From: a bacterium
GTDB taxonomy: Bacteria > UBP15 > UBA6099
DNA: 60,662 nt
Assembly (NCBI GenBank): GCA_029564595.1
Contig: JAKQPS010000032.1
Span: forward strand, 1-60,662
Direction of reading: 5' to 3'
The notes under the pieces are model-generated. The model made no database searches. It was not told the origin of the DNA and saw nothing but the letters and a program-made list of their open reading frames with translations. Made by a program: the position numbers and the translations under genes. Of the stretch, positions 1 through 60,662 are shown piece after piece; the first letter of the stretch is position 1, and every line of letters starts with the position of its first letter.

Positions 1-1
1 G

Positions 2-79
2 GAGGCGTCCGGCGGGGTCGTAAACGAATTCGGAGTCGGAGTCGAGGTAGCCTCGACCGAGGTGAGCAAGCGGATGTGA
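2..79 (+). CDS. possible 3' end of a gene cut by the window edge
   Basis: Frame 2 is open from the first base to TGA at 77-79 and would encode 25 residues ending VEVASTEVSKRM. The composition looks coding, but the fragment is too short to recognise, and no homology or ribosome binding site can support it. It could equally be chance. Confidence 0.25.
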   Translation, partial: EASGGVVNEFGVGVEVASTEVSKRM

Positions 80-230
80 GGTCTGACGCAGATTCATAGC
101 GGTTATGTTGCCATTATGATCGAAAGAAAGCGATTTGGCAACGGGGCTTAATGAGGTTTCTTTATTCAGGGGGGCGAGGATGGCATCTGCACAATGGCGA
201 ATTGACAGCGCCCAGATTCATTGGTTTTAG

Positions 231-490
231 AAAATGGGTTCCCGCTTTCGCGGGAATGACGGCAAAGAATAAAAAGGAATGACGGCAAAGAAAGAAATTG
301 GAATGACGGAAAGATAAAAAATATTGTGACGGCGGGGGAAAGCAAAAGGAATGACGGCACAAAAAGGAAAAGGAATGGCGGCGGATTGGGTGAAAATGGG
401 TTCCCGCTTTCGCGGAAATGACGGCAAAGAATTAAAAGAAATGACAGCACAAATAATAGGAATGACGGTGCGGGAAAGAAGAATGAGGGA
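231..490. repeat. array of degenerate GGAATGACGG units with two palindromic repeat copies
   Basis: Two near-identical 40-bp copies (231-270 and 393-432) contain the palindrome TTCCCGCTTTCGCGGGAA; the second has one G-to-A change that weakens it. Variants of GGAATGACGGCAAAGAA recur about every 20-25 bases between and after them, at least eight times. This palindrome belongs to a type of intergenic repeat seen in many unrelated bacteria. The array looks like local amplification of one flank followed by decay. Confidence 0.75.
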
Positions 491-524
491 TGGCGGGAAA
501 GGAGAGTGGTGGCAGGGGGGGAAT

Positions 525-548
525 ACGGGCAATTCGTGGATTGCCCGT
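525..548. repeat. 9-bp stem-loop (ACGGGCAAT / ATTGCCCGT)
   Basis: Perfect 9-bp inverted repeat around a 6-base loop, followed by a T/A-rich run (GTTTATATTTTG). It could act as a terminator, but no gene clearly ends just upstream. A related palindrome (CAATTCACGAATTG) occurs at 56065-56078, so it may be a dispersed element. Confidence 0.5.
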
Positions 549-1104
549 GCGTTTATATTTTGTCATCGGAAAAGAGGGTGCATGCATCGCATGGATGCGC
601 GCTGCCAGTCCCCTTTTTTTCGGCCACGCACAAATCGAGTTTGGGGGTGTGGGCCGGGGGAGAGAATAAAAGGATAGTAAATGTCAATGAACCACAAAGG
701 CGCTAAGGCAAAAAGGAAAAGCTTTCTTGGTGGATGATTTGTTTTGGCGGATTGTGCGGGTGTATTCGGGGTGGCGTCCACAACTCCGTTGTGGGTGATT
801 CCTAACCATGCTCACCCACAAGAAAAAAACGCTTGAAGGCGGCGCCAATCTTCTTTTCTCAACACGGGGGGGGTCGGGAATAAATTCCCGGCAAAGCAAA
901 GCGACAATCGCTCCCGAATCTTATTGAAAGCTTCGGGTTTATTATTATCAGAAATGGGTTTCCGCGGGAACTCATTTTCATCCTTCCGTGTCGCGAGAAT
1001 CCCGCGCGCTGAATATCTTCGTTCGCGGCGTCTTCTGCCGGCGCCGGTTTCAGTGTATAATCAAAATGAGAATCGACGCAGCAAACCGAGGTAACTGGAA
1101 AACC

Positions 1105-1965
1105 ATGTTCTGTTCGAAATGCGGAAACACGCTATCGCCGCAGGCAAAGTTCTGCGTCGCGTGCGGGGCCGGAACCGGAGCGGCAAAAACGCCCGCCCGG
1201 ACAACCCCGAAGCCGTCCCTAGTTCCCCCTAACATCGCCTTGCCGCCTGCCCACACTATCTCCGCCCTCCCTCCGCCCGGCGTCTACAGGAAACCCAAAG
1301 ACGACCTAGGTTTCAGGTTTGACAACCGCCGCGTCTCGTTCGGGGACTCGTTTGCGAACTGGTCCGTAACCCCGGTTATGCTCGCCATCCTCGCTGCGAT
1401 AATCGCCTCCGGATACCTTGCCGCCCGGTTAGTTTCGTCCGGCATCCACGGCGTGCCCGTCAGCGGCTCATATTCCAGCCCCACCCGCGCGTTCAGCCTC
1501 GACTTTCCCCCCGGCTGGCACGAGGCCCCCGAAGCCCAGTACCGCACCGGCTACATCAACGCTCTCGGATTCTACTTCCTCGAAGGCGGCAAACAGCCGA
1601 AGATCGTTATGAAAGTCTTTTACACGTCCGCCGACACCGGCATCCCCAAACACTTCTCCCGAAACACCCTCGAATGGATCGAACCCAGCATCGAGCAAAT
1701 GATGAAAGACATTAAGAGCGATGAAGGAGCCGAATACCGAATGCTCCAGCTTTCCACTTATCTGGTCAACGGCAGAGACGCCATCTGGGTCGAAGGCAAC
1801 GAGATACGCGGAAGCAAGGATACGAAACGCGACTTCACGTTCATGACGTTCGAAGGCCACAGGATGTATATCATCGAGTTCGTAATGAAAGAAGAAGACA
1901 TCGAAGAAGGGTGGCTCGACATCCAAGACATCCTCTCCACCATGCGATTTCACACATCGCAATAA
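1105..1965 (+). CDS. zinc-ribbon membrane-anchored protein
   Basis: 286 residues from ATG 1105, chosen because the product then starts directly with a zinc ribbon; the frame is open upstream to 988 but that extension is not protein-like. Cys 3, 6, 17 and 20 form a CxxC...CxxC zinc-ribbon-2 knuckle. A Pro/Ala/Thr-rich linker follows, then one membrane segment at about residues 88-110 and a roughly 160-residue C-terminal domain. That domain starts with a YSSPTRAFSLDFPPGW strand, resembling the PsbP/DUF1795-like fold found behind such anchors. The ribbon would be cytoplasmic and the C-terminal domain extracytoplasmic. The function is unknown. It stands alone, with an unrelated phosphoesterase 166 bp downstream. 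Confidence 0.8.
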   Translation: MFCSKCGNTLSPQAKFCVACGAGTGAAKTPARTTPKPSLVPPNIALPPAHTISALPPPGVYRKPKDDLGFRFDNRRVSFGDSFANWSVTPVMLAILAAIIASGYLAARLVSSGIHGVPVSGSYSSPTRAFSLDFPPGWHEAPEAQYRTGYINALGFYFLEGGKQPKIVMKVFYTSADTGIPKHFSRNTLEWIEPSIEQMMKDIKSDEGAEYRMLQLSTYLVNGRDAIWVEGNEIRGSKDTKRDFTFMTFEGHRMYIIEFVMKEEDIEEGWLDIQDILSTMRFHTSQ

Positions 1966-2131
1966 CCCGCAACGATGCGATCTGCGTTTGCCCGTTAATC
2001 TCACCGCGACACATCTCATATTCAATTCAATATAACGATGGCGGGTTCAGGTTGAATCTTTGATGGGGTTGTATAAGAATAGTGTGGCGGCGGGATGCCG
2101 CGGACTTTGACATCATCCGGAGGCGAGCGTC

Positions 2132-3343
2132 ATGTTTAATAGGGTTGCGGCAATGTTAGCGGCGGTGTGCGTTGCGCTGGCGGCGGCGTCTGTTTCTGCG
2201 GAGCCGGTGGCGCGGGTCAAAGACATCAGAAGCCCGCTTCTGAATTCTCCCGCGCTGGTTTTGCGGGGCGGCGAGTTCAAGCTGGTCGTGGCGGGCGGCA
2301 AGCAGGTGGCGCGGGCGGAACTGTCGGCGACTGCAGACGCTTCGGCGAAGGTCGCTTTGGGGCTTTCCGCGGCGGTAGACGAAAACGGCAGGGCGGTTTT
2401 CTCGGCGTCCGTCCCGCAGGGCGCCGCGGCGGGGCTGTACGACCTATCGGTCTTTTTCACGGACGGCTCGTCGGACTCCCAGCCTCATGCGGTCAAGCTC
2501 TTCGACGAGTTCAAAAAAGAGTTCCATTTCATTCATTTCACTGACATGCACTTCAACACCGGGTCGCCGGAGCAGAACGAGGCGCGGGCGAAAATCATCA
2601 GGAGCATGTGCGACTCGAAACCGGAATTTATAGTGTTCGGGGGCGACCTCGGCCTAAGGCCGGCAACATACGACGCGGACTATCCTTTTGCTTATAAGCA
2701 ACTCGCCGCCCACATGACGGAGCCGGTGTTCTTGGTTCCCGGCAACCACGAGATGTATGTGGACAACAATTTCACGCCGAGCATCGACGGCCTCGACTAC
2801 TGGAACGCGACGTTCGACGTTAAAAACATGGCTTTCGACTACGGCTCTCTGCGCGTGGTCGGGATAAACAATTTTGAATGGGAAGCGAATTTCAGGGATT
2901 GGTGGAACATAGACAACGCGTTTTTCGGGACGCAGGGGCTTGCGAGGATAATGCCGGAACAGTGGAAATGGCTGGTGGCAGACCTGAAGAGCGCGAAAGG
3001 GCGCGCGTCCGACATCGTGGCGTTCATGCACGTGCCGCTGGACACGTTTGCGGGCGGCAGGATGATCGGTCTTAAGGACAGGCAGAAAATTTCCGGCCCG
3101 GACAAAGAGCGGTTCGTCGCTCTGATGAACGAGTTCGGCGTCAGCCACGTGTTCGTCGGCCACATGCACTGGAACGAGGAAAAACAGTACGGAAACATGA
3201 AACAGTTGATGACTCTCACAGCCGGAAGCGGCGGCGATAAAAAATGGGGATACCGCAAGGTTTACGTCAAAGACGGGAAGGTGACCGGCTGGGACATCGT
3301 GACGTTCGAGCCGAACGGCGCGGAACTGAAGCCCATAGACTGA
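2132..3343 (+). CDS. secreted calcineurin-like metallophosphoesterase
   Basis: 403 residues; ATG preceded by GGAGG at good spacing. A Sec signal peptide occupies about residues 1-24 (AASVSA|EP). A beta-rich domain of about 105 residues follows, then the phosphoesterase core with its metal motifs in order: D138-M-H (FTDMH), GGD, PGNHEM, MHVP and VGHMH. The family uses a dinuclear metal centre to hydrolyse phosphomono- or diesters; the substrate here is unknown. The beta-rich domain ends in AAGLYDL, matching PPGLYDL in the Tat-exported paralogue at 30236, so the two share a full architecture. The next gene downstream is another exported phosphoesterase, and the two are probably co-transcribed. 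Confidence 0.88.
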   Translation: MFNRVAAMLAAVCVALAAASVSAEPVARVKDIRSPLLNSPALVLRGGEFKLVVAGGKQVARAELSATADASAKVALGLSAAVDENGRAVFSASVPQGAAAGLYDLSVFFTDGSSDSQPHAVKLFDEFKKEFHFIHFTDMHFNTGSPEQNEARAKIIRSMCDSKPEFIVFGGDLGLRPATYDADYPFAYKQLAAHMTEPVFLVPGNHEMYVDNNFTPSIDGLDYWNATFDVKNMAFDYGSLRVVGINNFEWEANFRDWWNIDNAFFGTQGLARIMPEQWKWLVADLKSAKGRASDIVAFMHVPLDTFAGGRMIGLKDRQKISGPDKERFVALMNEFGVSHVFVGHMHWNEEKQYGNMKQLMTLTAGSGGDKKWGYRKVYVKDGKVTGWDIVTFEPNGAELKPID

Positions 3344-3386
3344 CGCCGGGCCGCAGCGGGCAATGGCGGATGCGGGGGGAAGCGCT

Positions 3387-4631
3387 ATGACCGCAGGCAA
3401 CAGGATACCGGCGCTTTCGGCGGCGGTTCTGGTGTGCGCCGCGCTGATATCCGGTTGCGGCGGCGGGTCTTCAAAATCATCCGTTGCGGTTGACTCTGTC
3501 CCCCCAAGCCCGGTGGCCGGTTTCGTCGCGAATGCCAACGACTGTGTTATCTACCTGACGTGGTCCAACCCCGCAGACGCCGATTTCGACCGGGTGGTCG
3601 TGCGGCGCGCGGTCAACGGTTTTTCGCGCAACCCCGCGGCTCCTTCGTCGCCTGAAGACACGGTGATCTACTCCGGCCCCTCTCAGACGTGGTCAGACTC
3701 CGGCCTCCGCAACGGCGCTTCATACTACTACACGGCATTTGCGCTCGACGCGTCCGGCAACCACTCGACGCCCGCCCGCCAGCACGCCGCTTGCGCGTAT
3801 AAGCCGTTCGTGCTGGCCGCGCTGCCGGACACTCAATATTATTCATTGGACTATCCTGCAGTTTTTTCAGGACAGACGCAGTGGATAGCCGACAACGCCG
3901 CCGCTGAGAACATCAAGTTCGTTTTCCACGAGGGAGACCTGACGCACAACAACTCGGAGGCCGAATGGACGAATGCCGAAGCGGCGATGGGAATTCTCGA
4001 CGGGGTCGTCCCGTACGCGCTGTGCGTCGGCAATCACGACGACGGGGCAGACCGCGACACTTCGCGGTTCAATTCGCATTTCCCCGTGTCGCGCTATGAG
4101 GCATCCGACCACTTCGGAGGCGTTTTCGAGGCCGGGAAGTTGGACAACGCATATTACTACTTCAGCGCGGGAGGCGCGGACTGGCTGGCTCTCTCGCTGG
4201 AATACGACCCGCGAGACGAGGCGCTTGCATGGGCGCGCGGCGTCGTTGAGGCGCACCCGCGCCGACGCGTCATCCTCGTCACTCACGCGCTCGTCTCTCC
4301 TTCAAGCGAACTCAGCTCGATCGGAATAAACATCTGGAACAACCTGCTGCGACTCTATCCGAACGTCTCCCTTGCGTTCAACGGCCACTACACCGCAGGC
4401 GAATCCGGCCTAGTGTCCATGCCGGGCGACCACGGCAACGTCGTTCACATGATGTTCGCCAACTATCAGGACCTGCTCCTCGGCGGGCTTGGCTATATGC
4501 GCATCGTGAAGCTCGACCCGACCGCAGGAACCGCCGAAGTCAAAACCTATTCTCCGCTGCTCGACGAATTCAAAACCGACCCCGGCAACAAGTTCACTCT
4601 TTCCAACCTCGACATTTCCCTTATCGAATGA
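3387..4631 (+). CDS. lipoprotein with FN3-like domain and metallophosphoesterase domain
   Basis: 414 residues from ATG 3387, which has GGGGGA upstream; an in-frame ATG at 3363 lacks a site. The N-terminus is a lipoprotein signal with lipobox L-I-S-G-C and lipidated Cys24. A fibronectin type III-like domain covers about residues 40-135 (GFVANANDCVIYLTWSNP, then YYYTAFALDASGNHS). The calcineurin-like phosphoesterase domain follows with ALPDTQYY, HEGDLTH, VGNHDD, VTHAL and FNGHY. The variant first motif (PDTQ in place of DxH) is typical of the large lipoprotein or cell-surface branch. Expected in the periplasm or on the outer surface; substrate unknown. It follows the 2132 gene after a short gap on the same strand. 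Confidence 0.87.
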   Translation: MTAGNRIPALSAAVLVCAALISGCGGGSSKSSVAVDSVPPSPVAGFVANANDCVIYLTWSNPADADFDRVVVRRAVNGFSRNPAAPSSPEDTVIYSGPSQTWSDSGLRNGASYYYTAFALDASGNHSTPARQHAACAYKPFVLAALPDTQYYSLDYPAVFSGQTQWIADNAAAENIKFVFHEGDLTHNNSEAEWTNAEAAMGILDGVVPYALCVGNHDDGADRDTSRFNSHFPVSRYEASDHFGGVFEAGKLDNAYYYFSAGGADWLALSLEYDPRDEALAWARGVVEAHPRRRVILVTHALVSPSSELSSIGINIWNNLLRLYPNVSLAFNGHYTAGESGLVSMPGDHGNVVHMMFANYQDLLLGGLGYMRIVKLDPTAGTAEVKTYSPLLDEFKTDPGNKFTLSNLDISLIE

Positions 4632-4783
4632 ATGAAGAGAAGAAGAAGTCGACGGGAACCGAGGAAAAGAAAAAGAAGAGGAGAAAGCGTTAACCGCATT
4701 TCGCGCCAGTGCGGGCTAAATCGGATTTTCTCGTGAAAAACCGTTTTCCTTTTAGCATTCATTCGCCGAGCGGCGGCGGGCGT

Positions 4784-6115
4784 TCAATCGGCGAAAGGGA
4801 TTAAGGGGGAGTCGGGGCGGCCTTTTTCGCGGTTGGTGAGGAACATTCCGATTTTGGGTTGGACCATTCGTTTGGGGCGGTCGACGAGCGACGCAAAAGT
4901 TATGGCGGAGTCGCCGTATCTGTTTTTTACGCCGTCGACGGCCTCGAAGACGCGGTCCCAAGCCGATTCGGAGTCGATGGACAGTTCGCGTTGGCGGGTT
5001 GCGGTTTCTAGGTTGGACATGCCGACGCCGAGCAGACGGACTTTGACGCCCGGCGGCACGTTCGCTCGGAACAACTCCACCGCCGCGTCCCTTATCTTGT
5101 GCGAAGACGCGGTGGCCGCCGGCAGCGTGCGCGACCGGGTGAAACAGAACATGTCGCTGTTTCGCACCGTAAGGGTGACGGTTCGGCCCCGGTATCCGTC
5201 GCTCCTCAGCCGCCGCGCCACCCTGTCGGACAGCCAGAACAGGAACTGCCGCGCCGTCTCCTCGTCGTCGGTGTCGTACGGCAGCGTGTAGCTGTGACCC
5301 ATCGACTTGACGGTCATGAACACGCCGGGATCAACCTCGGAGTCGTCCACCCCATTCGCCCACTGATGAAGTAGCTCTCCGTAGACTCCGTATTTGCGTT
5401 TCAGCAATTCCTGCGGATAGTCGGCGAGGTTGCCGATGGTTTCAATCCCCAGAGAGTTGAGGCGGCGCTTCATATGCCGCCCCACGCCGACCAGTTCTTC
5501 AACGGGCAGCGTCCAGAGTATATGCGGCAGTTCCTCCGGCCAGACTCGGGTCAGCCCGTCCGGCTTGTGCCAGTCCGCCGCCATCTTCGCCACCAGCTTG
5601 TTCGGCCCGATTCCCACCGAGCATTTCAACTCCAACTCCTCGTACAACCTGTCTTTTATCCTCCGGCAAACGTCTTCCGGCTCCCCGAACAGATTCCTCA
5701 CATGCGTCAAATCCAAAAACGCCTCGTCTATCGAGAACGCTTCAACCAGATCGGTGAACTCCCTGAATATCGCCACTATGCGGTAACAGTAATCCAGATA
5801 CTTGGAGGTGTTGCCCTCGACGATGACGGCTTCGGGGCACAGCCGCAGAGCCTCGTAGTACGACATGCCGGACTTTACGCCTTTGTTCTTCGCTTCATAG
5901 GACGCGGCGGCGACGATGGTCCGCTTCTTCGGGTTGCCGCCCACAAGCACGGCTTTGCCTTTCAGCGACGGATTGCATATTTGCTCGACCTGCGCGAAAA
6001 ACGCGTTCATGTCGATCAGCGCAACAACTCTGCCGCCGTAGTCGAACGCCCCGCCAACCGGCGCGCCGGACAAAAACGGCGCGCGCCTCCCGAATGTCTT
6101 TGCTCCATGCGCCAT
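4784..6115 (-). CDS. dinB: DNA polymerase IV (Y-family translesion polymerase)
   Basis: 443 residues from ATG at 6115. The frame is open to 6190, but that extension runs through a hairpin repeat and is not protein-like. Y-family motifs are complete: palm VALIDMNAFFAQVEQ with metal Asp35, SYEAKNKGVKSGM, SIDEAFLDL with the catalytic Asp-Glu pair, thumb helix-hairpin-helix ELVGVGRHMKRRL, and a little-finger domain. It copies damaged or mispaired templates without proofreading. It is about 80-90 residues longer than the common 350-residue DinB, mostly in an N-terminal lead of about 30 residues and the C-terminus. The small DUF6504-like gene upstream on the same strand is a known Y-family neighbour. 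Confidence 0.95.
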   Translation of the reverse strand: MAHGAKTFGRRAPFLSGAPVGGAFDYGGRVVALIDMNAFFAQVEQICNPSLKGKAVLVGGNPKKRTIVAAASYEAKNKGVKSGMSYYEALRLCPEAVIVEGNTSKYLDYCYRIVAIFREFTDLVEAFSIDEAFLDLTHVRNLFGEPEDVCRRIKDRLYEELELKCSVGIGPNKLVAKMAADWHKPDGLTRVWPEELPHILWTLPVEELVGVGRHMKRRLNSLGIETIGNLADYPQELLKRKYGVYGELLHQWANGVDDSEVDPGVFMTVKSMGHSYTLPYDTDDEETARQFLFWLSDRVARRLRSDGYRGRTVTLTVRNSDMFCFTRSRTLPAATASSHKIRDAAVELFRANVPPGVKVRLLGVGMSNLETATRQRELSIDSESAWDRVFEAVDGVKNRYGDSAITFASLVDRPKRMVQPKIGMFLTNREKGRPDSPLIPFAD

Positions 6116-6135
6116 GAAAAGCTGGCCTCCGGCGG

Positions 6136-6169
6136 CCAAAGAGAAACTTTTGAAAAAGTTTCTCTTTGG
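6136..6169 (-). repeat. hairpin repeat, copy 1 (arms CCAAAGAGAAA / TTTCTCTTTGG)
   Basis: Near-perfect stem-loop just upstream of dinB. Read on the minus strand it has the same core (CTTTTTCAAAAG) and the same flank (GAAACGTTTTGAA at 6176-6188) as the copy at 60480-60530, but different yet still complementary arms. It may act as a terminator after the DUF6504-like gene. Confidence 0.7.
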
Positions 6170-6344
6170 ATTCTCTTCAAAACGTTTCACTGGTCGTCGG
6201 GAGCGAATCGCTGCCGCGCTTCTCTCCCGACGCCCCTGTGTAAACGCTTGTTATGAAGATTCTCCCCTGTAAATCCTTTCCCAATTCCTTTTCGCGCTGT
6301 CCGCGCCGATGGCGGAGGCGAAGCCCCGGCATCGGCGCCGGCAT

Positions 6345-6394
6345 GAAAAGTTTTGAAAGGGTTTAAGGGAAAACTTTTTCAAAAGTTTTCCCTT
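6345..6394 (+). repeat. hairpin repeat, copy 2 (arms AAGGGAAAA / TTTTCCCTT)
   Basis: Flank GAAAAGTTTTGAA at 6345 is followed by a stem of AAGGGAAAA and TTTTCCCTT around the core CTTTTTCAAAAG. It is nearly identical over about 50 bases to 60480-60530. It lies in the 316-bp gap between dinB and the DUF6504-like gene, which contains nothing else recognisable. Confidence 0.75.
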
Positions 6395-6431
6395 GCCTTT
6401 CCTTTTCTCTTCTCTTCTTTTATTCCCTTAA

Positions 6432-6689
6432 CTAAGCTTCGCCGACCATGAAGCGGTCGAGCGTCCATTCCATGCTTTTCGTGCGGAGAGACAGTTCGTA
6501 GAACGAGTCGGAGTCCGAGACCACAGCGAAGTGGTAGACGCGGTATTTTCCGTCGTGTTCAGCCCAGCGGCCGTTGACGCGGCCTATTTTATGCGCCCGT
6601 CCGCGCCATTTGAACTTCCTCGGCTCGAACCTTCCGTCTCTGAACACGGCGAGCACATCGATTGTTTCGCCGACATCCTCGACCGGCAT
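6432..6689 (-). CDS. small DUF6504-like protein, probable DinB partner
   Basis: 85 residues; AGGAGG lies 10 bases before the ATG. The protein is short, basic and beta-rich (RFEPRKFKWRGRAHKIGRVNGRW, split by the motif KWRGR, then YRVYHFAVVSD and a closing MEWTLDRFMVG). It resembles the DUF6504 proteins found beside Y-family polymerase genes, whose role is not established. It sits upstream of dinB on the same strand, 316 bp away with two hairpin repeats between, so full co-transcription is uncertain. The call rests on pattern and context. Confidence 0.65.
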   Translation of the reverse strand: MPVEDVGETIDVLAVFRDGRFEPRKFKWRGRAHKIGRVNGRWAEHDGKYRVYHFAVVSDSDSFYELSLRTKSMEWTLDRFMVGEA

Positions 6690-6774
6690 AGCGCATCAGC
6701 CTCCTTCTCCGTTGAAGCCGCGCCTGCGAGCGGCGGCCTTGTTGACCCGAATTGGTGAAAAATCCGGGCTATGT

Positions 6775-6802
6775 TTGATAGTGTATCGGCCGCCTGTGAC
6801 AA
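6775..6802 (-). promoter_or_regulatory. candidate sigma-70 promoter for the DUF6504-like gene
   Basis: On the minus strand, TTGTCA (6797-6802) and TATCAA (6775-6780) are separated by 16 bases. The leader to the ATG at 6689 would be about 80 nt. Confidence 0.4.
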
Positions 6803-6863
6803 TTATGCTATACAAAAATACAGCAGTCAAGAAAATTTGCGGCGCGGAGCTGGGAGGGGGCTG

Positions 6864-7886
6864 TTATTTCACGGACATTGAGGCGTTTCTGTCCACAGGT
6901 TTCCCTTCGAGGAGCGCGGACGAGGAGCAGGCCGCGCGGCTGCTTTCGCGGATATTGCGCAGGCGGGTGGGTATCATCTCAAAGTCGAACTTGACGCCCT
7001 GCGCGGCGCGTGTGACGGTTGTTTTTCTTATCTCGTTCGGATACTGGATCAAAGCGGGGGTGGAAACGTGGGCGACGCCGTTGCGTTCGGACAGCCGGGC
7101 GGCGTGGTAGTGCCCGGAAAAGACGGCTTTCACATTCGGGCGCGAGTCGATCAGGCCGAAATACTCCTGCTGGTTGAGCACGACGTGGGTGGCGGACTTG
7201 AAGGGATAGACGATTGGGAAGTGCTGGAACAGGATGGCCGGGCGGGAGGCGTCCGCGCGCAGCCGCTCGTCGAGGAACCGCAGTTCGTCTTCCGGGAATC
7301 GGGCGGCGGCGGTCACCGCGTTGTCTATCGCTCCGCACATGGACACGAACAGGAACCCGTTCACCGTGAAAGAGTATCGCGGAGCCGGGGCGGAGAAATG
7401 AGGATTGTGCTTGTTCAGAGCCTCGACGATTTTCGGGACTTTCATTCCACCGGGGCCGACGTCGTGGTTGCCGATCGACCAGAACCACGGGACTTGCAGC
7501 CGGTTCGCCGCGCGCGCGAACGTCTCGATGAGTTTTTCGTTCGGGCTGTCTATCATGTCGCCGGTGAAGATGACGAAGTCGATGTTTTTCATCGTGTTGA
7601 CGGACGATACGGCGTCTTCGAGCAGCGCCAGCGAATCCTTGATCATCCGGCAGTGCGAGTAGTCGCGGGCAGGATTGAGATGGGTGTCCGTAAAGTGGAC
7701 GAACGAGACGGAATCCGGCGGAGCGGCGGAGGGCGCGAGAGCGGCGGCAAGCGACGTTCCGCCGAGCAGGCACGCGCCCGCTCCCAGCAGCGTCCCGGAT
7801 ATGAACTCCCGGCGCGTCATGCGCGGACACAGTTCCCTAGTGGAAGCGGCAGGCTGCCCGCTTTTTATTTTATCCTTATTCTTCAT
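6864..7886 (-). CDS. Tat-exported metallophosphoesterase
   Basis: 340 residues. A Tat signal MTRREFISGTLLGAG starts at residue 23; the start could be this ATG (7820) or the one at 7886, and neither has a strong ribosome binding site. Phosphoesterase motifs are complete: D67-T-H (FTDTH), FTGDM, IGNHD, FQHFP and SGHYH. Tat export implies folding, probably with metal loaded, in the cytoplasm before release to the periplasm. It lacks the beta-rich N-terminal domain of the 2132 and 30236 proteins, so it is a shorter branch of the family. The substrate is unknown. Confidence 0.87.
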   Translation of the reverse strand: MKNKDKIKSGQPAASTRELCPRMTRREFISGTLLGAGACLLGGTSLAAALAPSAAPPDSVSFVHFTDTHLNPARDYSHCRMIKDSLALLEDAVSSVNTMKNIDFVIFTGDMIDSPNEKLIETFARAANRLQVPWFWSIGNHDVGPGGMKVPKIVEALNKHNPHFSAPAPRYSFTVNGFLFVSMCGAIDNAVTAAARFPEDELRFLDERLRADASRPAILFQHFPIVYPFKSATHVVLNQQEYFGLIDSRPNVKAVFSGHYHAARLSERNGVAHVSTPALIQYPNEIRKTTVTRAAQGVKFDFEMIPTRLRNIRESSRAACSSSALLEGKPVDRNASMSVK

Positions 7887-8074
7887 CCCTGACGAACCGG
7901 CGACGCCGGCTTTCCTCCTGCCTTTGGATTCATAGTGTAGCGCCGGACGAATGCGGCGGCAATGGATTCCGCGCGCGCCGGGCGCTATAATTTACTCTTG
8001 CGCCGGGCGAGGCAGGCAGGAGCGGGGCGCAACACTAAAACAAGAATTCGATAATTTGACAAAAGGAGACCGAT

Positions 8075-9379
8075 ATGCCGGAAGAACTGAATTTCAGCAT
8101 CGAAACGCTTGGGCCTTGCAAAGTGGACTCGCCCATCAAGACCGCGCATTTCGAAGGCGACGACGAGCGGATTCTGTTGAACATCAGGATGTCGGAGTTG
8201 AAAGAGGAGTTAGAGCGCGCCACTGGGCCATTGAGTCTCGAAGTGGCGGGTTCGCGCCGCAAGATATACTTTGATCCCTCCAAGACCAAGGCGGGCATTG
8301 TGACCTGTGGCGGCCTGTGTCCGGGCATCAACGACGTGATCCGCGCTCTTGTGATGTCCCTCTGGTACGTTTACGGTGTGAGGAACATCTTCGGATACCA
8401 GTACGGCTATCAGGGACTTTCGCCGAAATACAAACACAAGGCAATCGATATGACGCCGGAGATGGTGAGGTCGATACACAAGGAAGGCGGCAGCATGCTG
8501 GCCACCTCCCGCGGCCCTCAGGACCCCTCCGAGATGGCCGACACTCTGGAACGGATGAACGTCAACATCCTGTTCACCATCGGCGGAGACGGCACTCAGC
8601 GCGGCACTCTCGCCATCTACGAGGAAGCAAAAAAAAGAGGCATGAAACTCGCCGTCGTCGGCATCCCGAAAACGGTGGACAACGACCTGTGTTTCATAGA
8701 GAAATCCTTCGGGTTCGAGACGGCCTTCGGCGCGGCCGCCGACGCAATAAACGGCGCGCACGAAGAGGCCAGAGGCGCGCCGAACGGCGTTTCCATAGTC
8801 AAGCTCATGGGGCGACATTCGGGCTTCATCGCCGCAATGGCCACGCTGGCGATGAGCGATGTGAACATCGTGCTCGTGCCGGAATGCCCCTTCAAGCTTG
8901 AAGGGGACGGCGGGCTGCTCAAGAATGTCGAGCGCAGGCTGCGCGAGCGCGGGCACTGCCTGCTCGTGGTCGCCGAGGGGGCAGGTCAGGAAATCATGGC
9001 CGAACAGGGCCTCAAACAGGAGCGCGACGCCTCCGGCAACGTCAGGCTCCTCGACATCGGCGTCTTCCTCAAAGATAAGTTCAATGAATACTTCAAATCG
9101 ATCAACATGGAATCGAACATAAAACTCATCGACCCCAGCTACATCATCCGCAGCGTGCCCGCGAACCCGGCGGACAGTGTTTACTGCACGCAACTTGCGC
9201 AGAACGCCGTCCACGCCGCGATGTCGGGCAAAACCGCAATGGTGGTAGGCGAGTGGAACAACAATTTCACCCACGTGCCGATTGCTATGGCGACGCTCAG
9301 GCGCAACGTGATAGACGTCAACGGCGCGTTCTGGTTGAACGTCATCGAGAGCACCGGCCAGCCGGAAAGATTCGAATGA
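8075..9379 (+). CDS. pfkA: 6-phosphofructokinase, plant/trypanosome-like ATP type
   Basis: 434 residues with AGGAG upstream of the ATG. It has the long-chain PFK signature GGLCPGIN. The donor-specifying positions are Gly173 after GGD172 (GGDGT; PPi-dependent enzymes have Asp here) and Lys199 in PKTVDND, with catalytic Asp202. The Gly/Lys combination is that of plant and trypanosomatid ATP-PFKs rather than the E. coli type (Gly/Gly) or PPi-PFKs (Asp/Lys). The predicted reaction is ATP plus fructose 6-phosphate to fructose 1,6-bisphosphate. It appears monocistronic. A TATAAT at 7986-7991 with a poor -35 may be its promoter. Confidence 0.92.
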   Translation: MPEELNFSIETLGPCKVDSPIKTAHFEGDDERILLNIRMSELKEELERATGPLSLEVAGSRRKIYFDPSKTKAGIVTCGGLCPGINDVIRALVMSLWYVYGVRNIFGYQYGYQGLSPKYKHKAIDMTPEMVRSIHKEGGSMLATSRGPQDPSEMADTLERMNVNILFTIGGDGTQRGTLAIYEEAKKRGMKLAVVGIPKTVDNDLCFIEKSFGFETAFGAAADAINGAHEEARGAPNGVSIVKLMGRHSGFIAAMATLAMSDVNIVLVPECPFKLEGDGGLLKNVERRLRERGHCLLVVAEGAGQEIMAEQGLKQERDASGNVRLLDIGVFLKDKFNEYFKSINMESNIKLIDPSYIIRSVPANPADSVYCTQLAQNAVHAAMSGKTAMVVGEWNNNFTHVPIAMATLRRNVIDVNGAFWLNVIESTGQPERFE

Positions 9380-9476
9380 GTCGAGCGGGTTTTTCCGCCT
9401 GAGAGATGAAAGATCAGGGATTATCTTTATATTAATCTTCAAAAACGGTTTGCGCCGAAGCGGAGAGAGACAAGGA

Positions 9477-10541
9477 ATGGATAATCGGAAAAGCATATAC
9501 GCGATAGCGGCGGCGATGGCGGTCGCCGCGATGGTGGCGTTCGGAGCCGCCGCGTCCGCTCAAGTGGCCCCCGGAACCGCCGTCGGCTCTTTGAAAATCG
9601 AAGCGGCATCCGGCCCGGCGATAGACCTCGGAGCTTACGGCAAGCCTTACGTTCTAGCCTTCTTCGTGCCGGGGCGAGACAAAGACGCGGCGCAACTTGC
9701 CGAAATCTCCAAACTTCTCAAGAAAAAAGAATTTGCCAAATTCGATTTTATCATGGCCACGCGGGGCGCGAACGACGCGGAAAAGAAGCGCGCCCGCGAC
9801 TTCCTTTCTTCGGGCAAATACGGAGCGCGCCTCGCATTCGACACACAGTCTCAGGCCGCCAAAAAACTCGGCGTCACCCAGTTCCCTGCAATAATCATCG
9901 TCGACGCGTCGGGCGCTGCTCGCACCACCCTCATGTCTTCCGTCACCGAAAAGATGAGGAAACGATCCTTCGAGGATTTTCTGAAAGCAGTTTCCGCCGG
10001 CGCGGCAATCCCGTACATCGACCTGCTGCCCAGAGGGTCCGGCTCAGAGCAGTCCGCCGCGCTCATAGGAAAACCCGCCCCGGCTTTCTCTCTGAAGGAC
10101 CTCTCAGGCAAGAATCACAAACTGTCCGACTACAAGGGCAAGAACCTTATTCTGATTTTCTGGAGTCCGAGCTGCGGACATTGCATGGCGGAGATGCCGA
10201 AGATACAGAGTTTTCTTGCCGCCAATTCCGCGCGATATAATTTGAAGATTTTAGGAGTGACCCGCGACTCCGGCGACAACTCCAAGAAGGACGCGCAAAA
10301 GGCCGTCAAAGAGAAGATGGTCACATATCCCAACCTGATGGACCCCGCCTCGGCGATTATGACTGACTACGGCGTCAAGTACGTGCCGTCCGTGTTTTTC
10401 TTAAACGAAAAAGGCGTAATCGTGGAGCATCTTTCCGGAGCGGCGGCGCAGTTCGACGAGGTTTACCATTCCATATTCGCCGATCCCGGAAGGCTGGGAG
10501 GAAAATCCGCAGCGCGTGGCGCGAAGGGAGCCGCCGGATGA
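9477..10541 (+). CDS. exported TlpA-like tandem thioredoxin-fold protein
   Basis: 354 residues from ATG 9477 with AAGGA just upstream (the frame opens at 9450). A Sec signal covers about residues 1-29 (AAASAQ). The first thioredoxin-like domain (about 35-175) has no CxxC; the usual site reads FFVPGRDKD. The second, about 200-340, is a TlpA/ResA-type domain with FWSPSCGHCMAEMP, redox cysteines Cys233 and Cys236. It probably acts as a periplasmic thiol reductant, with the first domain structural. Its stop overlaps the next gene's start (ATGA), so the pair is translationally coupled. Confidence 0.87.
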   Translation: MDNRKSIYAIAAAMAVAAMVAFGAAASAQVAPGTAVGSLKIEAASGPAIDLGAYGKPYVLAFFVPGRDKDAAQLAEISKLLKKKEFAKFDFIMATRGANDAEKKRARDFLSSGKYGARLAFDTQSQAAKKLGVTQFPAIIIVDASGAARTTLMSSVTEKMRKRSFEDFLKAVSAGAAIPYIDLLPRGSGSEQSAALIGKPAPAFSLKDLSGKNHKLSDYKGKNLILIFWSPSCGHCMAEMPKIQSFLAANSARYNLKILGVTRDSGDNSKKDAQKAVKEKMVTYPNLMDPASAIMTDYGVKYVPSVFFLNEKGVIVEHLSGAAAQFDEVYHSIFADPGRLGGKSAARGAKGAAG

Positions 10542-10828
10542 AATCGTTCAAGATATCATTCTACGAATCCGTAAACGGCGAACTCATAAAGCTGAGAGAG
10601 CTTTTCAGGCTGTGCGAGGCCGTCGCCGACCTCGTCAGGAACCCTCCCCCGGAATTTTTCCAGATGCTCGAAACCCATTTCCCCATAAACGGATGGGCCG
10701 AAGTCGGCGAGGAGACAGGCAACATATACGTTGTCTTCGCTCCGAGAGACAGCGTTTTTCAGGACAGCGAAAAAGAAGCCTTCCGCGACTGGCTTGACAC
10801 TATAACCCCCGCCGATTTTTTGAAATGA
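10538..10828 (+). CDS. small conserved-looking protein coupled to the TlpA-like gene
   Basis: 96 residues. The ATG overlaps the stop of the upstream thioredoxin gene in ATGA. The sequence is soluble, helix-rich and acidic, with no cysteine pair, signal peptide or membrane segment (FYESVNGELIKLRELFRLCE at the start, FRDWLDTITPADFLK at the end). I do not recognise the family. Coupling suggests a role tied to the upstream gene, but the product looks cytoplasmic. Confidence 0.75.
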   Translation: MKSFKISFYESVNGELIKLRELFRLCEAVADLVRNPPPEFFQMLETHFPINGWAEVGEETGNIYVVFAPRDSVFQDSEKEAFRDWLDTITPADFLK

Positions 10829-10914
10829 CAGCCCCGCCGGTTCGTTTCTTTTATTAATAAGTCTTCTCCGTGTCTTTGTGGTGAAAATCTTTTTCTTTGC
10901 GCTTCCCCGCGAAG

Positions 10915-10943
10915 TTGAAGGATGTTTCGTCGTGTGCTATCAT
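10915..10943 (+). promoter_or_regulatory. sigma-70 promoter of the 6S RNA gene
   Basis: TTGAAG (10915-10920) and TATCAT (10938-10943) are 17 bases apart. The predicted start at about 10950 coincides with the 5' end of the 6S closing stem. Confidence 0.7.
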
Positions 10944-10950
10944 TTAATTA

Positions 10951-11120
10951 ATCTCTGCTTTGCGCGGCAGGGCCATGAGTCTTGAGCCAACATTTTAACA
11001 AAGGGAGTTCCGACTAGCAGCGCGAGGAAACGCCTCTTCGAGAGGACTTCCGGGCGCATGCGGGAACACCCACCTGTTTTATACAGGTTCAAAGATCTGT
11101 CCCACCGGCACGGCGGAGGT
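10951..11120 (+). ncRNA. ssrS: 6S RNA
   Basis: About 170 nt. The 5' arm (from 10952) pairs with the 3' arm (to 11119) through a long stem rich in G-C and G-U pairs, with a short bulge and one mismatch. Inside it lie the proteobacterial-type landmarks TGAGCCAACATTTT on the 5' side and CACCCACCTG...CAGGTTCAA on the 3' side. A T-run begins at 11120 and gives an intrinsic terminator. The RNA mimics an open promoter and sequesters the housekeeping RNA polymerase holoenzyme in slow growth. It fills most of the 380-bp gap between neighbouring genes. The identification is by eye from arm pairing plus motifs. Confidence 0.82.
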
Positions 11121-11209
11121 TTTTATTTTAAACGGTTGTTGTTATATAATAGGCCGGGTCGGGGGAAACGGTCCCCGGCGTCGGCGGTTCCGAACCGCGG
11201 CGGAGTGGC

Positions 11210-11536
11210 ATGAAGTCGCTGACAATGGAAAATTTCGAGTCCGAGGCGCTCAACGCCCCTATACCCGTAATCGTTATTTTTATGGCTGGCGGTTGCAAAC
11301 CCTGCGAACTGATGCGCGCCGACCTTGAAGAAATCGAAAAAGCGTTTGCAGGCAAGGTGTCGATGCGTCATGTCGAGGTCGAGGGCAACGAGGAGTTGGC
11401 GGACAGGTGTTCGGTCATCCAGACTCCCACAATCATAATGTTCGCGGGCGGCAAGCAGGCTCTTCAGGTTATCGGCTACAACACCCGCCGCGACCTAGAA
11501 GACAAGATTGGCAAGAAACTGAACGAGATTTCGTGA
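11210..11536 (+). CDS. thioredoxin-like protein (CKPC)
   Basis: 108 residues, cytoplasmic, a single thioredoxin fold. The active site reads AGGCKPCELM with Cys29 and Cys32; the usual Trp before the first Cys is missing. The cis-Pro loop is present (QTPTIIMF). It likely reduces disulfides or serves as a specialised thiol carrier. A TATAAT at 11145-11150 precedes the gene, with a weak -35. aroQ follows after 29 bp, so the two may be co-transcribed. Confidence 0.88.
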   Translation: MKSLTMENFESEALNAPIPVIVIFMAGGCKPCELMRADLEEIEKAFAGKVSMRHVEVEGNEELADRCSVIQTPTIIMFAGGKQALQVIGYNTRRDLEDKIGKKLNEIS

Positions 11537-11565
11537 CGCGGGATTGCCCGCGCGGAGCGTCTGAT

Positions 11566-12003
11566 ATGAAACTTGTTGCGCTTCACGGCCCGAACCTCAA
11601 CCTACTGGGAACGCGCGAGCCTGATGTCTACGGTTCTCAAACTCTCGAAGACATCAACGCGGCGATGAGGGCGTGGGCGGAGCGCGCGGGCGTCGATATA
11701 GAGATATCCCAGACGAACCATGAGGGCGAACTTGTCGAGGCGATTCACTGCGCGGGCCGCGACGCCGACGGACTGGTCGTCAACCCCGGCGCTCTCACTC
11801 ACTACAGCTATGCGGTGCGCGACGCCATCGCGGCGATAAGAATCCCGGTTGTCGAGGCCCACTTGTCGAACATCCACGCGCGGGAGGCTTTCAGGTCGGT
11901 GTCCGTCACCGCCGCCGTCGCAACCGGCATCGTTTCAGGTTTCGGACCGCGCAGCTACATACTCGCGCTCGAAGCTCTCAAGGCCCGCATCGCCGGAGAC
12001 TGA
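11566..12003 (+). CDS. aroQ: type II 3-dehydroquinate dehydratase
   Basis: 145 residues, the normal family size, from ATG 11566 with GGAG upstream. Signatures are complete: GPNLNLLGTREPDVYG with the catalytic Tyr in VYG, NPGALTHYSYAVRDA, and VEAHLSNIHAREAFR with the catalytic His. It dehydrates 3-dehydroquinate to 3-dehydroshikimate in the shikimate pathway, using the trans-elimination mechanism of dodecameric type II enzymes. Other shikimate genes are not in the window. An M24 aminopeptidase follows after 19 bp, an arrangement (aroQ then pepP-like) seen in several bacterial groups. Confidence 0.96.
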   Translation: MKLVALHGPNLNLLGTREPDVYGSQTLEDINAAMRAWAERAGVDIEISQTNHEGELVEAIHCAGRDADGLVVNPGALTHYSYAVRDAIAAIRIPVVEAHLSNIHAREAFRSVSVTAAVATGIVSGFGPRSYILALEALKARIAGD

Positions 12004-12022
12004 CGCCGCCTCATTTTCCATC

Positions 12023-13114
12023 ATGAAGAAACGCGCGGACATCTTCCAAGACAGACAGAAGCGGCTGACCGTCCTGCTCGAAAAAGAGCGCGTCCCCGCG
12101 CTGCTCGTCTCGAATCTCATCAATGTCAGATACCTCACCGGATTCGCCTGCACGTACGGCAGCCTGCTCGCAGTCGGCGGCAGATTCTTTTTTCTCACTG
12201 ATTCCAGATACATATTCGAGGCGCGGAAAAAAGCGGTGGCCGACGAGATAGAAGAGACGAAGTCCGAGCGCGCGCCAGAAGTTATCAGGGAAATCCTCGG
12301 CGGCGCGAAAGCGCGAAAGCTGTGCTTCGAGCCGGAAGCGCTCTCGTTCGCCGACTACGAGAAGCTGTCGGAGCGCGCGCGCGGAGTCAAGCTGGCCCCG
12401 CATTCGGGAGCGGTCGAGAGCGTCAGGACGGTCAAGGACGGCTCCGAGGCGGCCGCCATCAGGCGGGCGTCGGCAGTAATGGCTCGCGCGCTAAGGGAGA
12501 CCCTCGCGGAAACCGTTCCCGGCTCGACCGAGAAGGATATCCGCGCGGGCCTCGAATCCCGGATGATAATGTCTGGCGCGGAAGGGATAGCGTTCGACAC
12601 GATAGCGGCGTCAGGGCCGAGGTCGGCGTACGCACACGGAGCGCCGACGGACAGAAAGCTTGCGCCCGGCGATTTCGTGGTGATCGACTTCGGCGCGCGC
12701 GTCGACGGCTACAACTCGGACATGACGCGCACCGCGCATGTCGGGCGACCCTCGGCGGACGACGCCCGGATGTACCGCGCAGTGCTCGAAGCGCGGAACA
12801 GCGCCGTTGCAGCCGCCGTCCCCGGCGCGCCCGGCGAAGCCCCCGACAGAGCCGCCCGCGTCGCTCTCCGCAAACACGGCCTCGAACAGTATTTCACACA
12901 CGGCTTGGGACACGGCGTCGGCCTCGAAGTCCATGAGCGACCTCGACTCGCCCCCGGCGCGAAAGAAAAACTTGTCCCCGGAATGGTGTTCACAATCGAA
13001 CCCGGCGTTTATATCAAAGGCCGCGGCGGCGTCAGAATCGAAGACACTTTCCTTCAGACTAAAGACGGCCCCGTCCCCCTCACATCAGGCTCCCGCATCA
13101 TGCGCGTCATCTGA
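12023..13114 (+). CDS. M24 family Xaa-Pro aminopeptidase/dipeptidase
   Basis: 363 residues from ATG 12023; the frame is open further upstream, but that extension would overlap aroQ. The N-terminal creatinase-like domain (VSNLINVRYLTGF) is followed by the pita-bread catalytic domain. All five metal ligands are visible: two Asp in VIDFGARVDGYNSDMTRT, His in THGLGHGVG, Glu in FTIEPGVY and Glu in GVRIEDT. It probably removes residues preceding proline from peptides. There is no signal peptide. It lies directly behind aroQ in a likely operon. Confidence 0.93.
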   Translation: MKKRADIFQDRQKRLTVLLEKERVPALLVSNLINVRYLTGFACTYGSLLAVGGRFFFLTDSRYIFEARKKAVADEIEETKSERAPEVIREILGGAKARKLCFEPEALSFADYEKLSERARGVKLAPHSGAVESVRTVKDGSEAAAIRRASAVMARALRETLAETVPGSTEKDIRAGLESRMIMSGAEGIAFDTIAASGPRSAYAHGAPTDRKLAPGDFVVIDFGARVDGYNSDMTRTAHVGRPSADDARMYRAVLEARNSAVAAAVPGAPGEAPDRAARVALRKHGLEQYFTHGLGHGVGLEVHERPRLAPGAKEKLVPGMVFTIEPGVYIKGRGGVRIEDTFLQTKDGPVPLTSGSRIMRVI

Positions 13115-13485
13115 ACCGTCGAGTCGGATGTTATAGCAGTTCTTAATCGATTTTACCCGCCCGTTTGTGCGCCATGCGTAAAAAATTCTTTCTTTTGCGC
13201 ATGAGCGAGAACAGCAACAATTCATGGGTAATTCCAAACAATAAGTCGTTTAGGTTAAAAAACACTTTTAAGATGGAACGCAAGGCGTATTTCATCAGCT
13301 CTGAACAATCGCTCCCGAATCCTAATGACGGATTCGGGATAAATATGGGCGGGGATCATACACGAGTTTGTGCGTGGTCGTTTGCGCGTCAGAAGCAGTT
13401 CGCCGCTGTTATCAATCAAAGGTTTTTTGGGAGCGCTTTTTCATAAGTTTCGCCAACAAGAATAATCACTATGCCAATATCAATT
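13115..13485. other. gene-free stretch between convergent genes
   Basis: No gene with coding character is seen; a 93-codon open frame at 13165-13446 has atypical composition and no ribosome binding site. The stretch carries GGAACGCAAGGCG (shared with 38350) and ACAATCGCTCCCGAAT at 13307-13322, identical to 903-918, followed by an inverted partner (ATTCGGGAT). Confidence 0.6.
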
Positions 13486-15891
13486 TCAACATTCTTTCGT
13501 CCCGTCTATGGCGTTCATGACGACGGATACGATTTTAGAAATGTCAAAAGGTTTCTGGATGTAATCGAGCGCGCCGTTGCCGAGCATTTCCGAGGCGTCG
13601 CCTTCGACGCTGTATCCTGAGCAGATGACGATCTTCGCCGCCGGATCAATCTGTTTTAACTCGGCGAAGATTTTTTTGCCGCCCATTTCAGGCAATAGCA
13701 TGTCCAGCAGAACAACATTGACACTGCGAAAATTGCTTCTAAAAAAGCTCACCGCTTCAGGGCCGGAAAGCGCGGACGCGACCTCGAACCCTGAAAAACC
13801 AAGCGCTTCGGATATCATTTGAACATACTCTTCGTCGTCGTCGATGATGAGAGCGAATCCGCAGCCTTTCCTCTGAAAAGGCTCTGCCTGTTCCGTTTCC
13901 TGCGATTCGATTTTTCCGTTGGCGGCGGGAAGATAAACGCTGAACGCCGCGCCCTCGCCCCTGCTCGCGCGAACTTTGATGAATCCTCCGTGCGCTACGA
14001 CTATGCCGTGCGCGACCGAGAGACCGAGTCCCGATCCCTTTCCTCTTTCCTTCGTAGTGAAGAAAGGCTCGAACAGTCTGTCGAGGATCGGCTCGTCGAT
14101 CCCCTCTCCTGAATCCTCTACTGAGATCACGGAAAACTCGCCTGCAGCGACGCCGCGAGACGAGGCCGTCTCTTCGTCAACCAACTCTCCCCTCGTTTTC
14201 AACACGAGCTTCCCCCCGTCGGGCATCGCGTCGCAGCCGTTCAGGCAGATGTTCAGCACGGCTTGAACAATCTGGTTGGCGTCGACGTTCACAGTCTTCG
14301 CGGTTTCGTCGGCTTCAACCACGACAGAAATTTTTGAAGGGGCCACGCTCTCCAGCATGTCCGCCACCTCGTTGACTATTTCCTCCGGGCGCGCAATCCT
14401 GACATTGAGTTTTTCCTTGCGGGCAAACGTCAGAAGCTTCATAGACAAGTCTTTTGCTCTCATGCATGATTTGTGTATGCGTTTAAGCTTTTCCCATTCA
14501 GGCGAACCCGGCTTAGCCGACTTAAGCAACATTTCGGTCGTCCCGCTTATCGTGGCGACGATGTTGTTGAAGTCGTGCGCGACGCCGCCCGCCAGCCGCC
14601 CGATGGCCTCCATCTTCTGCGATTGAAGAAGCTGTTGCTCAATGCGTTTCTTCTCTTCCTCCATATTTCTCAATTCCGTCACGTCAATCATGGCGCTGAG
14701 CGTTCCGGCAGCGCTCCCCGACGGCGCGGCGATCACGCTTGAATTGCATAGAACAAAAACCGTCTCTCCCGTTTTCTTTTTTAGGGCGAGCGGAATGTTG
14801 CGAACGCTTCCGCCGGACGGAAGCGCCGCGCCGTCGCAGGAGACATCCTCCATGCTCATCCGCGTCAGTTCTTCTATCGTGTATCTTAGCAGTTCCAGCC
14901 CCGCGCGGTTCGCGTCGACGAACCTGTTCTCTGCGTCGAAGACGAATATCGCGGCGACTGACTCGTCGAAAATGCCTTTGTACTTCTCTCTGCTCACGCG
15001 CAGTTCCGCCTGAAGCCGTTTCTGTGCCGCTATCTGACGGCGCAGAACAAAAATGACGGCGGTGGCGAACAGGATGACCGCGCCCCCCGCTATAGCAGCA
15101 TAGAGAACATACGCGGGCAACGCTTTCTCCGCCGGTTTTTCCATCCAGACGGAGAGCGATTTATAGTAAGGCGAGTCAGGCTCGCGCAACCACCTGCCGA
15201 GCCAGTTGTCAATCGCCTCCAGAATATCCGCGTTTCGGCCCTGCCCGGTCGCGAAATGCAGAGCCACGACATCAAAGATGATAGTTGTCTTCACAAGCCC
15301 GTATTCGCGGTGGAAGTAGTCTCCGAAGAACTTGTTTGTGAGAGCGGCGTCCGCCCGCCCGTCCTCGGCCATCCTGAACGCCTCTTCCATCGACCTCGCT
15401 GGAACCACCCTAACGTCGTATCCGAACCCCCCCGCCATCTGCTCCAGCGCCCTCTGCTGTATGGAGCCTTCGAGCAGCGCCACCTTTCTGCCGTTCAGGT
15501 CCGACATCATGGCTATCGACTTCGAGGAGTTTGTGTAAACTCTCGACCAGCTTTCAGCCACCGGCTTCTTGTGAAAATCAAACCTCTCATCCCTCTCGAT
15601 CGAATATGCCACGTCTGGCATCAGGTCTATGCGTCCGTCTTCAAGACGCTTCAAGCAGTCCGCCCATTCGCAACGCTCGAACCGGATCGTCCAGCCTTCC
15701 CTCTTCGCTATCTCCTCGACAAGCTCGACGAAAAACCCAGCCGGCTTGCCGTCCTCGCCGGTAAAAACTTTCGGCTTGTTCTCATATATGCCGACCCTCA
15801 CTATCTTCTCCGCAAAAACGCGCGAAGGCGCAAAAGCTGCCGCGAACACTGCCAGCGCCGCGCAAACCGAAAATGTGATTACGGGCCTCAT
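13486..15891 (-). CDS. hybrid sensor histidine kinase with fused solute-binding domain
   Basis: About 801 residues from ATG 15891; a TTG two codons earlier is also possible. Order: signal peptide, then a SBP_bac_3 (amino-acid-binding-like) sensor domain at about 30-250 (VRVGIYENKPKVF, then GRIDLMPDVAYS), a membrane segment near 265-290, a PAS domain near 305-420, the HisKA-type H-box GGVAHDFNNI with phosphoacceptor His439, a HATPase domain with DSGEGI and GKGSGLGLS, and a C-terminal receiver with acceptor Asp730 (VVLLDMLLP). There is no DNA-binding output, so phosphate probably passes on to a separate partner. The ligand is likely a small periplasmic solute. No response regulator gene is adjacent. 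Confidence 0.92.
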   Translation of the reverse strand: MRPVITFSVCAALAVFAAAFAPSRVFAEKIVRVGIYENKPKVFTGEDGKPAGFFVELVEEIAKREGWTIRFERCEWADCLKRLEDGRIDLMPDVAYSIERDERFDFHKKPVAESWSRVYTNSSKSIAMMSDLNGRKVALLEGSIQQRALEQMAGGFGYDVRVVPARSMEEAFRMAEDGRADAALTNKFFGDYFHREYGLVKTTIIFDVVALHFATGQGRNADILEAIDNWLGRWLREPDSPYYKSLSVWMEKPAEKALPAYVLYAAIAGGAVILFATAVIFVLRRQIAAQKRLQAELRVSREKYKGIFDESVAAIFVFDAENRFVDANRAGLELLRYTIEELTRMSMEDVSCDGAALPSGGSVRNIPLALKKKTGETVFVLCNSSVIAAPSGSAAGTLSAMIDVTELRNMEEEKKRIEQQLLQSQKMEAIGRLAGGVAHDFNNIVATISGTTEMLLKSAKPGSPEWEKLKRIHKSCMRAKDLSMKLLTFARKEKLNVRIARPEEIVNEVADMLESVAPSKISVVVEADETAKTVNVDANQIVQAVLNICLNGCDAMPDGGKLVLKTRGELVDEETASSRGVAAGEFSVISVEDSGEGIDEPILDRLFEPFFTTKERGKGSGLGLSVAHGIVVAHGGFIKVRASRGEGAAFSVYLPAANGKIESQETEQAEPFQRKGCGFALIIDDDEEYVQMISEALGFSGFEVASALSGPEAVSFFRSNFRSVNVVLLDMLLPEMGGKKIFAELKQIDPAAKIVICSGYSVEGDASEMLGNGALDYIQKPFDISKIVSVVMNAIDGTKEC

Positions 15892-16119
15892 TCTCAATTT
15901 CCAGCCTCCCCGACTCCGGGCCGAAACTCTGCCGCGTCATCTCAAGAGATACATCAGTCCCATTTTGCTATGAAAGCTTATGTCCTTATCGGACTCGTGG
16001 CGGCGCATGCTGAATATATGTTTCAAGGCATATCCCTGCGTCCGCATAAGTATTAATATAACACTATATCTTCAATATTTGAACCCGCGCGCATTCTACT
16101 TCATTAAACACACGCATTG

Positions 16120-17409
16120 CTATTCGGCTATTGTGATGACAATCGGCGCGCTCCCGGCGACAAGCGGCAATTTCTTTTTCCACGGGATTTCTTTCTTCGC
16201 GGGCTTGAAATCGGCGTCGAGAATAGTTATCGGGCCGAGCGAAACGACAGTCGCGCGGGAGCCGGGGACTCCAATGGCCTCCAGTCGGACTCCCTCAACG
16301 TCTTCCGGTCCGCAGCCTTCGGTCATGAGTATTCCCAGCCTCGCTTTTCCCGAACCCTTGAAACGCATTTCATCAACGCCCTGCGAAGCTGACCGCCATT
16401 CTCCGTCTCCCGCCGTTTTAAGAGACACCTCGACAGCCGGCCCTCCCGGCGGAAGGTCCAACTCAATATCCACAAGCGCGTACAGCCTCGGATCGTCTAT
16501 CTTCTTTCGCTCAGGGTCGGGAGTCGTTTTCGTAAGCTTGCCCTCTCTGGCTAACTCCTCGAAAGCCACCCTGTTTATCCACGGCTCCCTGTCGAGCATC
16601 CTTTCGCGAACTCCGTCAGCGTCGAATTCAACGGGGTAATGCATGAACGCGAAAGACGAATCTCCGTCGTCACAGACCATGTTGTTGAAAGTGCAGGTCC
16701 GCAGGACAGGATGCTCTCCTATTTTTCTTCCTTTGAAAGGGAGTTCCTCGTGGTTGGGGCCTTGATAGGTTTCAGACGCGATCCGCCCTTCAGGGTCGAG
16801 CGCGACGCGGTAAATGTATTCGATATCCACAGTGCGGCCATACCGCGCCATCAATTCCGCGGTCTTAGTCCCGCCGTCCTCGTTGGAGAAAATAATCGTG
16901 TATTCCAAAATTCTTCCGCTCGCAGTTTCGCTTTCTATCGCCCACATCATCAACGGCGCGTCGCTGCTCTCGTTGTCCTGCCTGCCGAGCAGGACGGGCG
17001 CGCGCCTAAGCAGCTCGTATCCCTCATTCCCCGGATATAGAACGCCCGCAGTCGCGGACTCAACTGTCACTCTTCCCTCCTTTTTTGAAGGGTCCGCGAC
17101 TGAGACGACATGCCTGCCCGCGCCGACTGGGCCGAGGAACATCTTATATCCGGCCGCTTCTCCTCCTCGGAACGGTATTAGCGACGCCCTTTTCTTGCCG
17201 TCCAGCAATACCACAAGGGGCGGGCGCCACCTGCCTTTCGCCCATGAATAGTCCGGCGCGGACAGCTTGATTTCCGCATACGCCTCTCCGGGTTCCTCCG
17301 CGTCGAACGGCGCTTCGGGAAACATGCCGCCCGATGGCGTGTCATCCGCGAACGCGGCAACCGTAATGAATAAAACAGCAAACGCGCACGCGCTTATCAA
17401 ATGTTTCAT
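16120..17409 (-). CDS. secreted protein of unknown function
   Basis: About 429 residues. GGAGG lies 6 bases before the second of two adjacent ATG codons (17409), which is preferred over 17412. A Sec signal ends near VAAFA|DD. The mature protein is beta-rich and soluble, with no membrane segment, cysteine cluster or catalytic motif I can name. Features include PDYSWAKGRWRPPLVVLLDG and PVGAGRHVVSVADPS near the N-terminus and a C-terminal GPITILDADFKPAKKE. I do not recognise the family. It stands alone on the minus strand between a sensor kinase and a deacetylase. Confidence 0.8.
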   Translation of the reverse strand: MKHLISACAFAVLFITVAAFADDTPSGGMFPEAPFDAEEPGEAYAEIKLSAPDYSWAKGRWRPPLVVLLDGKKRASLIPFRGGEAAGYKMFLGPVGAGRHVVSVADPSKKEGRVTVESATAGVLYPGNEGYELLRRAPVLLGRQDNESSDAPLMMWAIESETASGRILEYTIIFSNEDGGTKTAELMARYGRTVDIEYIYRVALDPEGRIASETYQGPNHEELPFKGRKIGEHPVLRTCTFNNMVCDDGDSSFAFMHYPVEFDADGVRERMLDREPWINRVAFEELAREGKLTKTTPDPERKKIDDPRLYALVDIELDLPPGGPAVEVSLKTAGDGEWRSASQGVDEMRFKGSGKARLGILMTEGCGPEDVEGVRLEAIGVPGSRATVVSLGPITILDADFKPAKKEIPWKKKLPLVAGSAPIVITIAE

Positions 17410-17553
17410 CATTCGCCTCCGCAGACATTTTACCCGCGCTCTCTCTCAGGCGCAAAGAATAGTCGCGCGCTCCCAGCTTCGCCGTCCTAACAACGACTTA
17501 GTTAACAACAATTTAATCGCAGGATGATAATCAATAAATCAAGAAGCCGAAAT

Positions 17554-18306
17554 TCACCGGAGAGTGTCGCCCGCCCGCAACGCGCGGAATGTTTCGACAA
17601 TAAACGCCGGAGCGAAAGCCCCGATGAGCAATTGCTTGGCCGCGTCGAATGGTATCTTCATGAAAGTTTCGAGCATCTTTTTCCGGTCATCGTTCAGCAG
17701 GTGAGCGATCTGCGACTCGTGCGCGAACATCGCGTCGCACTTCCGCCTGAACATCGAGCCGACCGGAACGAACGTGTCCGGGTTGCGAAAGACATCGAAC
17801 AGAAGAATTAGCGGGCACTGAAACGGTTCTGCCCCGCCCTCCACCTGCTCAGGAAAATACTGGAACAGCGGGCTGAAGGAATTGGCGCGGATGGCCGCGA
17901 CGGCGCACGCGCGGTGATCCGGATGCTGCCGGTGTTCTGGCCACTCCGGGTCGAACGCCAGCATCAGCTCCGGGCGAAGCTCTCTTATCAGCGCCGTCAG
18001 ATGTCCCTGCAACTCGAAATCCGCCTTGAGTTCCCCATCGGGATAGTCGAAATGAATTGTTTCTGACACTCCGAGAATGCGGTTTGCCGCGTCCTGTTCG
18101 TCGCGGCGCGCCCGCACAAGCGCGTCTGCGGAAAGCGCTCTGTCCATCGTTCCCTTTTCGCCTTTGGTGCACACGACGTAAACGACGCGCGCGCCCGCGT
18201 CAGACAGTCTCGCGACCGCCGCCCCGCAGTTGTAGTCCGCGTCGTCCGTGTGCGCGGTGACCACAAGAACCGTTTTGCCGAAGTATTTCTTGTAATTGAT
18301 GAACAT
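17554..18306 (-). CDS. PIG-L/LmbE family zinc deacetylase
   Basis: 250 residues, with AAAGG upstream of the ATG. The Zn-binding motif AHTDDAD (His19, Asp22) near the start and HPDHR in the middle are the PIG-L/LmbE signature. The fold is Rossmann-like (VLVVTAHTDD, VVYVVCTKGEKG). Members remove N-acetyl groups from GlcNAc-containing substrates, for example in GPI, mycothiol or bacillithiol synthesis, but no pathway partner is visible here. It is followed on the same strand by nothing closely linked; a creatininase-family gene lies just upstream. Confidence 0.9.
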   Translation of the reverse strand: MFINYKKYFGKTVLVVTAHTDDADYNCGAAVARLSDAGARVVYVVCTKGEKGTMDRALSADALVRARRDEQDAANRILGVSETIHFDYPDGELKADFELQGHLTALIRELRPELMLAFDPEWPEHRQHPDHRACAVAAIRANSFSPLFQYFPEQVEGGAEPFQCPLILLFDVFRNPDTFVPVGSMFRRKCDAMFAHESQIAHLLNDDRKKMLETFMKIPFDAAKQLLIGAFAPAFIVETFRALRAGDTLR

Positions 18307-18379
18307 GGCGAAGCCTTTCTTTTGAAACGAACTGCGCGGGCGTCGCCCGGACGCTTGCGCGGGTTTTCACCTTCACGGA

Positions 18380-19297
18380 CTAGACGAGGTTTCTAATAGC
18401 GCGGATGGACCATCCCAGAGGTTTCTGCTCGACCGGTTTGCCGCTTCTGGCCTGCTCGTACAAGTCCACCGCAAGGTCTGCGTGGTAGTCCAGCATGGCG
18501 TTGCCCGCTTCGGGGCTTGCCTTCGACGGGTCGCCCTGATATGGAGACATCTCAGGGTCGCTCACCCATGTGAGAGCGTGGGCTAGGAAGTCGAAGTCCA
18601 GCGCGGCGTCTCTCGCGCCCAGCGCTGACAACAGTTTTGACACCGCTGACAGCGCGTGGTACTGGAGCTTCTTGTCCGATATTTTTCCCTGCCCCATCGA
18701 CTTCCACAGGTCGGACATCTTGTCAGCGAACGCGGCGAGGCAAAGAGACGTTTCGTTCGTTCCGCCGTGCGCGTCGTCAGAATCGCCGCACGTCCCCGGT
18801 CTCAGCCCGGTCTTTTCGAGCAGCCCGGAGTCGTGTCCCACCATGCGCCTGAACAGGGAGTGGAACGGCGCGATGAGGTTGAACCCCATCCCGGCCAGTT
18901 TCCGCGCGGACAATTCTATGGCCATCTGATGGTGCGGCCCCCCGTGATTGTCCGTGAGTATCCAGTATTTGAATCCGAGACCGGACAACGATTTTCCGAT
19001 GTCGAACACAATCGACTGGATGCCCTGATGCCCGATGCTGATAGAGCCTTTCACCGGGATAGGGTCCGAGCCGAGCGCGAGGGTGGGCAGATAAATGATT
19101 TTCGTTTCCGGCCTCGCGGCGACCAGCCTTTCGGCTATCCTGTCCCTCAGATTTTCCGCCACGAAAATGTCCGTGCCCAGCGGAAGATGAGGACCGTGCG
19201 CCTCAATGGGCGATATCGCCGAAAGAAAAACCGTGTCCGCGCGGCTCAGCGCTTCTACTTCCACGTTCGTCAGTTCTATATAGTTTATCGGTTTCAT
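18380..19297 (-). CDS. creatininase-family amidohydrolase
   Basis: 305 residues. The family motif EAHGPHLPLGTD carries metal ligands Glu32, His34 and Asp43; further ligands lie in LTDNHGGPHH. Members include creatininase and MftE-type peptidases, and all are metal-dependent amide hydrolases. It is somewhat longer than the typical 240-260 residues, with an extra C-terminal helical part (LDYHADLAVDLYEQARSG). No ribosome binding site is evident before the ATG. The LmbE-type gene lies 73 bp downstream on the same strand, so a two-gene operon of metal hydrolases is plausible. Confidence 0.88.
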   Translation of the reverse strand: MKPINYIELTNVEVEALSRADTVFLSAISPIEAHGPHLPLGTDIFVAENLRDRIAERLVAARPETKIIYLPTLALGSDPIPVKGSISIGHQGIQSIVFDIGKSLSGLGFKYWILTDNHGGPHHQMAIELSARKLAGMGFNLIAPFHSLFRRMVGHDSGLLEKTGLRPGTCGDSDDAHGGTNETSLCLAAFADKMSDLWKSMGQGKISDKKLQYHALSAVSKLLSALGARDAALDFDFLAHALTWVSDPEMSPYQGDPSKASPEAGNAMLDYHADLAVDLYEQARSGKPVEQKPLGWSIRAIRNLV

Positions 19298-19457
19298 GCG
19301 GCAATTATCGCACGAAACCGCCGAATCGACAACAAGGCCGGTTCCGTTATTTGATCATTGCGGAAACTTTCTGGAATTACGATCTTAGTAAACAACCGAA
19401 AAACCGTCTTCGAGAAGCTCTGCTATCTCGCCGCTCATTTCACATGTCTGTTTGATT

Positions 19458-19712
19458 TTATCTATAAATGTCTCGCCTATGCCCGATATGGAGAACAGTG
19501 ACAGTTCTATTAGCGTCGTAAATTTCGTAGATAACCCTATAGTTGCCGACCCTGATGCGCCACCCGTCTCGGCCGGCTAATTTCCGGCATCCTTCCGGTC
19601 TTGGTTCATCAGCAAGCTCCCAAATCGCATTCTTCACCTTGTCATAAAATTCGGATTGTAAATCCGCAAGTTCCTTCTGCGCTGAACGCTGTATGAATAT
19701 CTTGTATTTCAC
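19458..19712 (-). CDS. RelE/ParE-superfamily toxin
   Basis: 84 residues with a GTG start that overlaps the antitoxin stop (GTGA). The sequence fits RelE: YKIFIQRSAQKELADL at the N-terminus, RKLAGRDGWRIRVGNYRVIYEI in the core, and a basic C-terminus HIGHRRDIYR. RelE-type toxins cleave mRNA in the ribosomal A site. The overlap couples its synthesis to the antitoxin. Confidence 0.9.
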   Translation of the reverse strand: MKYKIFIQRSAQKELADLQSEFYDKVKNAIWELADEPRPEGCRKLAGRDGWRIRVGNYRVIYEIYDANRTVTVLHIGHRRDIYR

Positions 19713-19912
19713 AAGCGGCGGCTCTCAATTTCCTCTACCGCCCGCTCGAACGGAACAACCTCGCCCTCAGACGATTTTGCGGCGTCATAAGCGCGAATTG
19801 ATTCCAGTTCCTCAACATCCTCAAGCATCTTGTCATAATCCTTGATATCTAGGATCACGCCCACTTTTTCGCCCCGGTCATTTGTTATGTAGCGCTTTTC
19901 TTTGGTTTTCAT
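19709..19912 (-). CDS. antitoxin of the RelE-type pair
   Basis: 67 residues. The N-terminus (RYITNDRGEKVGVILDIKDY, then DKMLEDVEELES) matches the Phd/YefM-RelB style in which a DNA-binding domain precedes a toxin-wrapping acidic tail. It overlaps the toxin by 4 bases. Antitoxins of this class usually repress their own promoter, which is visible just upstream. Confidence 0.85.
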   Translation of the reverse strand: MKTKEKRYITNDRGEKVGVILDIKDYDKMLEDVEELESIRAYDAAKSSEGEVVPFERAVEEIESRRL

Positions 19913-19932
19913 CGTTCATCCCTCGCATATCT

Positions 19933-19961
19933 ATTATATAACGCGCTATGGAATCAGTGAA
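19933..19961 (-). promoter_or_regulatory. promoter of the toxin-antitoxin operon
   Basis: On the minus strand, TTCACT (19956-19961) and a consensus TATAAT (19933-19938) are 17 bases apart, about 20 bases before the antitoxin ATG. Confidence 0.6.
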
Positions 19962-20177
19962 GAGCGCATATAGTCCATAATTGGGGCGCAGGACGGCGCG
20001 TCCACTAAAATCATTGAATGATTAATTCAAAAATGCCATTTCTTCGAATCTCGCGAAAAATAGTTTTACAGGTTTGCGCCTGTCTGCCGCGCGCCTCATT
20101 GATTAGGTTGAACTACTTTGTTATTATACGTGAAGTTCCCGGCAAGGCCGGGCCCCGAACGGAAGGAGATTTTTAGC

Positions 20178-22505
20178 TTGAAACTGAAAACATATCTTGC
20201 GGCGCTTTGCGCGGCGGCGATTCTGGCGACAGGCGCGGCCTCTTTCACGCCCGCTTTCGCAGCAGCCTATCCGGAGCTTGTTTGGACTTATCGGGTCAAA
20301 CCCGATATCAGCCGGGACAACCTTATTTTCGACGGCGAGATACTCGCTCTATCAAGTTCCGAGAATGCCGTTCACTTCATATCCGCCGTCACCGGCAAGA
20401 AGATATGGAGCTACGGTCTGGGCGCGCCCGCCGCGCTTTATCCCGCCGGCAGGGGAGTCGCGCTCGCGGCGTCCGGAAGGCTGCTTCATTGCCTGAGCGC
20501 GGTAGAGAGCCGCAGAATGTGGTCCGCCGCTATGAAAAACTCAGATTTTGCAGAACTTTATTTTTCGCAGGAAACAGGCGCGGCGGCGGTCGTTTACAAA
20601 GACGGCTCGGCCGAAAAAATCAGTCCCGACGGCTCCGTCTCCTCAATAAAAATCGCCGACATAATTTCCATCTCCTCAGACATCGCTAAACTGTCGCGCT
20701 CCGGCAACATGAAGATCAACCCGGAGATCCTAGGCGCCGGTTCGGAGCTTATCATAAAAAACACATGCGTCTCTTTCGCGCAAGCCGACCTTCTGGAAAA
20801 AGGCTGGCACAGGTGTTTCGACTCGGACATAACTAAAGCGGCGGCCGTTGTCGGCTCCCGACTGTTCGCAGTGGACGCGAAAGGCGGATGGACCGCGCTC
20901 AACCCGTCGAACGGCGCAGTCATCAGAACCGGCTCGCTTTCGGAAATAATCGATATGAGGTTCTGGGACGAGAAACCGTCGGCGATTGACAACTACTCGG
21001 AGGCCGCGTTGTTTTCCGGGGGAGGACATCTCTTCGTGGTCGGCCCGTCGGCGATCTCGCGCATCAACCTGAAAACGTTCCCGGGAGAGCTAACCATCGC
21101 GGGAGAGACGAAAACGACGCGACCCGAAAACACGATGGAGCAGGCGCTTGAGCGCGCCATCGGCGAATGGGACGGAAGAAACTTCACAAAAGCAGTCCAA
21201 CTGCTTAGAGATATAGCTGTCGGCTGGCCGGATTCAGCCGCCTCCCGGCTGTTCCTCGGAATGGCTTTTTCTTCGGGAGGGTATTTCGATGATGCCATCT
21301 CTGAACTCGAACACGCCGTCAAAATCGAGCCTGACAACCCGGATATCGCCTACAACCTCGTCGGCAACTACATGATTAAACTGTACTCGCTCGACCCGGA
21401 CAAGGACGCGGACAGAATTGTCGAGCTTTACAATCTGGCGATTGCGGCGAGGCCGGATTTCCAGATGCCATATATCGGGCTGGCGGAGCTTTACATGAAC
21501 GGCAGGCAGCCCGAGATGGCGGCGAAGACCCTGATGGCGGCGTACCGAGGAGCTTTCTTCGGGCGCGGCCTGCACGACCTCCTGCTCGGCGCTTATTTCA
21601 TGTCAGGCAGACGCGATGACACGCTGGCCTTTGCAGACAGGGTGATAAAGATGTTCCCCGACTCGGATGTCGCGTTCCAGCTCAAAGGAAAAATCCTCAG
21701 CGCGGAAGGCAAGTACAAAGAGGCCGCAGCCGCTTTCAAAAAAGCTCCCTCCCCTTCCCGCTCCGGCGACGCCTCAATCTATCCCCGGCTTCTGGCCGCA
21801 GGCTCGGACTTCTTCCACGGCAACGCCTCCGGCTTCGCGGGAAACTATGCCCCGGCGGCTGAACTGCTGCTGGCATACGCGGACACCCTGCCATCTCCGG
21901 AACAGGTCCAAAAACTTATAGAGATTCAGGAAAAGTTGGAGTCCGACCGCTCTGCGGCTCAAGACAAAACCGACATCTACAAAGACGCCGGAATACACCC
22001 GAAATTCGCCGGAAGGCACATCGCGGAGATTAAGGCCGAATCAGAGTTCAAGATTCCGGCGCTGCTTTCCGCAGCACACTTCCTGAACCGCGCGGGAAAA
22101 TTCAAAGAAAGCGCGAAAGTAATCGACCGCGTTGTAAAAATCGGCCGGGCCGACCCGGATTCGATGTCGCAGATCGGCTACCTCTACGCACTCAACAACA
22201 GCAAACCCCGCGAGGCCGACGCTTACACCGCCAAAGCGCTTGAGATGGACCCGAACGACCCGGTGTACATGCGCAACCGCGCAGTCGTTCTTTCGAGATC
22301 GAAACGGAACCGCGAGGCTTTGGAACTGTTCAAGAAGGCGATAGCCGCAAAACCTGACACCGAGCTTTTGCGCTTTGAATACGGTCAGGCTCTCCTAAAA
22401 GCGGGAAAGAAAAAAGAAGCAGCCGAACAATTCAAACTCGAACTGAAACGCAGTCCCGACCTCGCGTTGGCCGCCGAAGCCCTTAAAAAAACCGGGGTTA
22501 AATAA
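20178..22505 (+). CDS. exported PQQ-propeller-like and TPR protein
   Basis: 775 residues from TTG 20178. GGAAGGAGA lies upstream at good spacing and the product then begins with a clean Sec signal (KLKTYLAALCAAAILATGAA). Residues of about 30-330 show propeller-type blades (GKKIWSYGLGAPAALYPAG, HFISAVTGKK). About 345-480 and 640-770 are tetratricopeptide repeats (ASRLFLGMAFSSGGYFDDAI, then PREADAYTAKALEMDPNDP). It is probably a periplasmic scaffold or envelope protein. The aminotransferase gene begins 37 bp downstream and is likely co-transcribed. Confidence 0.85.
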   Translation: MKLKTYLAALCAAAILATGAASFTPAFAAAYPELVWTYRVKPDISRDNLIFDGEILALSSSENAVHFISAVTGKKIWSYGLGAPAALYPAGRGVALAASGRLLHCLSAVESRRMWSAAMKNSDFAELYFSQETGAAAVVYKDGSAEKISPDGSVSSIKIADIISISSDIAKLSRSGNMKINPEILGAGSELIIKNTCVSFAQADLLEKGWHRCFDSDITKAAAVVGSRLFAVDAKGGWTALNPSNGAVIRTGSLSEIIDMRFWDEKPSAIDNYSEAALFSGGGHLFVVGPSAISRINLKTFPGELTIAGETKTTRPENTMEQALERAIGEWDGRNFTKAVQLLRDIAVGWPDSAASRLFLGMAFSSGGYFDDAISELEHAVKIEPDNPDIAYNLVGNYMIKLYSLDPDKDADRIVELYNLAIAARPDFQMPYIGLAELYMNGRQPEMAAKTLMAAYRGAFFGRGLHDLLLGAYFMSGRRDDTLAFADRVIKMFPDSDVAFQLKGKILSAEGKYKEAAAAFKKAPSPSRSGDASIYPRLLAAGSDFFHGNASGFAGNYAPAAELLLAYADTLPSPEQVQKLIEIQEKLESDRSAAQDKTDIYKDAGIHPKFAGRHIAEIKAESEFKIPALLSAAHFLNRAGKFKESAKVIDRVVKIGRADPDSMSQIGYLYALNNSKPREADAYTAKALEMDPNDPVYMRNRAVVLSRSKRNREALELFKKAIAAKPDTELLRFEYGQALLKAGKKKEAAEQFKLELKRSPDLALAAEALKKTGVK

Positions 22506-22542
22506 TCTATCGGCAATACTTCACGCCACTGGAGGCCGCGCC

Positions 22543-23661
22543 GTGGACTACCGCAGAATGCCCATCGAAATCGAATCTCCCGAACAGTTGGGTTATGACA
22601 AAATAAGATGCAACCTCACTGAAAGCTCGATGCCCGACATGAAGTTCGACGCTCTCGGAGTGGATTTCTCCGGCCTGACTCTGGCTTACACCGACCACGC
22701 GGGAGACCCGGAACTGCGGAAGATGATCGCCACGGAGGGCGAAGGACTGCGCGCCGAAGACGTCCTCGCCACCCCCGGAGCCGCCGCCGCCCTTTTCATC
22801 ATCGCCACTTCCATGCTGGGCGCTAACGACAGGATTCTCGTCGCGCATCCCAATTACGCGACCAACATCGAAACTCCGCGCGCCATCGGCTGCGGCGTCG
22901 ATCTCCTCGAATTGCGCTTCGAGGACGGCTTCAGCCTTGACATCGACAGGCTCCGCTCGATGATAACCCCGCAGACAAAACTCATCAGCCTCACCACCCC
23001 GCACAACCCGACCGGAACAGCGCTAAGCGAAGAACAGATAAGAGAAGCCGCCGCAATCGCCGAGCGCTCCGGCTGCCTGCTCCTCGTCGACGAAACTTAC
23101 AGGGACATGGCGTTCGACGGCCCCGCCCCGCTCGCAGCCTCTATCTCGCCTTCCGCCATCAGCGTCTCCTCCCTGTCGAAAACCTACGGGCTGCCCGGCA
23201 TCCGCGTCGGCTGGATAATCTCGAAAAACGCCGCCCTCATGGAGACATTCCTCGCTGCAAAAGAGCAGATGGTCATCTGCGGCTCCGCTCTCGACGAGCG
23301 CGCCGCCGTCGCTCTTATGCGCCGCAAAAAAGAGTTTCAGGCCGACGCCCTCGCACACATCAAGACCGCCTTCGGCGCCACCCGCGACTGGATGGCTTCT
23401 CAAGATTCCCTCGAATGGGTGGAGCCATGCGGCGGCGTGGTCTGCTTCCCCAGAATCAAACCCGCTCTCGATATCGACATAGACGGATTTTATAGCATCC
23501 TCAACGAAGAATACGGCACATACGTAGGCCCCGGACACTGGTTCGGAATGGACCGCCGACACATGAGAATCGGCTACGGCTGGCCCAAGCCCGACGAACT
23601 CGCCGCCGGCCTTGAAAACATAACCCGCGCCGTCTCCCGCGCCCGACGCAAATCAACCTGA
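22543..23661 (+). CDS. PLP-dependent aminotransferase, class I/II
   Basis: 372 residues from GTG 22543 with GGAGG seven bases upstream. Fold-type I signatures: TTPHNPTGT, LLVDETYRDMAF, and the PLP lysine Lys213 in SSLSKTYGLPGIRVGW. The Arg that binds the substrate carboxylate is likely in MRIGYGWP. It transfers amino groups between an amino acid and a 2-oxo acid; the substrate cannot be told from sequence. It resembles the MalY/AAT-like subgroup often annotated as capreomycidine-synthase-like or aspartate aminotransferase-like. Confidence 0.92.
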   Translation: MDYRRMPIEIESPEQLGYDKIRCNLTESSMPDMKFDALGVDFSGLTLAYTDHAGDPELRKMIATEGEGLRAEDVLATPGAAAALFIIATSMLGANDRILVAHPNYATNIETPRAIGCGVDLLELRFEDGFSLDIDRLRSMITPQTKLISLTTPHNPTGTALSEEQIREAAAIAERSGCLLLVDETYRDMAFDGPAPLAASISPSAISVSSLSKTYGLPGIRVGWIISKNAALMETFLAAKEQMVICGSALDERAAVALMRRKKEFQADALAHIKTAFGATRDWMASQDSLEWVEPCGGVVCFPRIKPALDIDIDGFYSILNEEYGTYVGPGHWFGMDRRHMRIGYGWPKPDELAAGLENITRAVSRARRKST

Positions 23662-23799
23662 CCCCGCCTCCTTCGCCGCCTTAACCATATCAACACAAAT
23701 TGACGATTGCTGTAACCTAATATGCATTTGTAGCGGGCTTGATTCATTGACTGTTGCTGGATTATTATGTAGAAATCATTGACGAGTAGGAAATATTCT

Positions 23800-24192
23800 G
23801 TGAAACGATTTCTGATTATAGCGAAGTTTCTTGGTGGTTTATATTCATCTCTTATCGCTTTGATCGCGATAGGCATCCTTTTCACTGTTGCTTTCATTAC
23901 AGGTAATTTACCAGTATATACTCCAGAGTCGGCAGTTGCTTACAGTTGGCATATTTCAGGTTCAGATTTTGGGGTTCTGCTTCAACTCTTTATTATTATT
24001 CCCTTCGCTGGGATCATTGAAAATGTGGTAATAATAACATTAAGATTGTTTGCCTATATGACAAGATTTAATAACAGGAAAAAAGCAATTGCTTTTATAG
24101 CTTTAAACACACTAAAAAACTTGCTTTTTATTTTTGTAAATATAGGAATCGGGCTTGGGTTAATTGCTTCACTATTTAAATACTGCGACTGA
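23800..24192 (+). CDS. small membrane protein in an AT-rich island
   Basis: 130 residues from GTG 23800 with AGGAAA upstream (a TTG at 23779 is the other choice). Three hydrophobic segments are clear: about residues 14-35, 60-85 and 105-127. I do not recognise a family. Base composition is much more AT-rich than any neighbour, and codons such as TTA, ATA and AAA dominate, which suggests recent transfer. It sits between an aminotransferase and a pseudogene fragment. Confidence 0.6.
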   Translation: MKRFLIIAKFLGGLYSSLIALIAIGILFTVAFITGNLPVYTPESAVAYSWHISGSDFGVLLQLFIIIPFAGIIENVVIITLRLFAYMTRFNNRKKAIAFIALNTLKNLLFIFVNIGIGLGLIASLFKYCD

Positions 24193-24265
24193 TTTTTGCA
24201 GTAGTCACTCATCTGTCTCGACTGGATATTACCATTAAGCCCCTAACTCCGTATAAAACATCTGA

Positions 24266-24430
24266 GCAAACTGCTTCGATGCGTTTTGGCGCGGACGGAA
24301 TGGCGACGCCGACGGTCTGAACAACATTGAGGAATACCTCTCCTTTTTCGCGCAAGCACAACCTCTCCGCCAACATTTTTCAAAATCAAGGGTTATCATC
24401 TGCCAGCCATTTTTCTACAATGCGGGCTGA
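24266..24430 (+). pseudogene. remnant of a calcium-repeat (thrombospondin-3/dockerin-like) protein
   Basis: An orphan frame contains NGDADGLNNIEEYL, the pattern of Asp-rich Ca-binding repeats (DxDxDGLxNxEEY) near the ends of large secreted proteins. The frame has no start codon with a ribosome binding site and is closed upstream by two stops. The rest of the 24193-24489 gap holds nothing recognisable. Confidence 0.4.
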
Positions 24431-24489
24431 AATGAAATCCGGATTCGTCGATAGCGCCGACGAGCCGGGGGCGATTGTTCATAGCGGAG

Positions 24490-24918
24490 TCACAGGCCGT
24501 ATAGGTCGGACTCGCTCATGACCGAGCAACCGTTTCGGGATAGAAATTCGCCGAGGTCTTCGGGCTGATCCACTTCGAACACGAAGACGGCCTCTTTGCC
24601 TCGTTCGAGTATGAAGCCGTATGCGTCCTCGACGTTGATGTTTCTGCTCTGTAATAGAGGAAGAATCCTGTCGAGGCCGCCGACGGTGTCGTCCATCTTG
24701 ACGGCGACGACGTTTTTGAGGGCGACGGGGAATCCCGCGTCCTTGAGAGCGGCTGCGGCGATTTCCGGTTTATCGACCAGAAATTTGGCCACGCCGAATC
24801 CTTCCGAGGATGAAATGGCGGTGGCGCGGATGTTGACGCCCGCCCCCGCCAGAGCGCCGGTCATCCTAGCCAGACGCCCGGGCATGTTCTGCATGAATAC
24901 GACCGCCTGAACCGCCAT
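24490..24918 (-). CDS. tandem ACT-domain protein paired with paaK
   Basis: 142 residues, GGAGG ten bases before the ATG. Two ACT domains in tandem: about 1-68 (FMQNMPGRLARMTGALAGAGVN, split by the motif PGRL) and about 69-142 (VGGLDRILPLLQSRNINVEDAYG). Such two-ACT proteins regularly follow phenylacetate-CoA ligase genes and probably bind an amino acid or aromatic acid to regulate the ligase. It follows paaK by 39 bp on the same strand. Confidence 0.9.
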   Translation of the reverse strand: MAVQAVVFMQNMPGRLARMTGALAGAGVNIRATAISSSEGFGVAKFLVDKPEIAAAALKDAGFPVALKNVVAVKMDDTVGGLDRILPLLQSRNINVEDAYGFILERGKEAVFVFEVDQPEDLGEFLSRNGCSVMSESDLYGL

Positions 24919-24957
24919 ATCCGATTGCCTCCAAGCCGCGCCTCGCGGGCGCGTTTG

Positions 24958-26256
24958 TTATATTTGTCTTTTGTCAATAACGCGAACGGCTTTGCCGACG
25001 CTGCGCGGCAGGGTGTTCGGCTCGACGAGCCGCACTTCGGGCGTCACCAGCGTTTCGTCCTTGATCGCCCCCTGTATGGTCTTTCTCAGCCTGTTGAGTT
25101 CCTTGATGTCGCCCCGGAAGAAGGAGTCCGCCACTTCGACGTTCACGACGATGTGGTCTGCGCCCTCGACGCGAGTCAGTTCAATCTGCCACCCGCCGCC
25201 GACTTCGGTCATGGTCATGAGCGCGTCTTCGATTTGAGAGGGAAACACGTTCACGCCTTTGATGATCAGCATGTCGTCGCTGCGGCCTGTGATGCGGTCA
25301 ATGCGGCGGTGCGTGCGGCCGCAGGGACAGTCGCCGGGAAGTATCGAAGTAAGGTCTCTCACTCTGTACCTTATAATCGGCATCGCCTCGCGCGTGAGGG
25401 TGGTCATGACGATTTCGCCGCGCTCTCCTTCGGCTACAGGCTCCAGTGTTTTCGGGTCTACGATTTCGAGTATGTAATGGTCTTCCCAGAGGTGCATGCC
25501 GTTTTTTTCGACGCATTCAAACGCGACGCCGGGGCCGTTCATCTCGGAGAGGCCATAGGAGTTGAATACGCTTGCGCCGAGGAATCCTTCGAGCTTTCGC
25601 CTAGTTCCTTCCGAATACGGTTCGGCGCCGACGAGCGCGATGCGTATTTTCAGGTCTCTCTTCGGGTCTATGCCCTCTGCGGCGAACTCTTCGCACAGAT
25701 GAAGGGCGTAGCTTGGCGTTATATGAATGACTGTGGAGCCGTACATTTTCATATTGGCCATCTGCCACTTAGTGTTGCCCGCTCCCATAGGGATGGTGAG
25801 CATCCCGAGACGCTCGGCGCCGAAGTGCATTCCCAGCCCGCCAGTGAACATCCCGTATCCAGTCATGTTCTGGAACACATCCGAGTTGTTCGCCCCCGTC
25901 ATGGCCATGCACCGCGCCACCATGTCCGCCCAGTTGTCTATGTCGGCTCTCGAATAGAACACGGCGGTGGACTTGCCGGTCGTGCCCGAAGAGGCGTGCA
26001 GCCTCACTACGTCTTTCATGTCAACCGCAACCAGACCGTACGGGAACCAGTCGCGCAGGTCCTGCTTGACGGTGAAAGGAAGTTTGCGCAAATCCTCAAG
26101 ACCGCGAACGGTCTCCGGATCGACCCCTGCCTCCGCGAATTTCTTTTTATAAAACGGCGATTTCGCTGCCCGCCGCACAACATCTCTAAGGCGCGCGGAC
26201 TGCAACGCCTCCAACCCCTCTCGCGGCATCGTTTCTTTTTCCTTGTCCCAGAACAT
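24958..26256 (-). CDS. paaK: phenylacetate-CoA ligase
   Basis: 432 residues from ATG 26256, which has GGAGG eight bases upstream and gives the usual N-terminus FWDKEKET; upstream in-frame starts have poor spacing. Adenylate-forming motifs: the P-loop-like LHASSGTTGKST, YGLSEMNGPG, and RVRDLTSILPGDCPCGRTH leading to IKGVNVFPSQIE. It activates phenylacetate (or a related aryl acid) with ATP and CoA. No other paa genes are here, so it may serve aromatic amino acid fermentation or degradation (indole- or phenylacetate) rather than the aerobic paa route. The ACT gene follows. Confidence 0.95.
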   Translation of the reverse strand: MFWDKEKETMPREGLEALQSARLRDVVRRAAKSPFYKKKFAEAGVDPETVRGLEDLRKLPFTVKQDLRDWFPYGLVAVDMKDVVRLHASSGTTGKSTAVFYSRADIDNWADMVARCMAMTGANNSDVFQNMTGYGMFTGGLGMHFGAERLGMLTIPMGAGNTKWQMANMKMYGSTVIHITPSYALHLCEEFAAEGIDPKRDLKIRIALVGAEPYSEGTRRKLEGFLGASVFNSYGLSEMNGPGVAFECVEKNGMHLWEDHYILEIVDPKTLEPVAEGERGEIVMTTLTREAMPIIRYRVRDLTSILPGDCPCGRTHRRIDRITGRSDDMLIIKGVNVFPSQIEDALMTMTEVGGGWQIELTRVEGADHIVVNVEVADSFFRGDIKELNRLRKTIQGAIKDETLVTPEVRLVEPNTLPRSVGKAVRVIDKRQI

Positions 26257-26571
26257 TTTCATCGCCTCCGGCAACTCCTTTTCATACAGACACCAATCAT
26301 AATATCTTCCGCCGCGCTTTTAAAGTTCGCGCCGGCCAAGATAGCCGGAACAAGAAGCATGTTGAAAAAGACTGATGGAAATATGGGCCGACGGCAAGAA
26401 AAGAAACAAGAATATTTACCAAAGAGTAATCTGGTCCCGGGATTCGTCTATACAGCAGACTAACCGGCGAGATTGTTCAGAGCGGCGCCCCCTTCGTTGC
26501 CGCCGCGTTTTCATGAGCCATATAGGCCGCCGGTGGCGGCGGCGTTTTGCCACAAACTTTTGTGAAACGTC

Positions 26572-27930
26572 CTAGCGCATAACGACTACGTCGCCGGGTT
26601 TGATGGGTTGGGCGGGCGTCTCGGAAGTTGAGCAGTGGGTGTAAGTGTCTTTGACTTCGACGGCGCGCAGAGAGCCTATGCGGTCGCGAATTCTATCGAT
26701 GACCTCGCCGGTGACGGGGTCGTAAAGGAGGTCTCCGATGCGGTACACTGCGAGGCTGCGGCCTTCTTCCAGTCCGTCCGCGCGCGTGAGGTTGATGTAA
26801 ACTCTGTTGTCGGCGACTTTTAGGACATAGCCTTCAATGGGGAAGTAGTCGCGGATGACGCCTTCTATGCCGTCTATGGCGACTTTGAGGGTTTTCGAAG
26901 AGAGGGTTTTCGGGTCGTTCGGGGCGGCCAGCCCTATGAACGCGTCGGCGGATTCCTGTGTCGTTATGCTGAGGGCTTTGTCTGTGCGGATGTAATCAAA
27001 ATCCTTATATAAGAGCCATCTGCCAGTGTCGGCGTTGAGAACGCGCAGATCGACTGACAGGATGACATCCACCTCCGCAAATCCGGATGCTCCGGAGCCA
27101 TGGCGGCGGGTTCTGGCCTCGTATCCTGTCACCACGGCGGCGACTACGCCGTCTATGCCGTTAAGTTTGAGCTTACGGGCGGGGTCAGCCGCCAGAATGT
27201 CCGAGATGTCTATTTTATTGTCCATCATTATCTCGTCCTGCTCGTATTCATTGATGATTTCGAAGCGGCGGTCTTTCTGGAACCGGTCGCGGACCGCTTC
27301 GGAGAGAGCGGCCGCGATGTCGGTCTGCGAGTAGCCGGACTCATTGACGAAGGCGGGCATGGCGATTCTGTACGGCCGGGCAATCTGGTCGGGGCCGGCG
27401 GCGGCGACGCTTTTGCGGAGTTCTTCGCGAAGGTCGTCGTCGAGCAGAGCGCCGGTCTTTTTCAGTTCCGTCATATCGAACTCTACCATGCCTTTGCCGG
27501 TCATTCTTGCGGTGGCGGCCTTGAAGCCGTTTTTGCCCTCGACGGCAAGGATTATTGTGGCGTCCACCGAGCCGTCCGCGCGTTCAGTCTCCCGGAACAC
27601 TGTTGCGGAATCAAGGAATGCGTCGATGTGGCGTTCTTTGGATGGGTTGGAAGCGAGGTAGTCGCCGAGAGTTTTGGAGTCGGGATTGTCAAAGTCTACC
27701 GGGAGGCGTTCAATGGCTTTACGGGTGTTTTTCTTGGCGTCGGCGACTGCTTTGGCGCGGGCTTCGTTGTAGCTTTCGCCGGGGAGGGGCTTGCCGTTGC
27801 CGGCGCCGACTATTATGCCCGCGGACAGATCGACGTACGCGGTGTCTGCAGCCGCCGGCGCTGTGGCGACAAGGGCAAAGCAGAGGGCGGCTAGGGTCGC
27901 GCGGCGCGCATTTCTTAAAATCGTTCTCAT
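26572..27930 (-). CDS. FlgT-like/CsgG-like periplasmic protein
   Basis: 452 residues, GGAGA upstream of the ATG, Sec signal to about residue 28 (APAAA|DT). The N-terminal third (NEARAKAVADAKKNTRKAI) matches the LPP20/FlgT-N type. The middle part (RIAMPAFVNESGYSQTDIA, ALSEAVRDRFQKDRRFEI) resembles CsgG/FlgT-M, and the C-terminus (GYVLKVADNRVYINLTRADG, then LEEGRSLAVYRIG) resembles FlgT-C. In Vibrio, FlgT builds the H-ring of the flagellar basal body. The only other flagellar gene in the window is the flagellin at 43393. A general envelope role is the alternative. Confidence 0.7.
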   Translation of the reverse strand: MRTILRNARRATLAALCFALVATAPAAADTAYVDLSAGIIVGAGNGKPLPGESYNEARAKAVADAKKNTRKAIERLPVDFDNPDSKTLGDYLASNPSKERHIDAFLDSATVFRETERADGSVDATIILAVEGKNGFKAATARMTGKGMVEFDMTELKKTGALLDDDLREELRKSVAAAGPDQIARPYRIAMPAFVNESGYSQTDIAAALSEAVRDRFQKDRRFEIINEYEQDEIMMDNKIDISDILAADPARKLKLNGIDGVVAAVVTGYEARTRRHGSGASGFAEVDVILSVDLRVLNADTGRWLLYKDFDYIRTDKALSITTQESADAFIGLAAPNDPKTLSSKTLKVAIDGIEGVIRDYFPIEGYVLKVADNRVYINLTRADGLEEGRSLAVYRIGDLLYDPVTGEVIDRIRDRIGSLRAVEVKDTYTHCSTSETPAQPIKPGDVVVMR

Positions 27931-28100
27931 AGTCGTTTCTCCAGAAATCGATATTTGCCGTTAATCTATATTAATTCAAAGAGGGATATATTACAATCGC
28001 AGGGCGGCGGGGACGGTTTTGCCGCCGGGGGCGGGATGGCTTATAATGATATGCGCGCCCGGAGAGCGGCGGGACATCGCGTCGGGGGCGGGCGGGTTGA

Positions 28101-30152
28101 ATGAGAAGCATAGGCGCTAGAATAGTCATAGTTTTTCTGGTCACGGTCACGCTGTCGATCACCATCGCGACGTCTTTCTATTTGCCTTTTCTGATGCGGC
28201 TTGTGTACAACCAATCGGACATGAAGATGCAATCCGACCTCGAAGTGGCGCGAATGGCGCTGGATCAGAAGAAGCAATCGCTGATGCTGCCGGCGCGCGT
28301 GCTGTCGAAGGACATCTGGTTCAACAGGATGCTGGCGGGGCGGATCGGCAACTTGGTGAGGGAGCGGGTCAAGTTCTTCATCAGGGGGCTGACGGAGGCC
28401 GACTTGACGTTCATGACGGTGACGGACGCTGACGGGGTGGCTCTGTTCAGGTCGCAAAGCGCGTACTCGACAGGAGACGATATCAGCGCCGACCCGGCGG
28501 TGAAGAGAGCATTGGGGGGGCAGGAGGCGTCTTCGTTCAGGCTGCTCGGCCCCGAGGAGATGTGGCGGGAAGGTCTTCTGGCGGAGCCTCCGGCTCCCGG
28601 CGCGGCAGGCCCGCAGGGGTTGGCGATTATCGCCGCCGCCCCTGTGCTGACTCCGTATGAGGCGGACACCGCCGAGGGATTGTCACCTGAGAATTGGCAG
28701 AAGGACCGCGTAGTGGGAGTGGTCGTGGTCGGATATCTGATGACGCGGGACATGTCGGCTCTGAACGAAGTGGCGGAGCGCACGAAGAGCAGGGCGAGCG
28801 TCTTTTCGCGAAAGGGCCTTCTGGCGTCAACCGCTCCCAAAGAAGTCGCGGCTCCGCCAAGAACAGTTTTCGACGCCGCCATATACAAAGAGACCGGGGC
28901 ATACGTTTTGAACCGTCCCGAACTTGGAGAGATATCGGGATACATCCCGCTTTACAACGTGGAAGGCGAGTTGTCCGCAGTTTTGGAGTTGAGCGGATCG
29001 ACCGAATGGATAAATCGAGCGCGGGCCGTCTCGCTGCGCAATTTTATATTTTTCATCATCGTCGGCATAGCGTCCGCGTTCGTGGTGGGCCTGCTGCTGA
29101 CGAAGAGGATAACCGAGCCGATAAGAGAGCTGCGCAGGGGCGCCGAGGAGATAGGGCGGGGCAATCTGCTGCGCAGGATTGACATACCCGGAGGCGACGA
29201 GATATCAGAGCTTGCGGACACGTTCAACGACATGAGCGTGAGGCTGCACAGGTCGATGGAGGAGATGCGACTGTCCAAACAGCAGGTTGAGGACTATTCG
29301 TCGCGGCTGAAGTCCGCCCACTCGAGCTTGGAGATGTACTCCCGCGAGCTTGAAAAGGTCAACCGGGATTTGATGAACAGCAACTTGAGCCTTCGCAAGG
29401 CGAACGAGGTCAAGGACACCTTCCTTTCGACGGTGTCGCACGAGCTGAAGACTCCGCTGACGTCGATAATCGGCTACGTGTCGATGATACTGGAGGGGGC
29501 GTTCGGGGCGGTGAACGAAGACGCGGCGCAGAGCCTTGAAGTGGTGCTGCGCCGGGGACGCAACCTAGAGGCGCTGATTAGCGACCTGTTGAGCCTGTCG
29601 CGAATCGACGCGGGCCGGCTGGAGCTGCGACGCGCCTACATCGACATCGGCAAGGAGCTTAGAGGCATCGAGGAGGTCTTCTCGGAGACTCTCCGGGAGG
29701 CCGGGCTTGAATGCGAATTGGACATAGAGGACTCCCTCCCCCGCGTCCACGCGGACAGGGACAGGATAAACCAAGCCGCGCTAAACCTAGTCGGCAACGC
29801 GATTAAGTTCACCTCGCCGGGCGGGCGGGTTTCAATCCGCGCAAGACATAAAAGGGAAACGAATGAAATCGAGGTCTCGGTGGCCGACACCGGGATAGGA
29901 ATTCCGGCGGACGAACTGAGCCATATTTTCGACAGGTTCTATCAGGTGGACAAGCACGACGGGCGCGAGTACGGCGGGACAGGGCTCGGGCTGGCGATAG
30001 CCCGCGAGCTTGTCGAGCTTCACGGCGGCAAAATCGAGGTGAGCAGCGAGCCGGGCAAGGGCAGCGTCTTCACTTTCACCCTTCCGATATCGGCTCCTGA
30101 AACCGGGCCGGAAGGCGCGGGCGGCGGAGGGTTCGGCGGCGAGGCGGCATAG
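28101..30152 (+). CDS. membrane sensor histidine kinase
   Basis: 683 residues. TM1 at about 5-28, an extracytoplasmic Cache-like sensor at about 30-305 ([32 protein letters not shown]), TM2 near 313-333, HAMP near 334-388, a coiled coil to about 430, HisKA with His447 ([11 protein letters not shown]), and a HATPase with N, G1 (DTGIGI) and G2 (GTGLGLAI) boxes. It phosphorylates an unlinked response regulator, as none is adjacent. A TATAAT at 28042-28047 precedes it, with no good -35 in view. A Tat-exported phosphoesterase follows on the same strand. Confidence 0.93.
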
Positions 30153-30235
30153 GAGCGCGAGCGCGACGCGGTTATTCCCCGCTCAGCGCAAGTTCCGCCG
30201 AATGATTTTCATTTATCAACAGAGGAGACGGCGAT

Positions 30236-31525
30236 ATGAAAGAAAACAACTTCGGAAGAATGAGCAGGAGAGAGTTTTTAGCGGCGGCCGGGAAACTGGC
30301 GGTTGGAGCGGGCGCGATTTCGGCGTTTGGCTTGCCGGTGTTTTCGACGCGCGCGAAAGGGCTTGAAATCGCGGTGCGCGAACTGAAGCGGCCGACTTTC
30401 AGCCAGCCGGAATTCGTGGTTCCCGGTGGGCGGGCGGCGGCGACTGTGAGCGCGCCGAAAACGGGCCGCGCGACCAAGGCGAGGCTGCTTCGCTCGTTCA
30501 CCGGGGAGACGGTCGCCGAATCGGCGCTTGACTCGCCTCTGCCGGAGGGCGGCGGCGATTTTTCCATCGACATCCCGGCCCATGTTCCCCCGGGGCTGTA
30601 CGACCTAGAGGTCGAGTTCACATCCGGCGGAGAACCCCGCAAGGACTTGCAACGCCACTCGGTCTCCGTAATCGAATCGTTCGAAGCCCCTCTCAAGTTC
30701 GCTCATGTGACGGACTACCACATGGGCGACCCGCGCGCCGAAAAACAATTCCCCGGCATGGATATCAAAAAAGTCCGCGTCGCGTCCATCGAGGCCGCCA
30801 ACAGAGAGAACCCGCAGTTCATTCTTCTCACTGGAGACATAACGGCGTATCCTGAAACTTACGACGAGGACTACCCGGCGGCGGTGGCCGAACTGCTTGA
30901 ACACGCCCGCGTCCCGATGGTCATAATCCCCGGCAACCACGATTTCTATTCGTGGCTGGACGCGGACGGAACGCTGCGGACGGACGGCGTGACGTATTGG
31001 CGCGATTTCTTCGGCCCGACGAGGCGGCTGCTCGACTTCGGCCCGCACAGGTTCATCTGTTTCAACTCATACGACTGGGACTCGCTGACGGTGCGCAACC
31101 GCAACTTGGAATATTTTCAGAAGAACGGCGGGGCCATTTCGTACAGCGGAACGTTGAGCAGGAGGGAACTGGCTTTCGTGGGCCGCTCGCTCGACACCGC
31201 AGGCGACAAAGTTCCCGTGCTCGTCTCTCACCACGGGCCGAGGCAGTTCGAGCCTATGCCACAGCAGTGGTGTTCCGACTGTGTGGGCATGAACAAGTTC
31301 CTGAGTCTGATTAAGAAGTATAACCCGCCGTATTATTTCTACGGGCACATACACCGCAACGAAGACATAACGGAGGGCAAGACGCGCTACGTGGCAACCA
31401 CGTCGGTGGGAAGCGACGCGGGGCGCGAGGAGTTGTGGGCGATAAGGATAGCGCAGGCGCAGCCGGACATGTCGTTCGACATCAGGACGCTGAAGCTGTT
31501 CGACTCGCCGCCGATGAAGGGCTGA
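30236..31525 (+). CDS. Tat-exported metallophosphoesterase with beta-rich N-terminal domain
   Basis: 429 residues, GGAGA upstream. The Tat signal is MSRREFLAAAGKLAVGAGAI. A beta-rich domain (about 40-150) ends in PPGLYDLEVEFTSGG, then the phosphoesterase core: Asp160 (VTDYH), LTGDI, IPGNHDF, VSHHGP and YGHIH. The whole architecture parallels the Sec-exported protein at 2132, so the two are paralogues sent out by different routes. The substrate is unknown. Its TGA overlaps the next ATG (TGATG). Confidence 0.88.
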   Translation: MKENNFGRMSRREFLAAAGKLAVGAGAISAFGLPVFSTRAKGLEIAVRELKRPTFSQPEFVVPGGRAAATVSAPKTGRATKARLLRSFTGETVAESALDSPLPEGGGDFSIDIPAHVPPGLYDLEVEFTSGGEPRKDLQRHSVSVIESFEAPLKFAHVTDYHMGDPRAEKQFPGMDIKKVRVASIEAANRENPQFILLTGDITAYPETYDEDYPAAVAELLEHARVPMVIIPGNHDFYSWLDADGTLRTDGVTYWRDFFGPTRRLLDFGPHRFICFNSYDWDSLTVRNRNLEYFQKNGGAISYSGTLSRRELAFVGRSLDTAGDKVPVLVSHHGPRQFEPMPQQWCSDCVGMNKFLSLIKKYNPPYYFYGHIHRNEDITEGKTRYVATTSVGSDAGREELWAIRIAQAQPDMSFDIRTLKLFDSPPMKG

Positions 31526-32322
31526 TGGGCGCGATGGAAGAAAGGTTGCGGCTGGCATTTCTTGAGCCGGGGGCGGCGGAAGGGCCGTGGAACATGGCTC
31601 TGGACGAGGCGCTGCTGAACGAGGCCGCCGCCGGTCGCGCGCGGCCTTCGCTGCGGTTCTACTCGTGGCGACCGCCCGCGATAACATTCGGCTACTCGCA
31701 GGACGCCGCGGCAGAGATCGACCTTGACGCGTGCCGCGCGGCGGGAGTCCCGGCGCTTCGCCGAATTACCGGCGGCGGGGCGGTTTTTCATCAAGCGGAA
31801 CTGACATACTGCGTGGTCGTCCCGGCGTCGGCTTTCCCCGGCCCCATCTCGGCCTCGTATGAAATCATCTGTGGGGCGCTGGCCGCCGGACTGGATTTTT
31901 TTCGAAATGGTTTCAAGTTCTCCCCTGTTAATGATATTATCTTCGGAGACAAAAAAGTAAGCGGAAGCGCTCAGGTCAGGCGCGGCGGAATGATAATGCA
32001 ACACGGCACGGCGCTGCTTGACACGGATCTGAACAAGATGTTCGGGCTGTTGCGGGTTCCGGAGGAGAAATATAAAAAACACGGGCTGAGCGAGGCCCGC
32101 AGGCGGGTTTGCTCCCTAAAGGAAATCCTCTGCTACGCGCCGACCTTCGAGGAAACGGCGGAAGCGGTCAAGCTGGGTTTTCAGACTGTTTTCGATTTGG
32201 GAGACCCGGAACCGCCGTCCAACGAAACCCTCGCCGCCGCCGCCGCTCTAGTTCCGAAGTATTCGTCCGACGATTGGAATCTTCGCCGCTCCCGAAAACC
32301 GGATTGCGGCGACGAAGAATAA
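31525..32322 (+). CDS. lipoate-protein ligase / octanoyltransferase family (LplA/LipM-like)
   Basis: 265 residues from ATG 31525, which overlaps the previous stop; ATG 31534 is an alternative. Motifs of the BPL/LplA fold: WNMALDEALL, RRITGGGAVFH (binding loop) and GDKKVSGSAQ with the conserved Lys. The length suits LipM-type octanoyltransferase or a single-domain ligase, not full E. coli LplA (about 338). It attaches lipoate or octanoate to E2 or GcvH proteins. No partner acceptor gene is in the window, so the exact reaction is undecided. Confidence 0.85.
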   Translation: MGAMEERLRLAFLEPGAAEGPWNMALDEALLNEAAAGRARPSLRFYSWRPPAITFGYSQDAAAEIDLDACRAAGVPALRRITGGGAVFHQAELTYCVVVPASAFPGPISASYEIICGALAAGLDFFRNGFKFSPVNDIIFGDKKVSGSAQVRRGGMIMQHGTALLDTDLNKMFGLLRVPEEKYKKHGLSEARRRVCSLKEILCYAPTFEETAEAVKLGFQTVFDLGDPEPPSNETLAAAAALVPKYSSDDWNLRRSRKPDCGDEE

Positions 32323-32343
32323 ATCCGGAGGTTTTTTAGTCAC

Positions 32344-32856
32344 ATGAAATTCAAAGCAAACTTCTTGTTCGACGGCCCCATCGACATGGTGTGGGAGGCC
32401 AGAGAGAAAAGGTTCGAGAACCCCGACAAGTTTCCCGAACTGCAGAAGCACGAGGAGATTTCCCGCCGAGAGGAAGGCAAGAAGATTTTCTCCAAGAGGA
32501 TAATCGAGCTTTCCGCCAGCATCCCGAAACCGCTCCAGAAAGTTCTTTCTGACGACATGATGAAGACCATCGACGAATCGGTCTATGACATGGAATCGAA
32601 CGTCCACACGTGGACGATCACGCCGAAAGCCGGAAGCAAACTGTTCAAGTGCACCGGATACTCGAAATACAACGAGTACGAGGAAGGCGGGCAGAAGAAG
32701 ACCAAGCGGGAGCTTGAGCTGGAAGTGAAAGTGGACCTTCCCCTGCTGGGAAAAATGGCTGAACAGGTTATCCTCGAGGCTTACAAGAAGAACCTCGAAA
32801 AGGACAACCAGACGATAGCGAAGATGATAAAGATAATGAAGGAAGAGAACGCGTGA
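32344..32856 (+). CDS. SRPBCC/START-like (DUF2505-type) protein
   Basis: 170 residues, GGAGG thirteen bases before the ATG, no signal or membrane segment. The pattern MKFKANFLFDGPIDMVWEAR followed by alternating strands and a long C-terminal helix (MAEQVILEAYKKNLEKD) matches DUF2505-type members of the helix-grip lipid/ligand-binding superfamily. The ligand is unknown. It follows the lipoate ligase gene by 21 bp, probably in the same operon. Confidence 0.65.
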   Translation: MKFKANFLFDGPIDMVWEAREKRFENPDKFPELQKHEEISRREEGKKIFSKRIIELSASIPKPLQKVLSDDMMKTIDESVYDMESNVHTWTITPKAGSKLFKCTGYSKYNEYEEGGQKKTKRELELEVKVDLPLLGKMAEQVILEAYKKNLEKDNQTIAKMIKIMKEENA

Positions 32857-32862
32857 AAGAGA

Positions 32863-32900
32863 CGGGCGGCGCGTGGGACTTGAAAAAAACGCGCCGCCCG
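32863..32900. repeat. 12-bp perfect inverted repeat after the SRPBCC-like gene
   Basis: CGGGCGGCGCGT and ACGCGCCGCCCG flank a 14-base loop. It begins 6 bases after the stop codon. No T-run follows on the plus strand, so it is not a textbook terminator; it may protect the 3' end of the transcript or be an attenuator-type stem before the nitroreductase gene. Confidence 0.7.
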
Positions 32901-32963
32901 CTATCATAACCGCGAACGCCGCCGCGGCCGGAATCTGCGGCGGTTTCCCGGAGGCAACTTCAA

Positions 32964-33539
32964 GTGAATGTTTCATCCGCCATACAGCGCAGGCGCACAA
33001 TAAGGCGTTTTAAAAATCAGGCTGTGCCGGAATCAATGTTGATTAAGTTTGTCGACGCCGCCCGGCTCGCCCCCTCGGCTGGCAACTCTCAACCCCTTGA
33101 ATACATCACCGTGGCTTCGGCTTCGGGGTGCGAAAAAATATTTCCGCATCTGAAATGGGCGCGTTTCATCGGCGGCGGCGACACTCCGGCGGAAGATAAA
33201 AAACCCGCCGCGTACATAGTCGTTCTAATCAACAGGAACATTGCCGCAAAGGGCGGCGGACACGAGTCCGGAGCCGCCGTTCAGAATATCCTCCTGTCCG
33301 CCATCGAAGAAGGCTACGGGGCCTGCTGGCTGCGCTCAGTGGACCGCGCGGCGATCAAAGAAGCTTTCGGCATCGCCGACCATTGCGACGTCGATAGCGT
33401 CGTCGCTCTAGGCAAACCCGCCGAGTCTCCCATAACCGAACTGGCGGGCGACGACACCAAATATTGGCGAGACGACAGGGGTCTCCTTCATGTCCCCAAA
33501 CGCTCCATAGACACAATTCTCCATAAAGAAAAATTCTGA
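32964..33539 (+). CDS. nitroreductase-family FMN protein
   Basis: 191 residues from GTG 32964; GGAGG is 10 bases upstream. Signatures: SAIQRRRTIRRFKNQAV (FMN phosphate arginines), LAPSAGNSQP, and GYGACWLRSVDRAAIKEAFGI, split by the motif ACWL. It reduces nitro, quinone or similar acceptors with NAD(P)H, or acts as a dehalogenase or reductase in secondary roles; the substrate is unknown. Confidence 0.9.
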   Translation: MNVSSAIQRRRTIRRFKNQAVPESMLIKFVDAARLAPSAGNSQPLEYITVASASGCEKIFPHLKWARFIGGGDTPAEDKKPAAYIVVLINRNIAAKGGGHESGAAVQNILLSAIEEGYGACWLRSVDRAAIKEAFGIADHCDVDSVVALGKPAESPITELAGDDTKYWRDDRGLLHVPKRSIDTILHKEKF

Positions 33540-33563
33540 CGGCGAGTCAACAAGCGAAGCGTT

Positions 33564-33589
33564 AAGGGAATGCTTTTGAAAAGTTTCCC
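33564..33589 (-). repeat. hairpin repeat, degenerate copy 4
   Basis: On the minus strand GGGAAACTTTTCAAAAGCA then TTCCC keeps the CTTTTCAAAAG core with short complementary arms. It lies 25 bp after the nitroreductase stop codon. Confidence 0.5.
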
Positions 33590-33651
33590 ATAATTTTTCC
33601 CTAACCGGATAGTGTATAATCTTTGCGGGACACAAGCGCGCGGGATATGCG

Positions 33652-34767
33652 ATGCCGGCAAAAATAAAAGTGTTAAGATTGCAGCACAGTTTCGTCGAGC
33701 CGACTAACCACAGGATACTCGACGAGCTTGGCGCGTTTCCCGATCTTGAGATAAAAGCCCTCTGTCCGACATGGGGAATCGAAAGCGGCAGCAGGCGGGA
33801 CTTGAAGCAATCGCCCCGCGCGGACCTCCAAACGGCTCGCACCGCCCTAACCTTCCACTATTCCACGACTGTCTATCTTGAGAAACTCGGCGCGGCCATG
33901 CGGAACTTCAAACCCGACATTATCCACATCCACGACGAGCCGTGGTCGCTGACCACCGGGCAGACCCTCGCCCTCAGGCGGATATACGTCCCGCGCGCAA
34001 AAGTGGTTTTCTGTTCCGCGCAAAATATCCAAAAGAACTACCCATTCCCGTTCGGCCGCATCGAGCGCTGGAACCACGCCGTCGCCTCCGCCGGGCACGG
34101 ATGCTGCGAGGGCGTGCGCGAGGTGGTTCGCGCGAAAGGATTCAAAGGCCCGTTCGAGATTTCCCCGATGGGGATAGACCCCGAACTTTTCGAATACAAG
34201 CCGCACAACGGAACGATAGCCCTCTGCGGAGCGGTAATCGGATACGTCGGACAGATAGTGGAGGAAAAAGGCGTGTTCACGCTGCTGCGGGCGATGTCCG
34301 AACTGGGGCGCGGCGCCAGAGCCGTATTCGTCGGCCCCGGACCCGACGCCGACCGCGCCCGCGCGCTAGCCTCTCAGCTTTCGCTTTCCGGCAACGTAGT
34401 ATTCGTCGGCGCAATCCCTCACTCCGAGGTGGCCCGCGCAATGAGCGGATTCGACATCCTAGCCGTGCCGTCCCAGACCACTCCGAAGTGGAAAGAGCAG
34501 TTCGGGCGTGTGATAGTCGAGGCGATGAGCAGAGGCGTCCCCGTCGTGGGGTCAAGTTCCGGCTCGATACCCGAAGTGGCTGGCGACGCCGGGGTGATAT
34601 TCCCCGAAGGCGACTCGCGGGCGCTCGCCGCAGCCCTCGCCACCCTGATAGACAACCCGAAACAGCTCGCCGAAATGTCAGCCGCAGGCAGAAACCGCGT
34701 CCTGCGCCTGTTCACATGGCGCCGAGCCGCCCAAATCCATAGAGACATCTATCTTCGAATAATGTGA
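33652..34767 (+). CDS. glycosyltransferase, GT4 type
   Basis: 371 residues, cytoplasmic, GT-B fold. Key motifs: HIHDEPWSLT in the N-terminal acceptor half, GYVGQIVEEKGVFTLLRAM at the start of the donor half, and the ExFGxxxxEAM region QFGRVIVEAMSRGVPVVGS with the catalytic Glu pair. The usual donors are nucleotide sugars (UDP-, GDP-). It stands alone, with a TATAAT at 33615-33620 that lacks a clear -35. It ends 36 bp from a convergent transporter gene. Confidence 0.92.
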   Translation: MPAKIKVLRLQHSFVEPTNHRILDELGAFPDLEIKALCPTWGIESGSRRDLKQSPRADLQTARTALTFHYSTTVYLEKLGAAMRNFKPDIIHIHDEPWSLTTGQTLALRRIYVPRAKVVFCSAQNIQKNYPFPFGRIERWNHAVASAGHGCCEGVREVVRAKGFKGPFEISPMGIDPELFEYKPHNGTIALCGAVIGYVGQIVEEKGVFTLLRAMSELGRGARAVFVGPGPDADRARALASQLSLSGNVVFVGAIPHSEVARAMSGFDILAVPSQTTPKWKEQFGRVIVEAMSRGVPVVGSSSGSIPEVAGDAGVIFPEGDSRALAAALATLIDNPKQLAEMSAAGRNRVLRLFTWRRAAQIHRDIYLRIM

Positions 34768-34802
34768 TTTTTCGGGTGAAACGCGGCTAGGCGCGCTCCC
34801 CT

Positions 34803-36167
34803 TCAGCCCTCGGCTTCCGCTCCCGGCCGGTCGTTCAGCGGGAACTTCAGGAACACCAAGAAACCGATAAACCCGAAGAACCCGGCGACGGGGCCGAGCA
34901 AGTTTATCCCAAGAGTGTTCCCGGTCGAGTAGCCGAAGTAGCCGAACAGCAATGCCTGTATGCCCTGAGACATCGCGGTGGCCGCCTTCTGCAGAAAGCC
35001 CTGCATCCCGAAATACATCGCCTCCCGCCTGTGCCCGGTCAGCTTCTCGTCGTAGTCCGCCACATCCGCCAGTATCGCCATCGGCAGCACCATGTTCCCC
35101 GCTATCGGGAAACTCAGAATGGCGATAAGTATAAGCCCCGCGTTCGTGGGCGACACCGGAAGGTCCACCCTGCCGATGAGAAACAGCGCCGGAAGCACGC
35201 ACGCCAGCATCAGCATGCAGTACTTGTACAGCGTCACCTTCCCCAGTTTCTTCGTCAGGATGTTGATTATGAAAAACGAAATCACGAATCCGGGGATGCT
35301 CACCGCGTACACCACTCCCACGAAACTCTCCGTCTTCCCCATCAGCCGCGTCACTATGTACGGTATGCTCGCCGTGAGAGAGGCGAAACCGAGGTATTGC
35401 ATCACCGACGCCAATATGTACACCACGAAAGCCTTGTTTTTGAATGTCCACGCGAACGCCTGAAACATCGAATATTTCTCTTCCGGGGCCTCCGTCTTCG
35501 CGGGCGCGACGTATTTCTCCCGCACCCCCAGCCCAGTGACGTACAGGAAGATAATCGACAGCGCCCCCGATATCAGCGCCATGTTGAAGTAGCCTATGTT
35601 CCATCCATTGGCGTCCACCATCCGCGCGGCGATGAATCCCTGATACGCGTTGGCGATGAGAAACGCCACCGCCATGTAAGTCGTCAGCCCCACCCGTTGC
35701 TTAGACGTCTCCGCCAGCTCAGGCATGAGCGAAAGGTACGGCCCCATGACTGCTGTAAAAAAGAACCAGAACAGCCCCATGATAACGATGGTCGAGACCA
35801 CCAGCGCCGCGCTCCCGGCGGGAAACATCGGACGGAAAAGCAGTATGAACGAGCCGACCATCAGAGGCGCGCCGATAAGGATGAACGGCCTGCGGCGGCC
35901 TATGCGCGTGTGAGTCTTGTCGCTCCAGAACCCTATCAGCGGGTCCGCCAGCGCGTCCACTATCCGCCCGCAGATAAGCGCCGCCCCCATGATGTACATC
36001 GATATCAGCGGCTGCGCCCGACCCTCGTCGTTCGTGTAGAAATACAACACCCACCCGCTGAATATCAGGTTGGGCAGGTTGCCTCCGAACTGGCCGCTCA
36101 CATACACCAGACTCTTCAGCGCGCTTGAACCGCCCGCTTCCTTCTTGCCGGAATCAGTCGCCGTCAT
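34803..36167 (-). CDS. GPH-family (MelB-like) sugar/cation symporter
   Basis: 454 residues, GGAGG seven bases before the ATG. About 12 membrane segments. The MFS_2 signature follows helix 2: DALADPLIGFWSDKTHTRIG, continuing into RRRPF. Members import glycosides such as melibiose, xylosides or glucuronides with Na+ or H+. No glycosidase is adjacent, so the substrate is unknown. Expected in the inner membrane. Confidence 0.92.
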   Translation of the reverse strand: MTATDSGKKEAGGSSALKSLVYVSGQFGGNLPNLIFSGWVLYFYTNDEGRAQPLISMYIMGAALICGRIVDALADPLIGFWSDKTHTRIGRRRPFILIGAPLMVGSFILLFRPMFPAGSAALVVSTIVIMGLFWFFFTAVMGPYLSLMPELAETSKQRVGLTTYMAVAFLIANAYQGFIAARMVDANGWNIGYFNMALISGALSIIFLYVTGLGVREKYVAPAKTEAPEEKYSMFQAFAWTFKNKAFVVYILASVMQYLGFASLTASIPYIVTRLMGKTESFVGVVYAVSIPGFVISFFIINILTKKLGKVTLYKYCMLMLACVLPALFLIGRVDLPVSPTNAGLILIAILSFPIAGNMVLPMAILADVADYDEKLTGHRREAMYFGMQGFLQKAATAMSQGIQALLFGYFGYSTGNTLGINLLGPVAGFFGFIGFLVFLKFPLNDRPGAEAEG

Positions 36168-36345
36168 CTTCAGCCTCCATCAAGTGTCCAATTATATATC
36201 ATGCGGGAGCGCTTGTTGAACCGGAAAATTAAATGACGCCCTCGGCGCCATCCTGCCGCGCGCGCGCGCTGGCATTTCGTCGCGCGATATTACATAATGA
36301 CCATACATCCGGGCGCGGGCGCGCCGATTGAAAGCAGGTAGCCGC

Positions 36346-37140
36346 TTGGGCGAAGTCCCGAACGACATCATCAAAATAATAACTAAGGCGACGGACGCCG
36401 CGTGCGCGACGGCCATGAAGCATTACGGGCTGGCCCGCGCGTCCCTCAAGCCGGACATGACATACGTGACGGCGGCGGACAGGGAAATCGAGCGCGCGTT
36501 GAGAAAAGAACTTTCGCGCGCGCTCCCCGGCGCGGCGGTCATCGGCGAGGAAGACGGCTGCGGCGCGGCGGGCGTACGGGGCGCGGCGGCTAAAGGCTGG
36601 GCGTGGGTAATCGACCCCATAGACGGCACGTCCGCGTTCATTGACGGGCTTCCGACATTCTGCGTGAGCGTCGCGCTGTTTAAGGATGGCCGCCCGGTCG
36701 CCGGCGTCCTCCGTCTCCCAGCCACCGGGGACATCTACACCGCGCGGCGCGGCGGCGGCGCGTTCTACAACGGAGCGCCCATCCGCTCCGCAGGCCCTCT
36801 GTCCAGACACGACCTGCCCATCTGCGTCCCCTCCAAAGTCCACCTCAGGTACAAAATCGCGTATCAGGGAAAGACCCGGAACATGGGAAGCACGGCGCTG
36901 CATTTCGCGCTTGTGGCGCGAGGGGCCGCCATCGCGGCGGTCGCCACCGCAAAGATTTGGGACATCGCCGCAGCCGCCCTCATTCTCACAGAGGCCGGAG
37001 GCCGCGTCGCCTCCCTAGACGGAGCCTCCGTCAACTGGCGCTCCATGCTCAAAACCCCCGAACTCCCCGCCCCGCCCCTCCTTGCCGCCTCCCGCTCCCG
37101 TTGGAAAACCATCTCCGCCCTAATATCGCCCTTGAAATGA
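36346..37140 (+). CDS. inositol monophosphatase family protein
   Basis: 264 residues from TTG 36346, which has an AGG seven bases before it; TTG 36328 would add six residues. Li-sensitive phosphatase motifs: GEEDG, DPIDGTSAFIDG (metal ligands), and a C-terminal WDIAAAALILTEAGG with the third Asp. Substrates in this family include inositol 1-phosphate, histidinol phosphate and 3'-phosphoadenosine 5'-phosphate; sequence alone does not decide. It is divergently oriented from the transporter upstream. Confidence 0.9.
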   Translation: MGEVPNDIIKIITKATDAACATAMKHYGLARASLKPDMTYVTAADREIERALRKELSRALPGAAVIGEEDGCGAAGVRGAAAKGWAWVIDPIDGTSAFIDGLPTFCVSVALFKDGRPVAGVLRLPATGDIYTARRGGGAFYNGAPIRSAGPLSRHDLPICVPSKVHLRYKIAYQGKTRNMGSTALHFALVARGAAIAAVATAKIWDIAAAALILTEAGGRVASLDGASVNWRSMLKTPELPAPPLLAASRSRWKTISALISPLK

Positions 37141-37209
37141 GAATCCTGCGATTTGCGCCGGATTCGCTGTCATGACGACAGGCAGATTCGGAATAAACCA
37201 GAAAAAGTA

Positions 37210-37238
37210 TTGATAAAAATAGGATAGCAAGGCATAAT
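37210..37238 (+). promoter_or_regulatory. promoter of the tetR gene
   Basis: TTGATA (37210-37215) and CATAAT (37233-37238), 17-base spacer. The operator begins on the next base, so a bound repressor would cover the start site. Confidence 0.7.
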
Positions 37239-37252
37239 ACTGACATGTCAGT
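37239..37252. promoter_or_regulatory. TetR operator 1 (ACTGACATGTCAGT)
   Basis: Perfect 14-bp palindrome just after the -10 box and just before the tetR coding region. The same palindrome recurs beyond the 3' end of tetR. Confidence 0.75.
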
Positions 37253-37258
37253 TCAGTT

Positions 37259-37891
37259 GTGGCAAATAATCCGGCGGCGACTCTCTTGAAAGCTTCTGAC
37301 AGAAAAAAACAAATCCTCGACGCGGCCCTCACGGCGTTCGCCGAACACGGCTATGAACGCACCAGCATCGCCATAATCTGCGAAAAAGCCGGCATCGCCC
37401 GCCCGACGCTTTACCAATACTTCAACGACAAACGCTCCCTCTTCAGGGAACTTCTTGAGAATTACCTTCTCGGCATTCACGACAGGATTCACGCCAGACA
37501 GAAAGCTGAATCGGAAAACAAGAATCTCTCGATGCGGGAGTCTCTCAACTCGCTCCATTTGGAGCTTTTCGAGGAGATATCGAACAACCGCGATATATAT
37601 ACGATTCTGGTGAAAGAAGCGCGGGCAAGGAACGCTGAGACCGAGGATGTGACACGGGACATCATGAAAATGATGATAGATAGATTCGTGAACGCGATGG
37701 AGACGGAGCTTGGCGAATACGGTTCGAACATCTCGGACAAAGAGTTCGCGGCCGTCTACATGATGGGCGGAACGATGCACGCGGTCGAGTATTTTCTTTT
37801 CGATAAAATTAGAGAGATGACCACGCGGGAATTCGCGGACAGGATAACGGAGATCGAGTCGAAGATATTCGGCATCGAAGAGAAACGCTAG
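37259..37891 (+). CDS. TetR/AcrR-family transcriptional repressor
   Basis: 210 residues from GTG 37259; a TTG at 37286 gives MKASDRKKQILDAAL and is equally likely, as neither has a strong ribosome binding site. The helix-turn-helix reads FAEHGYERTSIAIICEKAGI followed by RPTLYQYFNDK. The C-terminal ligand domain is helical. Palindromes before and after the gene suggest autorepression plus control of the small gene downstream. The ligand is unknown. In leaders this short, initiation may be nearly leaderless. Confidence 0.92.
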   Translation: MANNPAATLLKASDRKKQILDAALTAFAEHGYERTSIAIICEKAGIARPTLYQYFNDKRSLFRELLENYLLGIHDRIHARQKAESENKNLSMRESLNSLHLELFEEISNNRDIYTILVKEARARNAETEDVTRDIMKMMIDRFVNAMETELGEYGSNISDKEFAAVYMMGGTMHAVEYFLFDKIREMTTREFADRITEIESKIFGIEEKR

Positions 37892-37939
37892 GAGAGACCG
37901 AGGGAGCGCGCGGGCGTTCTTTTTTTTAGACCGAGGCTG

Positions 37940-37955
37940 AACTGACATGTCAGTT
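37940..37955. promoter_or_regulatory. TetR operator 2 (AACTGACATGTCAGTT)
   Basis: Perfect 16-bp palindrome containing the same 14-bp core as operator 1, in the 119-bp gap between tetR and the next gene. No clear promoter is seen around it. Confidence 0.7.
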
Positions 37956-38010
37956 TAAACGAGATGTCCGCCCTTATCGGCGAAGCCGGGGTTAAGGAGA
38001 TTCGATTCTT

Positions 38011-38250
38011 ATGGAAAATGAATTCAGGCAAATCGTGTACCGCATAACCAACTTCACCGGCCCCGGTTCCCTCTCCAAACTTGAGGACAAGCTGGTGGGA
38101 CTGCCCGGCGTGAAATTCGTGGATTTTGAGTTTCCCGTGGCAGTCCTTCGGATCGACGTGGACGAGAGCGCGTTTAAAGACTCCGCAGCCCTCGAATCCC
38201 TTACAAATCTGGGATTCGCAATTGAAACCCGCGACGACTCAACATCTTAA
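38011..38250 (+). CDS. small HMA-like protein lacking the metal-binding cysteines
   Basis: 79 residues with AAGGAG upstream. The layout YRITNFTGPGSLSKLEDKL, LPGVKFVDFEFPVAVLRIDV follows the beta-alpha-beta pattern of heavy-metal-associated domains, but the CxxC loop is replaced by GPGS. It therefore should not bind Cu or Zn in the usual way. Placement just behind TetR operator 2 suggests it is the repressor's target. The alternative is an unrelated ferredoxin-like fold. Confidence 0.6.
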   Translation: MENEFRQIVYRITNFTGPGSLSKLEDKLVGLPGVKFVDFEFPVAVLRIDVDESAFKDSAALESLTNLGFAIETRDDSTS

Positions 38251-38566
38251 CAGTTAGTCCTTCCTCCTCGGTTCACGGTGTAAACAACACAGTCTTTATT
38301 TTCCCTTACCCGCATTTTCCACCGATATTGTTCAGAGCGGACGAATCGCGGAACGCAAGGCGCATTTTTGCAGTAAAATGAACAGCGGCTGATCTTTCTT
38401 TATTCAATTTTACTTATTGTTCTCGTGAAAAAACCGGACGAAATCGGCTCCGCCCCTTCTTTTCGCCCGGCATCTTTAGTACAATCCGGTTTAGCGAAAA
38501 AAACAAGTCGGGACAGCTTAGCGTTTCATAGATATTCGGGTCTGAGCCGTCCCTGCGGAAATTATC
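38251..38566. other. gene-free stretch
   Basis: No gene is seen. It carries ATTGTTCAGAGCGG (38324 on) and GGAACGCAAGGCG, both shared with other intergenic sites in the window (13270-13325, 24467, 26470). No clear promoter. Confidence 0.5.
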
Positions 38567-39931
38567 ATGGCGCGTGAGGCGGAAAAACAAAGCGTTGCCA
38601 TACTCGGCGGCGGAATCGCCGGGCTGTCCTGCGGCTATTTCCTAAAAAAAAGAAACATCCCGTTCACAATATATGAATCCGGCGTAGGTCCCGGAGGCAA
38701 CTGCTCGACTTTCGCCGTCGGAGATTTCCGTTTCGATTCGGGCGCGCACAGGCTGCATGACAAAGATCCGGACGCCACAACGGAAATAAAGTCGCTCCTC
38801 GGCGACAGATTAAAGAAAGTTTCCGCGCCCAGCCACATTTATCATGAAGGAAAGATGATACTATTTCCGATATCGGCCCCTGACGCGTTCAAGAAACTCG
38901 GCGCGGCGTTATCGATGAGGATCGCCGCAGAGGCGCTTGCGGGCCGGACGCTGAGACAAAGCGACTCCGCGGACTTCGAGAGCAGCTCGATAAAGCGCTA
39001 CGGAAAAACACTCGCAGGTTTTTTTCTGCTGAATTACTCGGAAAAGCTCTGGGGTATCCCATGTTCGCGGCTTAGCGCGGAGGCGTCCGGCGGACGACTT
39101 AAGGGGATGAATTTAAAAACCGTAGTTGCGGCGGCTCTGGGACTTCGGGGCGCAACAGAGCACATGGACGGAGATTTCTATTATCCTGACGGCGGGATTT
39201 CGGCCATCTCGGAAGCGATGGCAGATTTCATCGGACGCAAGAATATTCGCCTGAACTCAACAGTAACCGGCATCCACGCGGAAGCTGGCGAAATCGCGGA
39301 AATTGAAGTCAACGGAAAATCTGTGGAGGCCGCCGCAGGGGTAGTCTCGACTATACCATGCGACGAGTTGGTCAGGATTATAACTCCCAAGCCGCCGTCT
39401 GGCGTCCGCGACGCCGCAGATTCGCTCAAGTTCAGAGACATGATTATCGTCGCTCTATTTCTGGACGTATCATCGGTGTCCAGCTCGGCGACGATATATT
39501 TTCCGGACTTCAAGTATCCTTTCACAAGAGCCTGCGAACCTCGGAACAGGTCGGCGGCGATGTCTCCTACCGGAAAAACCTCCCTCGTGTTTGAAATCCC
39601 ATGCTCGGAAGGCGACGCCGTGTGGAAAAAGAGCGACGATGAAATCGCGGGCATCGTCGCCGAATCGCTGTCAGCCGCCGGTCTAGCTCGAAAAAATGAT
39701 ATATTGGGTAGCGCCGTTCGCAGGATGAAACGCGCCTATCCGGTCATGGAGACAGGCTTCGAAAAACCTCTACGCGTTGTGATGGATTATCTCGGCGGGT
39801 TAAGAAACCTCAGAATCGCCGGGAGAAACGCCGAGTTCCATTATTCGTGGATGCACGACATGATTGCGCGGGGAAAATCGATTGCCGGAGAGTTCCGGAC
39901 AGAGCGCGACGGCGAGTTCGGCGGAGCCTAG
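38567..39931 (+). CDS. FAD-dependent amine-oxidase-fold oxidoreductase
   Basis: 454 residues. N-terminal dinucleotide-binding motif AILGGGIAGLSCGYFLKKRN and GGNCSTF follow the protoporphyrinogen-oxidase/UDP-galactopyranose-mutase-like branch. C-terminal GGLRNLRIAGRNAEFHYSWM contains the second FAD contact. Members of this branch often sit with glycan-synthesis genes, and here a membrane glycosyltransferase follows 58 bp downstream; a role in modifying a sugar or lipid-linked intermediate is inferred, not shown. Confidence 0.85.
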   Translation: MAREAEKQSVAILGGGIAGLSCGYFLKKRNIPFTIYESGVGPGGNCSTFAVGDFRFDSGAHRLHDKDPDATTEIKSLLGDRLKKVSAPSHIYHEGKMILFPISAPDAFKKLGAALSMRIAAEALAGRTLRQSDSADFESSSIKRYGKTLAGFFLLNYSEKLWGIPCSRLSAEASGGRLKGMNLKTVVAAALGLRGATEHMDGDFYYPDGGISAISEAMADFIGRKNIRLNSTVTGIHAEAGEIAEIEVNGKSVEAAAGVVSTIPCDELVRIITPKPPSGVRDAADSLKFRDMIIVALFLDVSSVSSSATIYFPDFKYPFTRACEPRNRSAAMSPTGKTSLVFEIPCSEGDAVWKKSDDEIAGIVAESLSAAGLARKNDILGSAVRRMKRAYPVMETGFEKPLRVVMDYLGGLRNLRIAGRNAEFHYSWMHDMIARGKSIAGEFRTERDGEFGGA

Positions 39932-39989
39932 ACAAATCCGGCTTTTAGAACAACACTTTCTTTTAATCGCGCGGACACTGAGGAAGATT

Positions 39990-41801
39990 ATGAAAAAGAA
40001 AAAAGCAGGAAAAGAAAAACAGCAGGAAAAAGCGAAGGCTGGCCCCGGCGGCAAAAACGAGCGGGAGAAAACGGTCGCAGGGTCTTCCGCCGAATCCGGC
40101 AAACCGGCCCGGATATCGACAGACGTTATATGCGCTGTCGCTGCCGCGGCAGTCATAATCGCCCATTTCATTGTCGTTGCGACGTGCTTCCGCCCGGCGA
40201 CGTCCAACATGGACTCTCACGGTTATTACAAACAAGCGCGCCTGATAGCGGAAAAGGGAAGGACATACGAAATCAAAGAGTCGCGCGCTCAGTATACCGG
40301 ATACACTTGGAGAAACAGTTCGGAAGAAAGGTACGACAACTTGTGGCCGGTGGGTTTTCCGGCGATTCTGGCGGCGGTTCGCTCGGCGTTCGGGCCGGAG
40401 GGGGCATATTGGGCGGACCCTGTGATGGCGGCGCTGGCGCTGGCGGCGTTCTATCTGTTGTGCCGCGCGCTAATCGGGCCGGGATGGGCGCTCGCCGCGC
40501 TCGCGGTGTTCGTCCTCAACCCGCTCTTTAACCAGCATATTCAATACCGCTATTCGCATATAGCCGCTCTGTTGATGCTAATGGCGGCTATGGCGTTTAT
40601 CGAAGCCGGATGGAACAGAAAGAGAGCGTTTTTATGGCTGTTCGCGGCGGGTTTTTTCGCGGGATATCTCCCTTCTATAAGGCTTCTGGAGTGTTTCTTG
40701 GGGCCGCCGCTTTTCCTCTATGTGGCGGCGCGAGCGTTGAAAGAAAAACCGTTCTGGAAAAAGCCCGCGGCGTTCGCCGCCGGCGCGGCGGTCCCAATCG
40801 CCGCGTTCTGTGTCTGGAACCATTTAAACTACGGCGCATTCTGGCGGACGGGTTACTCCGTCTTCGAATATGGCGAGATGGGAATCTTTTCAATTGAATA
40901 CCTTGCGCTGTATTCTCTTTCGTACATTCAGAAACTGCTGGGCGAAGGCGGAGGGTTCGCGCTGTCTCTCGGCGCGCTAGGAATAGTCTGGCTGTGTTCG
41001 CGAAGGGAAACGTGGCTGACAGGAGCGCTGCTGGCCGCGCTTGCGATTCCTTTCATGCTGGTGCAGATGTCGTTCACCATACACCCGAATCCGGGAGCCA
41101 CGAGGTATTTTCTTTCCATGATGCCCCTTTTTACGCTGGCTGCCGTGTGGATGCTGAAAGATTTGTCCAGCGGAAAAGCGGCTATGGGGACGCTGCTCGC
41201 GGCAACCCTCATCGCGTTGTCCGCTTTATGGGGAGTACCGCAGGCGAAGTATTCTCTGAACATGCTTAAAAACCGGCAGAACGCTCTGTCCGGCATCGCA
41301 GACATGCTCGAACAGAATGCGCCGCGCGGCTCCGTCGTCGTCGCCGACGAGGCTGTCGCCCAGCATCTTGACGTTCTGGGTTATTGGAAAGTCGCGGACG
41401 CCACCCTTCTGGTGGAAGACAGGGAGCGGCGCTACGGCAACATGCCGCAGAATTATAAAATCGCCGCTTTCGCATCCGACCTGCGCGAATGGGCCGGAGA
41501 CGGCGGAAGGATATTCTGGGTCGGTAAAGACGCCGTCGAGCGCAGGATCGGCCCCGCCCTCGGCGGAGGCTCTCGACTCGAACCGGTCGCTGAAATAATC
41601 TTCGAAAAGAATCCATATCTGACAGACAGCGATTTCGCGCTCAGGACAAGAAACCGCACGTCGCCCAACCTGCCGCCTATTCTTAAACGGGGTTGTTTCA
41701 ACTTTGACTTGGGAGCGCAGGGCAGATTGGACATGGCGTTCGCCGGGCTTCTCGACGGCTCCCCCGTCGCCCTGTACGAACTATCCAGCTTGCCCCGGTA
41801 A
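39990..41801 (+). CDS. polytopic membrane glycosyltransferase, GT39/PMT-like
   Basis: 603 residues from ATG 39990 with AGGAAG upstream. A Lys-rich cytoplasmic N-terminus of about 40 residues precedes roughly 10-12 membrane segments. The first extracytoplasmic loop has the acidic motif (SNMDSHGYYKQARLIAEKG) typical of GT-C enzymes that use polyprenyl-phosphate sugars, here with Asp in MDSHGYY. A soluble C-terminal part of about 150 residues follows. Probably adds a sugar to a protein or lipid in the periplasm. Confidence 0.8.
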   Translation: MKKKKAGKEKQQEKAKAGPGGKNEREKTVAGSSAESGKPARISTDVICAVAAAAVIIAHFIVVATCFRPATSNMDSHGYYKQARLIAEKGRTYEIKESRAQYTGYTWRNSSEERYDNLWPVGFPAILAAVRSAFGPEGAYWADPVMAALALAAFYLLCRALIGPGWALAALAVFVLNPLFNQHIQYRYSHIAALLMLMAAMAFIEAGWNRKRAFLWLFAAGFFAGYLPSIRLLECFLGPPLFLYVAARALKEKPFWKKPAAFAAGAAVPIAAFCVWNHLNYGAFWRTGYSVFEYGEMGIFSIEYLALYSLSYIQKLLGEGGGFALSLGALGIVWLCSRRETWLTGALLAALAIPFMLVQMSFTIHPNPGATRYFLSMMPLFTLAAVWMLKDLSSGKAAMGTLLAATLIALSALWGVPQAKYSLNMLKNRQNALSGIADMLEQNAPRGSVVVADEAVAQHLDVLGYWKVADATLLVEDRERRYGNMPQNYKIAAFASDLREWAGDGGRIFWVGKDAVERRIGPALGGGSRLEPVAEIIFEKNPYLTDSDFALRTRNRTSPNLPPILKRGCFNFDLGAQGRLDMAFAGLLDGSPVALYELSSLPR

Positions 41802-42147
41802 CCACAAAAACAAACCGTAAACAGCCGCGGCGGCAAACAGAAACTATTAGACCGCATTTTTCACCTGAGATGGCTGAAATCGAAGAATGGCATGCGACAC
41901 GCGACCAAGTTCGAGTCGATGATATAACGACGCAGATCGCGCTTTTCCCGGATTCTTCTCTTCAAAATCCGGGTTGCACGAATTTAAACGCAATATCGCG
42001 TTTATACGCCGCCATTATCGCTTTTCAACTCCCGATTCACTCTGTCTAAAATAGTTTCCATCTCGCTTTAAATCCTCGTCCCGTAGTATAATTGCCATAT
42101 CGTGAAAATAAGGAGAGCGCATTTGTGCGCGGGGAGGACGGAAAACC
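41802..42147. other. gene-free stretch upstream of the DUF2804 gene
   Basis: No gene seen. A TATAAT at 42087-42092 lies about 55 bp before the DUF2804 ATG, but its -35 region is poor. Confidence 0.5.
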
Positions 42148-43365
42148 ATGATGATAGACAGGCGGGAATTCATGCGTCTTTGCGCGGGGGCGGCGGCGTT
42201 CGGCTCCGGAATGGGGTCTTTCTTCCTCAAACGGGCTTTGGCGGACATGCCGCTTCTCGACGATTCGTATCCTTTTTTCTGCCCGGAACTGATTGAGATA
42301 ACGAAGCCGGGACCGATTATCGCTCCAGATGGCTCCTGCGTTTGCGGCTGGGCTAGGCGGCCTATCCTCGAACTCAACTTCGACGACGCCAAGTTCGCTT
42401 CATCCAAACAGGTTATGAAAAAGGCTTTCAAGAAATGGGACATGTATCATATATACACGCCTGAGCTTGCCATGCAGTTTCTAGTGGCTTGGATTCCCTA
42501 CGCGGCGTTTTTCAACGCAAACATATATGTAAGGGCCACGAACAGGTTCTACGAGGACACCCGCTTCCTGCCGGCTAACCCGGAGATAGAGATGATGCCG
42601 GACAGCGGGGGCGGACGCACCGTCTTCGACGCGGGCCCGGCGAAGGCCGTCTTCGAGGTCGTCGGCGACATACACAAGCTGTCCGTTAGATTCGACAATT
42701 TTTCGACGGCGGACAAAGAGGCGGCGGACTTGAATCTGAGCGGCGGGGAGGATTCGAGGACGTCTTTCAACGTGGAGGCGGAGATGTCGTATCCGGCGAA
42801 CCACGCTTCGATAGCGGGCGTCCACATGACCAACCCGCGTCGCTGCCACTACGGGCACAAGATCAACTGCATGGAGACGGAAGGCTCGGTCGAATTCGGC
42901 GGGAATGTCTACCGGATGAGCCGGGAAAATTCTTTCGCGGCCCTCGACTTCGGAAGAGGCCACTATCCGAAAAAGATGTTCTGGCACTGGGCGACCGCTT
43001 CGGGCCGCCACTCTGACGGAAAGCTTATCGGCTTCAATCTGGGCTTCGGGAACAGCCCGAAAAACACAACCGAGAACGCGCTGTTCTACGACGGAAAGCT
43101 CACGAAGGTGAATGCGGTGGAATGTTTGCCGCCTCCGGATTCAGACCTTGAAAAACCTTGTCTGGTAAGGGATTTCGAGGGGCTTGCGGACTTGACGTTC
43201 AAACCACTCAAAACGCGCCGCATTGACACGAAAATCGGGTCTGGCTACAGCCGCGGCCGCCCGGCGCTAGGCTTGTATTCGGGAACTATCGCGTCGCCAG
43301 ACGGCGGGACGCTCGTTATCAAAGACCTTTTCGGCCTATATGAATGGGTCGATTCTAATTGGTAA
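42148..43365 (+). CDS. DUF2804-family protein with Tat-like signal
   Basis: 405 residues; GGAGG upstream, with adjacent ATG codons at 42148 and 42151. N-terminus DRREFMRLCAGAAAFGSG is Tat-like. The body (ARRPILELNFDDAKF, FKKWDMYHIYTPELAM, KMFWHWATASGRHSDGKLIG) resembles DUF2804, a large beta-rich family of unknown function, usually cytoplasmic and about 340 residues. It might bind or modify a lipid or polysaccharide; no evidence decides. It ends 27 bp from the convergent flagellin gene. Confidence 0.75.
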   Translation: MMIDRREFMRLCAGAAAFGSGMGSFFLKRALADMPLLDDSYPFFCPELIEITKPGPIIAPDGSCVCGWARRPILELNFDDAKFASSKQVMKKAFKKWDMYHIYTPELAMQFLVAWIPYAAFFNANIYVRATNRFYEDTRFLPANPEIEMMPDSGGGRTVFDAGPAKAVFEVVGDIHKLSVRFDNFSTADKEAADLNLSGGEDSRTSFNVEAEMSYPANHASIAGVHMTNPRRCHYGHKINCMETEGSVEFGGNVYRMSRENSFAALDFGRGHYPKKMFWHWATASGRHSDGKLIGFNLGFGNSPKNTTENALFYDGKLTKVNAVECLPPPDSDLEKPCLVRDFEGLADLTFKPLKTRRIDTKIGSGYSRGRPALGLYSGTIASPDGGTLVIKDLFGLYEWVDSNW

Positions 43366-43392
43366 GAGCGTAACCGCGCGCCGCGCCGCGCG

Positions 43393-46152
43393 TCACTTGT
43401 CCGTCGAAGAAGTCCGAACCGCGTTTTCAGCGATGTCATGGATGGTCACGTTCATGCCGTGGCCGTCGAGCAGGTCCGTCACGGAGTCCGCGGCCAGCTC
43501 CTGCCCCTGAGCGACGGCGGCTGTGGCCGAGTCGATAAGGATTGCGGAGCGGGCCTGCCTGAGCGCCTCGACCGCTATGTCGGCGTCCTCAATATTGCTG
43601 TTCGCGGCGGCTATGTTTATCCTCTGCATCTGCAGATCGCTTAAAACGAAGTTGAGCTTGTTTTCGAGCATGCCGATCTCGCCGCGAGTTTCGCTCAGCT
43701 TGTCGATGGCGGCTTGGAACTTGGATATGGGGTTCACGCCGGTGATGATGCCGAGAGAGCCGATCTGCGGAGAGGACGAGGGAGTGTAGTTATATACGCC
43801 CGCCACGCTGGTGTCGACCACCGCCGCGGAGTGGAACAGCGTCGCTCGCACCTGAACGAAAGGCTTGTCAGCCGAGGTTGTGAAATTCGAGACGCCTGAG
43901 CCTGCTGTTATAAGCTGTTCGGTCCAGTTCACCCCGTCCGCGCTCGCCCACACCTCGTACGCTGTGTTGACGCCGTCGTTTGCCATGCCGGAAATCGAAG
44001 CGCTGGTATTTGCGCCGACGTATGTGGCGTTCGTGCTGAAAGAGCCGTCCTGAGTGAACTCGAAAAATCTGTGAGCGTCCACAGCCGTGTTCCACGCGGG
44101 GTTGCTAGCCAGCCTGTCGGCTATGACGTTGTCGCCGTAATATATGACCGCCCTCTGGTTGGGATCGATCACCGCGCCGAGCGAATTTCTCGCCCCGTCC
44201 CGTCTATGCTGCAGGAAGTCCACGTCGAATGTGGCGTCGGGCAGCGCGGTGAACTTCACCGCAAATCCGTCCATCTGGTTGCCGAGAGAAGCGTCTATAT
44301 AAACCCATTCGTATCCGCCGGCGGTTATTGTGCCGTCCGGGTTGGGCACGTTGTGGAACTGATTTCCAATCACGCCGTATACGGCGTCTCTTGTGCCGTT
44401 GAGGCCGTAGCTGATAGGCGGCCGCCCGGTGTACGGATTGATCGGGACCGTTCCCGTCCAGTCCGTGCTTATCGCGTACACTTCGTCGAATGTCACCGCT
44501 CCGTTTCCGTCTTCGACGTGGAAATCGCCCTGCCAGATTATGTTCTGCGCGGCCATGCCCCAGTATCTGACGGAAACCACGTAATCGACAAATCCGTCCG
44601 ACCTCGGAGTGGCGCTGTTGACGCTCACAACCACGCTGAAAGTGTCCTGCTTGTCCGGGTTTCCCGTTATCGCAATATCCGGCTCCAACTGCGCTGTTCC
44701 GGAATTGCTCAGCAGGTCGATGTTCACAAGGTTGCTGGTTCCGTTGAGCCATTCGAGTTGAGTGTCGAGAAGAAGCGCCGCGCCGCTGTTGTCTGAAAGA
44801 TTTATTCCAGCCACGCCGAGCGAACTGGTCATAAGGTTCCACGCCGTGAAGTATTCCCGCTGCGACTCCTTGTTCTCGGGCCCTATCTGAAGAGGAACGC
44901 CCTCGGAAAGCGTGAAAGTCAGGTCGGTCAGAGACGGCGTTCCGAACATGACTCCATTGCTCATCAGCGTCACTTCGGCCCGAAGGAAACGCTGACTGTA
45001 TTCGAAACTTTCGCCGTTGCCGACAAGGGGAAGCAGGTTCCAGCCGCCCACGCCGTCCGCGCTCTCGTAGACGAACACCTGAACGTTCTTTCCGGCTCCG
45101 GTCGAGGCCCCGTAGCTCAACGTCGCGGTTCCGCCTGTGGCGTTCTGCGTGTCCACCGCCGATGTGGCGTACGTCGCGCTTGGATTGATATCCGTGAAAT
45201 AGCCCGAATAAAAAACCGCCGGCCGGGTGTTGCCCATCAACTGGTTTCCCCAGTACATCCGGATCGGCTCGCTGTTCCTGTCTGTGAGGTGAAGCTGCCA
45301 TTTGGAATCGACTGGAGCCGTGATGTCAACGTATGCCAAACTGCCGTTGAAGGCGGTAGTGGCTGTCAGATCAAAATTGAAAGTGTTTCCGACTATGGCC
45401 CCCCCAGAAGCGTTCGAGAGAACGGCCCCGGCGTCAAATGTTATTTTTCCTTTTAGCTGACCGCCCGCGCCCAATATCTCGCCGCCGATGTAAAACCTCG
45501 CGGTGTAGGTTCCGTTCGCGGTGTCGTAACCGCTGCCCGCCGCCGCGCCGTTCATCCACAGGTTTATGGTATCTTGATTGATATCGCCGATGGTGGCGCC
45601 CCACGCCACGCTCGTGTTCCAGTCGTTGAACATCATCTTGACCGCGCCCGGAGACGAATCAAGGTCTATCTCCGTCGCGTTGTATGTTCCGCCTTGCCAA
45701 TCCGCTTGACTCGTGAACGAATATACTGTTCCTGAGCCGCCGTTTATGAGAGTTTTTCCGTTGAATTTCACCGAATTTGCAATCGCGTTAATCTCTTCCA
45801 GAAGCATGTCGCATTCGTTCTGCATCAATTGGAGGTCGGACACCGTGAGAGTAGCCTCGTTCGCCGCTCTGACCGCGAGGTCTCTGCCGCGCTGCAGGAT
45901 GTGGCCTATCTCGACGGCTCCCGCGTCCGCCGTCTGCAACATGGATATGCCTTCCTGAACGTTCCTAATCGCCTGTCCTATCCCGCCGAGACTGGACTTG
46001 AGCGTCGTTGAAATGCCGACTCCCGATGGGTCGTCCGCCGCCCTGTTTATCCGCAGGCCCGACGACAGCCGCTCGAACGCCGTCTTCGAGTTTAGGAAAT
46101 TCGACCTCAGGCTCGCTAAACTCGCATACCCGTTCAGTCCGGTAAGTTTCAT
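43393..46152 (-). CDS. fliC: very long flagellin
   Basis: 919 residues, about twice the common length, with AAGGAG upstream. The conserved N-terminal D0/D1 helices span about 1-140 (SSGLRINRAADDPSGVGIST, NVQEGISMLQTADAGAVEIG) and the C-terminal D1/D0 helices about 805-905 (NSNIEDADIAVEALRQARSA). Between them is a roughly 660-residue beta-rich insert with repeated strands, to be displayed on the filament surface. The C-terminus runs about 20 residues past the usual end (GMNVTIHDIAENAVRTSSTDK, broken at its middle). No chaperone or hook genes are adjacent. Confidence 0.93.
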   Translation of the reverse strand: MKLTGLNGYASLASLRSNFLNSKTAFERLSSGLRINRAADDPSGVGISTTLKSSLGGIGQAIRNVQEGISMLQTADAGAVEIGHILQRGRDLAVRAANEATLTVSDLQLMQNECDMLLEEINAIANSVKFNGKTLINGGSGTVYSFTSQADWQGGTYNATEIDLDSSPGAVKMMFNDWNTSVAWGATIGDINQDTINLWMNGAAAGSGYDTANGTYTARFYIGGEILGAGGQLKGKITFDAGAVLSNASGGAIVGNTFNFDLTATTAFNGSLAYVDITAPVDSKWQLHLTDRNSEPIRMYWGNQLMGNTRPAVFYSGYFTDINPSATYATSAVDTQNATGGTATLSYGASTGAGKNVQVFVYESADGVGGWNLLPLVGNGESFEYSQRFLRAEVTLMSNGVMFGTPSLTDLTFTLSEGVPLQIGPENKESQREYFTAWNLMTSSLGVAGINLSDNSGAALLLDTQLEWLNGTSNLVNIDLLSNSGTAQLEPDIAITGNPDKQDTFSVVVSVNSATPRSDGFVDYVVSVRYWGMAAQNIIWQGDFHVEDGNGAVTFDEVYAISTDWTGTVPINPYTGRPPISYGLNGTRDAVYGVIGNQFHNVPNPDGTITAGGYEWVYIDASLGNQMDGFAVKFTALPDATFDVDFLQHRRDGARNSLGAVIDPNQRAVIYYGDNVIADRLASNPAWNTAVDAHRFFEFTQDGSFSTNATYVGANTSASISGMANDGVNTAYEVWASADGVNWTEQLITAGSGVSNFTTSADKPFVQVRATLFHSAAVVDTSVAGVYNYTPSSSPQIGSLGIITGVNPISKFQAAIDKLSETRGEIGMLENKLNFVLSDLQMQRINIAAANSNIEDADIAVEALRQARSAILIDSATAAVAQGQELAADSVTDLLDGHGMNVTIHDIAENAVRTSSTDK

Positions 46153-46626
46153 GGCTTTCTCTCCTTAGGCTCTCACGCGCGCGTAGCGTATGCTATACCG
46201 GCGGGTTGCCTAAATCATGGCACACCCAACCACGGACAACCGCATTACACGCCAACTATACCTCCACCCTGTCCGGGGATATGCAAAACCCGCGACGGAT
46301 GGTTTTATTGTATGCGGCATTCCCGAGCGACTCACAACCCGGATATGCCGAGGCGAAAGCATATTTGCAAGCGACATCCATTTCGTCGCTTCTAGCCTTC
46401 TCATTAATGTTTCGGCAAATCCGTCCAAAGCCTTTAGCATAAAAATATGTTTTTTTATTGTTGTTGTTGATAAAATAGACTTCGATTCACCGACCGCATC
46501 GACAAATCAAAGATTTCGATTCGCTAATGAAAAAGCATTGTTAAGTCTTGTGTTTTTACGTTAAGGCAGCGTCTTCTTAAATGGTTTGGAAAACCACGTT
46601 GGGGTTGGGGGTATAAACAATCAACT
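46153..46626. other. gene-free stretch upstream of flagellin
   Basis: No credible gene. On the minus strand TAAAGGCT, 12 bases, GCCGAAAC (46410-46437) resembles a sigma-28 promoter (TAAAGTTT-N11-GCCGATAA) one base too wide, about 258 bp before the flagellin ATG. The 46440-46560 part is AT-rich with no other feature seen. Confidence 0.5.
46410..46437 (-). promoter_or_regulatory. candidate sigma-28 promoter for flagellin
   Basis: CTAAAGGCT and GCCGAAAC with a spacer one base longer than the FliA consensus. The long leader is unusual, so this is tentative. Confidence 0.25.
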
Positions 46627-48255
46627 TCATTCGGAGGGAAAAACCATTGCTGCTGCAAACCTGTCGGCAAAGCCCGGAGCGGACGAAAGCTCAAAGTATC
46701 TGATGCTGTCGCCGAGATGGCGGGCGTCTTCGCGCGCTTTTGCGGACACCAGAGCGTCCGCCGCGCCGTCGAGCGCGGCGTTGCCTATAAATTTTACGAT
46801 TTCCGGCCTTGCGCCCGGAAGAAGTCCGATTCGGATAGCGGATTTCGGGTTCAGGCTGTAGCCTAAAGCCCCGGCCAGATAGACGGCATCGAGGGAAGCG
46901 GCGTCCACCCCGGCGGCAGCCATAAGCGTTTCGGCCCCTGCCAGAATCGCGCCTTTGGCAAGCTGCGATTCTCTGATATCATGCTGAGTGATGGAAACAG
47001 GCTGCCGCGCGCCCATTTCTCCGGGTTTGACGATGTGGAACGCGGGTTGAGCGCCGAGGTCGCCGCCGCTTAAACGATCCGCAATCGGGCCGTCCTTCGG
47101 CGCGGTCAATCTGCCCGATACTGCCAGAGCGCCCGAATCCAATAATACAGATAGCGCGTCGATGAGGCCTGTTCCGCACAGTCCCTGCGGAGTCGCACCT
47201 CCGATTGTTCCGACCGCCAGCGTCCCGCCTTCCGACAGCATCACCGTGTCCACCGCGCCCTCGCGCGCGGTCGCCCCGCAACTGATATGCGCGCCCTCGA
47301 ACGCCGGCCCCGCCGCCGCCGCGCAAGCCCATATCTCTCCGCCCGCAGCCAGAACCATCTCCGCGTTCGTGCCGAGGTCGATCATCAGGCGCGGCCCGCC
47401 CGGCTTGAGCAGCCCCGCCCTCATCGCCGCCGAAACCGCGTCCGCGCCGACATACCCGGCCACAACCGGAAGCGTCTCCGCCACCGATCCTTCAGCCGCC
47501 GGGATTCCCAACTCCCGCGCAAGCGCCGCCGCCGTCCCTGTGAAAGGCGGAGTGAACGGAGCCGCGCCGATGCCCGACGGGTCGAACCCGAAAAAGACGC
47601 TCAGCATCGTCGGGTTGCCTACGACAATCGCGTGTTTCGCCGCTCCGGGTTCGACGCCAGCTCGCTCCGCCAGCCACTCGACCATTCGGGAGACACGACG
47701 ACGAAGGCCGCTCCTGAGCGCCCCAAGCCCGCCGGACGCCGCAAAACTCAACCTGCTCGCCACGTCCGCGCCGTATATTCTCTGTGGATTCGCGCTCGCC
47801 GCGCTCGCCGCCGCTCGCCCCGTCTCCAAATCCACCAGCCGCGCGTTCAACGTGGTCGTGCCTATGTCGATGGCAAGCCCGAACCCGCGCTCGCCGTCCA
47901 GCGCATGCCATCGCCCCGAATCCGCCGGCTCATAATCCATGCAAAAATCAGTTATCTCTGAAGAAACCGCGTTGCCCTCAAACGCCGCGCCCGCATCGCC
48001 CGCTATTCTCGCTTGGCACGCCAGCCTGACCCCGGACTCAATCTCCCGCGCCGAAAGAAGCTTCCTTTCAGCGTCCGAAGGAGGCTCCAGCACCCCCCCC
48101 GCTCGCGCGCGGCATTTCCCGCAAGTCCCCGCGCCGCCGCAATCTGCGGACACCTCAAGCCCGGCTTCCGCCGCAACCTCAAGCAGTGTGTCCCCCGGCC
48201 TCGCCCGGACAGCCGCCCCGCCCTCTATACTTATCGTATAAGTCTTTTCTGTCAT
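46627..48255 (-). CDS. RACo-like ASKHA protein with 2Fe-2S ferredoxin domain
   Basis: 542 residues from ATG 48255 with GGTGG upstream; a GTG four codons earlier is possible. Cys39, Cys45, Cys48 and Cys80 form a plant-type 2Fe-2S site (CGGAGTCGKC...LACQA). The rest is the ASKHA ATPase-like activator of corrinoid proteins (FGLAIDIGTTTLNARLVD, MIDLGTNAEMVLAAGG). It reductively reactivates cobalt(II) corrinoid proteins of methyl transfer. No corrinoid protein or methyltransferase is nearby in the window. Confidence 0.92.
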   Translation of the reverse strand: MTEKTYTISIEGGAAVRARPGDTLLEVAAEAGLEVSADCGGAGTCGKCRARAGGVLEPPSDAERKLLSAREIESGVRLACQARIAGDAGAAFEGNAVSSEITDFCMDYEPADSGRWHALDGERGFGLAIDIGTTTLNARLVDLETGRAAASAASANPQRIYGADVASRLSFAASGGLGALRSGLRRRVSRMVEWLAERAGVEPGAAKHAIVVGNPTMLSVFFGFDPSGIGAAPFTPPFTGTAAALARELGIPAAEGSVAETLPVVAGYVGADAVSAAMRAGLLKPGGPRLMIDLGTNAEMVLAAGGEIWACAAAAGPAFEGAHISCGATAREGAVDTVMLSEGGTLAVGTIGGATPQGLCGTGLIDALSVLLDSGALAVSGRLTAPKDGPIADRLSGGDLGAQPAFHIVKPGEMGARQPVSITQHDIRESQLAKGAILAGAETLMAAAGVDAASLDAVYLAGALGYSLNPKSAIRIGLLPGARPEIVKFIGNAALDGAADALVSAKAREDARHLGDSIRYFELSSAPGFADRFAAAMVFPSE

Positions 48256-48393
48256 CTTTAAATCCACCCGCGCCTGCCTATTACAATATACTAGAAAATT
48301 CCCCGCATCAAAAGAACCCTTTTTCGCGCGTTAAAAAACAAACGGAAAATCAAGATAGGAAACCTTTCACAGTTTTTATTCTCAACGCAAAAT

Positions 48394-48421
48394 TTGCGCC
48401 AGCGGCTAATGCTGTTATAAT
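48394..48421 (+). promoter_or_regulatory. promoter of the binding-protein/cyclase operon
   Basis: TTGCGC (48394-48399), 16 bases, TATAAT (48416-48421), with an extended -10 TGT just before it. The leader to the ATG at 48471 is about 42 nt. Confidence 0.6.
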
Positions 48422-48470
48422 CATGTAAGATTAAACTTAGCTTTGCGATAATTGGAAAAGGGACGACATC

Positions 48471-49400
48471 ATGAGAAATCGAATTCTCTGGGGATTTTCT
48501 CTGATGGCGCTGTCGGCAAGCATATTATGCGCGCGCGGCGCCGTCTGCGCGAAGAACCCCGGGCAATACAAATTCATAGTGAACTACGGCATGTCCTTCG
48601 GAGGCGAATCAGCCTCTAAGGTGGAAGCGCTCCTGAACAGCCTCAGCGGCGTCATCAACAAAAAAACCGGCATCAAGATTAGTATGCTGTCCGCGCGCGA
48701 TTCGGAAGAGGCTTACGAAAAACTCAAGTCGGGCGAAGCGGACTTCGGCATCATCAGGCCGATGCAGTACGCGCGCGCGGTCGAAGAGAAAGCCCCTCTG
48801 ACCCCCTTGATGAATCTGGCTATCAACAAAAAACAGGAAACTGAAATATGCGTCTATGCAAATAAAAAAACGCCCGTGAAAATGGACGCCCTGCGCGGCA
48901 AAAACGTTATGCTGCTCGAAGACAAAGAGTGGATTTACGCGCAGCAATACCTCGCGGACCAAGGTGTAGATGAAAAGCTGCCGGACTATTTTTCAAAGAC
49001 GCTCCTCGGAGACAACCCGCAGTCGGCGCTGTACACTCTGGTGTTCAAGAAAGCCGACGCCGCCATTATGACCGAAATGGCCTACGTCATGGCGGTAAAC
49101 ACGGACAAGCGATTCAACGAGATAAGCAAGATGGAGTGCATGGGAAAGTATCCGGTAGACCCGCTCGTGTTCAGGAACGACTTCAACAAGCAGGACTCCG
49201 AAAAGATAGTCAAGATGCTCGTCACCGCGCACAAAGACCCCGATTTCAAGGATGTGCATATCTATTTTGTGTCCGGGAAAGCGTTCTTCACTAAAGTGAA
49301 GCCCGACCTTTACAAGGATTTCAGGGACAGAGTCGCCAAGGCGAAAAAGAACGGGTGGCTGAAGGATTTCGAGAAATGGCGGAAAACGCAGGGGAAATGA
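48471..49400 (+). CDS. PhnD-like periplasmic solute-binding protein
   Basis: 309 residues, AAGGGA upstream, Sec signal to about residue 27 (AVCAK). The body matches phosphate/phosphonate-type binding proteins (LKSGEADFGIIRPMQYARAV, MDALRGKNVMLLEDKEW, KKADAAIMTEMAYVMA). No ABC permease or ATPase is adjacent. Instead, its stop overlaps the start of a membrane cyclase (ATGA), so it more likely delivers a ligand signal than a nutrient. Confidence 0.9.
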   Translation: MRNRILWGFSLMALSASILCARGAVCAKNPGQYKFIVNYGMSFGGESASKVEALLNSLSGVINKKTGIKISMLSARDSEEAYEKLKSGEADFGIIRPMQYARAVEEKAPLTPLMNLAINKKQETEICVYANKKTPVKMDALRGKNVMLLEDKEWIYAQQYLADQGVDEKLPDYFSKTLLGDNPQSALYTLVFKKADAAIMTEMAYVMAVNTDKRFNEISKMECMGKYPVDPLVFRNDFNKQDSEKIVKMLVTAHKDPDFKDVHIYFVSGKAFFTKVKPDLYKDFRDRVAKAKKNGWLKDFEKWRKTQGK

Positions 49401-51232
49401 GCGGCGCCACGCACTCTCCCTCCCCGTCGAGAAAAAAAAGAAGCATCGTCGTCAACCTCTCCCTTCTCGTGGTCGTTTCCATAGTGATAGCTTCCGCAGT
49501 GGCGTACATCGCGACCTCCGGGACGCAGAAGAAATTCTACGAAGAAGAAAAAGCCAGCCAGATGAAAGCGTACGCGAGCGTGATCGCCATCGCGTCCGGC
49601 AACGCCGTCGCCTCCCGCAAAAACGACACCCTGAGAATGATAGTCGAGGACGTCGTCTCGGACGAGCGGCAGATTTCGCACCTCGCAATTTTCGACAGCG
49701 GATGGAACGTCCTGTACGAAAACGGCGCGGGCGGCAAAGCCGTCTCCCTAATCGCCGAACGGCTTAAGGCGGACGAAAAAAAGATAGGCCGCTCATACTT
49801 TATCCCTGCCTTCCGGGCGGACGGCGCAAAATTCTCGCTGGCGGTCGCAAAGATAGGAATATATCTTGGCGAAGGCCCCGACAAAGAGCACGTCTCCGGA
49901 TACGTCGCGCTGACATACAGGCCGAAGCCGCTGCTCGAACTTGAGCGCGCGCGCCAGATTGAAATCCTCGGCGAAAGCGTCGCGAAAACCGTCCGCTCCC
50001 TCATCGACCGGTTCATCTTCTCGGAAGCCAAGGAGATTCTCGTCGAGTTGCGGAAAAACAATCCGGATATCGTTTTCTGCTACGTAATCGATCCTGACAG
50101 CTACGTGATGATACACCCGGACGAGGAGATGGAAGGCCGGGAGTTGGACGACCCGGAAACGAAAGCGGCGCAGCGGGTGGACTCCCGGCGCAAAGTCATC
50201 ATGCGCGAGCGAGTGGACGACGAATGGGGCAGAATAGTCGACAGTTCGTTCCTCATCGAGAGCGACGGAATGAAAACGGGGGTTCTGCGCGTCGGGTACT
50301 CGCTGGAGCGGCTGTACGGCAGGGCGGCGCGCGCCCGCGCTATAGCCGCCGCCATCGTGTTCGCCTTCCTCTGCGCCGCCGTCGCCGCCTCCGTCGCCGT
50401 CTCCCGCAGGTTCGCCAAACCCATCCTCTATCTGGCCGACACCGCCCGCGAGATAGGACGCGGCAATCTTGACTTGAACGTCGCCGTCTCCACCGGCGGA
50501 CTCGAAATTCAGGAGCTTGCAGGCTCATTCAACGAGATGATTAGAGGCATCAAGGAAAAACAGCAGATAAAGGACACATTCTCCCGCTACGTATCACGTC
50601 AGGTGGCCGACGAACTTCTCCGCGACATGGACAACATTTCCCTCGGCGGCGAAACAAAGGACGTCACCATCCTGTTCTCTGATATCAGAGGTTTCACAAC
50701 CATATCCGAGAAACTCCCCGCAGACCTCGTGGTCGGCCTTCTCAACGAATATTTTAACTCGATGGTGGACGTCGTTTTCGAGTACGAAGGCACTCTCGAC
50801 AAGTTCATAGGCGACGCGATAATGGCGATCTACGGCTCCCCGATTAAACACCCCGACGACCCCATGCGCGCGGTCAAATCCGCCCTTAAAATGAAACGTA
50901 AACTGGACGAACTGAACGAGAAGTGGATAAACGAGGACGGCCTCAACCCCATCAAAATCGGCATCGGCATCCACACCGGCCCGGTGGTAGCAGGCAATAT
51001 CGGCCACTCGCAAAGACTCGAATACACCGTCATCGGCGACAACGTAAATCTTGCCTCCCGGCTCGAAAGCCTCACCAAGCAGTACCACATCCCAATCGTC
51101 ATCAGCGGCAGCACTTATGAACTTGTCAAAGACTCAGTCAATGCAAGACACATCGACTCCGTCACCGTAAAAGGAAAATCCAAACCCGTTGAAGTTTATG
51201 AGCTTCTGGGATTAATCGATCCTGAATTCTGA
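49397..51232 (+). CDS. membrane class III nucleotide cyclase with sensor and HAMP
   Basis: 611 residues from ATG 49397, overlapping the upstream stop; earlier in-frame starts exist. TM1 near 17-40, extracytoplasmic sensor to about 305, TM2 near 310-335, HAMP near 336-390, cyclase domain from about 420. Catalytic set complete: both metal Asp (FSDIRGFT, FIGDAIMA), Lys in LDKFIGD, EYTVIGD, Asn and Arg in DNVNLASRLES, and the VKGKSK region. Lys and Thr at the specificity positions favour adenylate cyclase. The upstream binding protein is its likely ligand module. Confidence 0.93.
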   Translation: MSGATHSPSPSRKKRSIVVNLSLLVVVSIVIASAVAYIATSGTQKKFYEEEKASQMKAYASVIAIASGNAVASRKNDTLRMIVEDVVSDERQISHLAIFDSGWNVLYENGAGGKAVSLIAERLKADEKKIGRSYFIPAFRADGAKFSLAVAKIGIYLGEGPDKEHVSGYVALTYRPKPLLELERARQIEILGESVAKTVRSLIDRFIFSEAKEILVELRKNNPDIVFCYVIDPDSYVMIHPDEEMEGRELDDPETKAAQRVDSRRKVIMRERVDDEWGRIVDSSFLIESDGMKTGVLRVGYSLERLYGRAARARAIAAAIVFAFLCAAVAASVAVSRRFAKPILYLADTAREIGRGNLDLNVAVSTGGLEIQELAGSFNEMIRGIKEKQQIKDTFSRYVSRQVADELLRDMDNISLGGETKDVTILFSDIRGFTTISEKLPADLVVGLLNEYFNSMVDVVFEYEGTLDKFIGDAIMAIYGSPIKHPDDPMRAVKSALKMKRKLDELNEKWINEDGLNPIKIGIGIHTGPVVAGNIGHSQRLEYTVIGDNVNLASRLESLTKQYHIPIVISGSTYELVKDSVNARHIDSVTVKGKSKPVEVYELLGLIDPEF

Positions 51233-51263
51233 TAAAAACCGGCTCTGTTCTTTGCTGCAGAAC

Positions 51264-51286
51264 GACCCAAAGCGCAGCTTGGGGTC
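51264..51286. repeat. stem-loop after the cyclase gene
   Basis: GACCC-A-AAGC-GCA-GCTT-G-GGGTC forms a 9-pair stem with one A-G mismatch, 32 bases after the cyclase stop codon and between convergent genes. No T-run follows. Possible terminator. Confidence 0.4.
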
Positions 51287-51388
51287 GCCACCCGGAAAGG
51301 GTTTTTCAGAGGGCGCGGATTCGAAGTGAAATGTTACGATGGGTTTCAAAAAGAAACTTCTTCACAAGCCTCTCTTTAAGCTTTTGTT

Positions 51389-51979
51389 TCAATTCTTTTC
51401 AAGAAGGAATTCTCTAAATTTGGAGAATGCGATAGCGCGGTGGCTGACGCGGTTTTTCGTGTCGGAGTCTAGTTCGGCCACTGTGCGGCCGAGTTCCGGA
51501 ATGAAAAGAACAGGGTCGTAACCGAAACCGAGGGAGCCGCGAAGTTCCCGCGTTATGACGCCGCGCTGTTCGCCGGTGAACACGCGCCGGGAGCCGTCAG
51601 GAAAAATGACGGCGACGACGCAGACGAAGCGGGCGGCGCGGGCGTGGTCGGGTATGTCGCGCATTTCTTCGAGCAGACGCAGACAGCGCTGTTCGTCCGT
51701 AAGGCCGGAGCCTCCGTATCTGGCGGATATCAGGCCGGGCGCTCCTCCCAGAGCTTCCACTTCGAGTCCGGAATCGTCAGCGGCTATTATGCCGGACACA
51801 TGCTCGGCGGCGGCGGCGGCTTTCTTGAACGCGTTCTCTTCGTAGGTCGAGCCGTTCTCGACGGCGTCGAAGTCCAGCTTCACGCCGAGAGATGAAAGAG
51901 AAACAGCTCTTAAGGGAGCGGCTATGCGGGATATCTCGCGGGCTTTGTTTTCATTAAAAGAGGCGAGTATGAATTCCAA
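51389..51979 (-). CDS. rdgB: dITP/XTP pyrophosphatase
   Basis: 196 residues from a TTG start (51979) with AAAGGAA ten bases upstream. Ham1/RdgB motifs are complete: LASFNENKAREI, DDSGLEVEALGGAPGLISAR, GFGYDPVLFIPELG and SHRAIAF. It hydrolyses non-canonical purine NTPs to NMP plus pyrophosphate and keeps inosine and xanthine out of nucleic acids. Last of three minus-strand genes with short gaps (28 and 36 bp). Confidence 0.95.
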   Translation of the reverse strand: MEFILASFNENKAREISRIAAPLRAVSLSSLGVKLDFDAVENGSTYEENAFKKAAAAAEHVSGIIAADDSGLEVEALGGAPGLISARYGGSGLTDEQRCLRLLEEMRDIPDHARAARFVCVVAVIFPDGSRRVFTGEQRGVITRELRGSLGFGYDPVLFIPELGRTVAELDSDTKNRVSHRAIAFSKFREFLLEKN

Positions 51980-52007
51980 GCGGCTGGGATTCCTTTCTCG
52001 TGCCGGA

Positions 52008-52679
52008 TCAGGCGAGGAAGTCTTTGTATGATACGAAGACCGGATCGGGCGCGGAGCGCAAGGCGGCCATTAAATGCGGTTCGCCCTGCGGGTCGCCCAG
52101 CGCGATGTTATCCGCCTTCCATCTGCCCCGGATTCTCGTCTTGAGCAATGTAGGCTTGAATCCTTCCACGTGTTTGACAAGCGCGGCGGCGGGATCGATG
52201 TCGCCGTCTCCGTTCGCCTTTTCGGCGATTGAAGCGTCGAGCAAGGTTTTTGTCTCGAAAGCCTCTCCGGCGAGCCATGCGGGCGCGCCGTCGATTTTTG
52301 TCATCGCCGCTTTCTTTTCCGCTCGCAACTGTCCCAACTGCTGGACAATTTCGGGGTCCGCGAAAACGTGGCGGGCGTCTACCCTGACGAAAGAGGCAGC
52401 GCCCCTCCCCGATGCGGCTCTTGTCAGCCTGTGCAGTTTACCCGTTTCTTTCACTCTGGACAGGAACACTCCCCGCATGGCGGTGAATTTGCCGTACGGG
52501 TTGACTCCCGGCTCCATGTTGACGAGAACCGATATGTTTTTCGGGGATGTTATCCTCGACATCCTGTCTATAAGCAGTCCCAGCGGAGAGATGTCCGCTC
52601 TGACGGGGGAAAGCATTCTGGCCGACTCTATCCCGGGCGGCACGTCCAGAATTATTATCATATCGTCGTTTAAAGACAT
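52008..52679 (-). CDS. unknown soluble protein
   Basis: 223 residues with AGGAG upstream. No signal peptide, membrane segment or recognised motif. The N-terminus DMIIILDVPPGIESARML looks like an alpha/beta core; the C-terminal half is helical and charged (LRAEKKAAMTKID). It is between rdgB and the rhodanese-thioredoxin gene in a likely operon. No function assigned. Confidence 0.75.
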   Translation of the reverse strand: MSLNDDMIIILDVPPGIESARMLSPVRADISPLGLLIDRMSRITSPKNISVLVNMEPGVNPYGKFTAMRGVFLSRVKETGKLHRLTRAASGRGAASFVRVDARHVFADPEIVQQLGQLRAEKKAAMTKIDGAPAWLAGEAFETKTLLDASIAEKANGDGDIDPAAALVKHVEGFKPTLLKTRIRGRWKADNIALGDPQGEPHLMAALRSAPDPVFVSYKDFLA

Positions 52680-52715
52680 TTTATCTCCTGATAAGGCGCA
52701 GCGCGCGCCGAATTT

Positions 52716-54119
52716 TCACTTGCCGAGCGCCTGCGCCGTCGCAACGCACGATCCGTCTGAAAAACCTAACTGCCTCTGCTTTACAATCCCGTCCGCCCCG
52801 ATGACCCACCACACCGGCACGGATGAAATCGCGTACGCCCTGAAACTCTCTCCGGTCGCGTCTATCAGAATGGGATACTCTATGTTGTTCTGGGCCGCGA
52901 AATTTTTCGCCTGTTCGGCATCCTGAAAGTTGTTTCCCGGCAAGACGGCGATGACTTTGAATCCACCGGGGGCATCCGACGCCTTGCCGCATTTGGCGGC
53001 GGCTACGAGGTGCTTGACGGTGTACGGGCAGCCGAGGGTTCCGAATATCAATTGTGCGCCATCTTTTCCCGCAAGCTCGCGAAGGCTGTGTTTCTCGCCT
53101 TTAAGATCGGGCAAAGAGAAATCCGGCGCTGGAAGGCCCACGAGCCTGTCCTGCTTCTGAGCGGAGAGTTCCATCTCCGACACCGGGAACGGAGGTATTC
53201 CGCCGCCGGCTACGGTTTGAGCCAGTCCGAGGAGCGTCGCGTCCCGGTAATTGTCGAGCGGGCCGGACGCAGCGGCCGCCCCGTCCACCCTCAGGGTCCC
53301 TTGCGCGTCCGTTATCATGTGATACGGCAGAGACTGGATTCCCATCATAGCGGCGGCGGGCGCGCCGAGGTCGAAATACAGCGGAACTCCTTTATTTGCC
53401 GACGCGTGTTTCGCCGCGAGACTTTGCGCGCTCTCTTCGTCTTCGGCGACTGCTATAGGGATAAACCGAACGCCCGGAGCGGTTTTGCCGAACTCCGCCG
53501 CCGCCTTCATCGCCGCTTCATACTGTTCGGCCTCCGGCGCATAGAAGAACGCGAACACCGCGGGTTTGCCCGCAAATGACGACGTGTAAACAACCTTGCC
53601 GGCGCCGTCCGTCAGTTTCGCTTCCGGTATCGTCAGCCCTATCATCGCCATTGACGATTCCATTCGTTTTCGCAGCGCGTCGTAATATTTCTTCTTTTCC
53701 GGCGTGGAGTCCAAAGTCTGCTTCTCATAGGTCAGAAATCTGAGAACCGCATCCATGCCGCCGTTGAAGCCGATAAGTTCCGCCGGGTTCCTCGGCGCAA
53801 GAATCTTCACCGCTTCCTGCATCCTGTTATTGGTTCTGCAAAAAACGATCATTGGCTTGCCGAGGTCAAGCTCGCCCACGCGGCTTTCGAGCGATTCGAC
53901 GGGGATTCCTATCGAATTCTTGAGTCTGAAAGCCTCGCGCTGATTGGCCAGCCTCACATCCAGAAGCAGGATTTCCGGTCTGCTCTCCATCAGGTCGATG
54001 AATTCCTCGACACCGACTTCCCTGTACGGTTTCGGCTCTGCGGCGAGCGCGGACGCCGTGAAAAAAACCGCCGCGAGCGCCGCGGCCATATTTGAGAGCG
54101 CCTTTGTTTTTTTTGTCAT
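52716..54119 (-). CDS. exported rhodanese and tandem thioredoxin-fold protein
   Basis: 467 residues, GGGAG upstream, Sec signal ending near SALAA|EP. A rhodanese domain at about 33-125 has the catalytic-loop Cys94 (FCRTNNR). Two AhpC/TSA-type thioredoxin-like domains follow, at about 150-310 and 325-467. The second contains FGTLGCPYTVKHL with one Cys in place of CxxC. It may move sulfane sulfur or reduce periplasmic thiols. The layout (two thioredoxin-like units, one lacking CxxC) echoes the 9477 protein. Confidence 0.85.
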   Translation of the reverse strand: MTKKTKALSNMAAALAAVFFTASALAAEPKPYREVGVEEFIDLMESRPEILLLDVRLANQREAFRLKNSIGIPVESLESRVGELDLGKPMIVFCRTNNRMQEAVKILAPRNPAELIGFNGGMDAVLRFLTYEKQTLDSTPEKKKYYDALRKRMESSMAMIGLTIPEAKLTDGAGKVVYTSSFAGKPAVFAFFYAPEAEQYEAAMKAAAEFGKTAPGVRFIPIAVAEDEESAQSLAAKHASANKGVPLYFDLGAPAAAMMGIQSLPYHMITDAQGTLRVDGAAAASGPLDNYRDATLLGLAQTVAGGGIPPFPVSEMELSAQKQDRLVGLPAPDFSLPDLKGEKHSLRELAGKDGAQLIFGTLGCPYTVKHLVAAAKCGKASDAPGGFKVIAVLPGNNFQDAEQAKNFAAQNNIEYPILIDATGESFRAYAISSVPVWWVIGADGIVKQRQLGFSDGSCVATAQALGK

Positions 54120-54218
54120 TTGTTTCTCCCTCAGGCATCATGCGAGCATCAATCAATATATCCGCAAACAGGAGATGTTTCAACCCGGAATGCTTCGGCT
54201 GACGCTGCGGGGCCGCGG

Positions 54219-55886
54219 CTAATCCAATCCTAATGTTCCGCCCGGATTCATGATGTTGTTCGGGTCCAGCCGCTGCTTTATCGCCCTGAATATTTCAAGC
54301 CCGGTGTCGCCCGACTGCTGCGGCATCCACGGCGCAAGCATCCTGCCCACTCCATGATGGTGGCTGAGCGATCCTCCGTTCTTCTTTATCGCGTCGATTA
54401 TTTTCTTCTGGTAATCGAGATAGTCGTTGTACTCGTCGCCCAGAATCATCCGGGACAAGAATATGAAATAAAGGTTGGTTCCATTTTCGTAGAAATGGGA
54501 GGCATGGACCATGCAGGCGGTGTGGGGCCGCGCTTTGACAACTTCCCGCACGCCCTTCCAAACGTCCATCAGGTTCGACCATGTCACCGATGTTTCTAAC
54601 GTGTCCGTCATCACCTGTATATCCATGAGGTCTTCGCGCATGTATGGGTCGGAATACCTGCCCTTCCACCATGACTTCACGGCTTTGGAGCCGAGGAAGA
54701 ACCCGCCGTATTTTGATCCGATTGCTTTAGCCTTCTTTTTAATCAGCGCCCCCGCGTCGGCGTCGCCCTCCGTCGAGCCGAGCAACAGGCAGCGGCTCAT
54801 GTCCTTGTATCCGAGCATCTTCAGAATCGAATCCACCAGGCTGCCTTCGATGTGATGCAGCTTAAGTCCGATGCTTGTCTCCTCCGGGTCGGAAATCCTC
54901 AACGCTGACGGGAACCCGAACTCGCCCTGCATTATCTCCCTGCACGCTGACACCGCGTCGTCCCACGTCTTGAAGATGAATGAGAAATACTGCCTGTTTT
55001 CGGGCCGGAACTTGCGAATTTTGATGGTCGCTTCAGTCATGACTCCGAACACGCCCTCGCATCCGAGGAATATCTGGTCGAGGTCGGGGCCTACGGACGC
55101 GCGGGGATAAGGCGGCGTGGCCACAAGCCCGGCGGGCGTCACCCACCTCTGCGATATCACTAAGTCTTCCGCCTTCCCATATCCGGTTGACTGCTGTCCG
55201 GCTCCCCTTGCGGCAATCCACCCGCCCACTGTCGAGAACTCGAACGACTGCGGAAAATGGCAGCACGTGTAGCCGCCCGGCGCGCTTTTCGTCTTGGTCG
55301 CGTTTAGCTGCGCTTCGAGGTCCGGTCCGTAGATGCCCGGCTGCACCTTCGCCGTCGAATCCTTCTCGTTCACCGAGAGAACTTTCTTCATGTGCCGCGT
55401 CATATCCAAGCATATTCCGCCCTTGGGAAACTCTATCGCCCGCGTCACGGACGACATCGCTCCGGCGGGAACCAAAGGTATCCCGTTCTTGTCGCAGAAC
55501 GAAACCACCGCCTTCACGTCGTCCTCTCCGCGCGGATACGCCACGCAGTCCGGCGGGTTCGTCACGTCGTTCTTGCGCATCCTTATTGCGTCGAAATATG
55601 TCTTGCCGTACGCGTGCTTTGCGCGGTCATAGTCGTCCGTAGACACGTTCTCCGCTCCGACAATCCCCTTCAACGCTTCCAGCTTGTCGGCGGAAAGCTT
55701 GCACGGCGCTTCCAGCTTCACCACGTCCAGCCCCGGCAGATGCGGCTTGGCCATATCCGAGTCTTTCAACCCGAACACATCTTTGATATAGCCCATCAAC
55801 TCTTTTTCCGGATGCTTGAACACGTCCGGCGCGCCCCACTTTAAAATCGATCTGTATGACTTTTTATCAAATTCGGAAATCCACAT
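54219..55886 (-). CDS. FAD-linked oxidase, alkyldihydroxyacetonephosphate-synthase-like
   Basis: 555 residues, GGAGA upstream. FAD_binding_4 domain: VSFCDKNGIPLVPAGAMSSV, then HFPQSFEFSTVGGWIAARGA. The C-terminal cap has SHHHGVGRM with His509-His511, the AGPS/ADPS signature used to exchange the acyl chain of acyl-DHAP for a fatty alcohol, forming ether lipids. Related lactate or glycolate oxidases lack this triple His. A true alkyl-DHAP synthase is therefore possible, but bacterial homologues of other activities exist and no acyl-DHAP enzymes are adjacent. Confidence 0.8.
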   Translation of the reverse strand: MWISEFDKKSYRSILKWGAPDVFKHPEKELMGYIKDVFGLKDSDMAKPHLPGLDVVKLEAPCKLSADKLEALKGIVGAENVSTDDYDRAKHAYGKTYFDAIRMRKNDVTNPPDCVAYPRGEDDVKAVVSFCDKNGIPLVPAGAMSSVTRAIEFPKGGICLDMTRHMKKVLSVNEKDSTAKVQPGIYGPDLEAQLNATKTKSAPGGYTCCHFPQSFEFSTVGGWIAARGAGQQSTGYGKAEDLVISQRWVTPAGLVATPPYPRASVGPDLDQIFLGCEGVFGVMTEATIKIRKFRPENRQYFSFIFKTWDDAVSACREIMQGEFGFPSALRISDPEETSIGLKLHHIEGSLVDSILKMLGYKDMSRCLLLGSTEGDADAGALIKKKAKAIGSKYGGFFLGSKAVKSWWKGRYSDPYMREDLMDIQVMTDTLETSVTWSNLMDVWKGVREVVKARPHTACMVHASHFYENGTNLYFIFLSRMILGDEYNDYLDYQKKIIDAIKKNGGSLSHHHGVGRMLAPWMPQQSGDTGLEIFRAIKQRLDPNNIMNPGGTLGLD

Positions 55887-56380
55887 GGCGTCTCCTTCCG
55901 CGCCGCGAACGCTCCCGCGCTCCCGCGCCTGACTGGTACAATATAATAGAAATCACCCAGCTTTGAAAGAACCCCCGCGCGCCGCGCGGGTTTAATAACA
56001 AAAGCATAAGATGAAGATGAAGGCCAAATTGACAGGTTTTTTCAGCGCATTTGTATTGCAGACGCAATTCACGAATTGCCAGCCGCGCTTGCGAGATAAG
56101 ACGCGAACGCGCCAGACTCAAATCAGCCCGACCACCCCCTCATCGTCGCCTTGACTCAAATAACACAAGCTGTCATTTGCCGCAACAAACCCGCTGCCGA
56201 AAATCGGCGATTGCTTAAGCTCAAGGCCGAGGTGTTCGTGATTGCTCAACACATGCGCCTTTGCGCATCAGCGCGTAACAGTCATTTGTAGCCATCGCTA
56301 ATTTGTGATACTATTGGCCAAATCAACCATTAATGATTTTGACCCAAAAGGAATTCGCTAATGATTCGGCAGGATAAGGA
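55887..56380. other. gene-free stretch with promoter of the cyclase operon
   Basis: No gene is seen in this divergent gap. It contains the palindrome CAATTCACGAATTG (56065-56078) and a promoter at 56286-56314. Most of the rest shows nothing. Confidence 0.5.
56286..56314 (+). promoter_or_regulatory. promoter of the split cyclase operon
   Basis: TTGTAG (56286-56291) and TACTAT (56309-56314), 17-base spacer, about 66 bp before the first cyclase ATG, which has GGATAAGGA directly upstream. Confidence 0.5.
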
Positions 56381-57895
56381 ATGACAGAGGCAATTCAGAA
56401 GCGGCGAATTATCCCGGACAGAATGAAATGGGTTATTATTATTGGAGAACTCTTTTTAATATATGCTCTTGTTCTAATTACAACCTATCTGGATGCGCCC
56501 TTCCACAATCTTCTTCGCTTTCTTGTGCTTTTTCCGATGTTTCACGCCGGCGCGACTTTTGGGCACAAGGGCGGTTTTCTCGCCAGCCTTCTGGCCATAT
56601 TCCTATTTGTCCCGATCATCAAATATGACACTCCTGAAGCAATGTACCATTTCCCGGTGCCGGCATCAATGTTGCTGTTCACGCTTTTCGCCTTGTTCGG
56701 AATTCTGGTTGGGGGCACAGTAGGCGAAGCAAGGAAATCCCGCGAATATCTCGAAACAATGTCTAAAGTTCTTCTGGAAATATTCAGAGAGCCGGATGAG
56801 CGTTCAATAATCCGGCGTTCGTGCATAGAGGCGGCGGCCATAACAGGAGCCGCCGGAGGCGCATTCCTTCTTATCGGAGACGAAGAACAAGACGCTGCTG
56901 AATGGCGTATTCTTGATATGTCCGCGGACGACAATAACAACGAGCCAACGCCCGGGTTGGCCCCCGACAACATTTTAGCGCGTTGCGCCATGCGGAATAT
57001 GTCCTTTATAACAAACAGCGCGGGAAATGATGAGAGGGTGACCCTCGGTCCCCGCGCCGCCGCAGTAAGGTCAATAATAGCTGTGCCGGTTTCTTTCGAA
57101 CAAACAGTTTACGGCGCATTCGTTGTCGTCAAAGGAGAAAACAGAGATAACTTTGCTGAAAAAGAGCTTTCCATCTTAAAAACCATAGCCGAAACCGCCG
57201 GAGGGGCGATACATAACTTGAGACAGGAAAGAAAACGGCAGGAAGAAAAACTCCGCGAAAAACAAATGCGAGACCTGTTCTCAAGATACAGCGCCCCGGC
57301 AATAGTCGACTATGTGCTTGAACATCCCGATCTGCTGTCCAGCCGCCGGCAGGAAGTGACTGTGCTGGTTTCGGACATAAGGGGTTTCACTGCGTTTTCG
57401 GAAACAACCGCGCCTGAAGAAGTCGTCGCCCAATTGAACGAGTACTTCACCGCTATGGTTGACGTCATCTTCGAGAATAATGGCATAATAGACAAATTCA
57501 TAGGCGACTGCATAATCGCATATTGGGGAGCTCCGGCCCCCGACGCGCAACACTCCACAAACGCCATACGGGCCGCGTCAGCCATGTCTCGCGCTCTGGA
57601 CAACCTCAACATTGTTTGGGCGCGTCGAGGGCTGAGGCCTTTTTCGTCCGGCATTGCCATTCATACGTGCGATGTGTTGATGGGCAATATCGGCGACGAC
57701 AGAAAACTGGCGTTCACTATTATGGGCGATGAAGTGGATAAAGCAATTAGAATGGAATCAGCCACAAAAGCGCTTGGCGCAAAAATAATCGTATCGGAAA
57801 CGGCGGCGCGAGCGTCCGGCTTCAGTCTGTCGCCTCTTGGCGATGCTCCGGCTGAATTAGGCGGCCTTTTCACTTTCGCCGGAGATGAATTATGA
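56381..57895 (+). CDS. cyclase subunit A: 4-TM, GAF, class III cyclase domain lacking catalytic Asn (C1-like)
   Basis: 504 residues. Four membrane segments (about 14-35, 45-62, 66-82, 90-112), then a GAF domain (about 130-290), then the cyclase domain (about 325-504). The metal residues are intact: Asp332 (VSDIRGFT) and Asp376 (IGDCIIA), as is Lys372. But the transition-state Asn is Asp453 (GDEVDKAIRMES; Arg457 kept), and the VKGK-type phosphate-contact segment is replaced by LGGLFTFAG. Alone it should not form a full homodimeric site. It matches the metal-binding C1 half of mammalian adenylyl cyclase. Its stop overlaps the next start (ATGA). Confidence 0.9.
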   Translation: MTEAIQKRRIIPDRMKWVIIIGELFLIYALVLITTYLDAPFHNLLRFLVLFPMFHAGATFGHKGGFLASLLAIFLFVPIIKYDTPEAMYHFPVPASMLLFTLFALFGILVGGTVGEARKSREYLETMSKVLLEIFREPDERSIIRRSCIEAAAITGAAGGAFLLIGDEEQDAAEWRILDMSADDNNNEPTPGLAPDNILARCAMRNMSFITNSAGNDERVTLGPRAAAVRSIIAVPVSFEQTVYGAFVVVKGENRDNFAEKELSILKTIAETAGGAIHNLRQERKRQEEKLREKQMRDLFSRYSAPAIVDYVLEHPDLLSSRRQEVTVLVSDIRGFTAFSETTAPEEVVAQLNEYFTAMVDVIFENNGIIDKFIGDCIIAYWGAPAPDAQHSTNAIRAASAMSRALDNLNIVWARRGLRPFSSGIAIHTCDVLMGNIGDDRKLAFTIMGDEVDKAIRMESATKALGAKIIVSETAARASGFSLSPLGDAPAELGGLFTFAGDEL

Positions 57896-58827
57896 AAATA
57901 GTCAGCGAAACAATAGGAAGCAAATTAGTCCAGCGCCCGGATTTTAAGGACAGCGATATGACCGGCATTATTGCGGACATAAGCATTAATAGCGATTGGC
58001 GCGCGGAGTGGAAAGCGCCGGGCATATTCAGCCGGCCATTGATGCTTGTCGCCGCCGCTGTTCTTTGCGTCGCGGGCATAATCGCGGGAGTTTTTTCCAT
58101 TCTTTATGCAAAAAACATTATCAGCGTCACAGTAAAAGACTGCCTCGTAGGCTCTTATATCTTCATCATGTACGGAAGCGCCCTTCTCCTTTCCGGAAAG
58201 CTCGACAGGAAACGCGCGGCGGCGCTGACACTCAGCGTGATTGCTTTTCAAGCGTGGAACACGCTGTTTTTTCACACGCCGCATTTGGCGGTTTTTGTAA
58301 TCGTTTTGGGTCTCTGGCTTCCTTTCTACTGGCTATGGACCGATCCTGAATCGATGAAGGAAATTGGACTCGTGAAAACCGGCATAGCGATGAACCTTCT
58401 GGCCGGCATAGCGATGTCCGCCGCGTTTGTTTCATACATCGCATGGGGAATGGCTAATTTCGGCTTCTCATTCGAGATTGAGATATGGAGACTGATAGTT
58501 AATTCCGCGCAGGTTCTTCCCATGTTCCTTGCAATATTCGCCTTTTTTTTCATGGTCTGGGAAAAACTTAGATTGACCGGTCTGTCATCCATGTCCATGC
58601 TTGTGGCTCTCGTCATTTTATCGGCGTCCTTAAACGCGCCTAATTTCATTCTTTTCGGCGCAGCCTCAGACACGCCGTTTGTCATTACGCTCGCGGGCTT
58701 CACCGCGATTACAGTCATCATGGCTTTGACTACATCCGTCGTCTTCTCGACATTTAGAAGCGCTCTTCCTGCCGCGTGCCTTTTTACGGCTATGTCCGCG
58801 CTTCTTTTTATGGCCGGCCTTGTATGA
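57892..58827 (+). CDS. polytopic membrane protein between the two cyclase genes
   Basis: 311 residues, about eight membrane segments after a 45-residue soluble N-terminus. ATG overlaps the stop of cyclase A, and its own TGA overlaps the ATG of cyclase B. I do not recognise the family; the segments (for example LMLVAAAVLCVAGIIAGVFS) resemble sensor or receptor-type 7-8-TM bundles. The overlaps imply co-production with both cyclases, so a membrane partner or sensor is inferred. Confidence 0.85.
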   Translation: MKIVSETIGSKLVQRPDFKDSDMTGIIADISINSDWRAEWKAPGIFSRPLMLVAAAVLCVAGIIAGVFSILYAKNIISVTVKDCLVGSYIFIMYGSALLLSGKLDRKRAAALTLSVIAFQAWNTLFFHTPHLAVFVIVLGLWLPFYWLWTDPESMKEIGLVKTGIAMNLLAGIAMSAAFVSYIAWGMANFGFSFEIEIWRLIVNSAQVLPMFLAIFAFFFMVWEKLRLTGLSSMSMLVALVILSASLNAPNFILFGAASDTPFVITLAGFTAITVIMALTTSVVFSTFRSALPAACLFTAMSALLFMAGLV

Positions 58828-60284
58828 AAAAGACTGCGATTCTTACAACATTGTCTTTCATTTCACTTGCGATTATTCATGTCGCGCATCATTTCGAATG
58901 GGAGCTTTTCGGCTGGTCGCGCCTGACCATAGCGGCGCCTGTCATTTACGCCGCCTACAACTTCCGCCGCTCGAAGGCAATACCCGCGGCAGCAATCATT
59001 GTCTTGGCCCAAACGCCGCTTGCCATTAGCAAATACGCGGCGCAAAAACCATTTTGCGCTTCGGAAATCCTGATTGTGGGAACTATCACTGCGGTCATCA
59101 GCGTGATTATGGGACGCGTTTTCCGCAAAGAAAAGGAAAATTCCGAAACCATTAAACAGACCTATTCTCTGATCGGATCGATACGAAAGAGCATTGAAGA
59201 GGACAGCCTTCTTTCACGGCTTGAAGACATTTTCGCCGTAAAAGGCAAATCCGTCGAGGCGACGACTTATCTTATTAGAGATGACGGCGCGCTCGTCGCG
59301 AGAGCGAATCCCGGCGGCGAACCGTTCCCGCCGTCGCACCTTTACTACGATATTGCCGAAAAAAACGAAATGGTTTTGATTCCCAAGCCTTCGTTGGACC
59401 ATCGGTTGAAAGGCGTCGAACATCTGAAAAGCCTTGATTCAATTTCCCAGCTTGCTGTTTTTCCAATTTTTTATGGCGGTCGCGCGCGAGGGCTTATCTC
59501 GGTTGCGAATCATGACACAGAGAAATTTGACAGAGAAAACATCGCTTATTTCGCGGCAATGAAACAAGCGGTCGAAAGCGCTCTCGACCTAGGAGTTAAG
59601 CTTCGCGAAAGAATAAATCATGAAATGCGCCGACATAAGATGAAAACCGCCTTTTCCTCCTACCTTTCGCAGCCGGTTGCGGAGGAAATCCTCAAAAGTC
59701 CCGGCATTTCACTCCCCGGAGGAGAGGTCCGCGATGTGACAGTCATGTTCGTGGAAGCGACCAGCTTCAGAGAACTTACGAGAGAAATCACCCCGGAAGA
59801 AGCCTTGTCGCGGCTTAATGTGTTTTTTTCTGTCGCGCTCGACACAATATTCGAATATGAAGGAACCGTCGATAAATATATCGGCGAAAGCGTGATGGCC
59901 TTCTGGGGAGCCCCTTTGCCCTTGATCGACAAAGAGGAGCGCGCCGTGAATTGCGCGCTGACGCTCTTGGATAGAGTTCGGAAACTGAACAGCGATTGGG
60001 GCGCTCAAGGCAGACAATCATTTAACATAAGCATCGGCGTTAACTCCGGCCCTGTGGTTGCAGGCAACATCGGCAGCGTCCGCCGAATGGAATACACTGT
60101 CATCGGAGACACCGTAAATGTCGCCGCGCGTATTAAATCATTGTCTTCCGATAAAGGCTTCCCTGTCCTCGTCAGCGACAACACTTTCGAGAAAACCAAA
60201 ACAAAGTTTCAGTTTGAAGAAAAGCTCTGTGTTTCGGTAAAGGGAAAAACCAAGGAACTAATAGTTTATAAGATAAAAACATAG
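58824..60284 (+). CDS. cyclase subunit B: 4-TM, GAF, class III cyclase domain with Glu at both metal sites (C2-like)
   Basis: 486 residues from ATG 58824, overlapping the upstream stop. Four N-terminal membrane segments, a GAF domain (about 130-270), then the cyclase domain (about 305-486). Both metal Asp are Glu: Glu311 (FVEATSFR) and Glu355 (IGESVMA). The other residues stay: Lys351, Thr in MEYTVIGD, Asn432 and Arg436 (GDTVNVAARIK), and Lys473 in the VKGK segment. This is the C2-like pattern, complementary to subunit A, with the same domain plan. Confidence 0.9.
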   Translation: MKKTAILTTLSFISLAIIHVAHHFEWELFGWSRLTIAAPVIYAAYNFRRSKAIPAAAIIVLAQTPLAISKYAAQKPFCASEILIVGTITAVISVIMGRVFRKEKENSETIKQTYSLIGSIRKSIEEDSLLSRLEDIFAVKGKSVEATTYLIRDDGALVARANPGGEPFPPSHLYYDIAEKNEMVLIPKPSLDHRLKGVEHLKSLDSISQLAVFPIFYGGRARGLISVANHDTEKFDRENIAYFAAMKQAVESALDLGVKLRERINHEMRRHKMKTAFSSYLSQPVAEEILKSPGISLPGGEVRDVTVMFVEATSFRELTREITPEEALSRLNVFFSVALDTIFEYEGTVDKYIGESVMAFWGAPLPLIDKEERAVNCALTLLDRVRKLNSDWGAQGRQSFNISIGVNSGPVVAGNIGSVRRMEYTVIGDTVNVAARIKSLSSDKGFPVLVSDNTFEKTKTKFQFEEKLCVSVKGKTKELIVYKIKT

Positions 60285-60479
60285 GCTGGGGCTTCATTGT
60301 CTTTGAAGCATGGACGAGCGGAGAGCTCCCTTGCCCATTTTCGCGCTGTGTTATGCGCCCATTAATAATCATCATTCATCCCAAAATGACGGATTCAGGT
60401 CAAAAACCTTTTCCCAATATCTTTTCCCATGAGCGCGGCGAAGCGGAGGCGCGAACGCGCCCGCTCCGCCGCGCGCATA

Positions 60480-60530
60480 GAAACGTTTTGAAAGGGTTTT
60501 TAAGGGAAAACTTTTTCAAAAGTTTTCCTT
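60480..60530 (+). repeat. hairpin repeat, copy 3
   Basis: GAAACGTTTTGAA (60480-60492), then a stem of AAGGGAAAA and TTTTCCTT around CTTTTTCAAAAG (60502-60530). It lies between the convergent cyclase operon and the gene entering from the right, where it could terminate both. The rest of 60285-60608 holds no gene. Confidence 0.7.
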
Positions 60531-60608
60531 AACTCTTACTCTTACTCTCACTCTTTTTTCTTCTTTTTCTATCCTTTTTTCCCAAACGCGCGACGCTGGC
60601 GCGGCGCG

Positions 60609-60662
60609 TTATCTCGCGTCGTACAGAGGGTCGCAGAGAAGCGTGTTTGCGGAAACCGGGAC
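60609..60662 (-). CDS. 3' end of a minus-strand gene cut by the window edge
   Basis: The frame is open from the right edge to TAA at 60609-60611, encoding 17 residues ending SANTLLCDPLYDAR, which looks like a real protein end. It is too short to name. Confidence 0.4.
   Translation of the reverse strand, partial: VPVSANTLLCDPLYDAR

Follow-up and report, generated by a model that had tools for sequence, protein, structure and literature searches.

The catalytic sites of class III nucleotide cyclases form between two domains, one of which contributes the metal-binding Asp residues while the other contributes the Asn, Arg, Lys and purine-binding residues. In the mammalian transmembrane adenylate cyclases (class IIIa), these roles are split between the C1 and C2 domains of a single fused chain, which has one active and one degenerate site. 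The soluble guanylate cyclases, which are eukaryotic heterodimers, have alpha and beta subunits encoded by separate genes and a single asymmetric class III site. In bacteria, Rv1625c/Cya of Mycobacterium tuberculosis is a natural homodimer with two equal sites. Complementation has been engineered in this enzyme: the inactive D300A and R376A variants restore each other and yield an active dimer (PMC4821796). According to reviews, class III cyclases in bacteria homodimerise, no fused dimer is known among them, and the change to unlike halves took place in early eukaryotes (PMC9552081; PMC4821796). No report of a natural bacterial complementary cyclase pair, whether as a heterodimer or as pseudo-cyclases, was found in the literature searched, a search from whose scope most subscription papers were excluded.

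The locus considered here occupies positions 56381-60284 of the window, by which is meant the whole 60,662-nucleotide stretch of DNA that was analysed. Three genes, A, M and B, are arranged in that order, head to tail on the same (+) strand (Table 1). By sequence logic, A and B resemble C1 and C2 in dividing the metal Asp residues from Asn, Arg and Lys, which would leave one active and one degenerate site. However, A and B are separate open reading frames with M between them, the purine-binding pair is the Lys/Thr of class IIIb rather than Lys/Asp, a short membrane region plus a GAF domain replaces the two six-helix bundles, and the additional membrane proteins M and X have no counterpart in the mammalian system. 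The soluble guanylate cyclases provide a second parallel, with separate genes and one asymmetric site, as is proposed for A/B, but A/B has ATP-type purine residues and is membrane-bound, bacterial and of independent origin. An H-NOX domain, as in soluble guanylate cyclases, was not found in A or B, for which the Pfam scan gives GAF and cyclase domains only. The catalytic fold is common to A/B, Rv1625c and other bacterial class III cyclases, although the losses in A and B are natural and fixed. A/B probably works in the manner of C1/C2 enzymes but is distinct from them in its separate genes, class IIIb residues, different sensor domains and independent origin; its activity is inferred.

Table 1. 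Features of the A-M-B locus, with positions numbered along the window.
Feature	Position	Strand	Remarks
Subunit A, 504 aa	56381..57895	+	ATG 56381; membrane helices at the N-terminus, then a GAF domain and a C1-like class III cyclase domain
GAF domain of A, residues 139-278	56795..57214	+	Pfam GAF_2, 1.1e-13
Class III cyclase domain of A, residues 321-478	57341..57814	+	Pfam Guanylate_cyc, 1e-17
A D332, metal Asp 1, retained	57374..57376	+	Alignment; invariant across A family
A D376, metal Asp 2, retained	57506..57508	+	Alignment; invariant across A family
A D453 at catalytic Asn position	57737..57739	+	Alignment; Asp/Glu in 12/12 A
A R457, transition-state Arg, retained in window	57749..57751	+	Alignment; R, K, S, E or A in A family
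A/M ATGA overlap (stop of A, start of M)	57892..57895	+	
M, polytopic membrane protein, 311 aa	57892..58827	+	
M/B ATGA overlap (stop of M, start of B)	58824..58827	+	
Subunit B, 486 aa from ATG 58824 (502 aa from GTG 58776)	58824..60284	+	C2-like cyclase
Class III cyclase domain of B	59727..60275	+	PF00211, 3.6e-23
B E311 at metal Asp 1 position	59754..59756	+	Alignment; Glu in 11/11 B
B K351, purine-binding Lys, retained	59874..59876	+	Alignment
B E355 at metal Asp 2 position	59886..59888	+	Alignment; window's B only, Asp in 10/11
B T425, purine-binding Thr (class IIIb signature), retained	60096..60098	+	Alignment
B N432, catalytic Asn	60117..60119	+	Alignment; 11/11 B
B R436, transition-state Arg	60129..60131	+	Alignment; 11/11 B
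B K473, phosphate-contact Lys in VKGK	60240..60242	+	Alignment; Lys 10/11, Arg 1/11 B

Gene order, domain architecture and origin

Translational coupling is likely at the A/M overlap, and since M and B overlap in the same way, the three genes look like a single translationally coupled operon. M itself had gone unmentioned in a preliminary description of this locus. Between the 3' end of B and the end of the contig (60284-60662), the window is T-rich with short repeats, and no further operon gene is visible there.

Both cyclase domains score above the curated PF00211 cut-off of 21.9 bits (64.8 bits for A and 82.6 bits for B), and the structure model of B matches solved class III cyclases. The architecture of B comprises approximately four membrane helices, a GAF-like domain and the class III cyclase domain, with only a weak Pfam signal for the GAF-like domain (2e-7 at best among family members). 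The N-termini of A and B likewise give weak Pfam matches in some members (MASE6, 8e-4; MASE1, 3e-4; DUF4118, 0.038).

The profiles of A and B show homology over their full length (E 1.8e-61). The simplest origin for the pair is therefore that a membrane-GAF-cyclase protein was duplicated and that the two copies then lost complementary residues. A cyclase-domain tree built without the seven catalytic columns places all A in one clade and all B in another (100/100 for each). Support for A and B as closest relatives among the cyclases is only moderate, and the group in question takes in two long-branched canonical rows.

Catalytic residues and their conservation

Residues were assigned by alignment of A and B with canonical cyclases. 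The preliminary description had read A as keeping D332 and D376, with the catalytic Asn replaced by D453 and the phosphate-contact Lys segment absent, and B as having E311 and E355 at the metal positions while keeping K351, N432, R436 and K473; the alignment agrees with each of these calls, B being numbered from ATG 58824. The C-terminus of A lacks the VKGK segment and its phosphate-contact Lys. The complete set of metal Asp, Asn, Arg and Lys residues is present in A and B together and in neither chain by itself. A homodimer would need this full set in each chain, which fails for A (no Asn or Lys) and for B (no metal Asp 1). The purine-binding Lys and Thr by which class IIIb is recognized are found in all readable A and B, and this pair points to ATP as the substrate, an inference made from residue identity alone.

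Searches covered the genus and the order, and 386 genomes in total. They yielded 12 A and 11 B homologues in six genomes of one bacterial order, with the A profile exceeding 740 bits at 11 places as opposed to approximately 236 bits or less for everything else in the 386 genomes. The preliminary description had suggested a search for the same gene order elsewhere, and there are other clusters in G000 (C95 and C108), G001 (C2 and C8), G002 (C1), G003 (C275) and G004 (two on C1), along with clusters cut by contig ends (G003 C327, G004 C226, G004 C49 and G006 C506). Because G004 C226 and C49 may be opposite ends of one cluster, the other clusters, complete or contig-cut, number eleven or twelve, all in these six genomes. 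Homologues appearing singly would have counted against the earlier proposal, and no solitary A or B was found in the searched genomes except at contig ends. A scan of the genome contigs with A gave three distant cyclases only and no new pair.

A coupled and conserved loss of Asn in A and of Asp in B, which had been anticipated as support for complementarity, is seen across the family, the loss in B being that at metal site 1. All 12 A have lost Asn (to Asp or Glu) as well as Lys, and both metal Asp residues are retained in the 11 members readable at those columns. Every one of the 11 B has Glu at metal site 1 and retains Asn and Arg. The pair thus shows a C1/C2-type complementary division that is conserved in homologues (12 A and 11 B). 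Emphasis had also been placed on Glu at both metal sites of B. That at site 1 holds as a family trait, whereas that at site 2 (E355) is not conserved and was overrated: the window's B is the most changed member, and since it alone has Glu at site 2, this change is lineage-specific and probably recent. A role for E355 in a general mechanism can be ruled out on the same grounds. Canonical residues (Asp, Asp, Asn, Arg) are present in other cyclases that these genomes encode, among them that at 49355-51232, and in approximately 50 cyclases from other genomes (D, D, N and R, with one exception in which His replaces Arg).

In close pairs, dN/dS for A, X, M and B ranges from 0.07 to 0.46 and is mostly near 0.1. 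These genes are therefore under purifying selection, and A and B are not decaying. Sequence error or a lone pseudogene is ruled out by the three paralogous clusters in the genome and by family dN/dS values well below 1, and chance decay is ruled out by the clade-wide complementary pattern. Distances among A and among B agree (r 0.98; 0/5000 permutations), and agreement across A, B and M (r 0.95-0.99) is what joint inheritance of an operon would produce. The highest dN/dS, 0.46, belongs to the B of the G003 C275 pair. At this locus (L049), there is a stop or frameshift near the N-terminus in both A and B (near 3059-3146 and 6207-6417), which could reflect either recent damage or misassembly, the genome being fragmented.

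A heterodimeric reading and its alternatives

Most probably, A and B pair at the membrane as the two unlike subunits of a class IIIb adenylate cyclase, in which one site is active and the other dead, although both interaction and activity are inferred. The complete site would lie at the A-B interface, where A would supply the metals and B the remaining residues for conversion of ATP to cAMP. The mirror site would be dead, with Glu from B at the metal positions and, from A, Asp in place of Asn and no Lys; it may be free to decay further or to take up another molecule, perhaps a regulator, any such ligand being inferred. In both subunits, the membrane helices at the N-terminus and the GAF domain could carry signals to the active site. 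M is a probable further input, as is X where present. In such an arrangement, cAMP output would depend on the pairing of two different sensor chains.

It may instead be that B is an active homodimer, with Glu (or Glu and Asp) at its metal sites, and that A, itself without catalytic activity, serves to regulate B as its partner. Glu can bind Mg, and B retains all non-metal catalytic residues; in addition, 10 of the 11 B have metal Asp 2. Given that the replacement of Asp by Glu is conservative, B homodimers might indeed keep some activity. As an account of the whole system, however, this is improbable: the metal Asp residues would be needless in a pure regulator, yet both persist in 11/11 readable A despite paralogue identities of only 34-53%. 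The same logic is also followed by a CHASE2 pair (discussed below), whose B-like member has Met/Leu and Ala/Ser/His at these positions and should not bind metal. The lack of a complete residue set in either subunit would also be compatible with A and B as separate pseudo-cyclases, serving as nucleotide sensors or scaffolds and making no cyclic nucleotide. This is very hard to reconcile with two independent pairs that keep exactly complementary residues under purifying selection; neither random decay nor a non-catalytic role would preserve opposite halves.

With three A and three B encoded in the window's genome, alongside several class III cyclases of canonical type, cross-pairing among the A and B subunits, or of A with a canonical cyclase, could occur. 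A might even pair mainly with such partners (the B of another cluster, or a canonical enzyme such as the Cache-HAMP cyclase at 49355-51232), in which case the functional unit would be a network. This too is unlikely, as A and B genes are linked without exception where flanks are readable, and the distances of A, B and M match. If the A-B heterodimer is real, complementary losses have become fixed in a pair that occurs naturally in bacteria, and have done so twice in one order, which would show that asymmetry can arise there without gene fusion. It would also offer a tractable model close to a question left open in review, namely the benefit of an unlike paired enzyme over a homodimer, such as more regulatory inputs or a non-catalytic pocket.

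A second complementary pair and the membrane proteins

Two neighbouring cyclases on G000 C139 (L045:3764-6637 and 6682-9975) combine CHASE2 and cyclase domains, as CHASE2 class III cyclases do, and form a second complementary pair in the order. The first, B-like member has Met/Leu and Ala/Ser/His at the two metal Asp positions and retains Asn and Arg. In the second, both metal Asp residues are retained, Asn is replaced by Asp or Glu, and Arg is replaced by His. This division is present in 7/7 genomes of the order (also L050, L051, L087, L088, L089 and L035/L039). The two members are sister clades (97/95) that are distant from A and B in the tree, and the closest CHASE2 relatives outside the order, among those checked, have canonical residues. 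Because of this distance and these canonical relatives, complementary division appears to have evolved twice in the order, insofar as sequences can indicate.

The structure model of M (pLDDT 81) shows approximately nine helices. All other readable clusters have an additional gene between A and M that encodes another membrane protein, X (for example, L043:4421-5272); the window's locus is the sole complete one without it. X is homologous to M (profile E 3.5e-10). Both are confined to A/B loci, with 12 matches to M in 386 genomes and 11 matches to X in 98 genomes. No convincing Pfam family was found for M or X, and a fold search of the M model against the PDB gave no match at E <= 0.001. A relationship to CAAX proteases of the Rce1 type was considered and rejected: there is no Pfam match, and the M model meets Rce1 only at rank 28 (E 1.3). 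M and X represent two new membrane protein families linked to cyclase genes.

With the gene order A-X-M-B, each cyclase subunit could have a membrane partner of its own, although this is a guess. A broader and decidedly tentative proposal is that adenylate cyclases able to work only as heterodimers arose on at least two occasions in this bacterial order, and that in A-X-M-B loci each half has a dedicated polytopic partner. cAMP would then be made only when two membrane inputs meet, and the enzyme would be a coincidence detector, similar to C1/C2 except that its subunits are separate and its dead site is free. This remains more doubtful than not.

The genome contains ten matches to cNMP-binding domains, which are possible cAMP receivers. 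Elsewhere in the window, the canonical cyclase at 49355-51232 is of the sCache-HAMP class III type, and its gene overlaps that of a phosphonate-type periplasmic binding protein (48471-49400); together, these two are possibly a ligand-sensing cyclase unit.
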